DNA of 64,000 bases from contig NZ_QBKU01000006.1 in assembly GCF_003054325.1 (NCBI RefSeq), positions 186,001-250,000 of the forward strand, written 5' to 3'. The notes under the pieces are model-generated. The model did no database searches, was not told the DNA's origin, and saw only the letters and a list, made by a program, of their open reading frames with translations. The translations under genes and the position numbers were made by a program. Each line of letters opens with the position of its first letter. The first letter of the stretch is position 1. This document shows positions 1-64,000 of this stretch, piece by piece. This DNA comes from Sulfitobacter mediterraneus. Its GTDB lineage: Bacteria; Pseudomonadota; Alphaproteobacteria; Rhodobacterales; Rhodobacteraceae.

Positions 1-153
1 ATAGGGGTCATGGTAGGCTTTTTGTTGTGAGTTGGAGTATGCGCCACCCCAGCTTACGATGGTCATCTCGCTGGCCATGTGGCCATCAGCCGAGGCCATA
101 CCTGCCGCAACAGTCAGTGCGGTCGTGGCCAAAAGCGCTTTGGTCATTTTCAT
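1..153 (-). CDS. ABC transporter substrate-binding protein, polyamine type (N-terminal part)
   Basis: Only the first 51 codons lie in the window; the gene runs off the left edge. The product begins with a classical Sec signal peptide (MKMTKALLATTALTVAAG, then a small-residue cleavage site near ASA). The mature part has the phrase MTIVSWGGAYSNSQQKAY, typical of periplasmic spermidine/putrescine-binding proteins (PotD/PotF family). It follows an ABC ATPase of the PotA type on the same strand, so the two should belong to one importer whose permeases would lie beyond the edge. The ligand cannot be told from this fragment; polyamines or related amines are the family default. Confidence 0.8.
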   Translation of the reverse strand, partial: MKMTKALLATTALTVAAGMASADGHMASEMTIVSWGGAYSNSQQKAYHDPY

Positions 154-228
154 TGATAGTCTCCCAGTTATGTACCCGTTGAATGCTTGGCGTGACGGCA
201 ACGGGCTTGGCCGACGCGCCTTTGTGTT

Positions 229-252
229 CGTGGCCCAACGTATTGGACCACG
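229..252 (-). other. Intercistronic hairpin between ABC transporter genes
   Basis: The two arms CGTGG-C-CCAA and TTGG-A-CCACG pair with one mismatch around a four-base loop. The hairpin sits in the 120-base gap between the ATPase stop and the start of the binding-protein gene. There is no T-run, so it is not an intrinsic terminator. Such hairpins often protect the more abundant binding-protein mRNA from decay; that role is inference. Confidence 0.35.
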
Positions 253-273
253 ACAAACCCCATGCGCCCGCCC

Positions 274-1374
274 TCAGGCGTCCAGCGCACGGCAGTCCTC
301 TGCAAGCCAGCCGATTTCGATCTGCTGGCCCGGTTTCAGACGCACCTGATCGGGTGCGTTCCGTGTCTTGATGACAAAATCATCCCGCCCTGCAACCCGC
401 AGGCGGGTGCGGAAGATGTCACCCATATAAATGAATTCAAGCACTTCAGCGTTCAGCGTATGCGCATCTGCGCTCAGCCGGTCCTTGTTGTACTCCACCC
501 GCTCTGGCCGGATCGACACGCGGGTCCGCTCACCGACTTTGCTGACGTTCACCGGCTTGGCATCAATCAAACCGCCGCCATCAAGCTGGACCAAGGCGCG
601 ATCGTTGTTGATCTCTTTGACCACACCCTCAAGGGTGTTGTTCTCACCGATAAACTGCGCAACGAAACTGTTTTCCGGCGCCTCATAAAGCTGATCCGGC
701 GGGGCCAGCTGTTGGATGCGGCCATCGTCAAAAACCGCAACGCGGTCCGACATCGTCAGTGCTTCGGTCTGGTCATGGGTCACGTAAACAGTGGTAATGC
801 CCAGATCATGGGCCAGATTGGTGATCTCGAACTGCAATGTTTCGCGCAGCTGTTTGTCCAAAGCGCCCAATGGTTCGTCCATAAGCACCAATTCCGGTTC
901 AAACACCAAAGCGCGTGACAAGGCGATCCGCTGCTGCTGCCCACCGGACAATTGCGCCGGACGGCGACCGGCGAAATCGCCCATCTGCACCATGTCCAGC
1001 GCCCGTTTGACCTTCTCTTCACGCTCGGATTTGCCGATCTTGCGCACTTCCAACGGGAAAGACAGGTTTTCGGCCACAGTCATATGCGGGAACAGGGCGT
1101 AGTTCTGGAACACCATGCCGATGCCGCGTTTGTGCGGCGGGATGTTGTTGATGGATTTGCCATCAAGCCGGATGTCGCCATGGGTGGCTGTCTCAAATCC
1201 GGCAAGCATCATCAGGCAGGTGGTTTTGCCAGAACCCGATGGCCCAAGCATGGTCAGAAACTCACCTTTGGGCAGGGAAAGATTGAGATCCTTCACAACC
1301 AGAGCTTCGCCATCATAAGATTTTTGCACGCGTTCGAACTCGACGAAAGCCGCGTCGTTTGACGATGTATTCAC
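274..1374 (-). CDS. ABC transporter ATP-binding protein, PotA-like
   Basis: This 366-residue protein is the ATPase of an importer for polyamine-like compounds. Walker A is GPSGSGKT (about 44-51), the signature LSGGQQQR is at 142-149, Walker B LVLMDEP at 162-168, and the switch His lies in VTHDQ. The region after about residue 240 has the length and character of a TOBE domain, which is normal for PotA-type ATPases. Translation appears to start at GTG, preceded by AAGGGAGA at good spacing. Upstream on the same strand lie an isomerase and a peptidase gene, and downstream the binding protein, so this is the middle of one catabolic transport operon. Substrate specificity is inferred only from family likeness. 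Confidence 0.9.
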   Translation of the reverse strand: MNTSSNDAAFVEFERVQKSYDGEALVVKDLNLSLPKGEFLTMLGPSGSGKTTCLMMLAGFETATHGDIRLDGKSINNIPPHKRGIGMVFQNYALFPHMTVAENLSFPLEVRKIGKSEREEKVKRALDMVQMGDFAGRRPAQLSGGQQQRIALSRALVFEPELVLMDEPLGALDKQLRETLQFEITNLAHDLGITTVYVTHDQTEALTMSDRVAVFDDGRIQQLAPPDQLYEAPENSFVAQFIGENNTLEGVVKEINNDRALVQLDGGGLIDAKPVNVSKVGERTRVSIRPERVEYNKDRLSADAHTLNAEVLEFIYMGDIFRTRLRVAGRDDFVIKTRNAPDQVRLKPGQQIEIGWLAEDCRALDA

Positions 1375-1499
1375 GTCGTCTCCCTTCCCCGTTCTGACCG
1401 CAGCAGGTTCATCCCGCTGTCACATATGAACGATCCCAATTCAAACGGACCCCTGCCCAATACGCAACTAGAAACTTGATTTGACGCCAAGGATTCAGG

Positions 1500-2210
1500 T
1501 CAACCGGCGCTGTTCAATTGCGCCATATGCCATGCCAGCGCCTGATTGCTGGACAATACAGGTTTTCCAAGCATTTGAGAAACCTCATCAATTACGCCCA
1601 AGGTTCGCAAATTTGTGCAACTCATAAAGATGCCTTGAACCGAATCATCTCGGCCAAGGTTAATTGCCGCGTCAATCAAAGACCGCGCTGAAATTCTGAC
1701 CACTTTTTCCTCTTCGGCGACCCCAAAACTGCCAAACACCGGTGTCTCGATACCTTCTGCCGCAAAGGCGCCGCGCAAGGTTTCATTGACCTCTGCGACA
1801 TAGGGGGACAACAACGCCAGACGCGAGATGCCTTTGTGCGCGGCATAAGCCACCGCCGCCCGCAATGGGTTCGTCACCTCTCCCGTTTTGCAGGTCTTTT
1901 GGACCTGCTCAGCCACCGCTTGCGATCCGATAACCGAACTGGCGGAGGTGCATCCATAGCCCACAACCCGAAAGGGCCGCGCCTTGGGCAAAAGATCGGC
2001 GGCGGCGGATATGCCGCCCTTCATCGCGGCAAGGCTGCCTTGAGACACTTCCGGTGCGCTGGCAATGCGGGTCACATAAATCGGGTTCGCTGCGTCCGCG
2101 AAATAGTGGCGCATATCACCTTCAAGGGTCTCATCCGTTTGTAGTACAATCAGCCCCATCGGCGGCACGGCTGGATCGTCTGCATCAAGGCAATACGGCA
2201 GATGGGTCAT
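1500..2210 (-). CDS. Maleate isomerase / Asp-Glu racemase family protein (EutA-like)
   Basis: The 236-residue product belongs to the cofactor-independent superfamily of maleate cis-trans isomerases, arylmalonate decarboxylases and Asp/Glu racemases. It has the two cysteines expected of the active site, C87 in GYGCTSASSVIG and C198 in FMSCTNLRT. EutA of ectoine-degrading clusters is a relative. Its start codon overlaps the stop of the M24 peptidase gene by 4 bases (ATGA), indicating translational coupling. The next genes downstream are an ABC ATPase and binding protein. I infer that it processes a compound imported by that transporter; the actual substrate is unknown. Confidence 0.75.
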   Translation of the reverse strand: MTHLPYCLDADDPAVPPMGLIVLQTDETLEGDMRHYFADAANPIYVTRIASAPEVSQGSLAAMKGGISAAADLLPKARPFRVVGYGCTSASSVIGSQAVAEQVQKTCKTGEVTNPLRAAVAYAAHKGISRLALLSPYVAEVNETLRGAFAAEGIETPVFGSFGVAEEEKVVRISARSLIDAAINLGRDDSVQGIFMSCTNLRTLGVIDEVSQMLGKPVLSSNQALAWHMAQLNSAG

Positions 2211-3358
2211 AGCGTGGGAATCTCCGGTCCGATCCGGGGCGAAATGAAACGCGGTGCGCCATCCGTGATCACGATGTTTTCTTCATGCACGATGATCTTG
2301 TCCCCCACCGCGATCCCCGGCTCCAGCGTCAGAACCATGCCGGCCTCCAGTGGGGTGTGATCCTGCGCAATCAGGGAAGGCCATTCCGTCAATGACATAC
2401 CAAGCCCATGCCCCAGCCGCCCGGCATCCGTCGCCTCTGCGCCCCGGGTCAGAACGTCATTCATCGCATGAAACAGCTCTGCCGCCGTGGCGCCCGGCCG
2501 CGCAATATCAAACGCGGCATCTGAGGCTTCGATCAATTGGGCATGGGCGGTCTGCACGGCAGATGATGCGTCACCAATCGACCAATTGCGATCATAATCA
2601 CAAAAATACCCGTCCCAAACCATGCCAGTGTCCAGCATCAACACGTCTCCCGCCGCCAACGGGACAGGCCGTGCAGGCGAGATCACATCGGCATATCCGC
2701 CCTGCTCTGCCCCGCCCGCCAGATAAGGCACCCAATCGGCCCCTTCCTCCAGACACAACATTTGAAACCGGCGGAACACATCGTCCAATGGCACACCGGG
2801 ACCGGCAATTTCCGGCACCCGCCCAAATGCGCGGCCTGCAATGGCGCAAGCGGTTTCGATCTTGGCGATCTCCGCCGCCGATTTGACCATCCGCAAGCCC
2901 CGCATGATCCCTGCATCCCCGACGATCTGCCGCGCGTCCACCAGCGTTTCAAGCCGCCGAAAGTCCGCCAAAGGCATGCGCAGATGGGTTTCATGCCCGT
3001 CCGGCACACCGATACGGCCCCGATCCGGTGTCAGCTCTCGCAATGTCTCGCCCAGCAGGCTTACACCATCGTCGGCCAGATCAGGTGCGCTCCAGCAACG
3101 GATATCCTCAATCCATGTCTGCCCCATCAGCGCCGCCCCGATGGATGGGATCACCGCAACTGGCTTGCCGCTGGCGGGAACAACCAAGAACCAAGGACGT
3201 GTCGGACTTTCCCAAAATCGTGTGAGGTAGCCGGTAAAATACCGAACCTCGGTCTCGGTCGTCAAAAGCAAGGCGTCAAGACCCGCCGCGCCCATCGCCG
3301 CCTGCGCCCGCGCCAAACGCGCCTCAAACTCTGCCTGCTCAAATCCGCGATTGCCCAT
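2207..3358 (-). CDS. M24 family metallopeptidase (Xaa-Pro peptidase / creatinase fold)
   Basis: This 383-residue protein has a creatinase-type N-terminal domain and a C-terminal pita-bread domain. All five metal ligands of M24 aminopeptidases are visible: D243 and D254 (LDTG...CDYDRN), H317 (GHGLG), E346 (LEPG) and E360 (HEEN). Possible activities are aminopeptidase P, prolidase, or hydrolysis of a small amide. Ectoine hydrolases (EutD/DoeA) are in this family and pair with EutA-like proteins, but no other ectoine gene is present. The gene is coupled by a 4-base overlap to the isomerase, and it is probably the first gene of the transport operon because a tRNA lies immediately upstream. Confidence 0.8.
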   Translation of the reverse strand: MGNRGFEQAEFEARLARAQAAMGAAGLDALLLTTETEVRYFTGYLTRFWESPTRPWFLVVPASGKPVAVIPSIGAALMGQTWIEDIRCWSAPDLADDGVSLLGETLRELTPDRGRIGVPDGHETHLRMPLADFRRLETLVDARQIVGDAGIMRGLRMVKSAAEIAKIETACAIAGRAFGRVPEIAGPGVPLDDVFRRFQMLCLEEGADWVPYLAGGAEQGGYADVISPARPVPLAAGDVLMLDTGMVWDGYFCDYDRNWSIGDASSAVQTAHAQLIEASDAAFDIARPGATAAELFHAMNDVLTRGAEATDAGRLGHGLGMSLTEWPSLIAQDHTPLEAGMVLTLEPGIAVGDKIIVHEENIVITDGAPRFISPRIGPEIPTL

Positions 3359-3414
3359 GCGTTACTCCCTTCGGAAAAGGGAGCGGTAATTGCGCGGCTA
3401 AATCAAGAAGAAAC

Positions 3415-3491
3415 TGGCGATCCCTGAAGGACTCGAACCCTCAACCTGCTGATTAGAAGTCAGCTGCTCTATCCAGTTGAGCTAAGGGACC
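3415..3491 (-). tRNA. tRNA-Arg(TCT), CCA encoded
   Basis: The reverse strand folds as a complete cloverleaf. The acceptor is GGTCCCT with AGGGATC, the D arm GCTC/GAGC, the anticodon arm GCTGA-CTTCTAA-TCAGC with anticodon TCT, and the T arm GAGGG-TTCGAGT-CCTTC. Discriminator G is followed by a genomically encoded CCA. It lies between the GNAT gene and the M24 peptidase gene on the same strand. No integrated element or repeated 3' end is seen beside it. Confidence 0.96.
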
Positions 3492-3549
3492 GCTGGCGCG
3501 GTTGTCCAACATCGGGCATGGCTTGGCAAGCCTGATCATGGCCGGAAAA

Positions 3550-4014
3550 TCACAAGGTCCGGGTCATAAAGGCACTGAGCGGATCAAGCTGGTAATCACC
3601 GAAGGGCGCGCAGGTCTCAAAGCCTTCCGCAGCGTAGAGATTTCGCGCAGCCTGAAACTCTGCCGCGCTGCCGGTTTCCAGACTGATCCGGCTCATGCCC
3701 TGATCGCGGGCCTCCTGCATCAACGCCTGCAACAACCGCCGCGCAACACCCTTGCCGCGGGCCTCTTGCGCCGTGTGCATGGACTTCAGCTCGCCCGCGT
3801 CATCGCCAATGCGCGTCAACGCACCTACGCCCAATAAAACGCCAGCCTCGCGCAGGCCCAGCAGGGTCGCGCCAGCGTCCAGCAATGTCTCGGGTGCCAT
3901 CACGTGACAGCTTTCGGCAGGCGACAAGGAACGCATCAACGCAAAGTGCCGTTCCAGCAAGGCGCGAACATCAGCGGTGTCTGGTTGTTCTGATGTAACG
4001 TCTAGTGGGTCCAT
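3550..4014 (-). CDS. GNAT family N-acetyltransferase
   Basis: The 154-residue protein has a single GNAT domain. The acetyl-CoA pyrophosphate loop is visible as [14 protein letters not shown] (motif A, R/QxxGxG/A), preceded by the beta-strand GELKSMHT and followed by [10 protein letters not shown] and a C-terminal [15 protein letters not shown] segment. The last portion resembles small cytoplasmic acetyltransferases acting on amino groups. The start overlaps the 3' end of the NDUFS4-like gene by 13 bases on the same strand, so the two are probably co-transcribed. The substrate cannot be predicted. Confidence 0.85.
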
Positions 4015-4313
4015 GCGCCGCGGCGTCCGGTCGCAAAGTTCTCACCATAGCCACCTGCGCGGATGTTCGGCTTGCGTTTGTTCGGACCCTGCACCTGTGC
4101 GTCGATGCCATGCTCGCGGGCATATTCCATCGCCTCTTCCTTCGACGAGAATTGCAACCGAACCTGTGACTGCGTGTCAGAGGATGAGGTCCACCCCATC
4201 AGCGGATCAACTTCCCGGCTTTCCGAAGGGGCAAACTCAAGCAGCCAGACGCGGGTTTTGGCGGTGCCTGATGACATCGCGGTGCGTGCGGGTTGGAAGA
4301 TACGTGCGCGCAT
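4002..4313 (-). CDS. NDUFS4-like accessory subunit of respiratory complex I
   Basis: This 103-residue protein matches the 'ETC complex I subunit conserved region' family, the bacterial counterpart of mitochondrial NDUFS4. Visible family features are the start [16 protein letters not shown], then W-L-L-E-F, the [12 protein letters not shown] segment and the closing [13 protein letters not shown]. In alphaproteobacteria this supernumerary subunit binds the peripheral arm of NADH:ubiquinone oxidoreductase and is usually encoded away from the nuo operon, as here. The downstream GNAT gene overlaps it. The length is complete for the family. Confidence 0.88.
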
Positions 4314-4632
4314 ATCGGCCTCTTTGCTGCTAGCGTTACTGGCTTATCCGATATTCGCGGGCGCGGGGCAAGAGACAGCAGCGGGCTTTCCCTGTAACAA
4401 ATCCCGCATTTGATCCAATAGGCACACCATCCGCACCAAAACCGCTCCTCTCCCTTTCTGGCCTTAAATACCTCCGGGGGATCCGGGGGGCTGGCCCCCC
4501 GGCATTTGCCGCGGGACCAAAAGCCTATTCTTGCTCACCTCCCCTGTCAGTTTGTGGCAGCAAACCGCCCCGGCCTCTTGATCCTGGGGCAAAAGACGTC
4601 ACCTATGGGTCTCAGCCTCGCAAGGACCAAAA
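4314..4632. other. Intergenic region between NDUFS4-like gene and uvrB
   Basis: This 319-base gap separates two divergent genes and should carry both promoters. It holds one copy of the dispersed GC-hairpin repeat (4451-4502). I looked for an alphaproteobacterial LexA box (GTTC, seven bases, GTTC) ahead of uvrB and did not find one. Nothing else stands out. Confidence 0.6.
4451..4502 (+). repeat. Dispersed GC-hairpin repeat, copy A
   Basis: The copy starts with CCCTTTCTGGCC and TTAAATACCTCC, then a GGGGG run, then a strong hairpin CCGGGGGGC-TG-GCCCCCCGG. The same order (C/T-rich TTTGGCC block, AAATA, GGGG, GC hairpin) is found at four other places in this window. Confidence 0.6.
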
Positions 4633-6849
4633 ATGCCCTACGCACAGACCGACAAATCCGGCGGTAACCCCGACGCCATGCCGATCATGGCCAACCCAGC
4701 GCCCGATGTGCGCAGCCGGCCAAAGCTGGAGGGCGGGCGCAAGTTCGTCCTGCACACTGAATTTGAACCCGCGGGCGACCAGCCGACAGCCATTACGGAA
4801 CTGTCTGCTGGCTTGAACGACGGTGACCGAGATCAGGTTTTGCTGGGCGCGACGGGCACGGGTAAAACCTTCACCATGGCCAAGGTTATTGAACAGACCC
4901 AGCGCCCGGCGATCATCCTTGCCCCGAACAAAACCCTCGCGGCGCAGCTTTATGGCGAATTCAAAGGCTTCTTTCCTGATAACGCCGTCGAATATTTCGT
5001 CAGCTATTATGACTATTACCAACCCGAAGCTTACGTGGCACGGTCCGACACCTATATCGAAAAAGAAAGCCAGATTAACGAACAGATCGACCGCATGCGC
5101 CACTCGGCCACGCGGGCGCTGCTGGAGCGGGACGATGTGATCATCGTGGCCTCAGTATCCTGTATCTATGGCATCGGCTCGGTCGAAACCTACGGCGCCA
5201 TGACCCAGGATTTGAAAGCGGGTACCAGCTATGATCAAAGGCAGGTGATTGCCGATCTCGTTGCCCAGCAATACCGCCGTAATGATGCTGCGTTTCAGCG
5301 TGGCTCCTTTCGGGTGCGTGGCGATTCGCTTGAGATCTTCCCCGCCCACCTTGAGGACCGCGCCTGGCGGCTGTCCTTCTTCGGCGAAGAGCTGGAAAGC
5401 ATTACGGAGTTTGACCCGCTCACCGGCGAGAAGACAGACACCTTTGAACAGATCCGCGTCTACGCCAACAGCCACTATGTGACGCCAAAACCCACGATGC
5501 AGCAGGCCGTGATCGGCATCAAGAAAGAGCTGCGCACCCGGCTGGATCAACTGGTCGCCGATGGAAAATTGCTTGAGGCGCAACGGCTTGAGCAGCGCAC
5601 AAATTTCGATCTTGAGATGCTGGAAGCCACAGGCGTGTGCAACGGGATTGAAAACTATTCGCGCTATTTGACGGGCCGCGCACCGGGTGAACCGCCACCT
5701 ACGCTGTTCGAATTCATCCCCGACAACGCAATTGTCTTTGCCGATGAAAGCCATGTGTCCGTGCCGCAGATCGGCGCGATGTACAAAGGTGACTACCGGC
5801 GTAAGTTTACTTTGGCCGAACACGGGTTCCGCCTGCCATCTTGTATGGACAATCGCCCGTTGAAATTTGAGGAATGGGACGCAATGCGCCCGCAGTCGGT
5901 TTTTGTTTCGGCGACCCCTGCCTCCTGGGAGATTGAGCAAACCGGCGGTGTCTTCACCGAACAAGTGATCCGGCCCACTGGCCTGCTCGATCCACAAGTG
6001 GAAATCCGCCCGGTTGAGATGCAGGTGGATGACCTGCTGGACGAGGTGCGGCGCATGGCGGCGGATGGTTATCGCACGCTTTGCACCACATTGACCAAAC
6101 GCATGGCCGAAGATCTGACCGAATACATGCACGAACAGGGTATTCGCGTCCGCTATATGCACAGCGACATCGACACGATTGAACGGATCGAGATCCTGCG
6201 CGACCTACGGCTTGGCGCGTTTGATGTGCTGATCGGGATCAACCTGCTGCGCGAAGGGCTCGATATCCCTGAATGCGGGTTGGTGGCCATTCTGGATGCG
6301 GACAAGGAGGGCTTCCTGCGCTCGGAGACCTCCTTGATCCAGACCATCGGCCGTGCCGCGCGAAACGCCGAAGGCCGTGTGATCATGTATGCCGATCGGA
6401 TCACCGGATCGATGGAACGGGCATTGGCCGAGACCGACCGCCGCCGTGCCAAACAGATCGCCTACAACGAGGAACACGGGATCACCCCGGCCACTGTCAA
6501 AAAGAACGTCGAAGACATTCTGTCAGGTCTCTACAAAGGCGATGTGGACATGAACCGTGTCACCACCCAGATCGACAAAAATCTGGCGGGCGGTAACATG
6601 CAGGCTGTTCTGGACGGTCTTCGGACCGACATGCGCAAGGCCGCCGAGAACCTTGAATTTGAAGAAGCGGCGCGGCTGCGCGATGAGGTCAAACGGCTTG
6701 AGGCGGTTGATCTGGCCATCGCGGACGACCCAATGGCGCGGCAATACATGGTCGACAAGGCGGTGGATGACGCACAGAAAGCTTCGGGGCGCAGCACCTT
6801 GGGCCGCGGCGGAATGCGCGGCGGGGTGAAACGGCGCAAGGGTCGCTGA
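4633..6849 (+). CDS. uvrB: UvrABC system protein B (excinuclease helicase subunit)
   Basis: UvrB is the damage-verifying helicase of nucleotide excision repair, acting between UvrA and UvrC. The 738-residue protein has Walker A GATGTGKT (about 72-79), the beta-hairpin stretch [15 protein letters not shown] that wedges between DNA strands, the DESH Walker B (FADESHV), the helicase motif TIGRAARN and a C-terminal UVR domain ([15 protein letters not shown]). The N-terminus is about 30-60 residues longer than in E. coli, which is common in alphaproteobacteria. The start is supported by AAGGACC just upstream. A bidirectional terminator follows. No SOS operator is visible upstream. Confidence 0.97.
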
Positions 6850-6870
6850 GACTGGGATCGAAACAAAAAA

Positions 6871-6897
6871 AAGCCCCGCAGAATTGCGGGACTTTTT
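6871..6897. terminator. Bidirectional terminator, uvrB / small membrane-anchored protein
   Basis: Stem CCCGCA-GAAT-TGCGGG is flanked by ACTTTTT on the plus side and by eight A residues before the stem, which read as a T-run on the minus strand. It lies between convergent genes and serves both. Confidence 0.8.
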
Positions 6898-6913
6898 CAC
6901 TCAGGTCGTCTGA

Positions 6914-7195
6914 TTAGCTGTCGTCGGACGGTGGATTGATCTCCAGCGTCGGAACGGTCAGGCGTTTTTCTTCCATGGTCACTTCAACGTCTGGCACGTC
7001 GACAGTAACATCTTCCTGTTCCACGGAAACGGACCCAACCTCTGCTTCAAATTCCGGCAGCTGGCCACCATTCACCGAGACGTCCACATCAGGCATGCGT
7101 GTCTCTTGGGTTTGGTCGATATCAATCATGTAGATACCGGCGGCGATAACGACTGCGGCGGCTGCACCACCAATAATTGCTGTGGTCGATTTCAT
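6914..7195 (-). CDS. Hypothetical membrane-anchored acidic protein
   Basis: I do not recognise a family. The 93-residue product has an N-terminal hydrophobic segment (ATAIIGG to about residue 23, AAAAVVIAAGIYMI) that would act as a signal anchor. It is followed by an acidic periplasmic tail rich in Val, Asp and Glu with repeated D-V-D-V and E-V-T-V patterns and no cysteine. The start has a strong ribosome-binding site (GAAAGGAAAAG). It shares a terminator with uvrB and diverges from the small PLDc_N-type gene across an AT-rich gap. A surface or membrane-stress role is possible but unproven. Confidence 0.7.
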   Translation of the reverse strand: MKSTTAIIGGAAAAVVIAAGIYMIDIDQTQETRMPDVDVSVNGGQLPEFEAEVGSVSVEQEDVTVDVPDVEVTMEEKRLTVPTLEINPPSDDS

Positions 7196-7506
7196 TGTCT
7201 TTTCCTTTCAAGTCCGTTGCGTTTGAACGTCATGGTGAAAGAACAGACGGCTCACGATTTGGTTCCCGAAATTTTCAGTGTTTCGATTTCAACGGTTGAC
7301 GCTTCAGGGCAGTTAATCTTATTTAAGCCTATGTTTTTAAACAAAATATAATACCACAATAAATTCGCCGAACTCCCAAAGCCTCGCGCCCTTCCTTGTA
7401 TAGGGTCTTTCCATCGCACGGAATTATTTTGCCGGAAATGGAACCGATTGATCCCAAGCGCGGTTAACTCAGCAGAACACCTGTTAACCACAAATGGAGA
7501 ATAACA
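7196..7506. other. AT-rich divergent intergenic region
   Basis: This 311-base gap lies between two divergent small membrane-protein genes and is clearly more AT-rich around 7300-7370 than the surrounding genes. It contains a candidate EcfG-type promoter directed at the plus-strand gene. No RNA gene or coding frame is convincing. Confidence 0.5.
7440..7465 (+). promoter_or_regulatory. Candidate EcfG (general stress response sigma) promoter
   Basis: GGAAC at 7440-7444 and GTT at 7463-7465 are separated by 18 bases. This matches the alphaproteobacterial EcfG consensus (GGAAC, 16-19 bases, GTT). It sits about 40 bases before the ATG of the PLDc_N-type gene at a sensible distance for a transcription start. 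Confidence 0.4.
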
Positions 7507-7692
7507 ATGGAATATGGACTTCTTGGACTGATCATCCTGATCGCTGACATCTACGCCATCTATCAGGTTCTGACCTCCAGCACCTCAACGCTGAGCAAGA
7601 TCCTCTGGACCCTTGGCATCCTGCTCTTGCCAGTTGTCGGCCTGATCGTCTGGCTGATCGCAGGTCCACGTGGTGGTTCCGTCCGCGTGTAA
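7507..7692 (+). CDS. PLDc_N domain small membrane protein
   Basis: This 61-residue protein consists of two transmembrane helices (about 4-20 and 33-53) joined by a short loop. The second helix ends in LPVVGLIVWLIAGPRG, the hallmark of the phospholipase D N-terminal (PLDc_N) family. It is a stand-alone version without the nuclease domain. The start has AATGGAGAATAAC upstream. A possible EcfG promoter precedes it and a strong terminator follows, so it is probably transcribed alone. Related small proteins are often stress-induced; that is inference here. Confidence 0.8.
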   Translation: MEYGLLGLIILIADIYAIYQVLTSSTSTLSKILWTLGILLLPVVGLIVWLIAGPRGGSVRV

Positions 7693-7713
7693 AATCTGGT
7701 CATCGACCACTTC

Positions 7714-7746
7714 AAAGGCCCGGGGCGCTTATCGCTCCGGGCCTTT
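7714..7746 (+). terminator. Intrinsic terminator after PLDc_N gene
   Basis: The long stem AAAGGCCCGGGGCG / CGCTCCGGGCCTTT with a five-base loop is followed by TTTTG. Confidence 0.85.
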
Positions 7747-7818
7747 TGTCATTCAAATCGCCGAGTCTTGTAAGGAATTGTTAACCTTCGTTTAGGACGA
7801 TCAGGGTCGGAGGGCCCG

Positions 7819-8487
7819 ATGCGTTATTACCTGCTGATTACCGCGATCCTGCACAGTTTTGCCGCGCCATTGGCCGCCGGCCCGTGGCTTCGCGAAGAGG
7901 GCAAGACCTTCTTATCGACCTCCATCAGCAGCACCCGAACCTTTGAAACCCAAAGCAGCACCTATTTGGAATTTGGCCTGACAAAAGAGACAACATTGGG
8001 CGCGGATTTGAATCTGGCGGCCAACGACCCCTCGGGCCAGAACGGCAGCGGCGTTTTGTTTTTTCGTCGCGCGCTCGGCCCGGCTGAGGGGAAAAATAAA
8101 TTCGCCTATGAGATCGGTATCGGCGCAAATTGGGGCAGCTATGGCACGCGCCCAACCCTCAAAACCGGCCTGACATGGGGTCGTGGCATGCAGATGGGCG
8201 CGAAAGGCGGATGGGTCACCGTGGACGGGTCACTGCTGTGGGACGTCAAATCCAAGGACTACCGCGCCAAGCTGGATGGGACGTTTGGCCTCAATCTGGG
8301 AAAGGCCACCAAGGGCATTTTGGAACTCAATCTCGGTCACTCCGATGGCAGCACTTATGCCACTTTTGTGCCATCGCTGGTGGTCCGCCCGCCGATCACA
8401 GATTTCCAGATCCAGTTCGGGATCGAGGCACCGCTCAAAGGGGTCGCCGCAAACCGTATCAAGATCGGTTTGTGGCGCGAGTTCTGA
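7819..8487 (+). CDS. Probable outer membrane beta-barrel protein of unknown function
   Basis: The 222-residue product has an N-terminal Sec signal (MRYYLLITAILHSFAAPLAA|G). The mature part has alternating hydrophobic and polar strands with many aromatic ends (YLEFGLTKETTLGADL, KFAYEIGIGANWGSYG, TKGILELNLGHSDGSTYATF) and finishes with F (GLWREF), the usual C-terminal signature of outer membrane barrels. I do not know a named family. It is convergent with the beta-helix gene, only 9 bases apart. It could be a small porin-like or structural outer membrane protein. Confidence 0.65.
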   Translation: MRYYLLITAILHSFAAPLAAGPWLREEGKTFLSTSISSTRTFETQSSTYLEFGLTKETTLGADLNLAANDPSGQNGSGVLFFRRALGPAEGKNKFAYEIGIGANWGSYGTRPTLKTGLTWGRGMQMGAKGGWVTVDGSLLWDVKSKDYRAKLDGTFGLNLGKATKGILELNLGHSDGSTYATFVPSLVVRPPITDFQIQFGIEAPLKGVAANRIKIGLWREF

Positions 8488-8496
8488 GCAGCCTCT

Positions 8497-10785
8497 TTAT
8501 CGTTTATCCATACGCACCATGGCCTGCACTGTTCCTTTGACAGGCGTCGGCCAGACCAGTTGGATATGATCGCCCTGCGTCCCATGCTGCAAATCGACAT
8601 AGGCCATATCATATTGGCGCACGTTGTTGTCATTGCGGATTGGCCCAAACGGCATCACGCTGTCCACCTGCAACGCTTGTCCCGAGAACGGCAACTGAGC
8701 GCTGGCGTCGATCTCCCACGCCGTGGAGGGCTGGTTCTGCTCAAACTCGACATAAGCCGGATTTTCAACCGGGTTGGACACCGCATGAAACGAATTGGCC
8801 GCCATCACGATGTTTTTGCAGCGGCTCATGTCCAGATCGGCAAAACTGTCATCGACCCGCTCAACTCGGTCAATCGAACCATTCAAGCTGCGGAACCTGT
8901 TGCCGGTGATCGTGACCCCGCTCAGGAAATGTCCCGTGCCATGCGGCTTTACGATAAGATAGCTGAACCAAGGCGCCACCTCCCCTGACAAAAAGATGTT
9001 GTCGGTGATGCTGAGCGCGCTGAAGGAAAACTCCGAGTTAAACTCCGGCGCGGCGTCATGTTCATTGGTCCATTCAACGAAACAATTGTCGATGTAATTG
9101 CCTGAAATCACGCTGCTGACATGGGTGTTGGCCAGAATAAGCCCGGCAGACCGCACGCCATCTTGCACAGTATCACCTTGGAAAAAGTGATTGCCTGTCA
9201 CGATGTTATTGGCCCCGGCCAGCAACCCGAAATGCCGGAACTTGGTCGCACGGTTATTGCGGATTTTCACATCATTGGTGTTAGCGTTGAAACCGATAGT
9301 CTTGCGGTTTGGCACATCCAGCGGGTCTTCGGCAGACAGGAACTGACACCGGTCCACCAACATCCCCTGACACCCCGTGCCAGCCGATGTGATGCCCCGG
9401 TCCATCGGGCGGCTGATGAAGCAATCGCGCAGATGGAAGGTAATACCCGATCGGGCCAGCATGATACCGCTACAACGGTCGTTGCACTGAAACTCGATAT
9501 CCGCCATCACGAATTTGCTGAGCTGGTTAAAGCCACTGAAATCCACAAGGTATTTGAACCGCTTGAACGTATAGCTTTGGGTGCCCTCTGCATCGAACAA
9601 GGGCTGGGTCAGGGTCACTTGCTGCGTCGCTTCGTTCTTGTCCTGAACATAGACCTCTCGCCCCACGCCAGCGCCCTCGACCAAAGCGCCAATCTGCACG
9701 TTTGCCACATTGACCACATTGGTCAGCACCCGGTTGTTGCCCGCGTCATAGGTGGCCTGTGAGGTGACCGTATCGGTATTCCACGCTGCGGAATTTTCCG
9801 CCTCTAGCTGGCCGTTGCGGATCACCCGGCGCGTGGCATAGCTGTCCCGGTCTGGAACGGCGGCCTGCATATTGAGCGGCTCCGTGATCGTGACCTTGCG
9901 ACCGCCCAGATCAAGGGTCTCATGATCCGAATTGCTCAGCAGTGCCTGAAACGCCTTGCGAAACGCCTCCGCCTCATCCTCGAAGGCTTCAATATAACTG
10001 GGCAGATCAAAGCTGCGGCGCAGCAGCAGTTTGGCGGCGGTTGCCATAGTGACCCGCCCTTCGAATTTGACCGCAGTGTCAAAGGTCACATCGTTGTCCA
10101 GACGGAAGACACCTGCTGGCACAAACACCTCGCGCCCGTTGGCCGCAGCATTGGCGACCTCAAATGCTGCGGTATTGTCGGTGGTGCCATCGCCGATGGC
10201 GCCATAGTCCGTCACATCAACGGTTGAGATCATCCCGCGCAGGAACACGGCAGTGACATCTTCAATCTCGATATCATCGACCCGAACAATGCCGCCATTG
10301 GGCCCCGTCAGGTCTATGCCAAAGTGGCCGTAAACCGGTTCATTGCCCCATGGCATATCCACACCGCCGCGGGTGCCGGTGCCAACAATGCCCCGCACCT
10401 CGACCACGTCGCCATAGCTTGTGAGATCAACCGAGGCCGAAAACTCCGTCAGCCCCGAAACCCGGTTGCCGTTGCCCAGCGCCGGATAGCCCGCAATCCG
10501 CACCGATGGCAGGTTGCCACTGATCGCCTTGATCCGCGCACGGATTTGCAAATAGCAGCCCGGCAGGATCGGCGTTTGCCCCATAAACCGGATTTTCTGC
10601 ACCCCTTGCGTTTTCAGAAGTTCCAGAGCGCCGCCAAAATCCTGATCTGCTGGCACGAACAGGGCATTGGGATCGTTGTCATAGGTGTCGGATCCGGGCG
10701 TTCCGTCGCCGCTTGAATAGACATCCAGACCATTCGCATAGGGGGTCGGGGCCAACACCAGACCCTCGGTAATTGCCTTGTTCAT
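8497..10785 (-). CDS. Right-handed beta-helix protein, pectate-lyase-3 superfamily
   Basis: This 762-residue protein contains the pectate-lyase-3/GH28-related start VTDYGAIGDGTTDNTAAFE (around residue 190), followed by EVFVPAGVFRLDNDVTF and then a long series of beta-helix coils rich in N-x-I/V (ITGNRFRS, ISGNYIDN, ITDNIFLSG, VTGNHFFQGD). About 180 residues precede the helix and may form a binding domain. There is no signal peptide, although such proteins normally act on polysaccharide outside the cell. I chose the ATG at 10785 because AAAGGGAAAATGCG precedes it; an in-frame start 11 codons upstream lacks such a site. Catalytic residues cannot be assigned by eye. Confidence 0.75.
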   Translation of the reverse strand: MNKAITEGLVLAPTPYANGLDVYSSGDGTPGSDTYDNDPNALFVPADQDFGGALELLKTQGVQKIRFMGQTPILPGCYLQIRARIKAISGNLPSVRIAGYPALGNGNRVSGLTEFSASVDLTSYGDVVEVRGIVGTGTRGGVDMPWGNEPVYGHFGIDLTGPNGGIVRVDDIEIEDVTAVFLRGMISTVDVTDYGAIGDGTTDNTAAFEVANAAANGREVFVPAGVFRLDNDVTFDTAVKFEGRVTMATAAKLLLRRSFDLPSYIEAFEDEAEAFRKAFQALLSNSDHETLDLGGRKVTITEPLNMQAAVPDRDSYATRRVIRNGQLEAENSAAWNTDTVTSQATYDAGNNRVLTNVVNVANVQIGALVEGAGVGREVYVQDKNEATQQVTLTQPLFDAEGTQSYTFKRFKYLVDFSGFNQLSKFVMADIEFQCNDRCSGIMLARSGITFHLRDCFISRPMDRGITSAGTGCQGMLVDRCQFLSAEDPLDVPNRKTIGFNANTNDVKIRNNRATKFRHFGLLAGANNIVTGNHFFQGDTVQDGVRSAGLILANTHVSSVISGNYIDNCFVEWTNEHDAAPEFNSEFSFSALSITDNIFLSGEVAPWFSYLIVKPHGTGHFLSGVTITGNRFRSLNGSIDRVERVDDSFADLDMSRCKNIVMAANSFHAVSNPVENPAYVEFEQNQPSTAWEIDASAQLPFSGQALQVDSVMPFGPIRNDNNVRQYDMAYVDLQHGTQGDHIQLVWPTPVKGTVQAMVRMDKR

Positions 10786-10937
10786 CGCATTTTCCCTTTG
10801 TTCGGGGCCGCAAATCACGGACCGCCAGTTTGCCGCATCTCCCGGCGTTGCCGGGTCGGCTCAGGGAAGTATCGGGCAAGGGTTAACCCCGCCGGACGGG
10901 ACCGTCCGGCGCAGGTGCAACGATGATGGTCTGTGCG

Positions 10938-11351
10938 TCAGGCAGTTCCGCCAGGCGCGGCCAACAATTGAACGCCGCCAATGCGCCATCCTTCGGAAGT
11001 CTGCTGCATCCGGTAAAGCAACAGGTGGGTGAACCCCTTGGCATCCGTGATCTGCACCTTTTGATAGACCACCGACCCATCCTGCACCTGTTCAAGATAC
11101 CGCACCTCCGCAGGACGCCAGACCATCGGATACCCGTTGATCACCATCCGCTCGAAGTTCTGCGGGGATTGGAACAATCGTTGCAATGTCGGAGTGGCAA
11201 AGGTGAAGGCTTCGGCAAAGTCATCCGCCTTGAACGCCTCGATTTGCTGGTTGATGGTGTCTTCGACTTCGGGCACCTGCGCCGTCGCACCAAACACAAG
11301 GAGGGCCGACAGAACCAGCCCTCCGAACACAGATGTTATATAGCTTCGCAT
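10938..11351 (-). CDS. DUF4864 family exported protein
   Basis: The 137-residue product has a signal peptide (MRSYITSVFGGLVLSALLVFGATAQ) and a short domain of the DUF4864 type. The domain shows V-E-D-T-I-N-Q-Q-I-E-A-F-K-A-D-D-F-A-E-A-F, then TPTLQRLFQSPQNFERMV, a WRPAEVRYLEQV strand and a closing IGGVQLL strand. The fold is expected to be NTF2-like (cystatin-like) and periplasmic. No enzymatic role is known to me. It may be co-transcribed with the downstream beta-helix gene, which starts about 150 bases further on the same strand. Confidence 0.75.
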   Translation of the reverse strand: MRSYITSVFGGLVLSALLVFGATAQVPEVEDTINQQIEAFKADDFAEAFTFATPTLQRLFQSPQNFERMVINGYPMVWRPAEVRYLEQVQDGSVVYQKVQITDAKGFTHLLLYRMQQTSEGWRIGGVQLLAAPGGTA

Positions 11352-11412
11352 CTCTCTCGCTCCCTTACTGACATGACTTAAGCTAAGTCACGCCCGCATC
11401 AGGGCAAGAGTT

Positions 11413-12993
11413 TCAGCCCGCAGTCAGTTTTCCCGCCAGCGCGTCATCAATCAGCGCTACAGTTTCATCCACGCCATATAGCGCGATAAATCCACCGAAA
11501 CGCGGGCCTTGGCTGGCGCCTAGCAGCACTTCATAGAGCGCCGTGAACCAATCGCGAAGCGGCTCGAACTTGGGTTTGCCGACCGCAAAGACCATGCTTT
11601 GCAGCGCCTCGGCGTCCAGCCCCCCATCCCAGGATTTCAGATTGTCGCGCAGCTCTTCCAGCGCGGTGCGTTCCAGATCGCTCGGCGCACGGAAGGTTTT
11701 GTTCGGCTTCACAAAATCGTTGTAATACGCCACCGCATGACCCGCCGCCGCATCCATACCGGGGTTGGTTTCCGGCGTCGCTTCCGGCGCATAACGCTGA
11801 ATAAAGCCCCACAATTGCGACTTGTCCTCGGCGCTGGACACCGACGCAAGATTCAGCAACATCGAAAACGGCACAACCATGTCCGAGGTCGGAACATCGC
11901 CGCCGTGGATATGCCAAGCCGGGTTGTTCAGCCGCGCCTTGGTGTCTTGCGTCTCATAGGCCTTAAGCTGTTGATGGTATTCATCCACGGCCTTGGGGAT
12001 CACGTCGAAATACATCCGCTTGGCCGTTTTGGGCTTAAGGAACATGAAATACGACAGGCTTTCGGTGCTGGCATAGGTCAACCATTGATCAATAGAAATG
12101 CCGTTGCCCGAAGATTTGGAGATCTTCTGACCGTTCTCGTCCAAGAACAATTCATAGCTGAAGTGATCCGGCTTCTTGCCGCCCAAAATCTCGCAAATCC
12201 GGTCATAGATCGCGGTGTTGGTGGCATGCTCTTTGCCATACATCTCGAAATCGACATCGAGCGCCGCCCAGCGTGCGCCAAAATCCGGCTTCCATTGCAG
12301 CTTTACGTTACCGCCGGTGACAGGCAGGGTCATTTCCTCGCCCTCTTCGGTGTCAAAGGTGATGGTGCCAGCCTTGGCGTTCACCTCTTTCATCGGCACA
12401 TACATCACCCGCCCGGTTTCGGGGTGGATGGGCAAAAAGATCGAATAGGTCTGGCGCCGCTCTTCGCGCAGCGACTTGAGCATCACCGCCATGATATCAT
12501 CGTACTTTTCTGCGGCCCTCAGCAGGATTTTGTCAAACTGCCCGGTGCGGTAAAACTCACGCGCGGAATAGAATTCATACTCGAACCCAAAGGTATCAAG
12601 AAACCGGCGCAGCATGGCGTTGTTGTGGTGGCCAAAACTTTCGTGCGTGCCAAACGGATCTGGCACCGAGGTCAGCGGTTTGTGCATATGTTCGGCCAGC
12701 ATGTCCTGCTGCGGCACGTTGCCCGGCACTTTGCGCATGCCGTCCAGATCATCGGAGAAACAGATCAGCTTGGTCGGGATGTCTGAAATCTCTTCAAAGG
12801 CGCGCTTGATCATCGTGGTACGCAGAACCTCTCCAAAGGTACCAATATGCGGCAAGCCTGATGGCCCGTATCCGGTTTCAAACAGCACATACCCCTTTTC
12901 CGGCGGTGCCTTCTGATAGCGTTTGAGCACCCGGCGCGCTTCTTCAAAAGGCCAGGCTTTGCTTGTCATTGCGGCGTCACGCGTCTCGGACAT
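11413..12993 (-). CDS. lysS: Lysine--tRNA ligase, class I
   Basis: This is the class I LysRS (often called LysK) found in archaea and most alphaproteobacteria instead of the class II enzyme. It charges tRNA-Lys. The HIGH-like motif is PHIGT within [15 protein letters not shown] and the KMSKS-like loop is KISKSSG. The C-terminal half is the alpha-helical anticodon-binding domain. The start is uncertain: in-frame candidates are GTG at 13023 and ATGs at 13011, 12993 (used here) and 12969, none with a perfect ribosome-binding site. The product from 12993 is 526 residues, the family's usual length. It diverges from the TerB-like gene. Confidence 0.93.
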
Positions 12994-13115
12994 AGGGGTC
13001 ATCCATTTCATATTGCCCGGCACACTTTGCGCAGGACTGCGGGTCTACCTATTGCGTCACCGTCGAAGCGTCAATATTCTGCACTGCAACATGACCCCTC
13101 AAAGGATGCAGCACG

Positions 13116-13538
13116 ATGACGGACACTCTCCCTTCCCCGCTCAGCCCACAAGATTGCCTGATTGCCTTGATGGTTGCGGTGTCCGCGTCTGATGCGGACA
13201 TCGGAACCACCGAACTGATCAAGATTCAGACCGCCGTGAACATCCTGCCGATCTTTGCCGATTTTGATATCGACCGGTTGAGCAGCATCAGCAAAACTGT
13301 TTTTGACCTTTTTGATCAAGAGGATGGCCTCGATGCGCTGTTCGGCCTGATCCGGGGCGGACTGCCTGAGCGGCTTTATGAGACGGCCTATGCGCTGTCT
13401 TGTGATGTGGCGGCGGCGGATGGCACCCTCGAAGAAACAGAGCTGCGCCTGCTTGAAGAGATCCGGTATGAGCTCAACATCGACCGTCTGCATGCTGCCG
13501 CGATTGAACGCGGCGCGCGGGCACGGCACCTGATCTAA
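13116..13538 (+). CDS. TerB-like (tellurite resistance / DjlA N-terminal fold) protein
   Basis: The 140-residue all-helical protein resembles the TerB family. The N-terminal part reads QDCLIALMVAVSASDADIGTTEL and the second half has ALSCDVAAADGTLEETELRLLEEI. That is the repeated D-x-x-x-x-x-E pattern (acidic residues on helix ends) thought to bind a metal ion in TerB. No other tellurite gene is near, so the name reflects fold only. It is cytoplasmic, without signal or membrane segments. It is convergent with a GNAT gene 14 bases away. Confidence 0.75.
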   Translation: MTDTLPSPLSPQDCLIALMVAVSASDADIGTTELIKIQTAVNILPIFADFDIDRLSSISKTVFDLFDQEDGLDALFGLIRGGLPERLYETAYALSCDVAAADGTLEETELRLLEEIRYELNIDRLHAAAIERGARARHLI

Positions 13539-13552
13539 AGGCCGGCCTGCGC

Positions 13553-14410
13553 TCAATAAAGTTTCATCCCCAGCAGAACGATCTCTGAATAGAGGTGATC
13601 AACGTCTTCTGGGGGCAGGTTTCCCGGAGAATAGAATCGCGGCACCGGGATCGGCTCAGTCCGGTCTGGTGTGGTGCCCTCGGCAACAAACCGGCTGTCG
13701 ACCGACAAAACCGCGGCATGATCATCCGGCAGTACGGCGTCGGCAATCTCGCGGGCATAACGGCCAAATAGGGTACGATTCCCAAGGTACATCACCTCAT
13801 GGGTGAGGTATTCATCCACTTTTTGTTTGACCCAGACCATCATGAAACACGGCCCATCCGGCGTATCGACCACAACGGGGCGCAGATCCAGATCCGCATG
13901 ATCCTTCACAATCTGCCGTTCCCGCGCTGAAAGGGCGCCTTCTTCGCCTTTCAGATCCGTGTGAACGCTCAACGGGGACGGCCCCGACCGTTCCCAGACA
14001 AATCGGGTGTCATCAAGCACCTGAAGACCAACATTGGCGACCACGCCCAAGGCGCCACGGGCGCTGCTGAGATTGGTGCAGGTCAGATCCGGGTCTGCGG
14101 TCACCAGTTGCATGACCTTTTGGCCAACGCCTTGGCCGCGATAAGCCTTGTCAACATACCAAGAGGTCATATTGCAGACCTTGACCGCGCCAAAATCCAT
14201 CTGGCGCCGCGACATCACGAGGCCCAGAACGCCAACCAAAGCACCTTGATCGCACACGACAACGGCAAAGGGGTCACCTTCCTGTGCCCAGCGTCCGGAT
14301 AGGAGCATACGCCAGCCCTCGATGGACCACCTGACGCGCGGGAACCGTTCAAACATGAACTGCACCACTGCCTCGCGTTCATCCGGCCTTGCAAAACGGA
14401 TCTCAGCCAT
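13553..14410 (-). CDS. GNAT-type acyltransferase
   Basis: The protein (285 residues from the ATG at 14410) has a GNAT fold in its first half. MTSWYVDKAYRGQGVGQKVMQLV contains the R-G-Q-G-V-G acetyl-CoA loop, and a longer C-terminal half of unknown role follows. It starts MAEIRFARPDEREAVVQFM. A second ATG two codons upstream is disfavoured because it would touch the AAGGG ribosome-binding site. Its start overlaps the end of the polysaccharide deacetylase gene, so they are co-translated. The pairing suggests an enzyme that acylates an envelope sugar or surface polymer, but this is inference. Confidence 0.75.
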   Translation of the reverse strand: MAEIRFARPDEREAVVQFMFERFPRVRWSIEGWRMLLSGRWAQEGDPFAVVVCDQGALVGVLGLVMSRRQMDFGAVKVCNMTSWYVDKAYRGQGVGQKVMQLVTADPDLTCTNLSSARGALGVVANVGLQVLDDTRFVWERSGPSPLSVHTDLKGEEGALSARERQIVKDHADLDLRPVVVDTPDGPCFMMVWVKQKVDEYLTHEVMYLGNRTLFGRYAREIADAVLPDDHAAVLSVDSRFVAEGTTPDRTEPIPVPRFYSPGNLPPEDVDHLYSEIVLLGMKLY

Positions 14411-15197
14411 GTGCATGCCCTTGCTTCAACACAGATGCCAATGTGATCCACGTCCCGCCACCAACTCCGGTCAACCGATCCAACAGCGCTTCGGCAAAAT
14501 CCCAGGTTGCGGCGTCAGTTTGTAGATGATGGGTGAGAAACCCCGTCGGCTCTTGCCGGTCAGCCTGCCCCGTTCGCCGCGCCGCAAGATGGGACACGGC
14601 CTGTTGCAACGTCTTGTCGGTCCCGCGAAAGACCGCGCCTTCTTTCCAGCGCACCGGATCGATATGGCAATTGACCTCCAGCAGCCCCTCGGCGGTCGTG
14701 GCGCTTGGGCGGGGATCGAAAGCGGACACCATTTGATAGCCCAGCTGCGGAAGCACCTGCACGGTGCGCGGCGCAATGCGGTTCCATGGCGGCACCACCA
14801 CGGGCAATAAATTGGGCAGCTTGGCGGCCAACATCAGCTCCCACCCGGCCTGCAGATCTGTGATCTGCGATTGCAAATCACGGGTTACCCCGACCTCAGA
14901 GGCCCGCTTGCCTTTCGGTTCGTGGTTGATGTGGGCAAATCCGTGCTGCAACACAAAGACTTGCTTGCAAGGGTCAAGACGCGCCGCCAGTTCTGGCCCA
15001 ACGCCCTTTGGCACCGCGGCCAAATGTAAAGGCGCACCAAAACGGTCCGATAGCCCAATCAATTGATCAAGCGCCGCGGTTGGCCGTTCCGCATCGTCGT
15101 CGCGCCACCAGAATGTCGGGATCTCATCGGCTTGCTTCCACAAGGAAAGCTCACGTTCCAATGCGGCCCAGCCGGTCAGATCAACTTCAGCTGCCAT
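14403..15197 (-). CDS. Polysaccharide deacetylase family protein
   Basis: The 264-residue product has the NodB-like deacetylase pattern: the metal-binding acidic motif TFWWRDDDAERPT near the N-terminus, the conserved histidines in VLQHGFAHINH, and the P-P-W-N-R catalytic region. The C-terminal TGFLTHHLQTDAATW supplies the usual late histidine. No signal peptide is seen. The ATG at 15197 (MAAEVDLTG) was chosen because it overlaps the stop of dacB by 11 bases. The gene lies between PBP4 and an acyltransferase, all same strand, which points to cell-wall or surface polysaccharide modification. Confidence 0.8.
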   Translation of the reverse strand: MAAEVDLTGWAALERELSLWKQADEIPTFWWRDDDAERPTAALDQLIGLSDRFGAPLHLAAVPKGVGPELAARLDPCKQVFVLQHGFAHINHEPKGKRASEVGVTRDLQSQITDLQAGWELMLAAKLPNLLPVVVPPWNRIAPRTVQVLPQLGYQMVSAFDPRPSATTAEGLLEVNCHIDPVRWKEGAVFRGTDKTLQQAVSHLAARRTGQADRQEPTGFLTHHLQTDAATWDFAEALLDRLTGVGGGTWITLASVLKQGHAHG

Positions 15198-16680
15198 AAA
15201 GCACCGCCCAACGTTCAATTAGCCCCTGCTGGACCCGTTTGGCCCGCCTGTTCCATGTTTTTGCACCCGGTGCGCGTTCGCGTTCGTCGGGTCTGATCTT
15301 GGCGCGCGCGTCTTCGTCCGCTGCGAATATCGCAAAGGCCAACTCACGGCCGTCTTCCGCTGTAACATAGCCCGCCAGACCAGAGACAAAATTCAACGTG
15401 CCGGTCTTCGCGTTCACCGCAATTGGATGATCCTTGATCGGGCGTCCCTTTTTGTCGCGCATTTTGAAAGGTTTCAGAATGCTTCGTAGCGTGCTTTCCT
15501 GCACCTTGATCAAGGCCAGCGCCATATCCTGTGCAGTCATGCGGCTGGCATCGCCCAAGCCGGAATGGTCCACCAGTTTGGGTGCGCTCAACCCAAGATG
15601 ATTGATCGCCCAACGGTTCATCTCTGCCGCCGAGCTTTGCAAATCCGCAACTTGGCCTATCCGGCTTTTCGTGGCCGCAAGGCCAACCATCTCGGCGGTG
15701 AGGTTCGTGGAATACTTCAGCATGTCCTGCAAAATACCGAGCAACGGGCCGCTTTGGTGGGTGACGATGACCTCGCCCTGCGGCAGCGCGTCAATCACCT
15801 CTGGCTTGGCCAGCCGGATCCCCTGCGCCCCGGCCAGTGTCGCAAAGACGTCCCCCGCATAGAGCCCCGGCTTGCGCACCGGCAACCAACGCGCACCGTT
15901 TTTGCCCAATGCCCCTTTCGCCACCGTCCAACTGTCGCGCTTTGGTTGATCCTCGTAGGTGTAGATCGGAGCGCGGCGGTCACGGATCTGCATGGAGGCC
16001 ATGGTCACGGCAGGACGATACCGTTCGCTGCGCCCTTCCATTGTGATGGCATAGCCATTGCTGCCGCGTTTCCATTCGAAATGCACACGGTTGAAGTTCA
16101 GCGCCAGACCCGAGACCGCCGGATTATATCCAACCTGATCGGGTTGCGCCGGATCAATTTGCCGCAACACAGGAAAGGCCGCTTCGAACACCTTAAAGCC
16201 GCCTTTGACCCCGATAATCCCGGCCTCCTTCAATTGGGCCGCTATTTGCGCCAGGCCATCGGTATCAAGTGTCGGATCACCGCCGCCCACCAATACCAGA
16301 TCGCCCTGCACTTCGCCGTTCAAGACACCGCCCGTCGCCAAAAGCGTTGTTTGGAATTGATGCGCTGCGCCCAGCGCCTCCAGCGCGTAAAGCGCGGTAA
16401 GAGCTTTGGTCACGCTGGCTGGTGCGGTTCCGGTCTGCTCGTTCTCGCATTCCAGCCATTTGCCGGATTTTGCATCCGCCACCGCAAAGGCCACCCGACC
16501 AGAAAGTTTTTCGCCGCCGATAATCTCTTGCGCAGAGGGGACCGCACGTTTGTAGAACCCCTCACCGCGTAAATGCGGCCGCAAACTGGTGGCTGGCGGC
16601 GCGGCCAATGCACCCGCACCAACAACCCCGAACCCGGCCAGACAGCCCAGAAAACCACGTCGTGAAAAATCGTTACCCAT
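15187..16680 (-). CDS. dacB: D-alanyl-D-alanine carboxypeptidase/endopeptidase (PBP4 type)
   Basis: PBP4-type enzymes trim and cut peptidoglycan cross-links in the periplasm. The penicillin-binding motifs are present in order: SxxK as SVTK (about S89), SxN as STN in KYSTNLTAEM, and KTG in NAKTGTLNFVSGLAGY. The N-terminus NDFSRRGFLGCLAGFGVVGAG carries an S-R-R-x-F-L twin-arginine export signal, suggesting export by Tat in folded form, which is unusual for PBP4. The ATG at 16680 was chosen so that this signal is at the very N-terminus. It leads the operon with the deacetylase and acyltransferase. Confidence 0.9.
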   Translation of the reverse strand: MGNDFSRRGFLGCLAGFGVVGAGALAAPPATSLRPHLRGEGFYKRAVPSAQEIIGGEKLSGRVAFAVADAKSGKWLECENEQTGTAPASVTKALTALYALEALGAAHQFQTTLLATGGVLNGEVQGDLVLVGGGDPTLDTDGLAQIAAQLKEAGIIGVKGGFKVFEAAFPVLRQIDPAQPDQVGYNPAVSGLALNFNRVHFEWKRGSNGYAITMEGRSERYRPAVTMASMQIRDRRAPIYTYEDQPKRDSWTVAKGALGKNGARWLPVRKPGLYAGDVFATLAGAQGIRLAKPEVIDALPQGEVIVTHQSGPLLGILQDMLKYSTNLTAEMVGLAATKSRIGQVADLQSSAAEMNRWAINHLGLSAPKLVDHSGLGDASRMTAQDMALALIKVQESTLRSILKPFKMRDKKGRPIKDHPIAVNAKTGTLNFVSGLAGYVTAEDGRELAFAIFAADEDARAKIRPDERERAPGAKTWNRRAKRVQQGLIERWAVLYGS

Positions 16681-16766
16681 GGTCCGGTTAAACCGCAGTC
16701 CGCCGCCCGCCACAAGAACCCCAAGTACAGATTTTCAATCCTCTACCCCCATGCTAAGCGCATTCC

Positions 16767-17591
16767 ATGCAACGTGCCGTTCTTATCATGCTGGTGGCTA
16801 TGTCGCTGATCCCCGTGGGGGACAGTGCTGGCAAGATCCTGACGTCAGGGCTGGGCGTTGAGCCGGTTTTTGTGGCTTGGTCCCGGTTTGCCCTTGGCAC
16901 GGTGCTGGTGCTGCCGTTTCTGCCAAAGGGCAGTTTTGCCCTGCTCGGCAATTGGCGGATCTGGGTGCGGGCCTCCATGCTGTGCTGCGGGATCACCTGC
17001 ATTCAATTTGCCCTGCGCACCGTCGACATCGCCACGGTTTTTGCTGCGTTCTTTATTGGTCCGATGTTCAGCTATGTGCTGGCCACCCTGTTTCTACGCG
17101 AACACGTCACAATTGTGCGCAGTGTTCTGATATTGCTGGGCTTTGGTGGTGTTCTGTTGGTCGTCCGCCCCGGAACCGGCGGCGATGCTGATGTGCTTTG
17201 GGCGGTCGCTGCGGGGCTGTTTTACGGGGCGTTTCTGACCATGTCGCGCTGGCTTTCGCACTTGGGAAAGCCGCTGTCGCTGACCTTTACCCAACTGGCG
17301 ATCAGCATGTTTTTGCTGCTGCCCTTTGGTCTGACCAATCTGCCGGAGGCAAGCCTGCCGATAGCGTCGATGACACTGGCCTCGGCGTTGTTTTCTATGC
17401 TGGGCAACCTGCTTTTGCTTTATGCCTACGGCTTGGCACCGGCCACGCGGCTGGCCCCGCTGGTCTATTTTCAGCTGATCGCGGCAGTGCTATTGGGTTG
17501 GGTTTTGTTCAGCACCCTGCCGGATGCGTTCACATGGGCTGGCTTGGCTTTAATCATCGGCGCGGGCCTTGCCTCAACCCGATTGCGCTGA
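16767..17591 (+). CDS. EamA/DMT family transporter
   Basis: The 274-residue protein has about ten predicted membrane helices in two repeats of five, as in drug/metabolite exporters. The first half includes [37 protein letters not shown] and the second half [28 protein letters not shown], the paired EamA signature regions. Substrates of this family range from amino acids to nucleotides, and nothing here narrows it down. It diverges from dacB and ends convergently with an 18-base overlap into nadD. Confidence 0.88.
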
Positions 17592-18185
17592 CCAGCCGCC
17601 CGTGGCCCGGATCGCCGTGGACGAGGCGTCATGCATCGGCACATTCACAAAACACCACGCGGGCGCATCGGCCCTGGCCAGCAGCTGTGAATAGCGCCCC
17701 GGAATGCGGTATGGCGCATAAAGAGCGGCGGCCCGGCTCATTCTTGCAGAAATGCGCTGGCCGGGGCGGGCCAGAATACCCATCGGCACGGTTTGCGCGA
17801 TCTGCCGCCAATCCTGCCAAAGATGAAACTGCGCCAGATTGTCAGCACCCATCAGCCAGACAAAGCGGACCTTGGGGTAACTTTGGCGCAACTTAGCAAG
17901 CGTTTGCGCGGTATAGCGTGTGCCCAAAGCGGCCTCGATATCGGTGACCTGCACACGCGGATGCTGCATCACCTGCTGTGCCCGCTCCATCCGCTGATCC
18001 AAGGGCGCAGGCCCCCGCGCCTTGAGCGGATTTCCGGGGCTGACCAGCCACCAAACCTGATCAAGCCCAAACCGTTTGAGCGCCTCACGGGTGATATGCA
18101 CATGCCCCGCATGAGCCGGATCAAACGATCCGCCCAATAACCCGACAACCTGCCCCGGCGCGGCGTATGGAAACTGATGGCGCAC
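17574..18185 (-). CDS. nadD: Nicotinate-nucleotide adenylyltransferase
   Basis: NadD joins nicotinate mononucleotide to AMP, the penultimate step of NAD synthesis. The nucleotidyltransferase motif [12 protein letters not shown] (about 19-30) and the late segment [15 protein letters not shown]...STAIRAT with the ISSTxIR-like motif are present. Length (203 residues) is normal. It appears to start at GTG after GGGGGCCGC. The final NAD enzyme, nadE, is also in this window but 34 kb away. Its 3' end overlaps that of the EamA gene. Confidence 0.92.
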
Positions 18186-18268
18186 GTTGCGGCCCCCGTA
18201 AATGCCTCACAGGTTCAACGGTGTTTGCCTGCGCTTGTCAATCAAGAGGCCTCGATGACGCCGCCACC

Positions 18269-19579
18269 TTAACGGCCCACGTCCACCGTCAAATCGGGCA
18301 ATCGTTCCAACGGGTAATCGGGATGCAAACGCCAGATCAGATCAGCATCTTCCTCAAGCGGGCGCAATTCACCTCCGGGAAAGGCGCGGGTGCGCAGCGC
18401 CAGAACGATATCGGACAGGACCGCCGGATTGGCACGGAAATAGGAATGGCTGTCGGATCCAATTGCGTTTTCCACCCGGATGAAATGGATCAATGCCTGT
18501 TTGCGCAGATACTGAAGCTCGCCCTCAGCAAAATCCTCATCCGTCGCCGCGCCGATGCGCGGTGCATTGGTCAGAATAGAGGACAGGCGCAGGGCAACAT
18601 CATCCGGATTGACGTAGATGTTGATCTGCTCAAATGCCTCCGACACCCGTTCTGACAACAGGCGTTGCCGCACGATACCCGTGTCCAGATCAGGCGCAGC
18701 GAGGATCAACGTACCGGTCTTCATCGCAATCTTTGGCGCCCGCCCCTGCGCGCGATGAAAAATCACCAACTCGCGCAGTGCTTGCGTCATCACTGATGAG
18801 CCGCGCGAATGGGTGACAATATCAATGTCTTCAACCTCTGGGATCTCTGCAAGCAGGCGCAGGAACTCCTTGGCGTGGTAAACGCTAAAGTCACCGGATT
18901 CCCGGTCCCGGAAATATCCAAGGATGCCGTTGTTGCCTGCAGGCCATGAAAACACGATCGGCACGGACCGCCGCCCGGTGAAATGCCACAGATTGGCCAG
19001 CGTTTGGAGCGAGGCATCAAATTCATTGCGAACGCCATGTACAAAAATCAAAATGCGCCCGTTGCCTGTGCGGCGAACCTCGCTGCGGATGGCGCGTTGA
19101 AAGGCTTGGGCCTGTTCGTCATAAGCTGCCTGCGCCAGAGGCAGAACGTCAAATCTGCCATCCTCGCGTGCGGCCTCCAGTGGAATATCAGGGAAGCGAA
19201 CGACCTCGCGAAGCGCCTGCACCTCCAGCCGCGAGATCCGGCCGCGTTCGCCCAGATGGGTGCGGGCCACAAGATCGGGCCAATCCACCGCGCCAAACCG
19301 CACCTCTGACGCGCCAAAGGCCATCGCGTCAGACCGGCCCGTGCCGTAGTTTGTTACGACACCATCCCGGTAAACCGGCTCGCGGTCGGTCATGTAAAAG
19401 ATCGGCGGATCAACAACCTGCAACGAGATCGGCACCAGACTTTCAGGGTAGTTGCGGCCATCAAGGTACAAATTGGGTGGCGGCGCCAGCTCAATCGCGG
19501 CGCTACAGCCCGCAAGAACCAGCACCAATAGCCATTTGCACAGCCCCAACCCGACATGTCTGCGTTGATCTTGCCCCAT
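18269..19579 (-). CDS. Alpha/beta hydrolase lipoprotein (DUF900 family)
   Basis: The 436-residue product has a lipoprotein signal ending in the lipobox LVLAGC. The hydrolase domain has the oxyanion strand ILIFVHGVRNEFDASLQ, the nucleophile elbow THSRGSS and a downstream acid/histidine region around APDLDTGIV. It matches the DUF900 group of serine hydrolases often annotated as esterase/lipase. It would be tethered to the inner or outer membrane. The start at 19579 places the lipobox near residue 25; a GTG nine codons earlier is possible. It diverges from ettA across only 50 bases. Confidence 0.8.
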   Translation of the reverse strand: MGQDQRRHVGLGLCKWLLVLVLAGCSAAIELAPPPNLYLDGRNYPESLVPISLQVVDPPIFYMTDREPVYRDGVVTNYGTGRSDAMAFGASEVRFGAVDWPDLVARTHLGERGRISRLEVQALREVVRFPDIPLEAAREDGRFDVLPLAQAAYDEQAQAFQRAIRSEVRRTGNGRILIFVHGVRNEFDASLQTLANLWHFTGRRSVPIVFSWPAGNNGILGYFRDRESGDFSVYHAKEFLRLLAEIPEVEDIDIVTHSRGSSVMTQALRELVIFHRAQGRAPKIAMKTGTLILAAPDLDTGIVRQRLLSERVSEAFEQINIYVNPDDVALRLSSILTNAPRIGAATDEDFAEGELQYLRKQALIHFIRVENAIGSDSHSYFRANPAVLSDIVLALRTRAFPGGELRPLEEDADLIWRLHPDYPLERLPDLTVDVGR

Positions 19580-19629
19580 TCGCGGGATATTGCGGTCTGA
19601 ATCCACTTTTGACCAGACAGGAAACTCTC

Positions 19630-21285
19630 ATGGCCGCCTACCAATTCGTCTATCACATGTCCGGCGTCTCAAAGACCTATCCGGGCGGTAAGAAAACCTT
19701 TGAAAATATCCACCTGAATTTCCTGCCGGGCGTGAAGATCGGTGTTGTCGGTGTGAACGGTGCAGGTAAATCAACTCTGCTCAAGATCATGGCGGGTCTC
19801 GACAAGGACTTCCAAGGCGAAGCATGGGCTGCCGAGGGGGCCAAAGTTGGCTATCTGCCGCAGGAACCCAAGCTGGACGAAAGCCTGACTGTACGCGAAA
19901 ATGTTATGCTGGGCGTCGCTGAGAAAAAAGCCATCCTTGATCGCTATAATGAACTGGCGATGAACTATTCGGACGAAACCGCCGATGAGATGGCCAAACT
20001 GCAAGACGACATCGACGCGCAGAACCTTTGGGATCTGGACAGCCAGATCGATGTGTCGATGGAGGCCCTGCGTTGCCCACCAGACGACGCCAACATCAAA
20101 GATCTGTCGGGCGGTGAAGCCCGCCGCGTGGCGCTGTGCAAACTTCTGCTTGAAGCGCCTGACATGTTGTTGCTCGATGAACCGACCAACCACCTTGACG
20201 CCGAAACCATCGCATGGCTGCAACAGCACCTGATGGATTACAAAGGCACAATCCTGATCGTCACCCACGACCGTTACTTCCTCGATGACATCACCAGCTG
20301 GATTCTTGAGCTCGACCGCGGCAAAGGCGTGCCGTACGAGGGCAACTATTCCGACTGGCTTGAGCAGAAGGCAAAACGTCTGGCGCAAGAAGCCCGCGAA
20401 GACAAATCCAAGCAGAAAACGCTGGAGCGCGAACTTGAATGGATGCGCCAAGGGGCCAAGGCCCGCCAGGCCAAATCCAAGGCGCGTATCAACGCCTATA
20501 ACGAAATGGCTGACCAGTCAGAGCGCGAGAAACTGACCCGTGCACAGATCGTCATCCCCAACGGCCCGCGTCTTGGCAACAAGGTGATTGAGGTCGCGAA
20601 TCTGAACAAGGCGATGGGCGACAAACTGTTGGTCGAAGATCTGACATTCGATCTGCCTCCCGGCGGTATCGTTGGTGTGATCGGCCCGAACGGCGCAGGT
20701 AAATCGACACTGTTCAAAATGCTGACCGGTCAAGAAAAGCCTGACGCAGGCAGCATCGAATATGGCGATACGGTTGATCTGTCTTATGTGGACCAGTCGC
20801 GCGATGATCTGGGCGATGATGATACCGTCTGGCAGGCCATCACAAGCGGCGCCGAACTGATCAAGCTGGGCGATGCCGAAGTAAACTCCCGCGCTTATTG
20901 CTCTTCCTTCAACTTCAAGGGCGGCGATCAACAAAAGAAAGTTGGCAACCTCTCGGGCGGTGAACGGAACCGCGTGCACATGGCGCGTCTGCTCAAAGAA
21001 GGCGGAAACGTTCTGCTGCTCGATGAACCGACCAACGATCTGGACGTCGAAACCCTGCGCGCCCTCGAAGACGCGCTGGTGGATTTTGCCGGTTGCGCGG
21101 TTGTTATCTCGCACGACCGTTTCTTCCTCGACCGGATCTGCACCCATATCCTCGCCTTTGAGGGTGAGGCGCATGTGGAATGGTTTGAAGGCAATTTTGA
21201 AGACTACGAAGAAGACAAGAAACGCCGCTTGGGTGCCGATGCGCTGGAGCCGAAGCGTTTGAAGCATAAGAAGTTCGTACGTTAA
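19630..21285 (+). CDS. ettA: Energy-dependent translational throttle protein EttA
   Basis: EttA is an ABC-F ATPase that binds the ribosomal E site and senses the ATP/ADP ratio. The 551-residue protein has two ABC domains with Walker A sites GVNGAGKST (about 41-49) and GPNGAGKST, signatures LSGGEARRVAL and LSGGERNRVHM, and Walker B LLLDEPTNHLD and LLLDEPTNDLD. Between them lies the charged linker ERELEWMRQGAKARQAKSKAR typical of EttA. No membrane segments exist. The real start is MAAYQFVYHMSGVSKTYPGG; the frame is open far upstream but lacks family sequence there. It is followed by a strong terminator. Confidence 0.96.
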   Translation: MAAYQFVYHMSGVSKTYPGGKKTFENIHLNFLPGVKIGVVGVNGAGKSTLLKIMAGLDKDFQGEAWAAEGAKVGYLPQEPKLDESLTVRENVMLGVAEKKAILDRYNELAMNYSDETADEMAKLQDDIDAQNLWDLDSQIDVSMEALRCPPDDANIKDLSGGEARRVALCKLLLEAPDMLLLDEPTNHLDAETIAWLQQHLMDYKGTILIVTHDRYFLDDITSWILELDRGKGVPYEGNYSDWLEQKAKRLAQEAREDKSKQKTLERELEWMRQGAKARQAKSKARINAYNEMADQSEREKLTRAQIVIPNGPRLGNKVIEVANLNKAMGDKLLVEDLTFDLPPGGIVGVIGPNGAGKSTLFKMLTGQEKPDAGSIEYGDTVDLSYVDQSRDDLGDDDTVWQAITSGAELIKLGDAEVNSRAYCSSFNFKGGDQQKKVGNLSGGERNRVHMARLLKEGGNVLLLDEPTNDLDVETLRALEDALVDFAGCAVVISHDRFFLDRICTHILAFEGEAHVEWFEGNFEDYEEDKKRRLGADALEPKRLKHKKFVR

Positions 21286-21312
21286 TCACGGGCCGAACAC
21301 TTCAAAACAAGC

Positions 21313-21348
21313 AAAGGCGGGGCATGAGATGATCATGCCCCGCCTTTT
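21313..21348. terminator. Bidirectional terminator, ettA / response regulator
   Basis: The perfect stem AAAGGCGGGGCATGA / TCATGCCCCGCCTTT, with T-runs on both strands, lies between two convergent genes. Confidence 0.9.
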
Positions 21349-21368
21349 CAATTCAATAAGACTTGGGT

Positions 21369-22331
21369 TTAAGCGGCGTCTTCAAGCTGTTCAAACAGCT
21401 CATTTTCGCGGTCAGCAGCCAATTCCTGCATCATGTCTTTGTTCTGGAGATGCTCACGCAGCATGTCGCTGGCGCTCAGCCCGGTCCACAGGCGTTTGTC
21501 CGTCATCGGAGCAACCTGAATTTCCGGTGGCATCGGTGTGCCGTTGGCTTCGATGTTCCAACCGTTGGTCAGCGCCTCATTCATATGGTCCTGCAAATCG
21601 GCGTGGTTCAACCGCGCACGGCCCATCACCACCGCAAGGAAACGGCCGCTGCCCGCATAGCCCATCTTCCAGACCCGGCCATCAAGCGCCTCCTTGGCGG
21701 CCTCGGCGACCAGTTCGAGGTTTTGGCGGAAGGCAGGGCTGCCCGCAGCACGCAAAACGCCGCGCAGGCCCATCACGTCGATGGCAACGAGGTTCATCGC
21801 GTAGACACCCGCAGGCATCCGCAGAAGTTCGTTTTCAAGGGCCAACAGATCAGTCACTCCGCCGGTGTCCAGCGTCACAGCTTGATCAAAGCGGATCTTG
21901 GTCTTTTCGGTCAGTTCCGCCAGCGTATGTTGCGCATGGCGTTCACGGTGCAGGCTGTCATTGAGCATGCCCGCGCTGTTGATCCGAGCGCCGAGTTCGA
22001 TCCCGTCAAGCGGTTTGGATACAAAATCAGTGGCCCCGGCATGGAACGCGCGGCCCATCAGATCAGCTTCGCGGCTGGCAGTGATCATGATAATCGGAGT
22101 GGTGCGATAATATTTCATCGCACGGATCTGGGCACACAGTTCAATTCCGTCGATGCCCGGCAGCATGATATCCAAAAGGAAACAGTCAATCGGCGTGGTC
22201 TGGTTTTCGAGAACCACCAGCGCGTCTTCTGCCGTTTCGCAGCAGATCAAATCGCCGCTGTTGTCTTTGTTCAGTGAACCCTTGAGCAGATCAAGGATAA
22301 TTGGGTCGTCATCAACCGCTAGAATGCGCAT
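21369..22331 (-). CDS. Response regulator with degenerate GGDEF-like output domain
   Basis: The 320-residue protein begins with a receiver domain (MRILAVDDDPIILDLL; phospho-acceptor Asp in CFLLDIMLPGIDG; Lys in FVSKPLDG). A short linker leads to a domain that aligns in outline with diguanylate cyclases. GGVTDLLALENELLRM stands for D-x-L-T-G-L, and IDVMGLRGVLRAAGSPAF for the metal-binding strand and helix. The GGDEF loop itself is replaced by YAGSGRF, so cyclase activity is unlikely. No DNA-binding domain or sensor kinase gene is adjacent. The start was chosen from GAGAGGGAAAAGA upstream. The domain assignment is moderate confidence. Confidence 0.75.
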   Translation of the reverse strand: MRILAVDDDPIILDLLKGSLNKDNSGDLICCETAEDALVVLENQTTPIDCFLLDIMLPGIDGIELCAQIRAMKYYRTTPIIMITASREADLMGRAFHAGATDFVSKPLDGIELGARINSAGMLNDSLHRERHAQHTLAELTEKTKIRFDQAVTLDTGGVTDLLALENELLRMPAGVYAMNLVAIDVMGLRGVLRAAGSPAFRQNLELVAEAAKEALDGRVWKMGYAGSGRFLAVVMGRARLNHADLQDHMNEALTNGWNIEANGTPMPPEIQVAPMTDKRLWTGLSASDMLREHLQNKDMMQELAADRENELFEQLEDAA

Positions 22332-22736
22332 TTCTTTTCCCTCTCGTTCAAGATTTTGGTACCAACCCCCATTGGCACAACCTTCTGGCATATGGCCAAG
22401 TTATCCCCCTATTGCGGGCATCTTTGCGACCGATTTAAGACAATTGTAGGTCTTGGTGTTTTTCAATCTTTTCAGGCTATTCCTTAAAAAACTGGGATTA
22501 TTCGCTTCAACTTGGCCGAGAATGAGGCGCAATTGGGCGAACTGCGCCATATGGGCGAGCTTTCGCCCGCTCCATTACGCCCTCTTGTGCGAATCTGACC
22601 AAACTGCCATAAGGCGGGTTGCAAACGTTATTCTATTTCGACCCCTGTCTCCTTTTACGGCGCTCAGTTTCGATCCAGACCAACAGAGCCGGGCCATCGC
22701 ACCTACGCGGATGGCACTAAAATGGAGACTACGGAT
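22332..22736. other. Intergenic region between response regulator and cold-shock gene
   Basis: This 405-base gap should contain two divergent promoters and the long 5' untranslated region common for cold-shock mRNAs. I see no coding frame with a good start, no RNA gene and no clear operator. There are scattered AT-rich blocks near 22460-22500 and 22615-22645. Confidence 0.5.
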
Positions 22737-22943
22737 ATGGCCACTGGCACCGTAAAATGGTTCAACACAACTAAAGGCTTCGGCTTTATCGCACCCGATG
22801 GCGGCAGCAAGGACGTTTTCGTTCACATTTCTGCTGTTGAGCGCGCAGGCCTGACCGGTCTGGCCGACAACCAGAAAGTGACGTTCGACGTTGAAGCAGG
22901 CCGTGACGGCCGCGAAAGCGCGACAAACATCGCACTGGCCTAA
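22737..22943 (+). CDS. Cold-shock protein, CspA family
   Basis: The 68-residue single-domain protein binds single-stranded RNA and DNA. RNP1 is KGFGFI and RNP2 is VFVHIS; the start [18 protein letters not shown] is the family standard. The ATG at 22737 has GGAG nine bases upstream; an ATG five codons earlier would destroy that spacing. It is monocistronic, with a strong terminator. Whether it is cold-induced or constitutive cannot be told. Confidence 0.95.
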
Positions 22944-22975
22944 GGGCTGCGGGCATTTGCCCACACGCAAAATTG

Positions 22976-23008
22976 ACCGGTCTACTGGCAACAGTAGGCC
23001 GGTTTTTT
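22976..23008 (+). terminator. Intrinsic terminator after cold-shock gene
   Basis: The stem ACCGGTCTACTG / CAGTAGGCCGGT with loop GCAA is followed by TTTTT. Confidence 0.88.
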
Positions 23009-23083
23009 GTTGCCTAAGGGTTGCCAATGAGCCTTAGTTTGCGACAATAAAATCAGATTTTCATAACGAACATGGAGCGTCCT

Positions 23084-23635
23084 ATGCGCCGCCGCACATT
23101 TATTGCCAGCACGCTGGCCGCCGCCACCCTTCCACAACTGGCAATGGCAGAGACCGCCGCCTATGATCCCACCCCGCAAGAGGTGCGCATCAAACGCCAG
23201 TATCAGCCGGGTCAATTGCTGATCCTGCCGCGCAGCCACTACCTGTATTTCGTGACCGCCCCAGGCAAAGCCATCCGGTATGGTGTAGGCGTTGGCAAAG
23301 CGGGCCTTGAGTTTACCGGCACCGCGACGATCGCGCTCAAGAAAGAATGGCCCACATGGCGCCCGACCGACGAGATGATCGAACGTGACCCCAAGGCCTA
23401 CAAGCGGTTCATCGGCAACACCGAAGCGCAACCCGGCGGCCCCGGTAACCCGTTGGGCGCGCGGGCTCTGTATTTGTTCCAGAACGGCAAAGACACATAT
23501 TTCCGCATCCACGGCACAACCCAGCCCAATTCCATTGGCCGTTCGGTTTCCAACGGTTGCATCCGGATGATGAATGAGCACGTGAAAGACCTATACGAAC
23601 GTGTCCCTGTCGGGACGGTTGTGACCGTTCTGTAA
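23084..23635 (+). CDS. L,D-transpeptidase (ErfK/YbiS/YcfS/YnhG family)
   Basis: This 183-residue periplasmic enzyme forms 3-3 peptidoglycan cross-links or attaches proteins to the wall. The signal MRRRTFIASTLAAATLPQLAMAE has an RRRTF twin-arginine look and a cleavage site after AMA. The catalytic YkuD motif is present as HGTTQPNSIGRSVSNGC (His ... Ser-x-Gly-Cys), then IRMMNEHV. The start at 23084 is favoured because GGAGCG precedes it; an ATG four codons earlier contains that site. It is flanked by terminators on both sides and therefore monocistronic. Confidence 0.93.
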   Translation: MRRRTFIASTLAAATLPQLAMAETAAYDPTPQEVRIKRQYQPGQLLILPRSHYLYFVTAPGKAIRYGVGVGKAGLEFTGTATIALKKEWPTWRPTDEMIERDPKAYKRFIGNTEAQPGGPGNPLGARALYLFQNGKDTYFRIHGTTQPNSIGRSVSNGCIRMMNEHVKDLYERVPVGTVVTVL

Positions 23636-23659
23636 TCTTTGACGCGATATAGTTTGATG

Positions 23660-23686
23660 AAAGGGCTGGCCATGCGCCGGCCCTTT
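23660..23686 (+). terminator. Intrinsic terminator after L,D-transpeptidase gene
   Basis: The eleven-base-pair stem AAAGGGCTGGC / GCCGGCCCTTT (one G-T pair) is followed by TG after a run of T. Confidence 0.8.
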
Positions 23687-23744
23687 TGCGTCAATTCTAC
23701 AACCCATTTTCTCAGGCCGCTAGTTTCAAGATCCTGAACAGGAA

Positions 23745-23771
23745 AAGGGCCGATGCATCGCATCGGCCCTT
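23745..23771 (-). terminator. Intrinsic terminator of the pyrimidine operon
   Basis: The twelve-base-pair perfect stem AAGGGCCGATGC / GCATCGGCCCTT with a T-run on the minus strand lies 27 bases after the stop of the ABC binding-protein gene. Confidence 0.85.
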
Positions 23772-23797
23772 CCTTTTAGTCCGGTTGTAAGGCCGCT

Positions 23798-24787
23798 TTA
23801 GTTCAGCGCCTTGTCCGTGATCTGATGTGTCCAAGCCCCTTCTGGCGCTTTGGAGATCACAGGATCAGATCCACCTGACAGCAAGGATGCGACTGTGCGC
23901 TCATAATCCGCCGGATCAAGCGCGCCATTGCTGCCCGCAGTCAGCTTGGCCACTTCGCCCATCATGCGCTTTTGGTGCATTTCGGTCTGTGCGCCGGATG
24001 CATCGTTGTCCAGAACGATTTCCGCCGCTTCATCAGAATTGGCTTCGGCGTACTTCCAGCCCTTCATGGACGCCCGCACAAAACGGACCATTTTGTCTTC
24101 GAATGCCGGATCAGAAAGTTTATCTTCCAGAACATACAGACCATCTTCAAGCGTCGCGACGCCCTGATCTTCGTATTTGAACACCTGCAGATCGTCCGGT
24201 GTCAGGCCCGCATCAATCACCTGCCAGTACTCGTTGTAGGTCATGGTGGATACGCAAGCCGCTTGCTTTTGCAACAGTGGATCAACGTTGAAACCCTGCT
24301 TGAGCACAGTCACACCATCATCGCCGCCATCGGTCGAGATGCCCAGCTTGCTCATCCAGCTCAGGAACGGGAATTCGTTGCCAAAGAACCAAACGCCCAG
24401 CGTTTTGCCTTTGAAATCATCCGTGCTGGCCACGCCTGCGTCTTTGCGGCAAGTCAGCATCATGCCGGAGCTTTTGAACGGCTGCGCGATGTTCACCATC
24501 GCCAGACCTTTTTCCCGCGCGGACAGGGCGGATGGCATCCAATCAACGGTCACATCCGCGCCGCCGCCAGCCAGAACCTGCGTTGGTGCAATATCTGGGC
24601 CGCCCGGCTTGATCGTAACATTGAGGCCTTCTTCTTCGTAAAAGCCTTTGTCGAGTGCCACGTAATAGCCCGCGAACTGCGCCTGTGTGACCCATTTCAG
24701 CTGCAATGTGACATCGTCCGCCGCCTGCGCCATGGTCCCCCAGAGACCCAGCGCCGCACCGGCTGCCAATTTTGTAAACTTTTTCAT
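23798..24787 (-). CDS. ABC transporter substrate-binding protein, NMT1/THI5-like
   Basis: The 329-residue product has a signal peptide (MKKFTKLAAGAALGLWGTMAQA|A) and the NMT1/THI5-like fold. The mature start is VTLQLKWVTQAQFAGYYVALDKGFYEEEGLNV, followed by IKPGGPDIAPTQVLAGGGADV and LVNIAQPFKSSG-type strands. This family binds pyrimidine-like or sulfonate ligands. Because the same operon encodes reductive pyrimidine degradation, a pyrimidine (uracil/thymine or derivative) is the likely ligand; that is inference. It is the last gene of the operon, with AGAGGGAGATAAC before the start. Confidence 0.88.
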   Translation of the reverse strand: MKKFTKLAAGAALGLWGTMAQAADDVTLQLKWVTQAQFAGYYVALDKGFYEEEGLNVTIKPGGPDIAPTQVLAGGGADVTVDWMPSALSAREKGLAMVNIAQPFKSSGMMLTCRKDAGVASTDDFKGKTLGVWFFGNEFPFLSWMSKLGISTDGGDDGVTVLKQGFNVDPLLQKQAACVSTMTYNEYWQVIDAGLTPDDLQVFKYEDQGVATLEDGLYVLEDKLSDPAFEDKMVRFVRASMKGWKYAEANSDEAAEIVLDNDASGAQTEMHQKRMMGEVAKLTAGSNGALDPADYERTVASLLSGGSDPVISKAPEGAWTHQITDKALN

Positions 24788-24824
24788 TTTGTTATCTCCC
24801 TCTTGGTTGGTCTTCGTATCGTAG

Positions 24825-25667
24825 TTAATTTCGTTGGCTCGGGTGCCAGAATGTCACGCGCTTTTCGACCAAAGCCATCAAGCCATAAAAGGCCGATCCG
24901 ACAATCGCCGCCACCACAATCTCGGCCCAGACCAGATCAAGCGCAAGCTGTCCGACGGATGTCGAAATGCGAAAGCCCATGCCTTTGACCGGAGAGCCGA
25001 AAAATTCAGCAACGATCGCCCCGATCAACGCCAGCGTTGTCCCGATCTTGAGCCCGTTAAACACAAACGGCATTGCCGCAGGCAACCGCAGCTTCAGCAG
25101 GGTCTTCCAATAACCCGCCGCATAGGTCCGCATCAGGTCGCGCTGCATCGCATCCGTTGATTGCAATCCCTGCACAGTATTCACCAACATCGGAAAGAAC
25201 ACCATGACCACAACAACCGCCGCTTTGGATTGCCAGTCAAACCCGAACCACATCACCAGAATGGGCGCCATCCCGATCACCGGCAGGGCGGCGACAAAAT
25301 TGCCCACCGGCAACAGGCCGCGTTGCAGGAATGGAAACCGGTCGATGGCCACCGCAATCAGAAACGCAGAGCCGCATCCAATGATATAGCCCGAAAGGGC
25401 ACCTTTGAGGACAGTTTGTACAAAGTCGACCCATAGGATCGCGGTAGACGAAGCAAAGCGCACCGCGATGACGCTCGGCGCGGGCAGCAAGACCTGATTG
25501 ATTTCAAAGCCGTTCACGACCCCTTCCCAGACCGCGATCAAAGTGATGCCAAACACAATGGGTGAGGCCAGCCCAGTGAGCCGCGATGGCGGACGCCGCG
25601 CTAGCCAGACATTGAGCATCCAACCCACAATCCACGCGACCACTGCAAAGATAAGCCAGCCCATCAC
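24825..25667 (-). CDS. ABC transporter permease (1)
   Basis: The 280-residue integral membrane protein has six or seven predicted helices. Its BPD_transp_1 signature is visible in the EAA-type loop (TYAAGYWKTLLKLRLPAAMPFVFNGLKIG), where the ATPase docks. It is of the SsuC/ThiX permease group that works with NMT1/THI5-like binding proteins. It overlaps the preceding permease gene by 4 bases and is followed by the binding-protein gene. Confidence 0.9.
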   Translation of the reverse strand: MMGWLIFAVVAWIVGWMLNVWLARRPPSRLTGLASPIVFGITLIAVWEGVVNGFEINQVLLPAPSVIAVRFASSTAILWVDFVQTVLKGALSGYIIGCGSAFLIAVAIDRFPFLQRGLLPVGNFVAALPVIGMAPILVMWFGFDWQSKAAVVVVMVFFPMLVNTVQGLQSTDAMQRDLMRTYAAGYWKTLLKLRLPAAMPFVFNGLKIGTTLALIGAIVAEFFGSPVKGMGFRISTSVGQLALDLVWAEIVVAAIVGSAFYGLMALVEKRVTFWHPSQRN

Positions 25668-26527
25668 GCCATCCCCATCCGTTTCAGCGTGACCCGCTGA
25701 ATGATCCCGATGATACCAACAAGGCTCGCCGCCAAGGCCGCCGCCATCAGCAGGGCCGACCAGATCTGGATCGTCTGTCCATAGTAGCTGCCTGCCAGCA
25801 GCCTTGCGCCCAATCCGGCGACAGCCCCCGTGGGCAATTCACCCACAATGGCTCCAACCAACGAGGCCGCCATGCCGATCTTGAGCGATGTAAACAAATA
25901 AGGCATCGACGCAGGCAAGCGCAGCTTCCAGAACGTTTGGGATTTGCTGGCAAACCAAGTGCGCATCTGATCCAGTTGCATCTGATCCGGGCTGCGCAGC
26001 CCTTTCACCATACCAACAACCACCGGGAAGAACGACAGATACATCGAAATCATCGCCTTGGGCAAAAGCCCCGAAATGCCAACGGCGTTCAGCACCACGA
26101 TGATCATCGGTGCAATCGCCAGAATGGGGATGGTCTGCGAGGCAATGACCCAGGGCATCACGCTCATATCCATGGTGCGGTTGTAGACAATGCCAACCGC
26201 CAACAAAATGCCAAGCCCGGTGCCCATTACAAAGCCCAGCAAAGTTGCGCTGAGTGTCACCCAGGAATGATAGATCAACGATCGTTTGGAGGTGATCTTC
26301 TTCTCGACCGTGGTTTTCCAAATCTCTTTGCCCACCTGATGCGGTGCCGGCAGCTTGGGTTTCTCTTGTGACCATGTATCGGCCACAAGGGTCGAGGTGG
26401 TCAAAACCTCACCGCTGCGCGTCGCCTTGTCATAGGCCCAAGGTGCATTCAGCCAAACCGCAGCCGCATACCACATCACCAGCAAAAACCCGACAACGCT
26501 CAAAACAGGAACAACAGATCGCCTCAT
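25664..26527 (-). CDS. ABC transporter permease (2)
   Basis: This 287-residue permease is a paralogue of the next gene and has the same EAA-type loop (FASKSQTFWKLRLPASMPYLFTSLKIG). It carries a longer N-terminal periplasmic stretch (about 25-85) after its first helix. The two permeases should form a heterodimer. It is coupled by a 4-base overlap to the second permease. The gap to the upstream ATPase gene holds a short TTTGGCTAAAAAAACTC element. Confidence 0.9.
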   Translation of the reverse strand: MRRSVVPVLSVVGFLLVMWYAAAVWLNAPWAYDKATRSGEVLTTSTLVADTWSQEKPKLPAPHQVGKEIWKTTVEKKITSKRSLIYHSWVTLSATLLGFVMGTGLGILLAVGIVYNRTMDMSVMPWVIASQTIPILAIAPMIIVVLNAVGISGLLPKAMISMYLSFFPVVVGMVKGLRSPDQMQLDQMRTWFASKSQTFWKLRLPASMPYLFTSLKIGMAASLVGAIVGELPTGAVAGLGARLLAGSYYGQTIQIWSALLMAAALAASLVGIIGIIQRVTLKRMGMA

Positions 26528-26543
26528 GCGCCGCCCTCCTGCT

Positions 26544-26565
26544 TCATTTGGCTAAAAAAACTCAT
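26544..26565 (+). repeat. Short solo element related to the dispersed repeat (copy F)
   Basis: The 22 bases around TTTGGCTAAAAAAACTC match a second place in the window (59248-59269) with one difference. They resemble the leading block of the dispersed GC-hairpin repeat but lack the hairpin. Confidence 0.35.
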
Positions 26566-26590
26566 CCGTCCTGCCTGCGCGCGCTGTGCG

Positions 26591-27376
26591 TCAATCATCT
26601 TGATGCCCCGCCCGCAGCCCTTCGCGCACCCGGTGCGCCACTTCGAGAAACTCTGGTGTGTCGCGAATGTCCAAAGGGCGATCCTTGGGCAGCGGGCTGT
26701 CAATCACATCCGTGATCCGCCCCGGACGTGGTGACATCACCACGATCTTCGTGCTCAGATAGACCGCCTCGGGGATTGAATGGGTGACAAAGGCGATGGT
26801 CTTGCCCGTCCGTTCCCACAGATGCAGCAATTGCTCATTCAGGTGATCGCGCACGATCTCATCCAACGCGCCAAACGGCTCATCCATCAACAGAATGTCC
26901 GCATCAAAACTCAACGCCCGCGCAATCGAGGCACGCTGCTGCATGCCGCCCGACAATTGCCATGGGAATTTCTTTTCAAAACCGGCAAGTTCAACAAGCT
27001 CCAGAACCCGGTTCACCCGCTCGGCCTGTTCTGATTTGGGAACGCCCATGATCTCAAGCGGCAGCCGGATGTTGCCACCGATTGTTCGCCAAGGGTAAAG
27101 GCCCGCCGCTTGAAACACATACCCATAGGCCCGCTGGCGGCGCGCCTCTTCGGGGCTGACACCATTCACCGTCACCGTGCCGCCCGTCGGTTGCTCCAGA
27201 TCCGCCATGACCCGCAGAAACGTGGTCTTGCCACAGCCTGACGGGCCAATGAACGATACAAAATCGCCGTCCTTTATCTCAAGGTTCACGTCTTTCAACG
27301 CATGGACCGGCCCGTCATTGGTTTGAAAGGTCAGGTCTAGGTTTCTGGCGCTGATCACGCTCTGCTTTTCAGTCAC
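26591..27376 (-). CDS. ABC transporter ATP-binding protein (pyrimidine operon)
   Basis: The 261-residue ATPase is of the SsuB/TauB/NrtD group. Walker A is GPSGCGKTT, the signature LSGGMQQR, and Walker B ILLMDEPFGALDE, with the switch histidine in FVTHSIPEAV. It energises the two permeases encoded downstream. The gene apparently starts with GTG, supported by GAGGGACATGAA. It lies 57 bases after the dihydropyrimidinase gene. Confidence 0.93.
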   Translation of the reverse strand: MTEKQSVISARNLDLTFQTNDGPVHALKDVNLEIKDGDFVSFIGPSGCGKTTFLRVMADLEQPTGGTVTVNGVSPEEARRQRAYGYVFQAAGLYPWRTIGGNIRLPLEIMGVPKSEQAERVNRVLELVELAGFEKKFPWQLSGGMQQRASIARALSFDADILLMDEPFGALDEIVRDHLNEQLLHLWERTGKTIAFVTHSIPEAVYLSTKIVVMSPRPGRITDVIDSPLPKDRPLDIRDTPEFLEVAHRVREGLRAGHQDD

Positions 27377-27433
27377 TTCATGTCCCTCGCAAAGGGGCAG
27401 CGCCCGGCCACCCCTTTTGAATGTCTTGTCCTA

Positions 27434-28894
27434 TCAGATACCCGCCGGAATGTTCAGCGGGTCTCGTTTGATCATCTTCGGGCTGGTCAGCGCCTTCCAC
27501 TTGCTCAGCGCCACATTGGCGCTTGGGAACGCCGGACGCGGGATAAACTTGCCTCGGCCTGGTTGTGGCTGGCTGTTTTGACCCCAGGCCCAGATCACAT
27601 CACCGCGGCTGAGGGTGTAACGGGCGTTGGCCGTGACCTCAAACCCCTCGAAAACGTTATAATCCAAAATCGAATGGTGATTGGCCGGGCTGATCGTCTT
27701 GGTGATCTTGGGATCCCATACCACGATATCGGCGTCCGCCCCTTCGACAATGGCACCCTTGCGCGGATAGATGTTGAGGATTTTCGCCACATTGGTCGAG
27801 GTCGCGGCGACAAATTCATTTGGCGTCAGACGTCCGGTTTCCACACCCTCGGTCCAAAGCACACCAAGACGTTCCTCAAGCCCGTTAGACCCGTTTGGAA
27901 TGATCCGGAAATCATCACGCCCGGCGCGTTTCTGTTCGGTATTGAACGCCGCGTGATCCGTGGCCACCACTTGCAAGCTGCCCGCCTGCAACCCGGCCCA
28001 CAGACTGTCCTGATGGTCTTTGGACCGGAACGGGGGCGACATCACCCGCCGCGCGGCATGGTCCCAATCCTTGTTGAAATATTCGCTCTCGTCCAAGGTC
28101 AGGAACTGGATCAGTGGTTCACCATAAACCCGCATCCCCTTCTGCCGTGCGCGGCGGATCGCCTCGTGGGTCTGCTCGCAGGACACATGCACGATGTACA
28201 AGGGCACACCTGCCGTATCGGCAATGGTGATCGCGCGGTTCGCCGCTTCGCCCTCAAGCTCAGGTGGACGGGAATAGGCATGACCCTCCGGGCCGGTGAT
28301 CCCCTGATCGAAATACTTCTGCTGCAACTCGGCGACCAGATCACCGTTCTCGGCATGTACCATCGGCAATGCACCCAGTTCGGCACAGCGCTTGAAAGAG
28401 GCGAACATCTCATCGTCCTCGATCATCAATGCGCCTTTGTAGGCCATGAAGTGTTTGAAAGAATTGACCCCCATATCCACGGCATCTTTCATCTCGTTAA
28501 AGACATTCTCGTCCCAACCCGTGATCGCCATGTGATAGCCGACATCAGAACAGATCTGCGGCGCCGACTTGCGATGCCACTCGTTGATCGCATTCTTGAT
28601 CGACCCATCCGCGCCGGGCAGGCAAAAATCAACCACCATGGTTGTCCCGCCGCAGGCCGCCGCCCATGTTCCGGTCTCGAATGTCTCTGCCGCAGTGGTG
28701 CCCATAAAGGGCATTTCCAAATGGGTGTGCGGATCGATGCCGCCGGGGATCACATAGGCGCCCTCGGCGTCGATGTATTCGTCCCCCTTGAGATCTTCAC
28801 CGATCTGCTTGATCGTTTCTCCCTCGATCAGCACATCCGCTTTCCACGTCCGGTCTGCCGTGCACACCATTCCGCCTTTGATCACCTTGCTCAT
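27434..28894 (-). CDS. hydA: Dihydropyrimidinase / D-hydantoinase
   Basis: This enzyme opens the ring of dihydrouracil or dihydrothymine to N-carbamoyl-beta-alanine (or its methyl form). The 486-residue amidohydrolase has the metal motif DPHTHLEMP (HxH), the carboxylated Lys region KHFMAYKGAL, later histidines in MVHAENGD and YIVHVSCEQT, and the catalytic Asp in VATDHAAF. Length is normal. GGGAGAAAGACG precedes the ATG. It sits in the operon between a small unknown gene and the ABC importer, as second-step enzyme of reductive pyrimidine degradation. Confidence 0.94.
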   Translation of the reverse strand: MSKVIKGGMVCTADRTWKADVLIEGETIKQIGEDLKGDEYIDAEGAYVIPGGIDPHTHLEMPFMGTTAAETFETGTWAAACGGTTMVVDFCLPGADGSIKNAINEWHRKSAPQICSDVGYHMAITGWDENVFNEMKDAVDMGVNSFKHFMAYKGALMIEDDEMFASFKRCAELGALPMVHAENGDLVAELQQKYFDQGITGPEGHAYSRPPELEGEAANRAITIADTAGVPLYIVHVSCEQTHEAIRRARQKGMRVYGEPLIQFLTLDESEYFNKDWDHAARRVMSPPFRSKDHQDSLWAGLQAGSLQVVATDHAAFNTEQKRAGRDDFRIIPNGSNGLEERLGVLWTEGVETGRLTPNEFVAATSTNVAKILNIYPRKGAIVEGADADIVVWDPKITKTISPANHHSILDYNVFEGFEVTANARYTLSRGDVIWAWGQNSQPQPGRGKFIPRPAFPSANVALSKWKALTSPKMIKRDPLNIPAGI

Positions 28895-28908
28895 CGTCTT
28901 TCTCCCAT

Positions 28909-28960
28909 CTTCTTTCTTTTTGGCCCCAAAATACTCCGGGGTTTGGGGCAGCGCCCCAAG
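28909..28960 (+). repeat. Dispersed GC-hairpin repeat, copy B
   Basis: The order is TTCTTTCTTTTTGGCC, CCAAAATACTCC, GGGG, then hairpin TTGGGGC-AGC-GCCCCAA. It lies inside the pyrimidine operon between the unknown small gene and hydA, inverted relative to transcription. Confidence 0.6.
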
Positions 28961-29290
28961 TCAAACCGATCCAAAACACCCCAGCGCGGGCCCATGCACA
29001 CCGATATCCAGAGGCCCAAAATCGCTTTCCACACACAGCGAGAAATATCCCGCCTTGGGCAGATAGACCACCCGGTAGGTGCCATCGCCTCGGCTGACGG
29101 ACCAACAGCGCTGGGTCAGGCCGCCTGAAAAGTTCACGGTGACCTCGGCGGGCGTGCACCGAAGCGCCGCAAAGTCCTGCGCGGTGCGTCTCAGCACGTC
29201 GTCCTGACTTTTCGCGGCCGCGTCCAGTTCGGCATCCAGCAAAGTATCAATCCGCTGTGCGGCTGATGGCTGTTGGTCGTTGCCCGTCAT
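28961..29290 (-). CDS. Unknown small protein inside the pyrimidine operon
   Basis: I do not recognise a family. The 109-residue product (start MTGNDQQPSAAQR) has an N-terminal helical part (IDTLLDAELDAAAKSQDDVLRR) and a beta-rich half with two or three cysteines (ALRCTPAEVTVNF, QRCWSVSR, YFSLCVESDFG). It ends with DIGVHGPALGCFGSV. There is no signal peptide or membrane helix. It lies between the amidase and the dihydropyrimidinase genes, so a role in pyrimidine degradation or its control is plausible but unproven. Codon character does not differ from its neighbours by eye. Confidence 0.7.
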   Translation of the reverse strand: MTGNDQQPSAAQRIDTLLDAELDAAAKSQDDVLRRTAQDFAALRCTPAEVTVNFSGGLTQRCWSVSRGDGTYRVVYLPKAGYFSLCVESDFGPLDIGVHGPALGCFGSV

Positions 29291-29345
29291 CGCCGGAATT
29301 TTTGAAAATTCCGGCCCGATCTTTTCAAAAAGATCGGCGTCCGTG

Positions 29346-30596
29346 TCACCCCACAACCTCCGCTGTTTCTACCACTGCATGCAGCAACACATCCGCCCCG
29401 GCCATCGCCCACTCCCTGGAGATTTCCTCGGCCTCATTGTGGCTCAGACCATCAACACACGGGCACATAACCATCGCAGTGGGCGCAACGCGGTTGATCC
29501 AGCAAGCATCATGCCCCGCACCTGAGATTAGGTTCATATGTGAATAACCCAAACGCTCTGCCGCATTGCGCACCGCTGTTACACAGCCGTCATCAAAGGC
29601 CACCGGATCAAATCCGCCAACTTTCTCAAATTCGATCTGCAACCCCATGTCATCTGCAATCTTCTGCCCCTCAACACGCAACCGCGCCTCCATGTCTTCG
29701 ATCACGTTCAATTCGGGCGACCGGAAATCAACCGTAAACACCACTTTGCCGGGGATCACGTTACGCGAGTTGGGATAGACATCGATATGCCCTGCCGCGC
29801 CCACCGCATGAGGCGCGTGGGACCATGCAATCTCATCCACCTTGTCCAGAATGCGCGCCATGCCCAGCCCTGCGTTCTTGCGCATCGGCATCGGGGTTGA
29901 ACCAGTGTGACTGTCCTTGCCGTGGATCGTCACTTGCGTCCAGCTCAGACCCTGCCCATGCGTGACAACTCCGATGTCCTTGCCCTCAGCCTCAAGGATC
30001 GGGCCTTGCTCGATGTGCAACTCGAAAAACGCATGCATCTTGCGGGCACCGGTCTCTTCTTCGCCGCGCCAGCCAATCCGTTTGAGTTCATCGCCAAATT
30101 TCTTGCCCTCGGCATCTTCGCGGTCATACGCCCAGTCTTGCGTATGAATGCCCGCAAACACCCCCGATGACAGCATCGCGGGGGCATAGCGTGTGCCCTC
30201 TTCATTGGTAAAGTTGGTCACAACAATTGGATGTTTGGTTTTGATCCCCAGATCATTCATCGTGCGCAGAATTTCCAGCCCGCCCAGAACGCCCAACACA
30301 CCATCATATTTGCCGCCCGTTGGCTGGGTGTCCAAATGGCTGCCCACATAGACAGGCAGCGCATCGGGATCGGTGCCTTCGCGGCGGGCAAACATATTGC
30401 CCATCTGATCCAGACCCATGGTGCAGCCTGCATCCTCACACCATTTTTGGAACAATGCCCGGCCTTCGCCATCCTCGTCGGTGACCGTCTGGCGATTGTT
30501 ACCTCCCGCCACACCCGGCCCGATCTTGGCCATTTCCATCAGGCTGTCCCACAAACGATCAGGGTTGATCTTTAGGTTTTCTCCGGGGGCTGGCAT
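29346..30596 (-). CDS. N-carbamoyl-beta-alanine amidase (Zn-dependent hydantoinase/carbamoylase family)
   Basis: This M20-type hydrolase would release beta-alanine, CO2 and ammonia from N-carbamoyl-beta-alanine, the last step of the pathway. In the 416-residue protein the metal ligands appear in order: VGSHLDTQPTGGKYDGVLG, NFTNEEGTRYAP (Glu-Glu), and FFELHIEQGPILE. The late histidine is in SGAGHDACW. The start at 30596 is set by CAAGGAGCCCGCCC; the frame is open upstream across the operator, but no gene is likely there. It is the first gene of the operon, diverging from rutR. Confidence 0.92.
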   Translation of the reverse strand: MPAPGENLKINPDRLWDSLMEMAKIGPGVAGGNNRQTVTDEDGEGRALFQKWCEDAGCTMGLDQMGNMFARREGTDPDALPVYVGSHLDTQPTGGKYDGVLGVLGGLEILRTMNDLGIKTKHPIVVTNFTNEEGTRYAPAMLSSGVFAGIHTQDWAYDREDAEGKKFGDELKRIGWRGEEETGARKMHAFFELHIEQGPILEAEGKDIGVVTHGQGLSWTQVTIHGKDSHTGSTPMPMRKNAGLGMARILDKVDEIAWSHAPHAVGAAGHIDVYPNSRNVIPGKVVFTVDFRSPELNVIEDMEARLRVEGQKIADDMGLQIEFEKVGGFDPVAFDDGCVTAVRNAAERLGYSHMNLISGAGHDACWINRVAPTAMVMCPCVDGLSHNEAEEISREWAMAGADVLLHAVVETAEVVG

Positions 30597-30629
30597 GGGC
30601 GGGCTCCTTGATCGGCTAGCATCAGAAAT

Positions 30630-30645
30630 TTTACCATTTGGTAAA
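30630..30645. promoter_or_regulatory. RutR operator (rutR / pyrimidine operon)
   Basis: The perfect palindrome TTTACCA-TT-TGGTAAA has the same 7-2-7 form and core (ACCA/TGGT) as the E. coli RutR site TTGACCA-nn-TGGTCAA. It lies in the divergent gap between rutR and the amidase gene, close to the expected transcription start of the amidase operon. Confidence 0.8.
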
Positions 30646-30648
30646 TCC

Positions 30649-30677
30649 ACGATTGCGTCTACCATGTTCCCTGTCAA
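30649..30677 (-). promoter_or_regulatory. Possible promoter of the pyrimidine operon
   Basis: A consensus -35 (TTGACA, 30677 to 30672) is followed at 17 bases by a weak -10 (AATCGT, 30654 to 30649). The start point would fall within the RutR palindrome, consistent with repression. Confidence 0.35.
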
Positions 30678-30752
30678 GAACTGGTTTTACATAGAAAGCC
30701 CGTATAGAGGTAAGATGCCTTTTTTTGCGGCAACAACAAGGATTTCGCCACG

Positions 30753-31364
30753 GTGCCTGATACGAAAAAGCCAAGTCGCATTCAAATGCGCAATCGCCGC
30801 GTTATTCTTGATGCCGCTCTGGATGTATTTTCCCGCCACGGCTATCGCGGTGCGACCCTTGACCAAATCGCGACAGAGGCCGGGCTAAGCAAGCCGAACA
30901 TCCTGTATTATTTTAACGGCAAGGAAGAGATTCACGTCACCTTGCTGAGCCAGCTGATGGAAACCTGGTTGGATCCTTTGGTCGAGATGGACGCAGGCGG
31001 CGACCCGCTGGATGAAATCCTGGCCTATGTGCAGCGCAAGCTGGACATGACCCGCGATTTACCCCGCGAAAGCCGGCTCTTTGCCAATGAAATTCTGCAA
31101 GGTGCGCCGCGAATGGGCTCGCAATTGCATGATGGCCTCAAACCGTTGTTTGACGAAAAATGCGCGGTGATTACAGGCTGGGTCGCTGCGGGGAAACTGG
31201 CGCCGGTTGATCCGCGGCATCTGCTGTTCTCGATCTGGGCCACAACCCAGCACTACGCTGATTTCGAAGTCCAGGTGGATACCCTTTTGGGGGGCGGCGC
31301 CGAGGTGTTTGACGGCGCTGCCGCACATCTAGAGACCTTGTTCCGCAAGTTACTGACCCCGTAA
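30753..31364 (+). CDS. rutR: TetR-family repressor RutR
   Basis: RutR represses pyrimidine-use genes and releases DNA on binding uracil. The 203-residue protein has the TetR helix-turn-helix (ILDAALDVFSRHGYRGATL ... AGLSKPNILYYFNGKEEI). Its ligand domain is strongly RutR-like, with SRLFANEILQGAP, LFDEKCAVITGWVAAGKLAP and IWATTQHYADF. Its gene diverges from the amidase, dihydropyrimidinase and importer operon, and two palindromes of the RutR type are found in the region. Orthology to E. coli RutR is therefore well supported even though the E. coli target pathway (RutA-G) is absent here. Confidence 0.9.
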   Translation: MPDTKKPSRIQMRNRRVILDAALDVFSRHGYRGATLDQIATEAGLSKPNILYYFNGKEEIHVTLLSQLMETWLDPLVEMDAGGDPLDEILAYVQRKLDMTRDLPRESRLFANEILQGAPRMGSQLHDGLKPLFDEKCAVITGWVAAGKLAPVDPRHLLFSIWATTQHYADFEVQVDTLLGGGAEVFDGAAAHLETLFRKLLTP

Positions 31365-31477
31365 ACACTTGATTAACTGCAATTGCGACTGATCTGCCGC
31401 CTTAAGCTGCCATTTACACATTTGGCCCAAGGTGAATGCGGGTGGCGGGCTCCTCTTGATCAAGATCGGAGCACAGC

Positions 31478-31840
31478 ATGAGTTCTATCTTACTTTCCAA
31501 TCCGTTTGTCACACAGGCGCCTCCGCCCGGTGTTGCGGCAGAAACCACCAGCGTTCCCGTAATCGCGCCGACCATCGCCGCCTCGCAGGGGCGTGCGGCG
31601 GGCAACAGCACCGGTTTTTCCGGATCGGGCAACAGTGGCACAAGCGATCAAGGCGCAAACGTCGCGCTGTTTCGCAAGATGACCAACGGCGCGTTCCCCC
31701 GCCCGGCCGATGCGACCCGAAGTTCGGTTGTCGCGGCACAAACCCAAACAGAAAAACCGGCACCTTTGCCCGGTGCCGGCCTTCCCGAAGTGTCGATGCC
31801 TGACCCGCTGCCGACCTCGCCCTTTCTTAAGAAAGGATAA
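31478..31840 (+). CDS. Unknown low-complexity protein downstream of rutR
   Basis: No family is recognised. The 120-residue product is rich in Ala, Pro, Ser, Thr and Gly, with a Gly/Ser/Asn stretch in the middle (AGNSTGFSGSGNSGTSDQG) and a proline-rich end (PDPLPTSPFLKKG). It looks disordered, with no signal peptide, membrane helix or cysteine. A GC hairpin (CCGGCACC / GGTGCCGG, 31756-31779) lies inside the 3' end of the frame. It follows rutR by 113 bases on the same strand and is convergent with preA. Whether it is expressed is uncertain. Confidence 0.5.
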   Translation: MSSILLSNPFVTQAPPPGVAAETTSVPVIAPTIAASQGRAAGNSTGFSGSGNSGTSDQGANVALFRKMTNGAFPRPADATRSSVVAAQTQTEKPAPLPGAGLPEVSMPDPLPTSPFLKKG

Positions 31841-31863
31841 GGTCAACAGGTCGGGAGGAGCTG

Positions 31864-33165
31864 TTATTCTGCCGCGTTGGCGGCAGGGTTGTTGGGATGG
31901 GTTGTCCAATTGGCATAGTCCGGCTGGACAACTTTTCCTGTCCGCGGATCAGTCTCGCCCGGTGCCATGGCCTCCATCGTGATGCAGTCTTCGACCGGGC
32001 AAACATTGACGCACAGGTTGCAGGCCACGCATTCCTCGTCGATCACAGTAAAGGTGCGATCCTCGGACATAGCAATCGCCTGATGCGAGGTGTCTTCGCA
32101 GGCGGCAAAACAACGCCCGCAGGAAATGCACAGATCCTGATCAATCTTCGCCTTTGCGATGTAGTTCAGGTTCAACTGGTTCCAGTCGGTCACATTCGGC
32201 ACCGCGCGGCCAACAATTTCGTCAACCGACGTGATGCCCTTGCTGTCCATATAATCGCTCAGACCTGAGATCATTTCCTGCACGATCTTGAAGCCATAGG
32301 TCATCGCCGCGGTGCAGACCTGCACATTGCCAGCCCCCAAAGCGAGGAATTCGGCCGCGTCTTTCCATGTTGTGACCCCGCCAATGCCGCTGATTGGCAG
32401 GCCTTGCAGGCCCGGATCACGCGCAATTTCCGCCACCATGTTCAGGGCGATGGGTTTGACCGCAGGTCCGCAATAGCCGCCATGGGCACCTTTGCCGTCG
32501 ATGGTCGGTTCTGGCGCAAAGAGATCCAGATCAACAGATGTGATCGAATTGATCGTGTTGATCAGGCTCACCGCATCCGCGCCGCCGCGCTTGGCCGCTT
32601 CGGCGGGTTTGCGCACGTCGGTGATGTTTGGCGTCAGTTTCACGATTACCGGCATCCGCGTGTTCGCTTTGACCCAACGGGTGACCATTTCGATGTATTC
32701 CGGCACCTGCCCCACGGCCGATCCCATGCCCCGTTCGCTCATCCCATGCGGGCAGCCAAAGTTCAGTTCGACCCCATCTGCGCCGGTTTCTTCGACACGC
32801 GGCAAGATCATCTTCCACGGCTCTTCCTCACAAGGCACCATGAGCGAGACAATCATCGCTTGGGCAGGGTAGTCGCGCTTGACCTCTTTGATCTCGTCCA
32901 GATTGGTCTGCAACGGACGGTCGGTGATCAGCTCAATGTTGTTCAGCCCCAAAAGCCGGCGGTCCGCACCATAGATCGCGCCATAACGCGGGCCATTAAC
33001 GTTGACCACATGTGGGTCTAACCCAAGGGTTTTCCACACCACACCGCCCCAGCCCGCATCAAAGGCGCGGCGCACGTTGTACGCTTTGTCCGTCGGCGGC
33101 GCAGAGGCCAGCCAGAACGGGTTTGGGGATTTGATCCCGATGAAATTGCTTGTCAGATCAGCCAT
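31864..33165 (-). CDS. preA: NAD-dependent dihydropyrimidine dehydrogenase, catalytic subunit
   Basis: PreA with PreT reduces uracil and thymine to the dihydro forms, the first step of reductive degradation. The 433-residue protein has an FMN-binding barrel of the dihydroorotate dehydrogenase type, with the catalytic cysteine in NFGCPHGMSERGMGSAVGQ. A C-terminal 2x[4Fe-4S] ferredoxin domain follows (CISCGRCFAACEDTSHQ and CVACNLCVNVCPVEDC). It is downstream of preT on the same strand with a 25-base gap. The operon is separate from the hydA operon but shares a RutR-type operator. Confidence 0.95.
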   Translation of the reverse strand: MADLTSNFIGIKSPNPFWLASAPPTDKAYNVRRAFDAGWGGVVWKTLGLDPHVVNVNGPRYGAIYGADRRLLGLNNIELITDRPLQTNLDEIKEVKRDYPAQAMIVSLMVPCEEEPWKMILPRVEETGADGVELNFGCPHGMSERGMGSAVGQVPEYIEMVTRWVKANTRMPVIVKLTPNITDVRKPAEAAKRGGADAVSLINTINSITSVDLDLFAPEPTIDGKGAHGGYCGPAVKPIALNMVAEIARDPGLQGLPISGIGGVTTWKDAAEFLALGAGNVQVCTAAMTYGFKIVQEMISGLSDYMDSKGITSVDEIVGRAVPNVTDWNQLNLNYIAKAKIDQDLCISCGRCFAACEDTSHQAIAMSEDRTFTVIDEECVACNLCVNVCPVEDCITMEAMAPGETDPRTGKVVQPDYANWTTHPNNPAANAAE

Positions 33166-33190
33166 TCTTCACTCTCCCGTTGGGTGGGGT

Positions 33191-34513
33191 TCAACCCACC
33201 AACACCCCATGCATATCCATTGCCGCATCACGGCCCTCGGCCACAGCGGTCACCGTCAGGTCATCGCCGCCAGATGCGCAATCGCCCCCGGCCCAGACAC
33301 CGTCCAGCGACGTGCGCCCCGTGCCATCCACTTTGATCTTGCGGCCATCCAGTTCTGGCAGGTCATCCCCTTCAAGGGTCTGGCCGATTGCCTTGAACAC
33401 CTGATCCGCAGCAAGGCGCAGCGTCTGGCCCGTGCCGTTCATGTCTTCGTCAACATATTCAAATTCGATCTCGCGCACCGCGCCATTGCCATGCACCGCC
33501 TTTGGCACCGCATGGGTTACGATCCGCACCCCCTTGGACGCGGCCAGATCCTGTTCAAAGGCACTGGCATTCATCCGGTCACGGCCACGGCGATAAACCA
33601 ACGTGACATTCAACGCGCCCAGCAGCTTGGCCTGTACGGCGGCATCTACGGCAGTCATACCGCCGCCGATCACCACAACATCACGGCCAATAGGCACCGT
33701 TGCAAAATCGCTGGCTTGCCGCAGATCGGCGATGAAATCCACCGCATCTGTCACGCCGCCCTTATCCTCGCCCTCTGCGCCCAGCGCGTTAACGCCGCCC
33801 AGACCAATCCCGAGGAACACCGCGTCATACGCATCGCGCAGACCTTGCAGGGTGATCCCCTGCCCCAGTTTGGCATCATGTTGCAGCGTGATCCCGCCAA
33901 TCTTCAGCAGCCAATCCACCTCGCCCTGCGCAAACCCATCCGGCGTCTTGTAGGCCGCGATCCCGTATTCATTGAGCCCGCCGGGCTTGGGCCGCGCGTC
34001 GTGCACCACGACATCATGCCCCATCATCGCCAAACGGTGCGCCGCCGATAGGCCCGCAGGCCCCGCGCCCACGACCGCCACTTTCTTGCCCGTGGCCGCA
34101 CCGCGTTCAAACGGATGTATACCCTGCTCTTGCAAATGGTCGGTTGCATAGCGCTGCAACTGACCAATCAAAACAGGCTTGCCCTCCGCCAATTCCCGCA
34201 CGCAGGCCTCTTCACAAAGCGTTTCTGTCGGACAAACGCGCGCGCACATACCGCCCATGATGTTCTGGCTCAGGATCGTTTTGGCGGCCGCATCAGGCGT
34301 GCCAGTGGCGATCTGGCGGATGAACAGCGGAATATCAATATCCGTCGGACAGGCCGTGATGCAGGGCGCATCATGGCAGAAATAGCAGCGGTCGGCCGCC
34401 ACCAACGCCTCATGCGCATCAAGCGGCGGATGCAAATCCGAAAACTGCGCTTCGTAACTCTCTTGATCCAACCTGCCCGGTTTGATCCCTTCGGCAAAAA
34501 CGTCTGATGACAT
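33191..34513 (-). CDS. preT: NAD-dependent dihydropyrimidine dehydrogenase, electron-transfer subunit
   Basis: This 440-residue flavoprotein resembles the small subunit of glutamate synthase. The N-terminal cysteine clusters CYFCHDAPCITACPTDI and CARVCPTETLCEEAC hold 4Fe-4S centres. Two dinucleotide folds follow: VAVVGAGPAGLSAAHRLA for FAD and VVVIGGGMTAVDAAVQA for NAD(P). It passes electrons from NAD(P)H to PreA. The start is the ATG at 34513 with AGGGGTG eight bases before it; a GTG three codons upstream is possible. A RutR-like palindrome lies 55 bases upstream. Confidence 0.93.
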   Translation of the reverse strand: MSSDVFAEGIKPGRLDQESYEAQFSDLHPPLDAHEALVAADRCYFCHDAPCITACPTDIDIPLFIRQIATGTPDAAAKTILSQNIMGGMCARVCPTETLCEEACVRELAEGKPVLIGQLQRYATDHLQEQGIHPFERGAATGKKVAVVGAGPAGLSAAHRLAMMGHDVVVHDARPKPGGLNEYGIAAYKTPDGFAQGEVDWLLKIGGITLQHDAKLGQGITLQGLRDAYDAVFLGIGLGGVNALGAEGEDKGGVTDAVDFIADLRQASDFATVPIGRDVVVIGGGMTAVDAAVQAKLLGALNVTLVYRRGRDRMNASAFEQDLAASKGVRIVTHAVPKAVHGNGAVREIEFEYVDEDMNGTGQTLRLAADQVFKAIGQTLEGDDLPELDGRKIKVDGTGRTSLDGVWAGGDCASGGDDLTVTAVAEGRDAAMDMHGVLVG

Positions 34514-34567
34514 CTGGTACACCCCTGAATGACCTGATTTTTCAAAACGGTCTCACGGATTCATTTT

Positions 34568-34583
34568 TTTATCAACTGGTAAA
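34568..34583. promoter_or_regulatory. Second RutR operator (preT-preA operon)
   Basis: TTTATCA-AC-TGGTAAA differs from the rutR-side palindrome by one base in the left arm and extends by one more base pair outside. It lies upstream of preT where a -10 element would be expected. Confidence 0.7.
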
Positions 34584-34671
34584 ATTATTGCAGCGGCAAG
34601 AAATTGGTCTCCCGACCGTTACTGCACAGTCTTTGGGCGAAACACAAAGGCCGCTATTTCCGCGTTGTCTG

Positions 34672-35469
34672 TCAAATATTGGCTCTTGCGGCCCAAGCCC
34701 GCGCGGGCAAACTGATCTCGCCTCCACTGTCCAGTTGCCGTGCAAGCGCGGCTTTCAACGCATCGCGGTGATCCGGATCCAGACTTCCACAAAAGCCCGG
34801 CGCGGGACCGGCCCCCATGGTGAAGGGTTTCCAGAACGCCTCAAAATCCGGGAAAACTGTTGCGATTTCAATGGGGGCGACCTCAGGTTGCGCAAGCCCC
34901 GCTTCGGAGCAAAGATCCCGCAAGCCTGATCGCGTGCAAAACGGAAACCGTGCGCTTTCGTTCAGTTCAGTGGCAGCGGGATCAACCTCTGCTGCGGCGG
35001 TCCAGAAGGCATCAATGAACCCCATACCGCCGCCGGGATAGTCCCAAACATAAAACGACAACAGCCCACCAGGCCGCAGGACACGTTGGATCTCGTGCAG
35101 CGCAGCCGGCCTTTCGGGGACGAAATTCAACACCAAGGCTGAGGTGACAACATCAACACTGGCGTCCGCCGCAGGCAAATTCTGCGCCTGCGCCTGACCA
35201 AATGCGGCACGTGGATCGGCAATTTCCTTTTGCGCATGCTTCACAAAATCTTCGGATTGATCCGTGGCGAGGACTGATTTCGGATCTGCTTTGGCCAGTA
35301 TTGCATTGGTCAGCGCCCCTGTGCCGCACCCGATCTCAAGCCAGTCAACTTGCGCTGGTGGTTTGAGCCATTCCAGATAGGAAGACGCAATTTTTCGACT
35401 CCAGCGCCCCATGTAATGCTCATAACTGTCCCCCATGCTCCACGCGTCATGTTTGCTGTCTGATGGCAT
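34672..35469 (-). CDS. Class I SAM-dependent methyltransferase
   Basis: The 265-residue protein has the Rossmann-type methyltransferase core. Motif I is WLEIGCGTGALTNAIL, the acidic residue follows in VLATDQSEDF, and motif IV is in VDVVTSALVLNFVPERPAAL, the usual pattern of methyltransferase-11 family enzymes of the UbiE/COQ5 kind. A tryptophan- and acid-rich C-terminal part may bind substrate. The acceptor is unknown. AAAGGGACC precedes the ATG. It diverges from the RidA-like gene across 70 bases. Confidence 0.85.
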   Translation of the reverse strand: MPSDSKHDAWSMGDSYEHYMGRWSRKIASSYLEWLKPPAQVDWLEIGCGTGALTNAILAKADPKSVLATDQSEDFVKHAQKEIADPRAAFGQAQAQNLPAADASVDVVTSALVLNFVPERPAALHEIQRVLRPGGLLSFYVWDYPGGGMGFIDAFWTAAAEVDPAATELNESARFPFCTRSGLRDLCSEAGLAQPEVAPIEIATVFPDFEAFWKPFTMGAGPAPGFCGSLDPDHRDALKAALARQLDSGGEISLPARAWAARANI

Positions 35470-35539
35470 TTTAGGTCCCTTTCCATAGCGATGTTGCTAG
35501 AGTGCGTGGCAGCATGCGCCTCAAACAGGGAATTTCAAA

Positions 35540-35950
35540 ATGATATTTGACCGGGAACTTATCTCAAACGGCAACCCAATGGAAAAGATCGTCGGCTTTA
35601 GCCGCGCTGTGCGAGTCGGGCCTTTCATATCTGTCGGTGGCACCGCACCGGTTGGGGCAGACGGCAAAACCGTTGGCGTTGGCGATGTTGGCGCCCAAAC
35701 GCGTCAATGTATCGAGATCATCAAACAAGCGTTGGAGCAGGCAGGATCAGGGCTACATGACGTGGTGCGCACACGGGTCATCCTGACCAATATTGACGAT
35801 TGGAAAGCCGCCATTGATGTGCGCAAAGAGTACTTTGTTGATGTGCGTCCGGTGGACACGATCATGGCTGTAGACCGGTTCGTAAACCCCGAATGGCTGG
35901 TTGAGCTGGAGGCCGATGCGATCATCGGCGGCTGGGGCGGCGCGGGCTAG
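35540..35950 (+). CDS. RidA family protein lacking the catalytic arginine
   Basis: The 136-residue protein has the YjgF/YER057c/UK114 (Rid) fold, seen in RAVRVGPFISVGGTAPVGADG, QTRQCIEIIKQALEQAGSGLHDVVRTRVILTN and the closing VELEADAII. In active RidA an arginine in the segment P-A-R-S binds the imine substrate. Here the matching segment reads RPVDTIMAVDRF, with Asp or Val in its place, so imine deaminase activity is doubtful. It is probably a Rid subfamily with another role. Its last 4 bases overlap the convergent SRAP gene. Confidence 0.85.
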   Translation: MIFDRELISNGNPMEKIVGFSRAVRVGPFISVGGTAPVGADGKTVGVGDVGAQTRQCIEIIKQALEQAGSGLHDVVRTRVILTNIDDWKAAIDVRKEYFVDVRPVDTIMAVDRFVNPEWLVELEADAIIGGWGGAG

Positions 35951-36564
35951 GCCCCGGACCAATCCACACCCTCGGCCTTTTCAATACGCAGTTGGCCGTC
36001 AGGCCACGGCACCATAAGGTTGTGGACATCGGATGCATCGCCCTGCAACCAAAGAGCAATATCGCTTGGCCCCAACAGTACACCCATGCGGTGATGGATC
36101 GGTTCAACATCTGCGTTTGGCGGGCAGGTCACCGTGGCGACCTGTTCCACCGTTACGCCGCCGGGGCCATTCCATACGTCGGTGATCGCCGCGAAAAACA
36201 GCAATCCACCGTCCCTTGGCGCGATGCGCCATGCGGTTTTCTTGCGTTTCTCACCGGTCCATTCGTACCAGCCATTCACCGGCACAACCGCCCGTCCCGT
36301 ACCTTCATAGGCGGATTTATCAAAAACGGTTTCGGACCGGGCGTTGATCAACGTTTCCATCACCGGACGCCCCCGCGCATTGACCCGGCCCACCGGAATG
36401 ATCCCCCACCGCATACGCGACAACCCAAGAGCCGTGACGCACAACAGCTCTTGCCCCGGTGCGATATTATGGCGGGGCGGCTCGCTCTCAAACGCAGATG
36501 TATCGGCGCCCAAAACATCGCGTAATTCAGAGACCGGCGATGTCAAAAACAGGCGTCCGGGCAT
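35947..36564 (-). CDS. SRAP/YedK (HMCES) family protein with Pro2 instead of Cys2
   Basis: SRAP proteins shield abasic sites in single-stranded DNA by bonding to them through Cys2. The 205-residue protein is full-length and keeps the other active-site residues: N74 in INARSET, E101 in GWYEW and H157 in IHHRMGVLL, plus PRHNIAPGQ and the RWGIIP strand. The N-terminus, however, reads MPGRLFLTSP rather than MCGR. The ATG is clear and no MCGR is available in another frame. Loss of Met would expose an N-terminal proline. It precedes no obvious repair partner; the GDSL gene lies just upstream. Confidence 0.88.
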   Translation of the reverse strand: MPGRLFLTSPVSELRDVLGADTSAFESEPPRHNIAPGQELLCVTALGLSRMRWGIIPVGRVNARGRPVMETLINARSETVFDKSAYEGTGRAVVPVNGWYEWTGEKRKKTAWRIAPRDGGLLFFAAITDVWNGPGGVTVEQVATVTCPPNADVEPIHHRMGVLLGPSDIALWLQGDASDVHNLMVPWPDGQLRIEKAEGVDWSGA

Positions 36565-36567
36565 CGG

Positions 36568-37209
36568 TTAGCCCTCAATCTGGTTGATCAGCTGCAACAG
36601 CTCTGGCCCGAACCGCGCAACAATCATCGCCACGCCCTCGGCATTGGGATGCACGCCATCACCCTGGAACAGTGCACGATAGGCGCTGAGGTCTTCGCTT
36701 TCCTGCTCCTCGGTCAGCCCCGCAAAGAAGCTGTCGAGATAGAGGGTGTCAAAGTCTTTGGCCAGATCTGGGTAGATCCCCTCAAAGTCGGCTTTGTAGT
36801 CTTCGCCATAGTTCCCCGGCGCTTGCATGCCGACCAGCAGAACCTCGACCTCTGCCACCTGGGCCGCAGTGAGGATACCTGTCAGATTGTGCCGCGCCTG
36901 TTCCGATGGCAACCCGCGCAGCACGTCATTGCCGCCCAGCGCCACGATCATTCCGTCCACATCCGGCGTCAGCGTCCAATCCACCCGCGCCAATCCGCCA
37001 GCCGTGGTATCGCCGGACACTCCGGCATTGATCAACCGCACCTCTGCGCCGTTGGCATCCAGCCAGGCTTGCAACTGCGGCACAAACCCCTGTTCGGCAG
37101 GCAATCCATACCCTTGGGTCAAACTGTCGCCCAACGCGGCAATAACCACCTCATCGGCTTGCGCAATTCCTGCGAAACTGACCACAATTCCAATCATTAC
37201 CTTGCGCAT
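36568..37209 (-). CDS. TesA-like GDSL esterase / lysophospholipase
   Basis: This 213-residue periplasmic SGNH hydrolase has a short signal peptide (MRKVMIGIVVSFAGIAQA|D). The four family blocks are present: Ser in ALGDSLTQGYG, Gly in NAGVSGDTT, Asn in LGGNDVLRG, and Asp/His in DGVHPNAEG. TesA cleaves acyl thioesters and lysophospholipids. The divergent neighbours are an ABC ATPase and an FtsX-like permease of the YbbA-YbbP kind, which in E. coli work physically with TesA. The stop lies 3 bases from the start of the SRAP gene, so the two are co-transcribed. Confidence 0.9.
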   Translation of the reverse strand: MRKVMIGIVVSFAGIAQADEVVIAALGDSLTQGYGLPAEQGFVPQLQAWLDANGAEVRLINAGVSGDTTAGGLARVDWTLTPDVDGMIVALGGNDVLRGLPSEQARHNLTGILTAAQVAEVEVLLVGMQAPGNYGEDYKADFEGIYPDLAKDFDTLYLDSFFAGLTEEQESEDLSAYRALFQGDGVHPNAEGVAMIVARFGPELLQLINQIEG

Positions 37210-37257
37210 TTCAAACTGACCTCCATATCCAGCAGATACCTAATTAAAGGCGGCCCT

Positions 37258-37926
37258 ATGACAGACCTCGTGTTCCAGCTTAAAGATGTGGCTTTTTCGC
37301 TCAGAGGCAATGCCGGACAGGTCGATATCCTGCGCGGAATTTCCCTTAAGGTCCACAGCGGCGAAAGCGTTGCATTGGTTGGTCCCTCAGGGTCTGGCAA
37401 ATCATCCTTGTTGATGGTCATGGGCGGGCTGGAGCAGGCCACAGGCGGCACGGTCGAGGCTTTGGGCCAGAACCTTAGCACGATGGACGAGGATGCGCTG
37501 GCGCGGTTCCGGCAGGGGCGCATGGGCATTGTGTTTCAATCCTTTCACCTCATCCCGACCATGACCGCGTTGGAAAATGTCGCCACGCCGTTGGAGATTT
37601 CTGGTCAGACGGATGCCTTTGACCGGGCGCGAGAGGCGTTGGGGGCGGTCGGCCTTGGCCACCGCGTTGATCACTACCCCGCACAGCTTTCAGGCGGCGA
37701 GCAACAGCGCGTTGCCCTTGCGCGGGCCTGTGCGCCGCGCCCGGCTATTTTGTTGGCCGATGAACCCACCGGCAATCTGGACAGCACCAATGGCAGCGCC
37801 ATTATGGATCTGCTGTTCGAGATGCGCGACACCTACGGGGCCACGCTGGTGTTGGTGACCCATGATCCGGCGCTAGCAGAACGTTGTGATCGGTCCGTGG
37901 CTCTCGCCGATGGAAAAATCGCATGA
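37258..37926 (+). CDS. ABC transporter ATP-binding protein, YbbA-like
   Basis: The 222-residue ATPase of the MacB/LolD class has Walker [10 protein letters not shown], the family-typical [26 protein letters not shown] segment, signature [14 protein letters not shown] and Walker [14 protein letters not shown]. It starts [13 protein letters not shown] with AAAGGCGG upstream, although the frame is open far upstream. It overlaps the permease gene by 4 bases and diverges from the TesA-like gene, so it is most likely YbbA, forming an extraction machine for hydrophobic molecules with YbbP and TesA. Confidence 0.92.
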
Positions 37927-40439
37927 GCCTGTCCCTCGCCAGCCGCTTTGCCCGCCGTGAAATGCGCGGCGGCCTCAAAGGGTTTCGCCTGTTTCTGGCC
38001 TGTCTTGCACTTGGCGTGGCCGCAATTGCCGCTGTCGGATCGGTCCGCGCCGCTATTGAGGCAGGTTTGCAACGGGAGGGCGCGGCCCTCTTGGGCGGCG
38101 CGGCAGAGCTGGATTTTACTTACCGGTTTGCAACGGAAGAGGAACAGGACTGGATCGCGACCCGCGCCACATCTGTATCCGAAATTGTTGAATTTCGGTC
38201 CATGGCAGTGGTGGGCGACGAACGGGCGCTGACGCAGATCAAAGGTGTTGATGATGCCTATCCATTGGTCGGGCAGATGGTGCTCGACCCCGCGATGCCG
38301 CTGGATGCGGCACTGGCGGATCGTGGCGGCAATCCCGGTGCGGTGATGGAACGGGCGCTGTCGGATCGGCTTGGCATTGCGGCAGGTGACACGTTCAAGC
38401 TAGGCAGCAAAGCCTATCATCTATCCGCTTTGATTGTTCGAGAGCCTGACAGCGCCGCCAGCGGTTTTGCCCTCGGGCCACGCACCCTATTGCGCCGAGA
38501 AGCGCTGGAGGGGTCCGGCCTTCTGGGCCCGGGCACGTTGTTCAACTCCAAATACCGGCTGACCTTGCCGCAGGGCACTGACCTTGACGGGCTGAAGACC
38601 GCCGCCTTGGAACAGTTTGAAAACAGTGGCATGCGCTGGACAGATGCCCGGAACGGCGCACCCGGCGTGGCCCGTTTTGTCAAACGTCTTGGGGCATTTT
38701 TGGTGCTTGTCGGGCTGTCCGGTCTGGCGGTGGGCGGCGTTGGTGTGTCGGCGGCTGTGCGGTCCTATCTGAATGGCAAGACAGGTGTGATTGCCACCCT
38801 GCGAGCCTTGGGCGCAGATCGCGCGACAATTTTCCAAACCTATTTTCTCCAGATCGGTATCCTGTCGATTTTGGGCGTTACCATTGGCGTCATCCTCGGT
38901 GCGGTCGCGCCAATGCTGCTGTCGCCGCTGATCGAGGCGCGTCTTCCGGTGCCTGCCCGGTTTGCCTTTTATCCGCTCCCGCTGATTGAGGCCGCGATCT
39001 ATGGCTTGCTGACGGCGCTGGCTTTTACCCTCTGGCCACTGGCCCGCAGCGAGGACGTACGGGCCGCCACGCTGTTTCGGGACGCATGGCAAGGCGCACG
39101 GCGCCTGCCTGCGCCGCGATATCTGGCGGTGATCGGGCTGATTGTTGCGACGCTGGTGGGGCTGGCGGCGTGGTTCAACGGGTCGTGGATGCTGACGCTT
39201 TGGACATTGGGCGGCATTGCTGGGGCCTTGGTCTTGCTGGTTCTCGCGGCGGGTCTGCTGCGCCTGCTGTCGCGCCGGGCGGCGCGGTTGGCGCGGGGGC
39301 GTCCCCGCCTGCGATGGGCTCTTGCCGCGATCAGCGGTCAGGGCGAGGGGGCTGGCGCGGTTGTCCTATCATTGGGCCTTGGCCTGTCGGTTTTGGCCGC
39401 CGTGGGCCAGATCGACGGCAACCTGCGCAATGCGATCTCCGGCAATTTGCCGGAAGTGGCGCCATCCTATTTCTTTGTCGATATCCAGAAGGATCAAATC
39501 GGCGGCTATACCGAACGCTTGGAAAATGACCCTGCCGTCAGCCGCATCGACAGCGCGCCGATGTTGCGCGGTGTTATCACCAAGATCAACGGACAACCCG
39601 CTGACGAGGTTGCTGGCGATCACTGGGTTGTGCGCGGCGACCGCGGCGTGACCTACGCCGCAGCGCCTGACCCCGATGCCCGTCTCACCGCAGGATCGTG
39701 GTGGCCCGAAGATTATTCCGGTCCACCGCTGATCAGTTTTGCCACCGAAGAGGCCGAGGAAATTGGCCTGTCGTTGGGCGATACGCTGACCATCAATGTG
39801 CTGGGCCGCGATATCAAAGGCACCATCGCCAGCTTTCAGGAGGTCGATTTTTCCACCGCTGGCATCGGCTTTGTCCTGACGATGAACCCCGCCGCATTGT
39901 CCGGCGCACCGCATACGTTTATTTCAACCGTCTATGCCGAGGCAGAGGCGGAGGGCCAGATCCTGCGCGATCTGGCCAGCGCCTATCCCAACATCACTGC
40001 GATACGGGTGCGCGACGCGATTGACAGGGTCTCCGCCGTGCTGGCCGGTCTGGCCGCCGCCACGTCTTACGGCGCTTTGGCAACGCTTTTGACCGGTTTT
40101 CTGGTGCTGATCGGGGCTGCCGCCGCCGGGGCACAAGCCCGTACCTATGAGGCGGCCCTTCTCAAGACACTGGGTGCATCCCGCCGCGCCATTGCCGCCA
40201 GCTTTATGCTGCGCGCGGCCCTTTTGGGCGTGTTTGCAGGGGCGGTTGCCTTGCTCGCCGGGGTGCTTGGCGGCTGGGCGGTGAGCCGGTTTGTGATGGA
40301 AACCGACTTTACAATCATCTGGCCATCGGCCCTGATGATCATTGCAGGCGGCGTGTTGGCCACCGTCCTTGCCGGCCTTGGCTTTGCGCTGCGGTCCCTG
40401 AATGCCCGGCCCGCGCAGGTATTGCGTGCCCGTGAATAA
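37923..40439 (+). CDS. FtsX-like ABC permease, YbbP-like
   Basis: This large permease (838 residues) has an N-terminal helix (about 25-45) and a large periplasmic domain. A membrane block around 255-420 includes the FtsX core VGVSAAVRSYLNGKTGVIATLRALGADRATIFQTYFLQ. A second periplasmic domain (about 500-690) and a second FtsX block near the C-terminus (ARTYEAALLKTLGASRRAIAASFMLRAALLG) follow. The doubled FtsX layout is that of YbbP, not of the shorter LolC/E. Coupled by ATGA to the ATPase. The transported substrate is unknown but probably lipid-like. Confidence 0.9.
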   Translation: MSLSLASRFARREMRGGLKGFRLFLACLALGVAAIAAVGSVRAAIEAGLQREGAALLGGAAELDFTYRFATEEEQDWIATRATSVSEIVEFRSMAVVGDERALTQIKGVDDAYPLVGQMVLDPAMPLDAALADRGGNPGAVMERALSDRLGIAAGDTFKLGSKAYHLSALIVREPDSAASGFALGPRTLLRREALEGSGLLGPGTLFNSKYRLTLPQGTDLDGLKTAALEQFENSGMRWTDARNGAPGVARFVKRLGAFLVLVGLSGLAVGGVGVSAAVRSYLNGKTGVIATLRALGADRATIFQTYFLQIGILSILGVTIGVILGAVAPMLLSPLIEARLPVPARFAFYPLPLIEAAIYGLLTALAFTLWPLARSEDVRAATLFRDAWQGARRLPAPRYLAVIGLIVATLVGLAAWFNGSWMLTLWTLGGIAGALVLLVLAAGLLRLLSRRAARLARGRPRLRWALAAISGQGEGAGAVVLSLGLGLSVLAAVGQIDGNLRNAISGNLPEVAPSYFFVDIQKDQIGGYTERLENDPAVSRIDSAPMLRGVITKINGQPADEVAGDHWVVRGDRGVTYAAAPDPDARLTAGSWWPEDYSGPPLISFATEEAEEIGLSLGDTLTINVLGRDIKGTIASFQEVDFSTAGIGFVLTMNPAALSGAPHTFISTVYAEAEAEGQILRDLASAYPNITAIRVRDAIDRVSAVLAGLAAATSYGALATLLTGFLVLIGAAAAGAQARTYEAALLKTLGASRRAIAASFMLRAALLGVFAGAVALLAGVLGGWAVSRFVMETDFTIIWPSALMIIAGGVLATVLAGLGFALRSLNARPAQVLRARE

Positions 40440-40453
40440 CAGCCGGATGTGAC

Positions 40454-41338
40454 ATGACCCAGGACTTGCCTGCCCCCCTGCCTCCCGCCTTGCGCCCCGC
40501 GCAGCAGCAGCACGTCCTGAACATTGTCCGCCGGGCCGCAAAGGCAGAAATCCTGCCACGCTTTCGCGCCTTGGCTGCGGCAGAGATCAGCAGCAAATCG
40601 CGCCCCGATGATCTGGTGACCACCGCCGATCTGCAGGCCGAGGCGATGATCACACGGGCGCTCAAGATCGCCTTTCCGGATGCCTTGGTGATCGGAGAGG
40701 AGGCCGTTGCCAAAGATCCGTCCTTGCTGGATGGGTTGGCCAATGCGCCGCTGGCGTTCATTATTGATCCGGTGGATGGCACGTGGAATTTTGCGCATGG
40801 GCTGGCGGTCTTTGGCGTAATCCTTGCGGTCACACAATTTGGCAAACCCGGTTTCGGGCTGATTTACGATCCACTTGCCGATGATTGGGCTATCGCAGAC
40901 AGCGCCACGGGGCTTGCAGAGCTGCAAAAGGCCAACGGCAACAGCAGCCCCCTGAGGGTTGCGATGGGCAAGCAGATTGAGAACCTGTCAGGGTATATCC
41001 CGCTCAGTTTATTTGAAGGGCCGGTGTTGCGGCAGGTCGCGGCCACATTGCCAAGTTTTGCACGTGTGACCAGCCTGCGTTGTTCTGCCCATGAATATCG
41101 GATGGTCGCGCAGGGCCATGTGGATTTCCTGCTGACAGGAATGTTGCACCCGTGGGATCACGCCGCAGGGGCGTTGATCTGTGCGCAGGCCGGCGCTCAT
41201 GTTGAGATGCTGGATGGCGGGCCCTATTCCGCTGCCCGCCGCAATGGTCATCTGCTGGTTGCGCCCGATCGCACCACATGGAACCGGCTGCGCAAGGTCT
41301 TTGATTTCCTTGTGGTGCAAGAACCAAGCGGCGCTTGA
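40454..41338 (+). CDS. Inositol monophosphatase family protein
   Basis: The 294-residue protein has the Mg-dependent phosphatase motifs of the family: VIGEEAV (Glu-Glu), FIIDPVDGTWNFAHGLAVFGV (Asp-Pro-hydrophobic-Asp-Gly-Thr) and the C-terminal HPWDHAAGALICAQAGA (Trp-Asp-x-Ala-Ala). Relatives act on inositol phosphates, 3'-phosphoadenosine 5'-phosphate, histidinol phosphate or fructose bisphosphate. It follows the ABC permease by 14 bases and is likely in the same transcript. A terminator follows. Confidence 0.88.
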   Translation: MTQDLPAPLPPALRPAQQQHVLNIVRRAAKAEILPRFRALAAAEISSKSRPDDLVTTADLQAEAMITRALKIAFPDALVIGEEAVAKDPSLLDGLANAPLAFIIDPVDGTWNFAHGLAVFGVILAVTQFGKPGFGLIYDPLADDWAIADSATGLAELQKANGNSSPLRVAMGKQIENLSGYIPLSLFEGPVLRQVAATLPSFARVTSLRCSAHEYRMVAQGHVDFLLTGMLHPWDHAAGALICAQAGAHVEMLDGGPYSAARRNGHLLVAPDRTTWNRLRKVFDFLVVQEPSGA

Positions 41339-41354
41339 CCGCTGCCGAAAACAC

Positions 41355-41383
41355 AAAAGGCGGAGCGTTGAGCCCCGCCTTTT
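41355..41383. terminator. Bidirectional terminator, inositol phosphatase / gcvP
   Basis: AAAGGCGG and CCGCCTTT arms lie between the convergent genes, with T-runs on both strands. Confidence 0.75.
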
Positions 41384-41405
41384 GCACTGTGTCAATCCCG
41401 CCAGA

Positions 41406-44252
41406 TCATTCCGCCGCTTCGGCGTAATCCTCCATGGGCGGGCAGGTGCAGATCAAATTGCGGTCGCCATGCACGTTGTCAACGCGGTTGACCGGAGGCC
41501 AGTATTTGTCCACCCGGAACGCGCCCGGAGGGAAACAACCCTGTTCGCGGGTATAGGGACGGTCGCCCCATTCCAGCACCAGATCCTCAACCGTATGCGG
41601 CGCATTCTTGAGCGGATTGTTCTCGCGCGGCATGTCGCCTTTTTCAATCGCGTCAATCTCCGCACGGATCGCCAGCATCGCGTCACAGAACCGGTCCAGC
41701 TCTGCTTTGTTTTCGCTTTCGGTCGGCTCAACCATCAGCGTGCCAGCCACCGGCCAAGACATTGTTGGCGCGTGGAAGCCACAGTCGATCAGACGTTTGG
41801 CGATGTCATCCACCGTCACACCAGCGCTTTCGTCAAAGGGGCGGACATCAATGATGCATTCATGCGCCACGCGGCCTGATGGCCCTTTGTAAAGCACGTC
41901 ATAGGCCCCTTCGAGCCGCTTGGCGATGTAGTTGGCATTCAGGATCGCAACGCGGGTGGCCTGGGTCAGCCCCTCACCGCCCATCATCAGGCAATAGGCC
42001 AATGAGATCGGCAACAGCGATGGCGAGCCGTATGGCGCCGCCGATACGGCGCTGCCGCCATCATTCGGATGGCCCGGCAGATGCGCAATCAGATGTTCCT
42101 TTACACCAATGGGGCCCATGCCGGGACCGCCGCCGCCATGCGGGATGCAGAAGGTCTTGTGCAGGTTCAGGTGGCTCACGTCACCGCCCAGATCACCGGG
42201 GCGGGACAGGCCCACCATGGCGTTCATATTGGCCCCGTCGATATAGACCTGACCGCCATGCTCATGGGTGATTTTGGTCACCTCGGTCACGGTTTCCTCA
42301 AACACACCATGTGTCGAGGGATAGGTGATCATGCAGCCGGCTAGGTTTTCGGCGTGCTGTGCGGCCTTGGCGCGGAAGTCATCCAGATCAATATCACCGT
42401 TGTCGGCAGATTTGATCGGCACAACCTTCCAGCCCACCATCTGCGCGGAGGCCGGATTGGTGCCATGGGCGCTCATCGGGATCAGACAGATATTGCGATG
42501 CCCCTCGCCGTTGGCGCGGTGATAGGCCGAAATCGTCAACAGACCCGCATATTCCCCCTGCGCGCCCGAATTTGGCTGCATGGAAATCGCGTCATAGCCG
42601 GTGATATCACAAAGCTTGGAGGACAGATCGTCGATCATCTCCTTATAGCCCAGCGCCTGATTGTCCGGCACAAATGGGTGCATCAGGGAAAACTCACGCC
42701 AGCTCACCGGCATCATTTCGGCGGCCGAGTTCAGCTTCATCGTGCAAGAGCCCAGCGGGATCATCGCCCGGTCCAGCGCCAGATCGCGATCCGCCAAACG
42801 GCGCATGTAGCGCATCATCTCGGTTTCGGCGCGGTTCATGTGGAAAATCGGATGGGTGAGGTATTCGGTCTGCCGGATCAGCTTTTCTGGCATGTGGTAA
42901 TGCGGGGTGTAATCCTTGTCTGCACGGTCAATCCCAAAAGCCCGCCAAACCGCTTCAATGGTGACGGGTTTGCTGCGCTCATCCAGAGTGATACCAACCT
43001 TGGTATCGCCCACTTTGCGAAGGTTCACACCCTCTTCGACCGCTGATTTCATCACGGCCGACTGCAATGGGCCAACCTCAACAGTGATCGTGTCAAAGAA
43101 TGTCGCAGGACGCACGTCAAAGCCCGCCTGTTTCAGCCCTTCGGCCAAACGCACGGTCTTGCGGTGGATGCGCTGCGCGATGGCCTTCAGGCCCTTTGGC
43201 CCATGGAACACAGCATACATCGACGCCATCACCGCCAACAAAGCCTGCGCAGTGCAAACGTTCGAGGTCGCCTTTTCGCGGCGAATGTGTTGTTCGCGGG
43301 TTTGCAAGGAAAGACGGTAGGCACGGTTGCCGTGTGCATCAATCGACACACCCACGATCCGGCCCGGCATGGAGCGTTTCATGGAATCTTTGCAGGCCAT
43401 ATAGGCGGCATGCGGGCCGCCGTATCCTTCGGGCACACCAAACCGCTGGGTTGTGCCAACAGCAATATCCGCGCCCATCTCCCCCGGTTCTTTGAGCAAG
43501 GTCAGGGACAAAGGATCAGCCGAAATAATCCCGACGCCCTTGTTCTCATGCAACGCAGCGATGTGGCTGGTGAAATCGCGCACATGGCCATAGGTGCCCG
43601 GATACTGGAAAATCGCGCCAAAAACCTTGTCCGCTTCCATCTTGTCCGGATCGCCGACGATGATCTCGATGCCCAAGGGGGCCGCGCGGGTTTTCATCAC
43701 TGCGATGTTTTGCGGGTGGCAATCGTGATCGACAAAAAACGCGCTGACCTTAGCCTTGGACATCCGCTGCGCCATGGTCATTGCTTCGGCACAGGCGGTC
43801 GCCTCATCCAACAGCGAGGCATTGGCAACCTCAAGACCGGTCAGATCGCTGATCATGGTCTGGAAGTTCAACAGCGCCTCAAGCCGCCCTTGCGAAATTT
43901 CGGGCTGGTACGGCGTATAGGCCGTGTACCATGCCGGGTTCTCAAGGATGTTCCGCTGGATGGCCGGGGGCGTCACAGTGCCATGGTAGCCTTGCCCAAT
44001 CAGGCTGGTCATCACCCTGTTCTTGGAGGCGGTCTTGCGCATATGCTCCAGCACCTCGCGCTCTGACATGGCCTTGCCGAAATCCAGCCCGCCTTTCATG
44101 CGGATGCCGCCCGGCAGGGTGTCATCAATCAGCGCATCAAGCGACTTGGCACCAACCGTGTCCAACATCTGCGTCATCTCTTCGGGTGACGGGCCGATGT
44201 GGCGGCGATTGGCAAAATCATACGGAAGATAATCGGTAGGCTTGAAGGTCAT
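41406..44252 (-). CDS. gcvP: Glycine dehydrogenase (aminomethyl-transferring), P protein
   Basis: GcvP decarboxylates glycine using pyridoxal phosphate and passes the aminomethyl group to the lipoyl arm of GcvH. The 948-residue protein is the fused single-chain form. The PLP lysine is in [17 protein letters not shown], and the N-terminal half starts [14 protein letters not shown], the usual opening. The start at 44252 ([17 protein letters not shown]) fits the family; the frame is open 16 codons further upstream into repeat copy C. Last gene of gcvT-gcvH-gcvP. Confidence 0.97.
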
Positions 44253-44261
44253 GGCACCCGC

Positions 44262-44310
44262 CCTTTTCTTTTTGGCTGTAAATATTCCCGCCGGAGGCAT
44301 CCCCGGCGGG
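44262..44310 (+). repeat. Dispersed GC-hairpin repeat, copy C
   Basis: CTTTTCTTTTTGGC, TGTAAATATTCC and hairpin CCCGCCGG-AGGCAT-CCCCGGCGGG. It fills the gap between gcvH and gcvP, inverted relative to transcription. It is the most diverged full copy. Confidence 0.5.
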
Positions 44311-44319
44311 CATCATGCG

Positions 44320-44679
44320 TTACCCGATGAAGGCCTGATAACCGGCTTCATCCATAAACTCGTCCATCTGCGATGCATCGCTGACCTTGAGCTTGAAAAA
44401 CCACGCTTCGCCCTGCGGGTCATCGTTGACCATGCTGGGGTTGTCGGTCAGGGCGCCGTTCACTTCGGTGATTTCACCGTCGATCGGGGCCAAAATGTCA
44501 GAGGCGGCTTTGACGGATTCGATCACCACCACTTCGTCATCTTTGCTGACGGTCGTGCCTTCTTCGGGCAGTTCCACAAATACGACGTCGCCCAATTGCT
44601 CTGCCGCGTGGATGGTGATGCCCACAACCACTTCGTCGCCTTCAACGCGCAGCCATTCGTGTTCTTCGGTAAATTTCAT
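44320..44679 (-). CDS. gcvH: Glycine cleavage system H protein
   Basis: The 119-residue lipoyl carrier has the canonical start [21 protein letters not shown] and the lipoylated lysine K57 within [12 protein letters not shown]. The C-terminal [13 protein letters not shown] and the YQAFIG end match the family. It shuttles aminomethyl groups from GcvP to GcvT. An upstream in-frame ATG 20 codons earlier lies within the intergenic gap after gcvT and is not needed. Confidence 0.97.
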
Positions 44680-44698
44680 GTTGTCGTTCCCTTGTTGA

Positions 44699-45823
44699 TT
44701 ATCTTTTGAAGTTTGCCGCCACAAAGGGCAGCTTGGCAATCGTCAATGGCAGACGTTTGCCGCGCACTTCGCCCCAAAGCGGTGTGCCGGTTTTGCTGTG
44801 TTCCGTGGCGACATAGCCCATGGCAACCGGCCCGCCAAAGGTCGGGCCAAAGCCACCGGATGTGACTGTGCCGACCTGCGTTCCGCCCGCGTCAGCGTCA
44901 AAGATCGCCACGCCTTCGCGCATCGGTGCGCGTCCTTCGGGCAGCAGACCCACACGCTTGCGGGCTGCACCGTTTTCAAAGGCAGCCATCACGGCCTCGG
45001 CACCGGGGAACCCGCCAGCACGGTCGCCGTCCCGGCGGCGTACCTTCTGCACGGCCCAGTTCAATGCGCCCTCGACAGGGTTGGTTGTGGCGTCAATGTC
45101 ATGCCCATAAAGGCAAAGCCCGGCCTCAAGACGCAAGGAATCCCGTGCGCCAAGGCCAATGGCCTCAACCCCGTCCTGGGCCAACAGCTTGCGCGTCAGC
45201 GCCTCGGCCTGCGCGTCCGGCACCGAAATTTCATAGCCGTCCTCACCCGTGTAACCGGACCGGGAGGCCCAGACCGCGATCCCGTCCAGTGTCAGGTCTC
45301 GCACATGCATAAACGTCATATCTGCCGCAGCGGCATCCATCGCGGAGACCGCGGCCTCTGCGCCCGGTCCCTGCACCGCGATCAGCGCGCGATCCGTCAG
45401 GGCAGTCACGGTGATCTCGGGCTCAAGCGCCGCCTTCATGCGGGCAATATCGGCGGTCTTGCATGCTGCATTGACCACAACGAACAGATCATCGCCGCGC
45501 CGGGCAAACATCAGGTCATCCTCGATCCCGCCCGCGTCATTGGTGAACAAGCCATAACGCTGACGACCATCGCCCAGCCCCAGCACATCCATCGGCACCA
45601 GCGTTTCAAATGCTGTTGCGACCGCTTGCCATGATTGGCCCGATAGGATCACCTGACCCATGTGGCTGACGTCGAACAGCCCCGCCGCATCGCGGGTGTG
45701 CTGGTGTTCTTTCATCACGCCAAGCGGATATTGCACAGGCATTTCATAGCCCGCGAAAGGGACCATCTTGGCGCCCAGCTCAACATGCAGATCAAAAAGT
45801 GGTGTGCGGTTCAGATCGCTCAT
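44699..45823 (-). CDS. gcvT: Aminomethyltransferase (T protein)
   Basis: GcvT transfers the methylene unit from GcvH-bound aminomethyl to tetrahydrofolate. The 374-residue protein starts [32 protein letters not shown], has the folate-binding region [11 protein letters not shown] and the conserved [10 protein letters not shown]. Its C-terminal domain has the usual [12 protein letters not shown] strand. AAGGGGACAC precedes the ATG. The tandem glycine riboswitch lies about 80 bases upstream and should control the whole gcvT-H-P operon. Confidence 0.96.
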
Positions 45824-45901
45824 CCGGTGTGTCCCCTTGTTCAACCGGATGTCGAAAATTGATCAACCGGCACCAATGCACCGCGACATGCGGCCCACGA
45901 T

Positions 45902-46057
45902 GCCCCCTCTGTCCTTTCGCCTGAGATCGTTATCCCTTCGGCGGGTGCATCCTCGCACCACTCTCCAGAGTGTCGTTTGTCCATCACGGTCCTTGTGGCC
46001 TGAGAGTTTCCGGGGCGGTTGCTCCTTCGGCACCGGCGCTTTGCCGATTCTCCCATG
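45902..46057 (-). promoter_or_regulatory. Tandem glycine riboswitch
   Basis: Read on the minus strand, two glycine aptamers follow each other. The first opens GGGAGAATCGGC, has GCCGAAGGAGCAA and closes ACTCTCAGGCCACAAGGACC. The second opens TGGAGAGTGG, has GCCGAAGGGATAA and closes ATCTCAGGCGAAAGGACAGA. A short linker joins them. The order, the conserved GCCGAAGG cores and the CTCAGGC..AAGGACC closings fit the family. It lies upstream of gcvT and would switch it on with glycine. No clear terminator stem was seen in the platform, so control may be at translation. Confidence 0.93.
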
Positions 46058-46161
46058 ACGGATGGCTATAGGTATGCCGCGGCATACCATTCCGTCAAGC
46101 GTGCTTGTGTTTGCGCCGCTTCCGGTGTTGTCTGCGGCGGAAATCCAATGGGCAGACCCTC

Positions 46162-46716
46162 ATGACCCCCTACTTTTTCGGCTATGGCAGCCTCGTCAAC
46201 CGCAACACCCACGCCTATCCTGATGCGCATCCCGCGCAATTGCAGGGGTGGCGGCGCAAATGGGTGCGCACCAGGTTGCGCGACGTGGTATTTTTGACCG
46301 TGGAACCGGACCCCGCATGCGCCATCGACGGATTGATTGCGGCTGTGCCCGATGCCGATTGGGCGGCGCTGGATTTGCGTGAAACCGGCTATGACCGGCA
46401 ACACTCAGACGGAGCCGTAACGCATCCGCTCCCCCACGCGCCACAGATCGCCCACTACAGCGTCACACCCGAAAACCGCGTGGATGGTGGCGATCATTGC
46501 ATCTTGCGCAGCTATCTTGATGTGGTGGTGCAAGGGTTTCTGCGCGAATTTGGTGATGAGGGGGTCCAGCGGTTTTTTGACACAACGTCAGGCTGGGAAA
46601 CGCCTATTCTGGATGACCGTGCCGCCCCGATCTATCCACGGCACCAGACCATCACCAATGATGAAACTGCACTGGTGGATCTGCATCTCAACCGGCTACC
46701 TGCGCGCTTGAAATAG
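46162..46716 (+). CDS. Gamma-glutamylcyclotransferase-like (AIG2/BtrG fold) protein
   Basis: The 184-residue protein starts MTPYFFGYGSLVN, which contains the G-Y-G-S-L substrate loop of the gamma-glutamylcyclotransferase fold, then WRRKWVRTRLRD and an acidic candidate in ALDLRETGYDRQ. Family members release pyroglutamate from gamma-glutamyl compounds; the specific substrate is unknown. The start at 46162 matches the fold's N-terminus, while the frame is open upstream into the riboswitch region. It diverges from gcvT and its 3' end overlaps the MATE gene by 21 bases. Confidence 0.75.
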   Translation: MTPYFFGYGSLVNRNTHAYPDAHPAQLQGWRRKWVRTRLRDVVFLTVEPDPACAIDGLIAAVPDADWAALDLRETGYDRQHSDGAVTHPLPHAPQIAHYSVTPENRVDGGDHCILRSYLDVVVQGFLREFGDEGVQRFFDTTSGWETPILDDRAAPIYPRHQTITNDETALVDLHLNRLPARLK

Positions 46717-48093
46717 CGCCATCAGACGCCCCTCGCGGCCAAAAATCTCTTGTCCCGTTTTGCCGGGCTTGCCGCCCCGCGCGATGCATCGCAGCGCCAG
46801 CACCCAAGCGACGATGCCAAACAAAACCCCTGCCAAGGATTGCCCGATCAGCACCCCCTGCGGCCCCCAAATCATCGCGCCCAGCCAGACCAACGGGATC
46901 AGTGCCAGCGCATTGCGGCCCCAGTTGGTGAAGGTGGACAGGAACGGCTGACCCAGATTATTGAACGCCGCATTCGCAACAAACAAAACACCGGGAAAGA
47001 AAAACGCCAAGGACAGCGGCCCGCAAAACAGATAAATCAGATCGCGGGTGATGCCTGTGGCCTCAAACAAATTGGCAATCGGCACGCGCAGGGCAAAGAG
47101 CACCGCAGAGACAAAGATCGTGACCAGCGCCGTGAACAAGACCGCCGCGTTGAACCCGCGCCGCACCCGATCCAAGTTGCCCGCGCCGTAGTTCTGACCA
47201 ATGATCGGCCCAACAGCCCCGGACAGCGCAAAGACCACGCCAAAAGCCACCGGTATCATCCGCCCGACGATCGCCATACCCGCCACAGCCTCTTCGCCAT
47301 ATCCGGCCATCGCGCGGGTGACATAGGCCTGACCGACAGGGGTGGCGATCTGCGCCAGAATCGCAGGAAAGGCGATGGCGAGCACCGGTGCCAGATCGCG
47401 GATCATACCGGCCAGACGCGGACGCACGATGCCGCCATAGATCCGGATCAACGGCAAGATCGCAACGACAGCAATCACCAAACGCGCCACGAAGGAGGCG
47501 ATTGCCGCGCCGGTCAGTTCCAGATCCAGCCCGAATATCAAGATCGGGTCCAGCACCGCGTTGACCACGCCGCCCGAAATCGTCGCCATCATCGCCCGCC
47601 GCGCATCGCCGTGGGCACGCAATACTGCGCTGCCCATCATGCCGAGGATCAAGAACGGCACGCTCGGCACCACAATTTGCAGGAAATGCACGCTCAGTTC
47701 AGCGGTCTCCCCGGTCGCGCCCAAAAGCGCCACCATCCATTCCAGAGACAACCAAAAGATCACCGCAAAAACGATGCTGAACATAAACCCATATGTCAGG
47801 GCATGGGTGGTGCGTTCCCGCGCCAGTACGGCTTCCCCCGATCCAAGCGCCCGTGCCACCAAAGCCCCAGCAGAAATCGCCAATCCGATCCCGAAGGATG
47901 TGGTGAAAAACAAGATCGCGCCAGCATAGCCGACAGCGGCAGCCAGTTCCGATTTGCCCAGCATCGAAATGAAGATCATATCAACAAAATCGACAACAAA
48001 GACCGCCATCAAACCGATGGAGGCCGTCAACGCCATCACGGCAGTATGGGCAAACAAATTGCCGGTCAGGAATTTCGCCTGTGCATCAGCCAT
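46696..48093 (-). CDS. MATE family multidrug/metabolite antiporter
   Basis: The 465-residue protein has about twelve predicted membrane helices in two bundles of six, typical of MATE exporters. The first bundle includes LMAVFVVDFVDMIFISMLGKSELAAAVGYAG and the repeat-related second half has FALSGAVGPIIGQNYGAGNLDRVRRGF, the conserved G-Q-N-x-G-A. It would export toxic cationic or other compounds using a Na+ or H+ gradient. No regulator is adjacent. It is convergent with the cyclotransferase-like gene and lies downstream of gltX on the same strand. Confidence 0.92.
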   Translation of the reverse strand: MADAQAKFLTGNLFAHTAVMALTASIGLMAVFVVDFVDMIFISMLGKSELAAAVGYAGAILFFTTSFGIGLAISAGALVARALGSGEAVLARERTTHALTYGFMFSIVFAVIFWLSLEWMVALLGATGETAELSVHFLQIVVPSVPFLILGMMGSAVLRAHGDARRAMMATISGGVVNAVLDPILIFGLDLELTGAAIASFVARLVIAVVAILPLIRIYGGIVRPRLAGMIRDLAPVLAIAFPAILAQIATPVGQAYVTRAMAGYGEEAVAGMAIVGRMIPVAFGVVFALSGAVGPIIGQNYGAGNLDRVRRGFNAAVLFTALVTIFVSAVLFALRVPIANLFEATGITRDLIYLFCGPLSLAFFFPGVLFVANAAFNNLGQPFLSTFTNWGRNALALIPLVWLGAMIWGPQGVLIGQSLAGVLFGIVAWVLALRCIARGGKPGKTGQEIFGREGRLMALFQARR

Positions 48094-48150
48094 CTGCGGT
48101 CGCGCCGCTGATCTGGCCTTGGGCCGGATGTGTGATCCCCGGCCCGCTGA

Positions 48151-49488
48151 TCATTTTTGCGCTTTGACCACTTGCAACAAGGGCATCACAGCGGCCATTT
48201 CCGGCCCGTGTTCCTGCCCCGTCAGGGCCAAACGCAATGGCCGGAACAGGCCGCGCCCCTTGCGGCCTGTGGCCTCTTTGACGGCGGCGGTCCAGTTGGA
48301 CCAGGTGCTTTCGTCAAACGGCATATCGGGCAGCATCGCCATGGCCTCTTTGATGAAGTCCTCATCGCCCTCTTCGATCACCGGATCGGCGCCATCGCGG
48401 AACATCGCCCACCAACCGCTCAGGTCTTTGAGGGTCGAAATGTTTTCGCGAGTGACGGACCAGAACCGGTCAGCTTGATCCGCAGGTACGCCCAGCGCGG
48501 CAATCTCATCTGCCACGGCCTCAAGCGGCAATTGCTGCAAATAACGCCCGGTCAGCGGGAACAGATCCTGCACGTCAAATTTGGTCGGAGCAGAACCGAA
48601 GTGATTGATATCAAAGCCTTCGATCAGGCTTTCCATATCCGTGCGCAGTTCAACCGGATCGGACGATCCAAGCCGCGCCATCAAGCTAAGCAACGCGTAA
48701 GGCTGGATGCCTTGCGCGCGCAGATCACGCAAAGACAAGGTGCCAAGCCGTTTCGACAGCGCTTCACCTTGGGGGCCAGTCAACAGCGAATGGTGGGCAA
48801 AGCTTGGCACATTGCCCATGCCCAGCGCCTGCATGATCTGGATTTGCGTCGCGGTGTTTGTGACGTGGTCAGAGCCGCGCACAACATGGGTCACGCCCAT
48901 CTCCGTGTCATCCACAACACTCGCCAGCGTATAAAGGATTTGCCCGTCACCACGGATCAGCACCGGATCGGAAACGGAGGCCGCATCAATGGAAATATCG
49001 CCCAGAATGCCGTCATTCCATTCGATCCGTTCTTGATCCAGCTTGAACCGCCAAACACCATCACCACGTTCGGCACGCAGGGCGTTCTTTTCATCATCGC
49101 TCAAGGCCAGCGCAGCGCGGTCATAGACCGGCGGCTTGCCCATGTTCAGCTGTTTCTTGCGCTTGAGGTCCAGCTCGGTCGGGGTCTCGAATGCCTCATA
49201 GAACCGGCCTTTGGCCCGCAGATCATCCGCCGCCGCGTGGTATTGATCAAGGCGCTCTGACTGGCGCTCGACGCGGTCCCAGTGCAGGCCCAGCCACGTC
49301 AGGTCTTCCTTGATCGCATCAACGTATTCTTCTTTGCTGCGCTCTGGATCGGTGTCGTCAATCCGCAGGATGAAAGTGCCGCCAGCCTTGCGGGCGATCA
49401 GATAGTTCATCAGGGCGGTCCGCAGGTTGCCCACATGGATATATCCGGTTGGGGACGGGGCAAAACGGGTAACGGTTTGGCTGGACAT
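48151..49488 (-). CDS. gltX: Glutamate--tRNA ligase
   Basis: The 445-residue class I synthetase has the HIGH-like motif YIHVGN and the KMSKS-like loop ALSKRLG. It is shorter than E. coli GltX and has no visible zinc-binding cysteines. Many alphaproteobacteria have two glutamyl-tRNA synthetases, one of which can charge tRNA-Gln for GatCAB; this could be the second copy, but the other gene is outside the window. The ATG at 49488 (MSSQTVTRFAPSPTG) fits the family. It is upstream of the MATE gene by 57 bases. Confidence 0.94.
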   Translation of the reverse strand: MSSQTVTRFAPSPTGYIHVGNLRTALMNYLIARKAGGTFILRIDDTDPERSKEEYVDAIKEDLTWLGLHWDRVERQSERLDQYHAAADDLRAKGRFYEAFETPTELDLKRKKQLNMGKPPVYDRAALALSDDEKNALRAERGDGVWRFKLDQERIEWNDGILGDISIDAASVSDPVLIRGDGQILYTLASVVDDTEMGVTHVVRGSDHVTNTATQIQIMQALGMGNVPSFAHHSLLTGPQGEALSKRLGTLSLRDLRAQGIQPYALLSLMARLGSSDPVELRTDMESLIEGFDINHFGSAPTKFDVQDLFPLTGRYLQQLPLEAVADEIAALGVPADQADRFWSVTRENISTLKDLSGWWAMFRDGADPVIEEGDEDFIKEAMAMLPDMPFDESTWSNWTAAVKEATGRKGRGLFRPLRLALTGQEHGPEMAAVMPLLQVVKAQK

Positions 49489-49562
49489 TTGGTATTCTCC
49501 TATCGCAACGGTCACCTGTCACAGCGCCGCCGAATTGTCCAGTAAGCAGCTGCGCCGCAGGG

Positions 49563-49964
49563 CTATGTTGGCTGCACCGGCCAATGTCCGTTCAGGTCTT
49601 TGAGACCAGCGCGGATCAGTTCGCCGAGGACGTCTGTATCAGCATCGGCCAGCTTGTTAAGGTAAAGGCATGACTTGCCTTTGCTGTGTTTGCCCAGCCG
49701 CGCCAAAATCGGATCGAAATTGGCATATCCCGGCATGATGTAGATCGACAACTTCGCCTTGCGGGGGGCAAATCCGGTGGCAAATGTGCTGCCGCTGCGG
49801 CCAGAGGCGTAGGTGTAATCGTAGCGCCCATACCCCAACATGCCGCCTTTGTAGAACCGTGGCTGCCAGCCGGTGACTTTGCGAAACAGCGCGTCGAGTT
49901 CGTCCGCCTCTGCATGGCGGCGCGGGGGCTCAACCTTTGCCAGAAACTCCGCAACCTCATCCAT
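49563..49964 (-). CDS. DUF1801 domain protein
   Basis: The 133-residue protein matches the DUF1801 fold. It has PPRRHAEADELDALFRK, the conserved FYKGGMLGYGRYDYTYASG, the strand LSIYIMPGY and the lysine-rich KHSKGKSCLYLNKLADAD. Function is unknown; the fold is shared with the SufE-like YdhG group. It lies between gltX and the MORN protein, same strand, with no overlap. Confidence 0.8.
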   Translation of the reverse strand: MDEVAEFLAKVEPPRRHAEADELDALFRKVTGWQPRFYKGGMLGYGRYDYTYASGRSGSTFATGFAPRKAKLSIYIMPGYANFDPILARLGKHSKGKSCLYLNKLADADTDVLGELIRAGLKDLNGHWPVQPT

Positions 49965-49985
49965 CGTGCGTCCTTTGCCGCTTGG

Positions 49986-51380
49986 TCAGCCGCCGTCGTT
50001 CAGCGCGCCGTTCTCCCAATCTCCGCTGGCTTCTTCGCCCGTGGCATATCGCATGGTGCCCGCACCTTGGCGTTTGCCTGCTTTGAAGGTGCCCTCATAG
50101 ACGTCACCATTTGCATAGGTCGCTTTGCCCTGCCCTTCGATCTCGCCGCGGAACCATTGGCCTTCATAGACAAATCCGCTGGCCATGGTGATGTTGCCGG
50201 TGCCGTGACGCTGTCCCATATCGAACTCACCCACATAGATGGTGCCATCGGGATAGGTTGCTTTGCCCTGTCCATGGCGCTGGCCATCTTTCCAAGTGCC
50301 TTCATAGCGATAGCCATCGGCATAGGTCATAACGCCTTGTCCGTCGTTGCGCGCGTTCTTGAAGTTGCCCTCGTATACCACGCCACTGGGATAGGTCGCC
50401 TTGCCCTGCCCTTCGATCACACCGCCCGCCCAGGCACCTTCATAGGTTGAGCCGTCAGGATAGGTGATCTTTCCCTCGCCATCCGCCAGATCATTACGGA
50501 ACGATCCGACATAGACCGACCCATCAGGATAGGTTACCGTGCCTTGGCCCTCAATCTGCCCCGCCACCCAAGAGCCGGAGTAGACATAGCCATCAGCCCC
50601 GGTGAACGTGCCCTGCCCGTCGCGGCGGTCATCCTTAAAGCTGCCCTCGTAGGTGTCGCCATTGGCATAGGTGACCTTACCGCGCCCTTCGCGGCGGCCA
50701 CTGACAAGGATGCCCTCATAGACATCGCCATTGGCTTGGGTCAGCTTGCCGGTGCCGTCGATCTGGCCGTCTTTCCATGATCCGACATAAATCAAGCCGT
50801 CCGGCATTGTCAGCGTTCCGGTGCCGTGGCGTTTACCCTCGCGGATATCACCATCATAGACCGCCCCATCGGGATAGGTGATCGTGCCAACCCCGTGTTT
50901 GGCCCCATCCACCCAATCACCCTTGTATTCATAACCGCCCGGGCTTTGCATCACGCCTTTGCCGTGGTGTTTGGCATTGCGGAATTGCCCCTCATAGCGC
51001 ACCCCATTGGCATAAAGCGCAACGCCCTGCCCCATGATCGCGCCGGCCTCCCATTCACCTTCAAAGGTGCCGCCATCGGCAAAGGTGATCTTGCCAAACC
51101 CGTCCGGTTTGCCCTTGGCGAAGTTGCCCTCATAGACCGATCCGTTGGGAAAGCGGGCGACGCCTTCGCCCTTGATTTCCCCGTCTTCCCAATTGCCACT
51201 GTACTCATAGCCATTGGGCAGTTTGTAGCTGCCCTGACCGTGCTGCAACCCGCCACGAAAACTGCCTTCGTAGATACCACCGTCTTCATATTGTTTGGTC
51301 TGGACCTGCGCCTCCTGTGCCAAGACAGGCAAAGGCAACAGCGAAAGGCAAAGCAACAAAGAACGGAGCGACATGGACAT
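49986..51380 (-). CDS. Exported MORN-repeat protein (18 repeats)
   Basis: The 464-residue product has a signal peptide (SLRSLLLCLSLLPLPVLAQ) and then 18 consecutive MORN repeats of exactly 23 residues plus a partial nineteenth. A typical unit is YEGSFKDDRRDGQGTFTGAD. The repeats run without interruption, so the DNA has a 69-base period. MORN arrays form an elongated beta structure that binds lipids or proteins. No enzymatic domain is attached. ATGs at 51380 and 51374 are both usable. The next gene upstream diverges. Confidence 0.9.
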   Translation of the reverse strand: MSMSLRSLLLCLSLLPLPVLAQEAQVQTKQYEDGGIYEGSFRGGLQHGQGSYKLPNGYEYSGNWEDGEIKGEGVARFPNGSVYEGNFAKGKPDGFGKITFADGGTFEGEWEAGAIMGQGVALYANGVRYEGQFRNAKHHGKGVMQSPGGYEYKGDWVDGAKHGVGTITYPDGAVYDGDIREGKRHGTGTLTMPDGLIYVGSWKDGQIDGTGKLTQANGDVYEGILVSGRREGRGKVTYANGDTYEGSFKDDRRDGQGTFTGADGYVYSGSWVAGQIEGQGTVTYPDGSVYVGSFRNDLADGEGKITYPDGSTYEGAWAGGVIEGQGKATYPSGVVYEGNFKNARNDGQGVMTYADGYRYEGTWKDGQRHGQGKATYPDGTIYVGEFDMGQRHGTGNITMASGFVYEGQWFRGEIEGQGKATYANGDVYEGTFKAGKRQGAGTMRYATGEEASGDWENGALNDGG

Positions 51381-51565
51381 ACCTGTTTTTCACGCGAAAC
51401 TGCGCCGGATCGGTTTGGGCCGCACCCCCTGCGGCCTTTGAGCGGTAGCCTATGCAAAGGGACCAAAGGGGGCAATCGTCTTTTGTCGAGGTCGGTTGTG
51501 GCGCGGTTTGCGGCCCTCGACCCGCTGGAAAAAGCCGCCTAGGCTGTCGCAAACAGGAGGTTTTT

Positions 51566-51991
51566 ATGACCGATGACACCCAAACCCCATACACAGGCCA
51601 TTGTTACTGCGGAGCGCTGGCATATGCCGCCGAAGGCGCACCGGTCTTTAAGGCGCAATGCCACTGCCGCGAATGCCAGTATTTTTCGGGCGGTGGACCG
51701 AACTACTTTATGATGATGCCCAAGGATGGCTTTCGCTGGACCAAAGGCAACCCACAGGAATTCACCCGTTCGAATCTGGAAGGGGCCGTCACCCGCTGTT
51801 TCTGCGGTGAATGCGGCACCCATATCCTGACCAAACTGCCCGCGCGGGATCATGTGGTCCTCAAGGTTGGCACGCTGGATGAGCCATCACAATTTGGCGC
51901 AGCCAAGGCGGCGATCTATATGGTGGACCAACAGCCCTTTCATCTGGTTCCTGATGGCCTTCCCGCCTTTGAACGCCTGCCACCGCGCTGA
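51566..51991 (+). CDS. GFA (glutathione-dependent formaldehyde-activating enzyme-like) family protein
   Basis: The 141-residue protein has the zinc-binding cysteines of the GFA/CENP-V fold: CYCGAL, CHCRECQ and CFCGECGTH. The family includes Gfa and other small zinc proteins with diverse substrates. The start is fixed by a perfect AGGAGG six bases before the ATG. It is upstream of nadE by 92 bases on the same strand, possibly a separate transcript. Confidence 0.88.
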   Translation: MTDDTQTPYTGHCYCGALAYAAEGAPVFKAQCHCRECQYFSGGGPNYFMMMPKDGFRWTKGNPQEFTRSNLEGAVTRCFCGECGTHILTKLPARDHVVLKVGTLDEPSQFGAAKAAIYMVDQQPFHLVPDGLPAFERLPPR

Positions 51992-52082
51992 TCGGGCGCA
52001 ACGCTTGGGCGCGATTGGGGTTTTCCCCCGCCGATGATCTGCTACATCACAGTGCAGACGTATTTATCTATCGAGGCAGCGC

Positions 52083-53741
52083 ATGGCAGACCGGTTTCGC
52101 ATCACATTGGGTCAGTTGAACCCAACCGTCGGGGATTTGGCGGGCAACGCCGCGCTGGCCCGCGAGGCTTGGCAGGCTGGCAAAGAGGCTGGTGCTGATC
52201 TGGTCGCCCTGCCGGAAATGTTCATCACCGGCTACAACGCGCAGGATCTGGTGATGAAACGCGCGTTCCAGCTGGATGTGATGACCCATATTGAGGCACT
52301 GGCCGCCGATTGTGCGGATGGGCCCGCACTGGCCATTGGTGCGCCGTGGGCCGAAGGCACCGCGCTGTATAATGCCTATCTGATCCTGAAAGGCGGCAAA
52401 ATCGCCAGCCGGTCGCTCAAATACAATCTGCCCAACGAGACCGTTTTTGACGAAGTGCGCATCTTTGATGCCGGACCATTGGGCGGGCCATATTCCGTTG
52501 GCAACACCCGCATCGGATCGCCGATTTGCGAGGACGCATGGCACCCCGATGTGGCCGAAACGCTAGAAGAAACGGGCGCGGAGTTCCTGTTGGTGCCCAA
52601 CGGGTCGCCCTATTACCGCAACAAGATGGAAACCCGCATGAACGTGATGGTCGCGCGGGTGATCGAGACCGGCCTGCCGCTGATCTATCTCAACATGATT
52701 GGCGGACAGGATGATCAGGTCTTTGATGGCGCGTCCTTTGCCCTGAACCCCGGCGGGCAACTGGCCATGCAACTGCCCGCGTTTGAACGGCAGATCACCC
52801 ATGTCGATCTGGAACGCGGCCCCGAAGGTTGGCGCGTGGTCCAACAAGACCTGGCGCATCTGCCGGATGCCTGGGAACAGGATTACCGCGTGATGGTGCT
52901 GGGCCTGCGCGATTACATGCGCAAAACCGGGTTCAAGAAGGTGTTGCTGGGCCTGTCCGGCGGCATCGACAGCGCCATTGTGGCCACCATCGCCGTGGAT
53001 GCCCTTGGCGCGGACAATGTGCGCTGTGTGATGTTGCCGTCTGAATATACATCGCAAGCATCCCTTGATGATGCTGAGGCGGTCGCCGAGGCTCTGGGCT
53101 GCCGTTACGACTATGTGCCGATTGCCGAGGGTCGCGGTGCGATCACCAACACCCTGGCACCGCTATTTGAGGGTCTAGAACCCGGTTTGACTGAGGAAAA
53201 TATCCAGTCCCGTTTGCGTGGATTGTTGTTGATGGCGATGTCCAACAAATTTGGTGAAATGCTGCTGACCACGGGCAACAAATCCGAGGTCGCGGTGGGT
53301 TATGCCACGATTTATGGCGATATGTCGGGCGGCTACAACCCGATCAAGGATATGTACAAAACCCGCGTGTTTGAGACCTGCCGCTGGCGCAACACCAATC
53401 ACCGCGACTGGATGATGGGGCCGATAGGCGAGATGATCCCGGACCGGATTATCACCAAACCGCCCACCGCCGAGTTGCGCGAAGATCAAAAAGATAGCGA
53501 CAGCCTGCCGGATTATCCGGTGCTGGACGCGATCCTTGATATTCTCGTGGATCAAGACGGGTCGATTGAGGATTGTGTTGCCGCCGGATTTGACCGGGAT
53601 ATCGCCAAGAAAGTCGAGCATCTGATTTACATCTCCGAATACAAGCGGTTCCAGTCCGCCCCCGGCCCACGTCTGACCAAAGGCGCGTTCTGGTTGGACC
53701 GGCGCTATCCGATTGTGAACCGCTGGCGCGATCCGAGTTAA
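52083..53741 (+). CDS. nadE: Glutamine-dependent NAD+ synthetase
   Basis: NadE makes NAD+ from nicotinate adenine dinucleotide, using ammonia from glutamine. The 552-residue protein has a nitrilase-type glutaminase domain (Glu in ALPEMFITGY, Lys in SLKYNLPN, Cys in GSPICEDAWHP) and a C-terminal synthetase domain with the P-loop GLSGGIDSA and the LTTGNKSEVAVGY segment. The length is normal for the two-domain bacterial form. It is followed at 4 bases by a small membrane protein gene. Confidence 0.95.
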   Translation: MADRFRITLGQLNPTVGDLAGNAALAREAWQAGKEAGADLVALPEMFITGYNAQDLVMKRAFQLDVMTHIEALAADCADGPALAIGAPWAEGTALYNAYLILKGGKIASRSLKYNLPNETVFDEVRIFDAGPLGGPYSVGNTRIGSPICEDAWHPDVAETLEETGAEFLLVPNGSPYYRNKMETRMNVMVARVIETGLPLIYLNMIGGQDDQVFDGASFALNPGGQLAMQLPAFERQITHVDLERGPEGWRVVQQDLAHLPDAWEQDYRVMVLGLRDYMRKTGFKKVLLGLSGGIDSAIVATIAVDALGADNVRCVMLPSEYTSQASLDDAEAVAEALGCRYDYVPIAEGRGAITNTLAPLFEGLEPGLTEENIQSRLRGLLLMAMSNKFGEMLLTTGNKSEVAVGYATIYGDMSGGYNPIKDMYKTRVFETCRWRNTNHRDWMMGPIGEMIPDRIITKPPTAELREDQKDSDSLPDYPVLDAILDILVDQDGSIEDCVAAGFDRDIAKKVEHLIYISEYKRFQSAPGPRLTKGAFWLDRRYPIVNRWRDPS

Positions 53742-53745
53742 GGCG

Positions 53746-54270
53746 ATGACGGCGCCGATCCTTGTTCCGATCCGGCGCAGCAGATCGCTGATGATCGCGG
53801 GTTCCTTTGCGGTGCTGGCGGCGTTCTGTTTGGGTTTTTTTGGTCTGGTTCTGACACGCGACGCCCCGATGGACGCATTGCCTTTTGTCACGTTCGCAGT
53901 AGGGGCCGGTTGTGCGGCGTTGGCGTTCTACTTTGCCGGTGTTGCCCTGCGTGCGCCTTTGGCGCTGCGCATGGATCAAAATGGCATCTCTGGCTACTAC
54001 GCCGAACCGGCAGAATGGGCCGAGATCAGGGATATCAGCGTGATCACCGGCCAGAAGGGGCATCGTTTTCTGGGCTTTGCCCTGCATGACCCCATTGCCT
54101 TTCGGGACCGGCAAACCGCTTGGCGGCGGCTGACCTCTTGGTCCAACGGGCGCAGCACCGGCCATCATATCGTTATTCCTGAACTGATCCTGAAAGACCG
54201 ATCCGTGGAGGATCTGGCGGCAGAGGCCAAGGCCCTGCATGCAAAGGCTGTGCACGGGGATGTGAATTGA
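53746..54270 (+). CDS. Hypothetical two-helix membrane protein
   Basis: The 174-residue protein has two membrane helices (about 15-36 and 46-66: MIAGSFAVLAAFCLGFFGLVL and FVTFAVGAGCAALAFYFAGVAL). A cytoplasmic domain follows with alternating strands (LALRMDQNGISGYYAEPAEWAEIRDIS, IVIPELILKDRSV). The layout resembles the STM3941/PH-like small membrane family. It lies 4 bases after nadE and overlaps the next gene region, so it belongs to this operon. Function unknown. Confidence 0.7.
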   Translation: MTAPILVPIRRSRSLMIAGSFAVLAAFCLGFFGLVLTRDAPMDALPFVTFAVGAGCAALAFYFAGVALRAPLALRMDQNGISGYYAEPAEWAEIRDISVITGQKGHRFLGFALHDPIAFRDRQTAWRRLTSWSNGRSTGHHIVIPELILKDRSVEDLAAEAKALHAKAVHGDVN

Positions 54271-54302
54271 GCCTTGGCGGCATGCGTTGCACTCTGCCCG
54301 TC

Positions 54303-55103
54303 ATGCGTATTCTTGCCCTCCTTTTCAGCCTGCTTGCCGCCCCGGCCTTTGCTTGCGGCCCCGACAGTGATTGTGTCATCGGTGATCGATCCTACCGGAT
54401 CTCATTGCCCCAATCGCAGGATGGCGCGGCCCCTGCAGGCGCGTTGATCTGGTCACACGGTTATCGCGGCAGCGCGGCAGGGGTGATGCGCAACCGCGCC
54501 TTGCGGCGGGTGGCAGCGGAGGCGGGAATGGCCCTGATCGCCGCGCAGGGTGTGAACGGATCATGGAACCTGCCCAACGGGCCGCGCACCATGGACAGCA
54601 CCGGCGCGGCGGAGTTTGCCTATTTTGACGCGGTCATTGCCGATGCTGTTGCCCGTTTTGACATCGACCCCGCCCGTGTGGTCGCCAGCGGGTTTAGCGC
54701 GGGCGGCATGATGGTTTGGTATCTGGCCTGCCTGCACCCCGAACCCTTCGCCGCCTTTGTGCCGTTTTCCGGCACTTACTGGAAGGAACCGCCCGCAGAC
54801 TGCTCCGCACCGGCCCGCAGCATTGTCCATGTCCACGGCGATGCCGACCGCACGGTGCCATTGAACGGCCGGCCTATTGGCGGGACACATCAGGGCCGGG
54901 TGATGGACGCCCTGACCCACTACCGCAGCTTTGGAAATTTCGGGAATCCGTCGCAAAGCCAGCCGTTGAACCTGTCTTGTGAAACCCGTGCAAACGCCCC
55001 CGGAGGCATTCTGGAATACTGCCTGTTTCCGGGTGGGCATTCGTTCAGCACCAAACACCTTGGCTATGCGCTTAAGCGGCTGAAGGCCAAAGGTCAGCTT
55101 TAA
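54303..55103 (+). CDS. Exported polyhydroxybutyrate-depolymerase-like esterase (LpqC family)
   Basis: The 266-residue product has a signal peptide (MRILALLFSLLAAPAFA|C) and an alpha/beta hydrolase domain. The nucleophile elbow is GFSAGG, the oxyanion region LIWSHGYRGSAAG, and the acid and His appear in HGDADRTVP and FPGGHSF. A pair of cysteines near the N-terminus (CGPDSDC) may form a disulfide. Upstream in-frame starts (TTG 54267, ATG 54282) would extend the protein ahead of the signal. It overlaps the convergent ArsR gene by 4 bases. Confidence 0.78.
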   Translation: MRILALLFSLLAAPAFACGPDSDCVIGDRSYRISLPQSQDGAAPAGALIWSHGYRGSAAGVMRNRALRRVAAEAGMALIAAQGVNGSWNLPNGPRTMDSTGAAEFAYFDAVIADAVARFDIDPARVVASGFSAGGMMVWYLACLHPEPFAAFVPFSGTYWKEPPADCSAPARSIVHVHGDADRTVPLNGRPIGGTHQGRVMDALTHYRSFGNFGNPSQSQPLNLSCETRANAPGGILEYCLFPGGHSFSTKHLGYALKRLKAKGQL

Positions 55104-55783
55104 AGCCGGCCAAAAACATCTTGAAATGCGGCCTCACCTTCGGGTGAGAACCGGACCACCCGTGTGCCATCCTCACGCTGTGCCCAACCGAGGGTCTGCA
55201 TCTGTGCCAGAATGGCCCGTCCGACACTGCCCGCCAGATGGGTTTGCCGGGCGCTCCAATCCAGACAGGACCGGCACAGCGGCGTCTTGCTGCGTTTGAG
55301 TGCCGCCAGATCGATGCCAAAATCCGTCAGGAACACCTCACCTTTTGCGGTCAGGGTCACGGCCTCTTCGGCCTCATGCAGCATGCCGCGGGCCAATAGA
55401 CCCTGATAAAGCGTGATGCCCTTTTCACCTGCCAAATGGCTGTAGCAAACCCGCGCCTCCCGCAGTGCTGCATCGCGGGGGCCGGTGCGGGTGCGCAAGT
55501 GCCCCGCACCCGCAGCCAGACCCATCAACGCCTCTAGCGCATGAGCAACGTCATCGCTGCCAAGGGTGAAGTATTTGTGCCGCCCCGACTTGCGGCATTG
55601 GATCATCTCCGCCGCCTCAAGCTTGGCCAGATGGGCGCTGGCGGTTTGCACGGTCACACCCGCCTCACCGGCCAGTTCGGTGGCGGTCAGGGCCTTGCCC
55701 GCCATCAGCGCGGTCAGGATATTGGCGCGGGCCGGATCACCGATCAGCGCCGCAATGCGGGATATGTCTGGGCCGTCTTTCAT
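55100..55783 (-). CDS. ArsR-family transcriptional regulator
   Basis: The 227-residue protein has an N-terminal winged helix (RANILTALMAGKALTATELAGEAGVTVQTASAHLAKLEAAEMI, then KSGRHKYFTLG). A longer C-terminal half contains another winged-helix-like segment and several cysteines (CYSHL, CRSCLDW) that could sense a metal or thiol stress. It diverges from the NIPSNAP gene, and an inverted repeat overlaps its own start codon, so autoregulation is likely. The effector is unknown. Confidence 0.85.
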   Translation of the reverse strand: MKDGPDISRIAALIGDPARANILTALMAGKALTATELAGEAGVTVQTASAHLAKLEAAEMIQCRKSGRHKYFTLGSDDVAHALEALMGLAAGAGHLRTRTGPRDAALREARVCYSHLAGEKGITLYQGLLARGMLHEAEEAVTLTAKGEVFLTDFGIDLAALKRSKTPLCRSCLDWSARQTHLAGSVGRAILAQMQTLGWAQREDGTRVVRFSPEGEAAFQDVFGRL

Positions 55784-55805
55784 ACTTCGACCATAGCCGA
55801 AGCAT
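55782..55805. promoter_or_regulatory. Candidate ArsR operator
   Basis: ATACTTCG and CGAAGCAT form an inverted repeat with 8 bases between and one mismatch. It overlaps the ArsR start codon and lies in the 70-base gap to the divergent NIPSNAP gene. Confidence 0.4.
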
Positions 55806-55853
55806 TGCCGCCGATCAATCCGCTAGAACCGGGCCAGCAACAAGGAGACACCC

Positions 55854-56177
55854 ATGCTGACCTGTATCATCAAGTACTACATCGACCCCACCAAGAAAGC
55901 CGCCTTTGAACACTATGCCCGCAACTGGGGGCAGGCGATCCCGCGCTGCGGCGCAGATCTGATCGGCTATTACGCCCCGCACGAAGGGTCCAGCACGCTG
56001 GCCTATGGCATCTACAACATCCCTGATCTGGCCGCATATGAGGCCTATCGCGCGCGGCTTGCCGCTGATCCATTGGGCCGCGAGAATTATGAGTTTGCCC
56101 AGTCCGAGAAATTCCTGTTGCGCGAGGACCGGACCTTTCTCAAACTGGTGTCCACCCCGCATGGAGCGCCCAAATGA
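55854..56177 (+). CDS. NIPSNAP family protein
   Basis: The 107-residue ferredoxin-like protein has the NIPSNAP pattern: MLTCIIKYYIDPTKKAAFEHYARNWG, a central SSTLAYGIYNIPDLAAYEAYRARLA and a closing FLRED-R-T-F-L. Members are dimeric with unknown chemistry. Its ribosome-binding site AAGGAGACACCC is strong. It overlaps the next gene by 4 bases and diverges from the ArsR regulator, which probably controls both. Confidence 0.88.
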   Translation: MLTCIIKYYIDPTKKAAFEHYARNWGQAIPRCGADLIGYYAPHEGSSTLAYGIYNIPDLAAYEAYRARLAADPLGRENYEFAQSEKFLLREDRTFLKLVSTPHGAPK

Positions 56178-56518
56178 TTGCAGTGATTTTCGAAGTGATG
56201 CCGCATCCTGACCGCAAAGGCGACTACCTCGACCTTGCAGCCGAGATGAAACCGCTGGTCGATCAGGTGGAGGGGTTTATCTCTGTTGAACGGTTTCAAA
56301 GCCTGACCAACCCGGACAAGCTGCTGTCTCTTTCGTTTTTCCGCGATGAAGAAGCCGTGCAGAACTGGCGCAAGCTGACCGCGCATCGCAAGGCCCAGGC
56401 CAAAGGGCGGGCGGGGATCTTTACCGACTATCATCTGCGGATCGCCCATGTGATCCGCGACTATGGCCTCGCAGACCGGGATCAAGCACCAGACGACAGC
56501 CGCGCCAGCCACGGCTGA
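56174..56518 (+). CDS. Antibiotic biosynthesis monooxygenase (ABM) family protein
   Basis: The 114-residue protein has the ABM dimeric alpha-beta barrel fold: MIAVIFEVMPHPDRKGDYLDLAAEMKPLV, then GFISVERFQSLTNPDKLLSLSFFRDEEAVQNWR. Members oxidise aromatic compounds without cofactor or degrade heme; the key residues for either are not evident. It is co-translated with NIPSNAP (ATGA overlap). The pair with an ArsR regulator suggests a stress- or xenobiotic-responsive unit. Confidence 0.85.
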   Translation: MIAVIFEVMPHPDRKGDYLDLAAEMKPLVDQVEGFISVERFQSLTNPDKLLSLSFFRDEEAVQNWRKLTAHRKAQAKGRAGIFTDYHLRIAHVIRDYGLADRDQAPDDSRASHG

Positions 56519-56594
56519 TCCTGCGCCGCATTGTGACTGGCCCTTGTTTCACGCTAAACAGGGGCCGGACCAACACAGGAAGGAGCCGTGCAAC

Positions 56595-57020
56595 ATGGGC
56601 AAGGTATTTGTCACCGACCGCGAATTGCGCTTTGGCGATTGCGATATATCCGGCACCGCTTATTTCCCCTCCTACCTCAATCTGCTCAACGGCGTGAACG
56701 AGGAATACTGGGCGCACATCGGCTATCCTTGGCACGAGATCATCTGGAAAGAACGCTGGGGCACGCCCACGGTTCACCTGACCTGCGATTTCTCGATCCC
56801 GTCGCTGTTTGGTCAAACCCTGACGTTTGAATTACGTGTGGTGCGCGTGGGTCGATCCTCCGTGACGCTCAAGCATGAGATCAGTTGCAAAGGCGAAAAG
56901 CGCTGGAACAGTACGCAGGTTCTTGCGGCCTCTGATCTGGACAAACATACCTCGGTGGCATGGCCAGATGCCGTGAAGGCAACGCTGGACGATTGGCTGG
57001 TCACGGACGAGGGCGCCTAG
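56595..57020 (+). CDS. 4-hydroxybenzoyl-CoA thioesterase-type hotdog protein
   Basis: The 141-residue hotdog-fold protein starts MGKVFVTDRELRFGDCDISGTAYFPSYLNLLN, where the Asp in RFGDCD is the usual nucleophile or base and the following tyrosine/serine region matches 4HBT family enzymes. It then has LTFELRVVRVGRSSVTLKHEI. The acyl-CoA substrate is unknown. The start at 56595 has AAGGAGCCGTGCAAC upstream. It is convergent with the photolyase gene by 1 base and follows the ABM gene at 76 bases. Confidence 0.85.
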   Translation: MGKVFVTDRELRFGDCDISGTAYFPSYLNLLNGVNEEYWAHIGYPWHEIIWKERWGTPTVHLTCDFSIPSLFGQTLTFELRVVRVGRSSVTLKHEISCKGEKRWNSTQVLAASDLDKHTSVAWPDAVKATLDDWLVTDEGA

Positions 57021-57021
57021 G

Positions 57022-58551
57022 TCAAACCACCTCGCCCGCGTCCAAACGTTTGAGCCATTTGCGCGCATCTATTAAAACGGTTTCGCGCCGGTCCGCATCC
57101 ATGCGGTCCCATGTGCGGTACATATTGCCCATCCGCGCATTGTCTTTGAACCGGTCCCGATGCCGGTCCAGAAAATGCCAATACAGCAGGTTAAACGGGC
57201 AGGCTCCCTCGCCGGTTTTCACGCTGACCTTGTAAGCGCAACCTTTGCAATAATTCGACATCCGGTTGATGTAGGCCCCCGATGACACATAGGGCTTGGA
57301 GGCAATGACCCCGCCATCGGCAAACTGGCTCATCCCGATGGTATTGGGTGCCTCGACCCACTCGAACGCATCGGCGTAAACCTCCAGATACCATTCGTGC
57401 ACCTGCGCGGGGTCCACCCCGGCCAAAAGGGCAAAATTGCCCGTCACCATAAGCCGCTGAATGTGATGGGCATAGGCGCTGGTCTTGGTCTGGCGCACCG
57501 CATGGGCGATACAGTTCATATTTGTCTCAGCGCCCCAATAGAAGTCAGGCAAATCCCGGTCATGGCGCAGGGCGTTGCGGGTGACATAATCCGGCCCTTC
57601 CAGAAAATAGATGCCCCGCACATATTCGCGCCAACCGATGATTTGGCGGATGAACCCTTCAGCGGCGTTGATCGGTACGCTTCCATCCTGCCACGCCTTT
57701 TCTGCCGCTTGGCAGATCTCGATTGGGCCCAGCAATCCAATGTTCAGATAGGGCGACAGCACCGCATGATAGAGGGTTTCATGCTCTTCCAACATGGCAT
57801 CCTGATAATCCCCGAATTTCGGCAGCGCATGAGTGATGAAGTGATCCAAAGCCTCCAGTGCCTGCGCTCGCGTGGTCGCAAATTCGAAGGGATAAAGATC
57901 ACCAAAATGATCGGCAAAGCGGGCCTCAACCAGATCCAGCACCTCTGCCGTCTGGGCATCCGGCTCGAACCGCATAGGCCCGTCATGATCTACGTCATCA
58001 GGGGCAGGCTTGCGGTTGTCGTGATCATAATTCCACTGCCCGCCAGCGGGGTCATCGCCCTCCATCAACAGCCCGGTCTTACGCCGCATCTCGCGGTAGA
58101 AATATTCCATTCGCAAGGCTTTGCGTCCTTCGGCCCAGCCCTCAAAATCAGCATGGGACGCCAGAAAGCGATGATCAGGCAACATCTGTACCTTGATCGG
58201 CGCATACTTCAGCTTATCAATCAGCCGCCATTCGCCCGGCTCGGTACAGATCACCTCTTGCGCCCCGGTCTCTTCCGCCCGGCGCAGCAGTTCTCCGACG
58301 ATGGAGCCAGCATTGTGCGTGTCGTCCAACTGCGTATAGCGCAGATCCCATCCGTCCTCTTTCAACGCCTGCGCAAATTTGCGCATTGCAGCAAAGACCA
58401 ATGCGATCTTCTTGGGATGGTGGCGTACATATCCGGCCTCATCCGCAACCTCGGCCATGACAACAATATCGCTGCCCTTGTCCGCCTCAGCCAAGGCGCT
58501 GAGCCCTTCCGACAACTGGTCCCCCAACACCAAAATCAACCGGCTCACCAC
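57022..58551 (-). CDS. Bacterial (6-4) photolyase / FeS-BCP type cryptochrome
   Basis: This 509-residue flavoprotein belongs to the iron-sulfur bacterial cryptochrome/photolyase group (PhrB of Agrobacterium, CryB of Rhodobacter). The N-terminal domain has LILVLGDQLSEGLSAL. The C-terminal FAD domain carries four cysteines for a 4Fe-4S cluster: one in NMNCIAHAV near 347, C435 and C438 in YCKGC, and C451 in GEGACPFN. The gene starts with GTG overlapping the TGA of the SDR gene. It would repair (6-4) photoproducts in light or act as a blue-light receptor. Confidence 0.94.
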   Translation of the reverse strand: MVSRLILVLGDQLSEGLSALAEADKGSDIVVMAEVADEAGYVRHHPKKIALVFAAMRKFAQALKEDGWDLRYTQLDDTHNAGSIVGELLRRAEETGAQEVICTEPGEWRLIDKLKYAPIKVQMLPDHRFLASHADFEGWAEGRKALRMEYFYREMRRKTGLLMEGDDPAGGQWNYDHDNRKPAPDDVDHDGPMRFEPDAQTAEVLDLVEARFADHFGDLYPFEFATTRAQALEALDHFITHALPKFGDYQDAMLEEHETLYHAVLSPYLNIGLLGPIEICQAAEKAWQDGSVPINAAEGFIRQIIGWREYVRGIYFLEGPDYVTRNALRHDRDLPDFYWGAETNMNCIAHAVRQTKTSAYAHHIQRLMVTGNFALLAGVDPAQVHEWYLEVYADAFEWVEAPNTIGMSQFADGGVIASKPYVSSGAYINRMSNYCKGCAYKVSVKTGEGACPFNLLYWHFLDRHRDRFKDNARMGNMYRTWDRMDADRRETVLIDARKWLKRLDAGEVV

Positions 58552-59210
58552 GGCACCTCGCTGCCCGCCCAGTCAAAAAAACCGCCAGTTTGTGCAGGCG
58601 TCAGGCCATCCATAACACCTATGAGATTTTGCGCAGCTTCCTCCGCTGGTACGGCGGGATGGCGGCCCAGATAGGCCTGGGTAAACGGGGTCGCCACAGT
58701 GCCCGGATGCAGCGCCACGCAGATGCTCTGCGGATGGCTGCGGGACAATTCAATCGCTGCTGTGTGGACAATCTGGTTCACCGCCGCCTTGGCACTGCGA
58801 TAGCTGATCCAGCCGCCCAAACTATTGTCGCCGATGGACCCTACCCGCGCCGACAAAATCGCAAAAACCGCGCGGCGATCCTTGCGCAGCAAGCGATGCG
58901 CTTGAGCCAGCACCAGCGCCGGACCAACCGCATTGAGCGCAAATTGATCCATCATCGCGTCCTTGCGCACCGCACGAATGGTCTTTTCCGGCGCTGCGCC
59001 GCCAATCTCCAACGCGCCACTGGCGACAATCACCTGATCAAACGGCCCCGCCAGCCGCCCCAAATGATGCGCAACACTGTCAGGATCCGTCACATCGAAC
59101 CCGTCGCCGGACCGCGACAGGCCCACCACACGATCCCCGCGTGCCTGATGCGCCTGCACCAGTGCCGAACCGATCCCGCCGCTGGCCCCAATGATCAAAA
59201 CATCTTTCAT
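58545..59210 (-). CDS. Short-chain dehydrogenase/reductase (CsgA-like)
   Basis: The 221-residue Rossmann protein has the NAD(P) motif LIIGASGGIGSALV, the Asn in LNAVGPALV, the catalytic Ser region ILSARVGSIGDNSLGG and Tyr-Lys in SYRSAK. It lacks a long C-terminal region, as in CsgA-like SDRs. The product is unknown; family members act on sterols, sugars or act in signalling. Its stop overlaps the photolyase start, so the two are a translationally coupled pair. Confidence 0.88.
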   Translation of the reverse strand: MKDVLIIGASGGIGSALVQAHQARGDRVVGLSRSGDGFDVTDPDSVAHHLGRLAGPFDQVIVASGALEIGGAAPEKTIRAVRKDAMMDQFALNAVGPALVLAQAHRLLRKDRRAVFAILSARVGSIGDNSLGGWISYRSAKAAVNQIVHTAAIELSRSHPQSICVALHPGTVATPFTQAYLGRHPAVPAEEAAQNLIGVMDGLTPAQTGGFFDWAGSEVPW

Positions 59211-59247
59211 ATCCCGGAACTAGCGGTGCAAATGCGCGGATCAATGT

Positions 59248-59269
59248 TTCATTTGGCCAAAAAAACTCA
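59248..59269 (+). repeat. Short solo element related to the dispersed repeat (copy G)
   Basis: The 22 bases around TTTGGCCAAAAAAACTC match copy F (26544-26565) at all but one position. It lies in the SDR-leuA gap. Confidence 0.35.
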
Positions 59270-59350
59270 ATTCCGCACCCGCTGCTCTCACAGCAACAAA
59301 GATCATTCACCCCCTTTCCATTTGCAAATGCACGGGTATAACTACGCCCC

Positions 59351-59437
59351 ATGACACACGCCGCCCATATCCCAACACCGCCGCGCCCCTGCGCGGCCAT
59401 GCTGCGTGCCAACCTGCTGCTACTAATCCGCCTCTGA
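59351..59437 (+). CDS. Leucine leader peptide of leuA
   Basis: A 28-codon frame ends in N-L-L-L-L-I-R-L and a stop codon, with four consecutive Leu codons (two of them the uncommon CTA), one Ile and a final Leu. It lies 80 bases before leuA. The stop codon is inside the first arm of an RNA hairpin, so ribosome position should control folding. No Shine-Dalgarno is visible; a TATAAC box ending nine bases before the ATG suggests a leaderless start, as known for the Sinorhizobium trp leader. The repeated regulatory codons are the main evidence. Confidence 0.75.
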   Translation: MTHAAHIPTPPRPCAAMLRANLLLLIRL

Positions 59438-59490
59438 GCGTGCCATTCCGGCGCGCCCGCTCAGAGGGATGTGCCGCGCGCCAATGGATT
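59431..59490 (+). promoter_or_regulatory. Attenuator hairpins of leuA
   Basis: A perfect ten-base-pair stem pairs 59431-59440 (CCTCTGAGCG) with 59458-59467 (CGCTCAGAGG). A competing stem pairs 59450-59456 (GGCGCGC) with 59476-59482 (GCGCGCC) and is followed by ATTTT. They cannot form together. The leader's Leu codons and stop precede the first arm, so stalling at Leu would favour the first stem and read-through, and completion at the stop would favour the second stem and termination. Confidence 0.65.
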
Positions 59491-59515
59491 TTAAGCAGAC
59501 AAGAAAGACCCAGAC

Positions 59516-61084
59516 ATGACAGATACATCCAAACAAGACCGCGTTTTGATTTTTGACACTACGTTGCGCGATGGCGAACAATCCCCCGGCGCGACCATGA
59601 CCCACGCCGAAAAGCTCGAGATCGCTGGGCTTCTGGACGAAATGGGCGTTGACATCATTGAGGCCGGTTTTCCCATCGCCTCCGATGGAGATTTCAATGC
59701 CGTCAGCGAAATTTCCCGCCTGTCAAAAAACAGCGTGATCTGCGGCTTGGCCCGGGCACAATTTGGCGACATCGACCGCTGCTGGGAGGCCGTGAAACAC
59801 GCGCCGCAGCCACGCATTCACACCTTTATCGGCACCTCGCCGCTGCACCGCGCCATCCCGAACCTCACAATGGACGAAATGGCCGACCGGATCCATGAGA
59901 CCGTGACCCACGCCCGCAACCTTTGCGACAATGTGCAATGGTCGCCGATGGATGCAACCCGGACCGAGCTGGATTATCTCTACCGGGTGGTCGAGATCGC
60001 GATCAAGGCGGGCGCAACGACGATCAACATCCCCGACACCGTGGGCTATACCGCCCCGCGCGAAAGCGCCGATCTGATCGCCAAATTGCTTGAAAACGTG
60101 CCCGGCGCGGATGAGATCATTTTTGCCACCCATTGCCACAACGATCTGGGCATGGCGACAGCCAACAGCCTTGCCGCCGTTGAGGCAGGTGCCCGCCAGA
60201 TCGAATGCACAATCAACGGCCTTGGCGAACGCGCGGGCAATACCGCACTCGAAGAGGTCGTGATGGCACTGAAAGTGCGCAACGACATCATGCCGTTCCA
60301 AACAGGCATCGACAGCACCAAGATCATGAACATCTCGCGCCGCGTTGCGACGGTGTCGGGTTTTGCGGTGCAGTTTAACAAGGCCATTGTGGGCAAGAAC
60401 GCCTTTGCCCACGAAAGCGGCATCCACCAGGACGGCATGCTCAAGAACGCCGAAACGTTCGAGATTATGCGCCCCGAAGACGTGGGCCTGACCGAAACCA
60501 ACATCGTCATGGGCAAACATTCGGGCCGCGCGGCGTTGCGCTCCAAGCTCGAAAACCTCGGGTTCGAATTGGGCGACAACCAGCTCAAGGATGTGTTTGT
60601 GCGGTTCAAGGAACTCGCCGATCGCAAAAAGGAAGTCTATGACGACGACCTCATCGCCCTGATGCGCACCGCAACCGACAGCGACGCGGACCAGATCAAG
60701 CTCAAATCCATGCATGTGATCTGCGGCACCGAAGGCCCAAATCAGGCGCGGATGGTGCTGGACGTGAACGGCGAGGAGCACAGCACCGAGCAAACCGGCG
60801 ATGGCCCGGTGGATGCGGCGTTCAATTGCGTCAAGGCACTGGTGCCCCACGATGCGCGCTTGCAGCTTTATCAGGTGCATGCGGTGACCGAAGGTACAGA
60901 TGCGCAGGCCACGGTGTCTGTTCGCATGGAAGAGGACGGGCGCATTGTGACAGGCCAATCGGCAGACACCGACACGGTCGTGGCCTCGGTCCGCGCCTAT
61001 ATCCATGCGCTCAACCGTTTGCTGGTCCGCCGTGAGAAAGGCGGCACCGACAAGCGAGAGGTCAGCTACAAAGACGTGAGCTAA
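59516..61084 (+). CDS. leuA: 2-isopropylmalate synthase
   Basis: LeuA condenses acetyl-CoA with 2-ketoisovalerate, the first committed step of leucine synthesis. The 522-residue protein has the HMGL-like barrel start DTTLRDGEQSPGATM and the metal-binding HCHNDLGMA. The Ser/Gly region GERAGNTALEEV follows. The C-terminal domain (about 390-505) is the leucine-binding regulatory domain. The start ATG at 59516 follows TTTTAAGCAGACAAGAAAGAC. A leader peptide and attenuator upstream give transcriptional feedback in addition to allosteric feedback. Confidence 0.97.
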   Translation: MTDTSKQDRVLIFDTTLRDGEQSPGATMTHAEKLEIAGLLDEMGVDIIEAGFPIASDGDFNAVSEISRLSKNSVICGLARAQFGDIDRCWEAVKHAPQPRIHTFIGTSPLHRAIPNLTMDEMADRIHETVTHARNLCDNVQWSPMDATRTELDYLYRVVEIAIKAGATTINIPDTVGYTAPRESADLIAKLLENVPGADEIIFATHCHNDLGMATANSLAAVEAGARQIECTINGLGERAGNTALEEVVMALKVRNDIMPFQTGIDSTKIMNISRRVATVSGFAVQFNKAIVGKNAFAHESGIHQDGMLKNAETFEIMRPEDVGLTETNIVMGKHSGRAALRSKLENLGFELGDNQLKDVFVRFKELADRKKEVYDDDLIALMRTATDSDADQIKLKSMHVICGTEGPNQARMVLDVNGEEHSTEQTGDGPVDAAFNCVKALVPHDARLQLYQVHAVTEGTDAQATVSVRMEEDGRIVTGQSADTDTVVASVRAYIHALNRLLVRREKGGTDKREVSYKDVS

Positions 61085-61117
61085 AATGGCTTCGGACCGC
61101 AAATGCGGTCCGATCCA

Positions 61118-61172
61118 CCGGGGGCGCGGCCCCCGGACCCCCGAGATATATCTGACCTGCAAAAGAGAAGAA
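61118..61172 (-). repeat. Dispersed GC-hairpin repeat, copy E
   Basis: Read on the minus strand it has TTCTTCTCTTTTGC, then AGATATATCTCGGGGG, then the hairpin CCGGGGGCC-GC-GCCCCCGG. It is inverted relative to copy D, 164 bases away. Confidence 0.55.
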
Positions 61173-61335
61173 GTAGGCTGCCACGGATACGCCGGGGAAC
61201 GACATGCGCCCCCCGGCCGAAAAAAGCAGTGCTTCTTCCGCAGGCACGGCCATCGGCGTCCCCGCCTGTACCGCAATTCTTAACCTCTTCGGTAAGCCTT
61301 AAGAAAAACTGAACAAAAGTTAGGACTCTTCAATC

Positions 61336-61391
61336 CCTTCTTTTGTAGGCCAAAAATATTCCTGGGGGGTTCGGGGGGCAAAGCCCCCCGA
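61336..61391 (+). repeat. Dispersed GC-hairpin repeat, copy D
   Basis: CCTTCTTTTGTAGGCC, AAAAATATTCC, GGGGGG, then the hairpin TCGGGGGGC-AAA-GCCCCCCGA. Confidence 0.6.
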
Positions 61392-61421
61392 CCGGTCGGG
61401 CCATGCCAATGGCCCGAACCC

Positions 61422-62006
61422 TTACCGATAGGGGTTCTTTGGTTCGCGATCATCACTTAGCGATTTCTGCGCACGTTCCACAATCAGGACAGATGCATCG
61501 GCCAGGTGTTCCCGTTCAATCGCTTTGGCTCCACGTGCGACCCGCAATTTATGCGCCTCCAGCATCACTTCGGCATGGCTGATCCCGCGCGGCGGGATAA
61601 AGGCATAACAAGCCAATTCAATCAGCAATCCCAATGGATCTTTGAAATAGACCGAATGCATGAACCCGCGGTCCTTGACCCCGGAATGACCGATCCCGCG
61701 AGCCTCCAACCGGTCGGTGATCTGATCGAACATCGCACGGTCCACTTCGAATGCGATATGATGCACACAACCCGGATCTGTGGGGGTGCGTTTGTGCACC
61801 GGTTTGCGCTCTTCGTTGGTAAAGATTGTGATCAGCCGCCCGTCACCGGGATCAAAATAGAGGTGCCCTTCGTTGGGGTCATCCAGATTGGGCTGGTCAA
61901 AGATAAAGGGCATGCCCAGCACCCCCTCCCAAAAGTCGATCGAGCTTTGCCGGTCTGCGCCGGTCAGGGTGATGTGATGCACGCCCAAGCTTTGAATTTT
62001 CTTCAT
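61422..62006 (-). CDS. VOC family (glyoxalase/extradiol dioxygenase fold) protein
   Basis: The 194-residue protein has the paired beta-alpha-beta-beta-beta modules of the vicinal oxygen chelate fold. Metal-site residues appear as the first His in VHHITLTGADRQSSIDFWEGVLG, the His in GCVHHIAFEVD and a Glu in LGLLIELACY. This is the usual His-His-Glu set of dioxygenases in this fold. It resembles glyoxalase/bleomycin resistance/dioxygenase superfamily members acting on ring-diols or ketoacids; substrate unknown. The start at 62006 has GAGAGGCCTGAA upstream. Confidence 0.83.
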   Translation of the reverse strand: MKKIQSLGVHHITLTGADRQSSIDFWEGVLGMPFIFDQPNLDDPNEGHLYFDPGDGRLITIFTNEERKPVHKRTPTDPGCVHHIAFEVDRAMFDQITDRLEARGIGHSGVKDRGFMHSVYFKDPLGLLIELACYAFIPPRGISHAEVMLEAHKLRVARGAKAIEREHLADASVLIVERAQKSLSDDREPKNPYR

Positions 62007-62046
62007 TTCAGGCCTCTCTTTGATACCGCTTTGCCCTCCAATATAG

Positions 62047-63225
<1,179 letters not shown>

Positions 63226-63267
63226 CTGCAACACCCACCGGCCCCCCGGTCAGGAGCGTAACACCCC

Positions 63268-64000
63268 ATGGCCAAAGACCGTTCCCAGTCCAGTGATTAC
63301 ACCGGCCCGCTGCGCCGGTTGCTCTTGGCTGTGCTGGTGCTGGTGCTGGCGGCGGTGTTCCTGTTGTGGCGGATCGATAGCCCGCGCGTGGAGCGGTTTC
63401 GCGCCCAGATCACCGACCGTTTGGTGCCCAATCTGGATTGGGCGATGGCGCCGGTCACCGGCACAATCAACCTTTTACGGGATTATCAAAGCTATCAACG
63501 GCTGGCCGACCAGAACCTCGAATTGCGCAGCGAATTGCGCCAGATGCAGGCCTGGAAAGAGGCCGCGCTGCAGCTTGAGCAGGAAAACGCCCGACTGCTG
63601 GACCTCAACAACGTGCGGCTTGATCCGCGCCTGACCTTCATCACCGGCGTTGTGCTGGCTGACAGCGGATCACCGTTCCGGCAATCCGTGCTGTTGAATG
63701 TAGGGGCACGCGATGGACTGGTTGATGGTTGGGCCACAATGGATGGGATCGGGCTGGTTGGCCGCATTTCTGGCGTCGCCAAAAACACCGCACGGGTGAT
63801 CCTGCTCACCGATGCCTCCAGCCGTATTCCCGCGATCATCCAACCCTCTGGCCAACGGGCGATTGTGGCCGGTGACAACACCGCCGCACCGCCGGTCGAT
63901 TTTCTGGAGAACCCCGATCTGGTCCGCCCCGGCGACCGGGTGATCAGTTCCGGCGATGGGGGCGTGTTCCCGGCAGGTCTGTTGATCGGCCAGGTTGCCG
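63268..64000 (+). CDS. mreC: Rod shape-determining protein MreC (N-terminal part)
   Basis: The window contains the first 244 codons and ends inside the gene. MreC has a short cytoplasmic start (MAKDRSQSSDYTGPLRR), one membrane helix (LLLAVLVLVLAAVFLLW), a coiled coil (about 75-110, with ELRSELRQMQAWKEAALQLEQ) and then the beta-rich periplasmic domain (FITGVVLADSGSPFRQSVLLNVGARDGLVDGW). It links MreB to the wall synthases. The ATG at 63268 has CAGGAGCGTAACACCCC upstream. Confidence 0.95.
   Translation, partial: MAKDRSQSSDYTGPLRRLLLAVLVLVLAAVFLLWRIDSPRVERFRAQITDRLVPNLDWAMAPVTGTINLLRDYQSYQRLADQNLELRSELRQMQAWKEAALQLEQENARLLDLNNVRLDPRLTFITGVVLADSGSPFRQSVLLNVGARDGLVDGWATMDGIGLVGRISGVAKNTARVILLTDASSRIPAIIQPSGQRAIVAGDNTAAPPVDFLENPDLVRPGDRVISSGDGGVFPAGLLIGQVA

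Follow-up and report, generated by a model that had tools for sequence, protein, structure and literature searches.

Proteins of the SRAP family (PF02586), among them YedK and HMCES, have been described through the chemistry of a single residue: in the accessible part of PMC3765255 (2013), Cys2 is absolutely conserved and is always the second residue. According to the portion of PMC9436759 available, the alpha-amine of YedK is the first nucleophile to act on an abasic site, and the C2A variant forms no stable crosslink, giving instead a borohydride-trappable Schiff base through that amine, for which structure 8D2M was obtained. The same portion describes lyase activity of YedK C2A, which cuts abasic DNA, and ranks Glu105 above His160, C2A E105Q being 25-fold and C2A H160Q 2.5-fold slower; YedK also reacts with 3'-PUA ends, where Asn75 and Glu105 matter most. 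Turning to proline nucleophiles, the accessible part of PMC11323726 presents mycobacterial Nei2, a Pro2 protein, as an AP beta-lyase on single-stranded DNA, in which the N-terminal proline is the essential AP-lyase nucleophile and both P2A and P2C abolish activity. Text searches of an open-access library gave no report of a proline SRAP, subscription journals and preprints lying mostly outside this search.

A SRAP gene with proline at position 2

The window, the whole 64,000-nucleotide stretch of Sulfitobacter mediterraneus DNA that was analysed, encodes a SRAP protein whose N terminus reads MPGRLFLT, hereafter Pro2-SRAP (Table 1). The original prediction had assigned positions 35947-36564 to a SRAP/YedK protein, and this identity holds, on the minus strand: Pfam SRAP PF02586 matches residues 1-194 (E 1.9e-40; 139.1 bits vs a cut-off of 27.1), and ORF reading showed that the plus strand of this interval does not encode Pro2-SRAP. 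It had further proposed that the full-length protein starts MPGR instead of MCGR, from an unambiguous start, and reading of the ORF and its codons on the minus strand confirmed both points. The frame directly 5' of the gene is TAA CCG ATG, with one codon between stop and Met, and a longer start is ruled out because the in-frame TAA lies two codons upstream; within this frame, a Cys codon comes after an ATG, GTG or TTG codon at one place only, about 40 residues inside the domain.

The AlphaFold model supports the assignment to this fold, with high mean confidence overall (pLDDT in Table 1) and a mean of 63 over residues 61-70, which belong to the clade loop. The PDB entries among the matches listed for the model (n=15) all belong to SRAP proteins; one of them is 8D2M, the Schiff-base complex of YedK C2A (Z 21.4 and rmsd 2.7 over 192 aligned positions, residues 2-205). 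Against YedK chains, Z is about 21, with ~25% identity in the structural alignment. The predicted retention of N74, E101 and H157 was likewise upheld, since these residues align with YedK N75, E105 and H160 and are invariant in 97/97 distinct clade proteins.

Table 1. Features of the Pro2-SRAP locus, in window coordinates.
Feature	Position	Strand	Basis
Pro2-SRAP gene, 205 aa	35947..36564	-	ORF; Pfam SRAP; model mean pLDDT 87.4; structure matches
ATG CCC GGA CGC (Met1-Pro2-Gly3-Arg4), Pro2 replacing the catalytic Cys2	36553..36564	-	Codon reading
In-frame TAA two codons 5' of the start, also the lipase stop	36568..36570	-	Codon reading
Clade-specific loop GRVNARGRP, residues 59-67	36364..36390	-	Clade alignment
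Asn74 (YedK Asn75)	36343..36345	-	Clade alignment
Glu101 (YedK Glu105, the main acid-base residue per the accessible part of PMC9436759)	36262..36264	-	Clade alignment
His157 (YedK His160, ring opening per the accessible part of PMC9436759)	36094..36096	-	Clade alignment
GDSL lipase (TesA-like) gene directly upstream of Pro2-SRAP	36568..37209	-	Pfam; locus comparison

Conservation, distribution and setting of the Pro2 clade

Related genes were collected by scanning named genomes with peptide patterns that excluded the N terminus, and the best 80 loci were kept; residue 2 was thus not selected for, because it lies outside the patterns that fetched these loci. A Met/Val/Leu-Pro-Gly-Arg start (ATG, GTG or TTG) is present in 79/80. 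The 80th, from a metagenome bin (L052), keeps PGR and has AGG at the start-codon position (around 4001), which could be a sequencing error or mark a copy that lost its start; it was left out of the protein set. Named loci and the family sample together gave 105 rows, which reduce to 97 distinct clade proteins readable from the start codon, the window's own included. P2, G3, R4, N74, R76, E78, E101, H157 and R159 occur in all 97, and Pro2 remains constant down to about 45% identity, so that a lone mutation or a sequencing error was rejected as its source. The clade loop GRxNARGRP is nearly as uniform, with R60, R64, R66 and P67 in 97/97, N62 in 96 and A63 in 95 (a 27-sequence alignment was also made), and the C-terminal LIxP tail is found in 0/105 clade rows vs 20/20 canonical rows. 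The Pro2 start lies no more than 10 codons from an upstream in-frame stop in 55/79 readable named loci. The search among homologues for a Cys start elsewhere returned none, as no clade row has a Met-Cys start near the N terminus, and the Pro2 start stands. In 14/14 close clade pairs dN/dS is 0.04-0.17, and the gene is therefore under purifying selection.

The count of Pro2 against Cys2 among homologues, which had been suggested as a check, separates the clade, all Pro2, from other SRAPs, nearly all Cys2. A clade orthologue is present in 25/198 sampled genomes of the bacterial family, with Pro2 in 25/25, and these orthologues share at least 53% identity vs at most 41% for all other SRAP matches. 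The other SRAPs of the family sample (n=125) comprise 123 with Cys2, one with Pro2 (L145, genome G063) and one that is unreadable (L247), which lacks a start codon where one should be and shows neither MCGR nor MPGR, so that its N terminus is possibly damaged. Cys2 was read in 26/26 class loci outside the family and in all 20 loci from the phylum search that fall outside the clade, two of which repeat Cys2 genes already read. Family members alone scored more than 300 bits against the clade profile, in 4 genomes among 385 of the class and in 5 among 299 of the phylum. The clade consists of proteins of marine bacteria.

A second SRAP (E 1e-10 or better) accompanies the clade member in 22/25 carrier genomes, and two of the three carriers with none are only 83% complete. 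Among the 21 second SRAPs that were read, a set that does not include that of G151, 20 have Cys2 and one has Pro2. Pro2-SRAP is, in most carriers, an addition to the Cys2 SRAP and not its replacement. The S. mediterraneus genome itself holds three SRAP genes in all: besides the one described here, there is a canonical SRAP (L001, MCGRM) on contig C4 and a phage-like one (L003:1450-2118, minus strand, MCNLY), which lies on contig C6 some 19 kb ahead of the window. An exact GTTC-N7-GTTC box lies at L003:3312, upstream of this phage-like gene and its neighbour. An origin of Pro2-SRAP from phages or plasmids was rejected, with no close relative in either: 42 phage records match, all below 60% identity (best about 31% among 15 listed), as do 1477 plasmid records, all below 60% (best 36.5% among 25 listed). 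Viral contigs yielded 32 loci, with at most 38% identity and with Cys2 in 32/32.

The exceptional protein L145 (also read at L263:1805-2470, minus strand) is of canonical type, with the LIxP tail, yet starts MPGR; it keeps Asn, Glu and His, its start lies two bases after the stop of the upstream gene, and its genome (G063) has a Pro2-clade protein as well. A first, quick tree of 76 rows placed L145 among Cys2 SRAPs and did not reject a single origin of all Pro2 proteins (p-AU 0.711), the constrained tree even scoring higher. The careful tree, of 57 rows, leaves out residues 1-4, some of the canonical rows and the long-branched YedK, L003, L083 and L204; it supports the Pro2 clade at 100/100 and the group of canonical SRAPs with L145 at 100/99, and it rejects one Pro2 origin (p 0.027), with a bootstrap that is not fully settled. 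By this sequence phylogeny the Pro2 clade is monophyletic, and the single origin was rejected on the 57-row tree but not on the 76-row one. There were probably two origins, L145 representing a separate change from Cys2 to Pro2; this is likely and not certain because of the unsettled bootstrap of the careful tree.

In 63 of the 80 best named loci, the gene immediately upstream has the same orientation and encodes a GDSL lipase. The two genes are separated by -1 to 9 bases in 58 of these 63, and Pro2-SRAP is probably in the same transcript as the lipase. FtsX-type permease genes occur in 63/80 loci and an ABC ATPase in 55/80. The 17 loci without the lipase have varied neighbours; six of them share a gene directly downstream, and the one copy scanned (L059:4645-5355) encodes a ParA/MipZ-like ATPase. 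Canonical SRAP genes are often found beside, or co-regulated with, SOS and translesion genes, although this is not obligatory, and the SOS box motif is GTTC-N7-GTTC or GAAC-N7-GAAC. Neither motif occurs in exact form within 1100 bp upstream in any of the 80 loci, for which reason SOS regulation was rejected, and the 10 neighbour proteins scanned include no DNA-repair gene product and suggest no repair operon. Because the neighbours are lipase and ABC genes, with no repair gene or SOS box, the context gives no clue to function. In the window, the end of a convergent RidA-family gene (35540-35950, plus strand) and the stop of the SRAP gene overlap over 4 bases. RidA acts on imines and enamines. 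A functional partnership was nonetheless rejected, as 0/80 named loci have a match to this RidA at 1e-10 beside the clade gene; a different RidA directly upstream of Pro2-SRAP in one locus (L063) was taken as coincidence.

Candidate chemistry and competing readings

Met-Pro-Gly is a good substrate of methionine aminopeptidase, and removal of Met1 by this enzyme is assumed to place proline at the active site. Ring opening of the abasic sugar in single-stranded DNA, by Glu101 and His157, would then expose the aldehyde, and attack on C1' by the secondary amine of proline would yield an iminium (Schiff base). As there is no thiol, the thiazolidine could not close; a stable thiazolidine crosslink at residue 2 should, we infer, be chemically impossible. 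The adduct might hydrolyse, acting as a transient, reversible cap, or proceed by beta-elimination, in the manner of Fpg/Nei, to a strand cut on the 3' side of the site; the arginine-rich loop of the clade probably alters the grip on DNA. With the swap from Cys2 to Pro2, permanent capping would probably give way to a short-lived bond or to cleavage of the DNA. The original prediction's interpretation, a reversible imine or a lyase reaction instead of a thiazolidine, is thus partly supported, its chemical side being predicted from the published behaviour of YedK C2A and of N-terminal-proline lyases. By analogy, the reading favoured with moderate confidence makes Pro2-SRAP a naturally occurring Schiff-base SRAP that acts beside the Cys2 shield, either as an AP lyase or as a reversible abasic-site binder; between its two outcomes, the lyase is tentatively preferred, and a long-lived reversible cap is a less probable candidate.

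The Schiff-base reading was reached because of the chemistry of C2A YedK and of Pro2 in Nei2 (accessible parts of PMC9436759 and PMC11323726), together with the invariant Glu and His. Also in its favour are the low dN/dS, the structural match to 8D2M, the second, mostly Cys2, SRAP of 22/25 carriers and the grouping of L145 with Cys2 SRAPs. Several points count against it: the lack of a repair neighbour and of an exact SOS box in the loci surveyed, the poor modelling of the key loop (pLDDT 63), and a clash that the proline ring might produce in the Cys2 pocket. There is also no sign that the lyase is needed, because carriers do not lack Fpg/Nei: H2TH is present in 22/22 carriers tested (of 25) and in 22/22 non-carriers, and replacement of Fpg/Nei by Pro2-SRAP was accordingly rejected.

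Alternatively, the pocket may bind abasic or single-stranded DNA non-covalently, with Pro2 chosen for the loss of the thiol and the protein serving as a sensor or as a competitor of Cys2 SRAPs. Loss of Cys2 does take away the known stable crosslink, and the arginine loop is specific to the clade; however, a pure binder has no obvious need of Glu101 and His157, both invariant in 97/97, and the residue fixed is not Ala, Ser or Gly but proline, whose amine serves as the nucleophile of known AP lyases, which leaves this reading unlikely. Abasic sites may also not be the main target, the proline amine reacting with another aldehyde, such as lyase-made 3'-unsaturated ends, or acting as a general base. 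The residues that matter most for YedK on 3'-PUA (Asn75 and Glu105 in the accessible part of PMC9436759) are both kept in the clade, and its loop is unlike that of YedK around W67/W68, but His157, which is tied to ring opening at internal sites, is invariant too, and we regard another substrate as unlikely.

Two further readings fare worse. A decaying paralogue that has lost its active residue would be consistent with the usual presence of a canonical Cys2 copy, the missing LIxP tail (0/105 rows) and the metagenome copy without a normal start codon, whereas the low dN/dS and the recurrence of the same residue in every distinct clade protein, down to about 45% identity, make such decay very improbable. 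A misassigned start, with a Cys start elsewhere, was rejected and has next to no probability, given the stop two codons upstream, the closeness of the Pro2 start to an upstream stop in 55/79 readable named loci and the lack of a Met-Cys alternative near the N terminus.

Significance and relation to known systems

A natural Pro2 clade in which the rest of the active site is kept indicates that the SRAP family is not limited to the suicidal crosslink chemistry of Cys2, and it provides a variant counter to the residue described as absolutely conserved in the accessible part of PMC3765255. The clade offers a natural test of how the thiol contributes beyond the amine, and it predicts convergence with the proline mechanism of Fpg/Nei. 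It is conceivable, and we put it forward tentatively, that one branch of the SRAP family went from a self-sacrificing shield to a turnover enzyme by a Cys to Pro nucleophile swap and so converged, from an unrelated fold, on the catalytic proline of Fpg/Nei. The change would have occurred at least twice within a single bacterial family, and its product would act in cells that retain the original shield.

Pro2-SRAP shares with YedK and HMCES the fold, the active-site Asn, Arg, Glu and His, and Gly3-Arg4. It differs from them in residue 2, which is Cys in those proteins and Pro in the clade, in the loop, GWWDKPP (W67/W68) in YedK and GRxNARGRP here, and in the C-terminal LIxP tail of canonical SRAPs, which it does not have. 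The closest described counterpart in chemistry is YedK C2A (8D2M), which likewise combines a thiol-less N-terminal amine with Glu and His, and on this likeness a Schiff base and lyase activity are predicted for Pro2-SRAP; that protein, however, is an engineered mutant with a primary amine, whereas Pro2-SRAP is natural, clade-wide and carries the secondary amine of proline. Fpg/Nei resemble it in having an N-terminal proline after Met removal (presumed for Pro2-SRAP), which would be the Schiff-base nucleophile, but they have an unrelated fold with an H2TH domain and Glu3, while the Pfam scan of Pro2-SRAP returned SRAP only and Gly3 is found in 97/97; there is no reason to expect glycosylase activity. 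Because the fold and the Asn, Glu and His residues agree with SRAP and Cys2 does not, the protein is classed as a variant and not as a canonical SRAP, and on the best reading it would be a variant of the SRAP fold that works like Fpg/Nei without being a member of that family.
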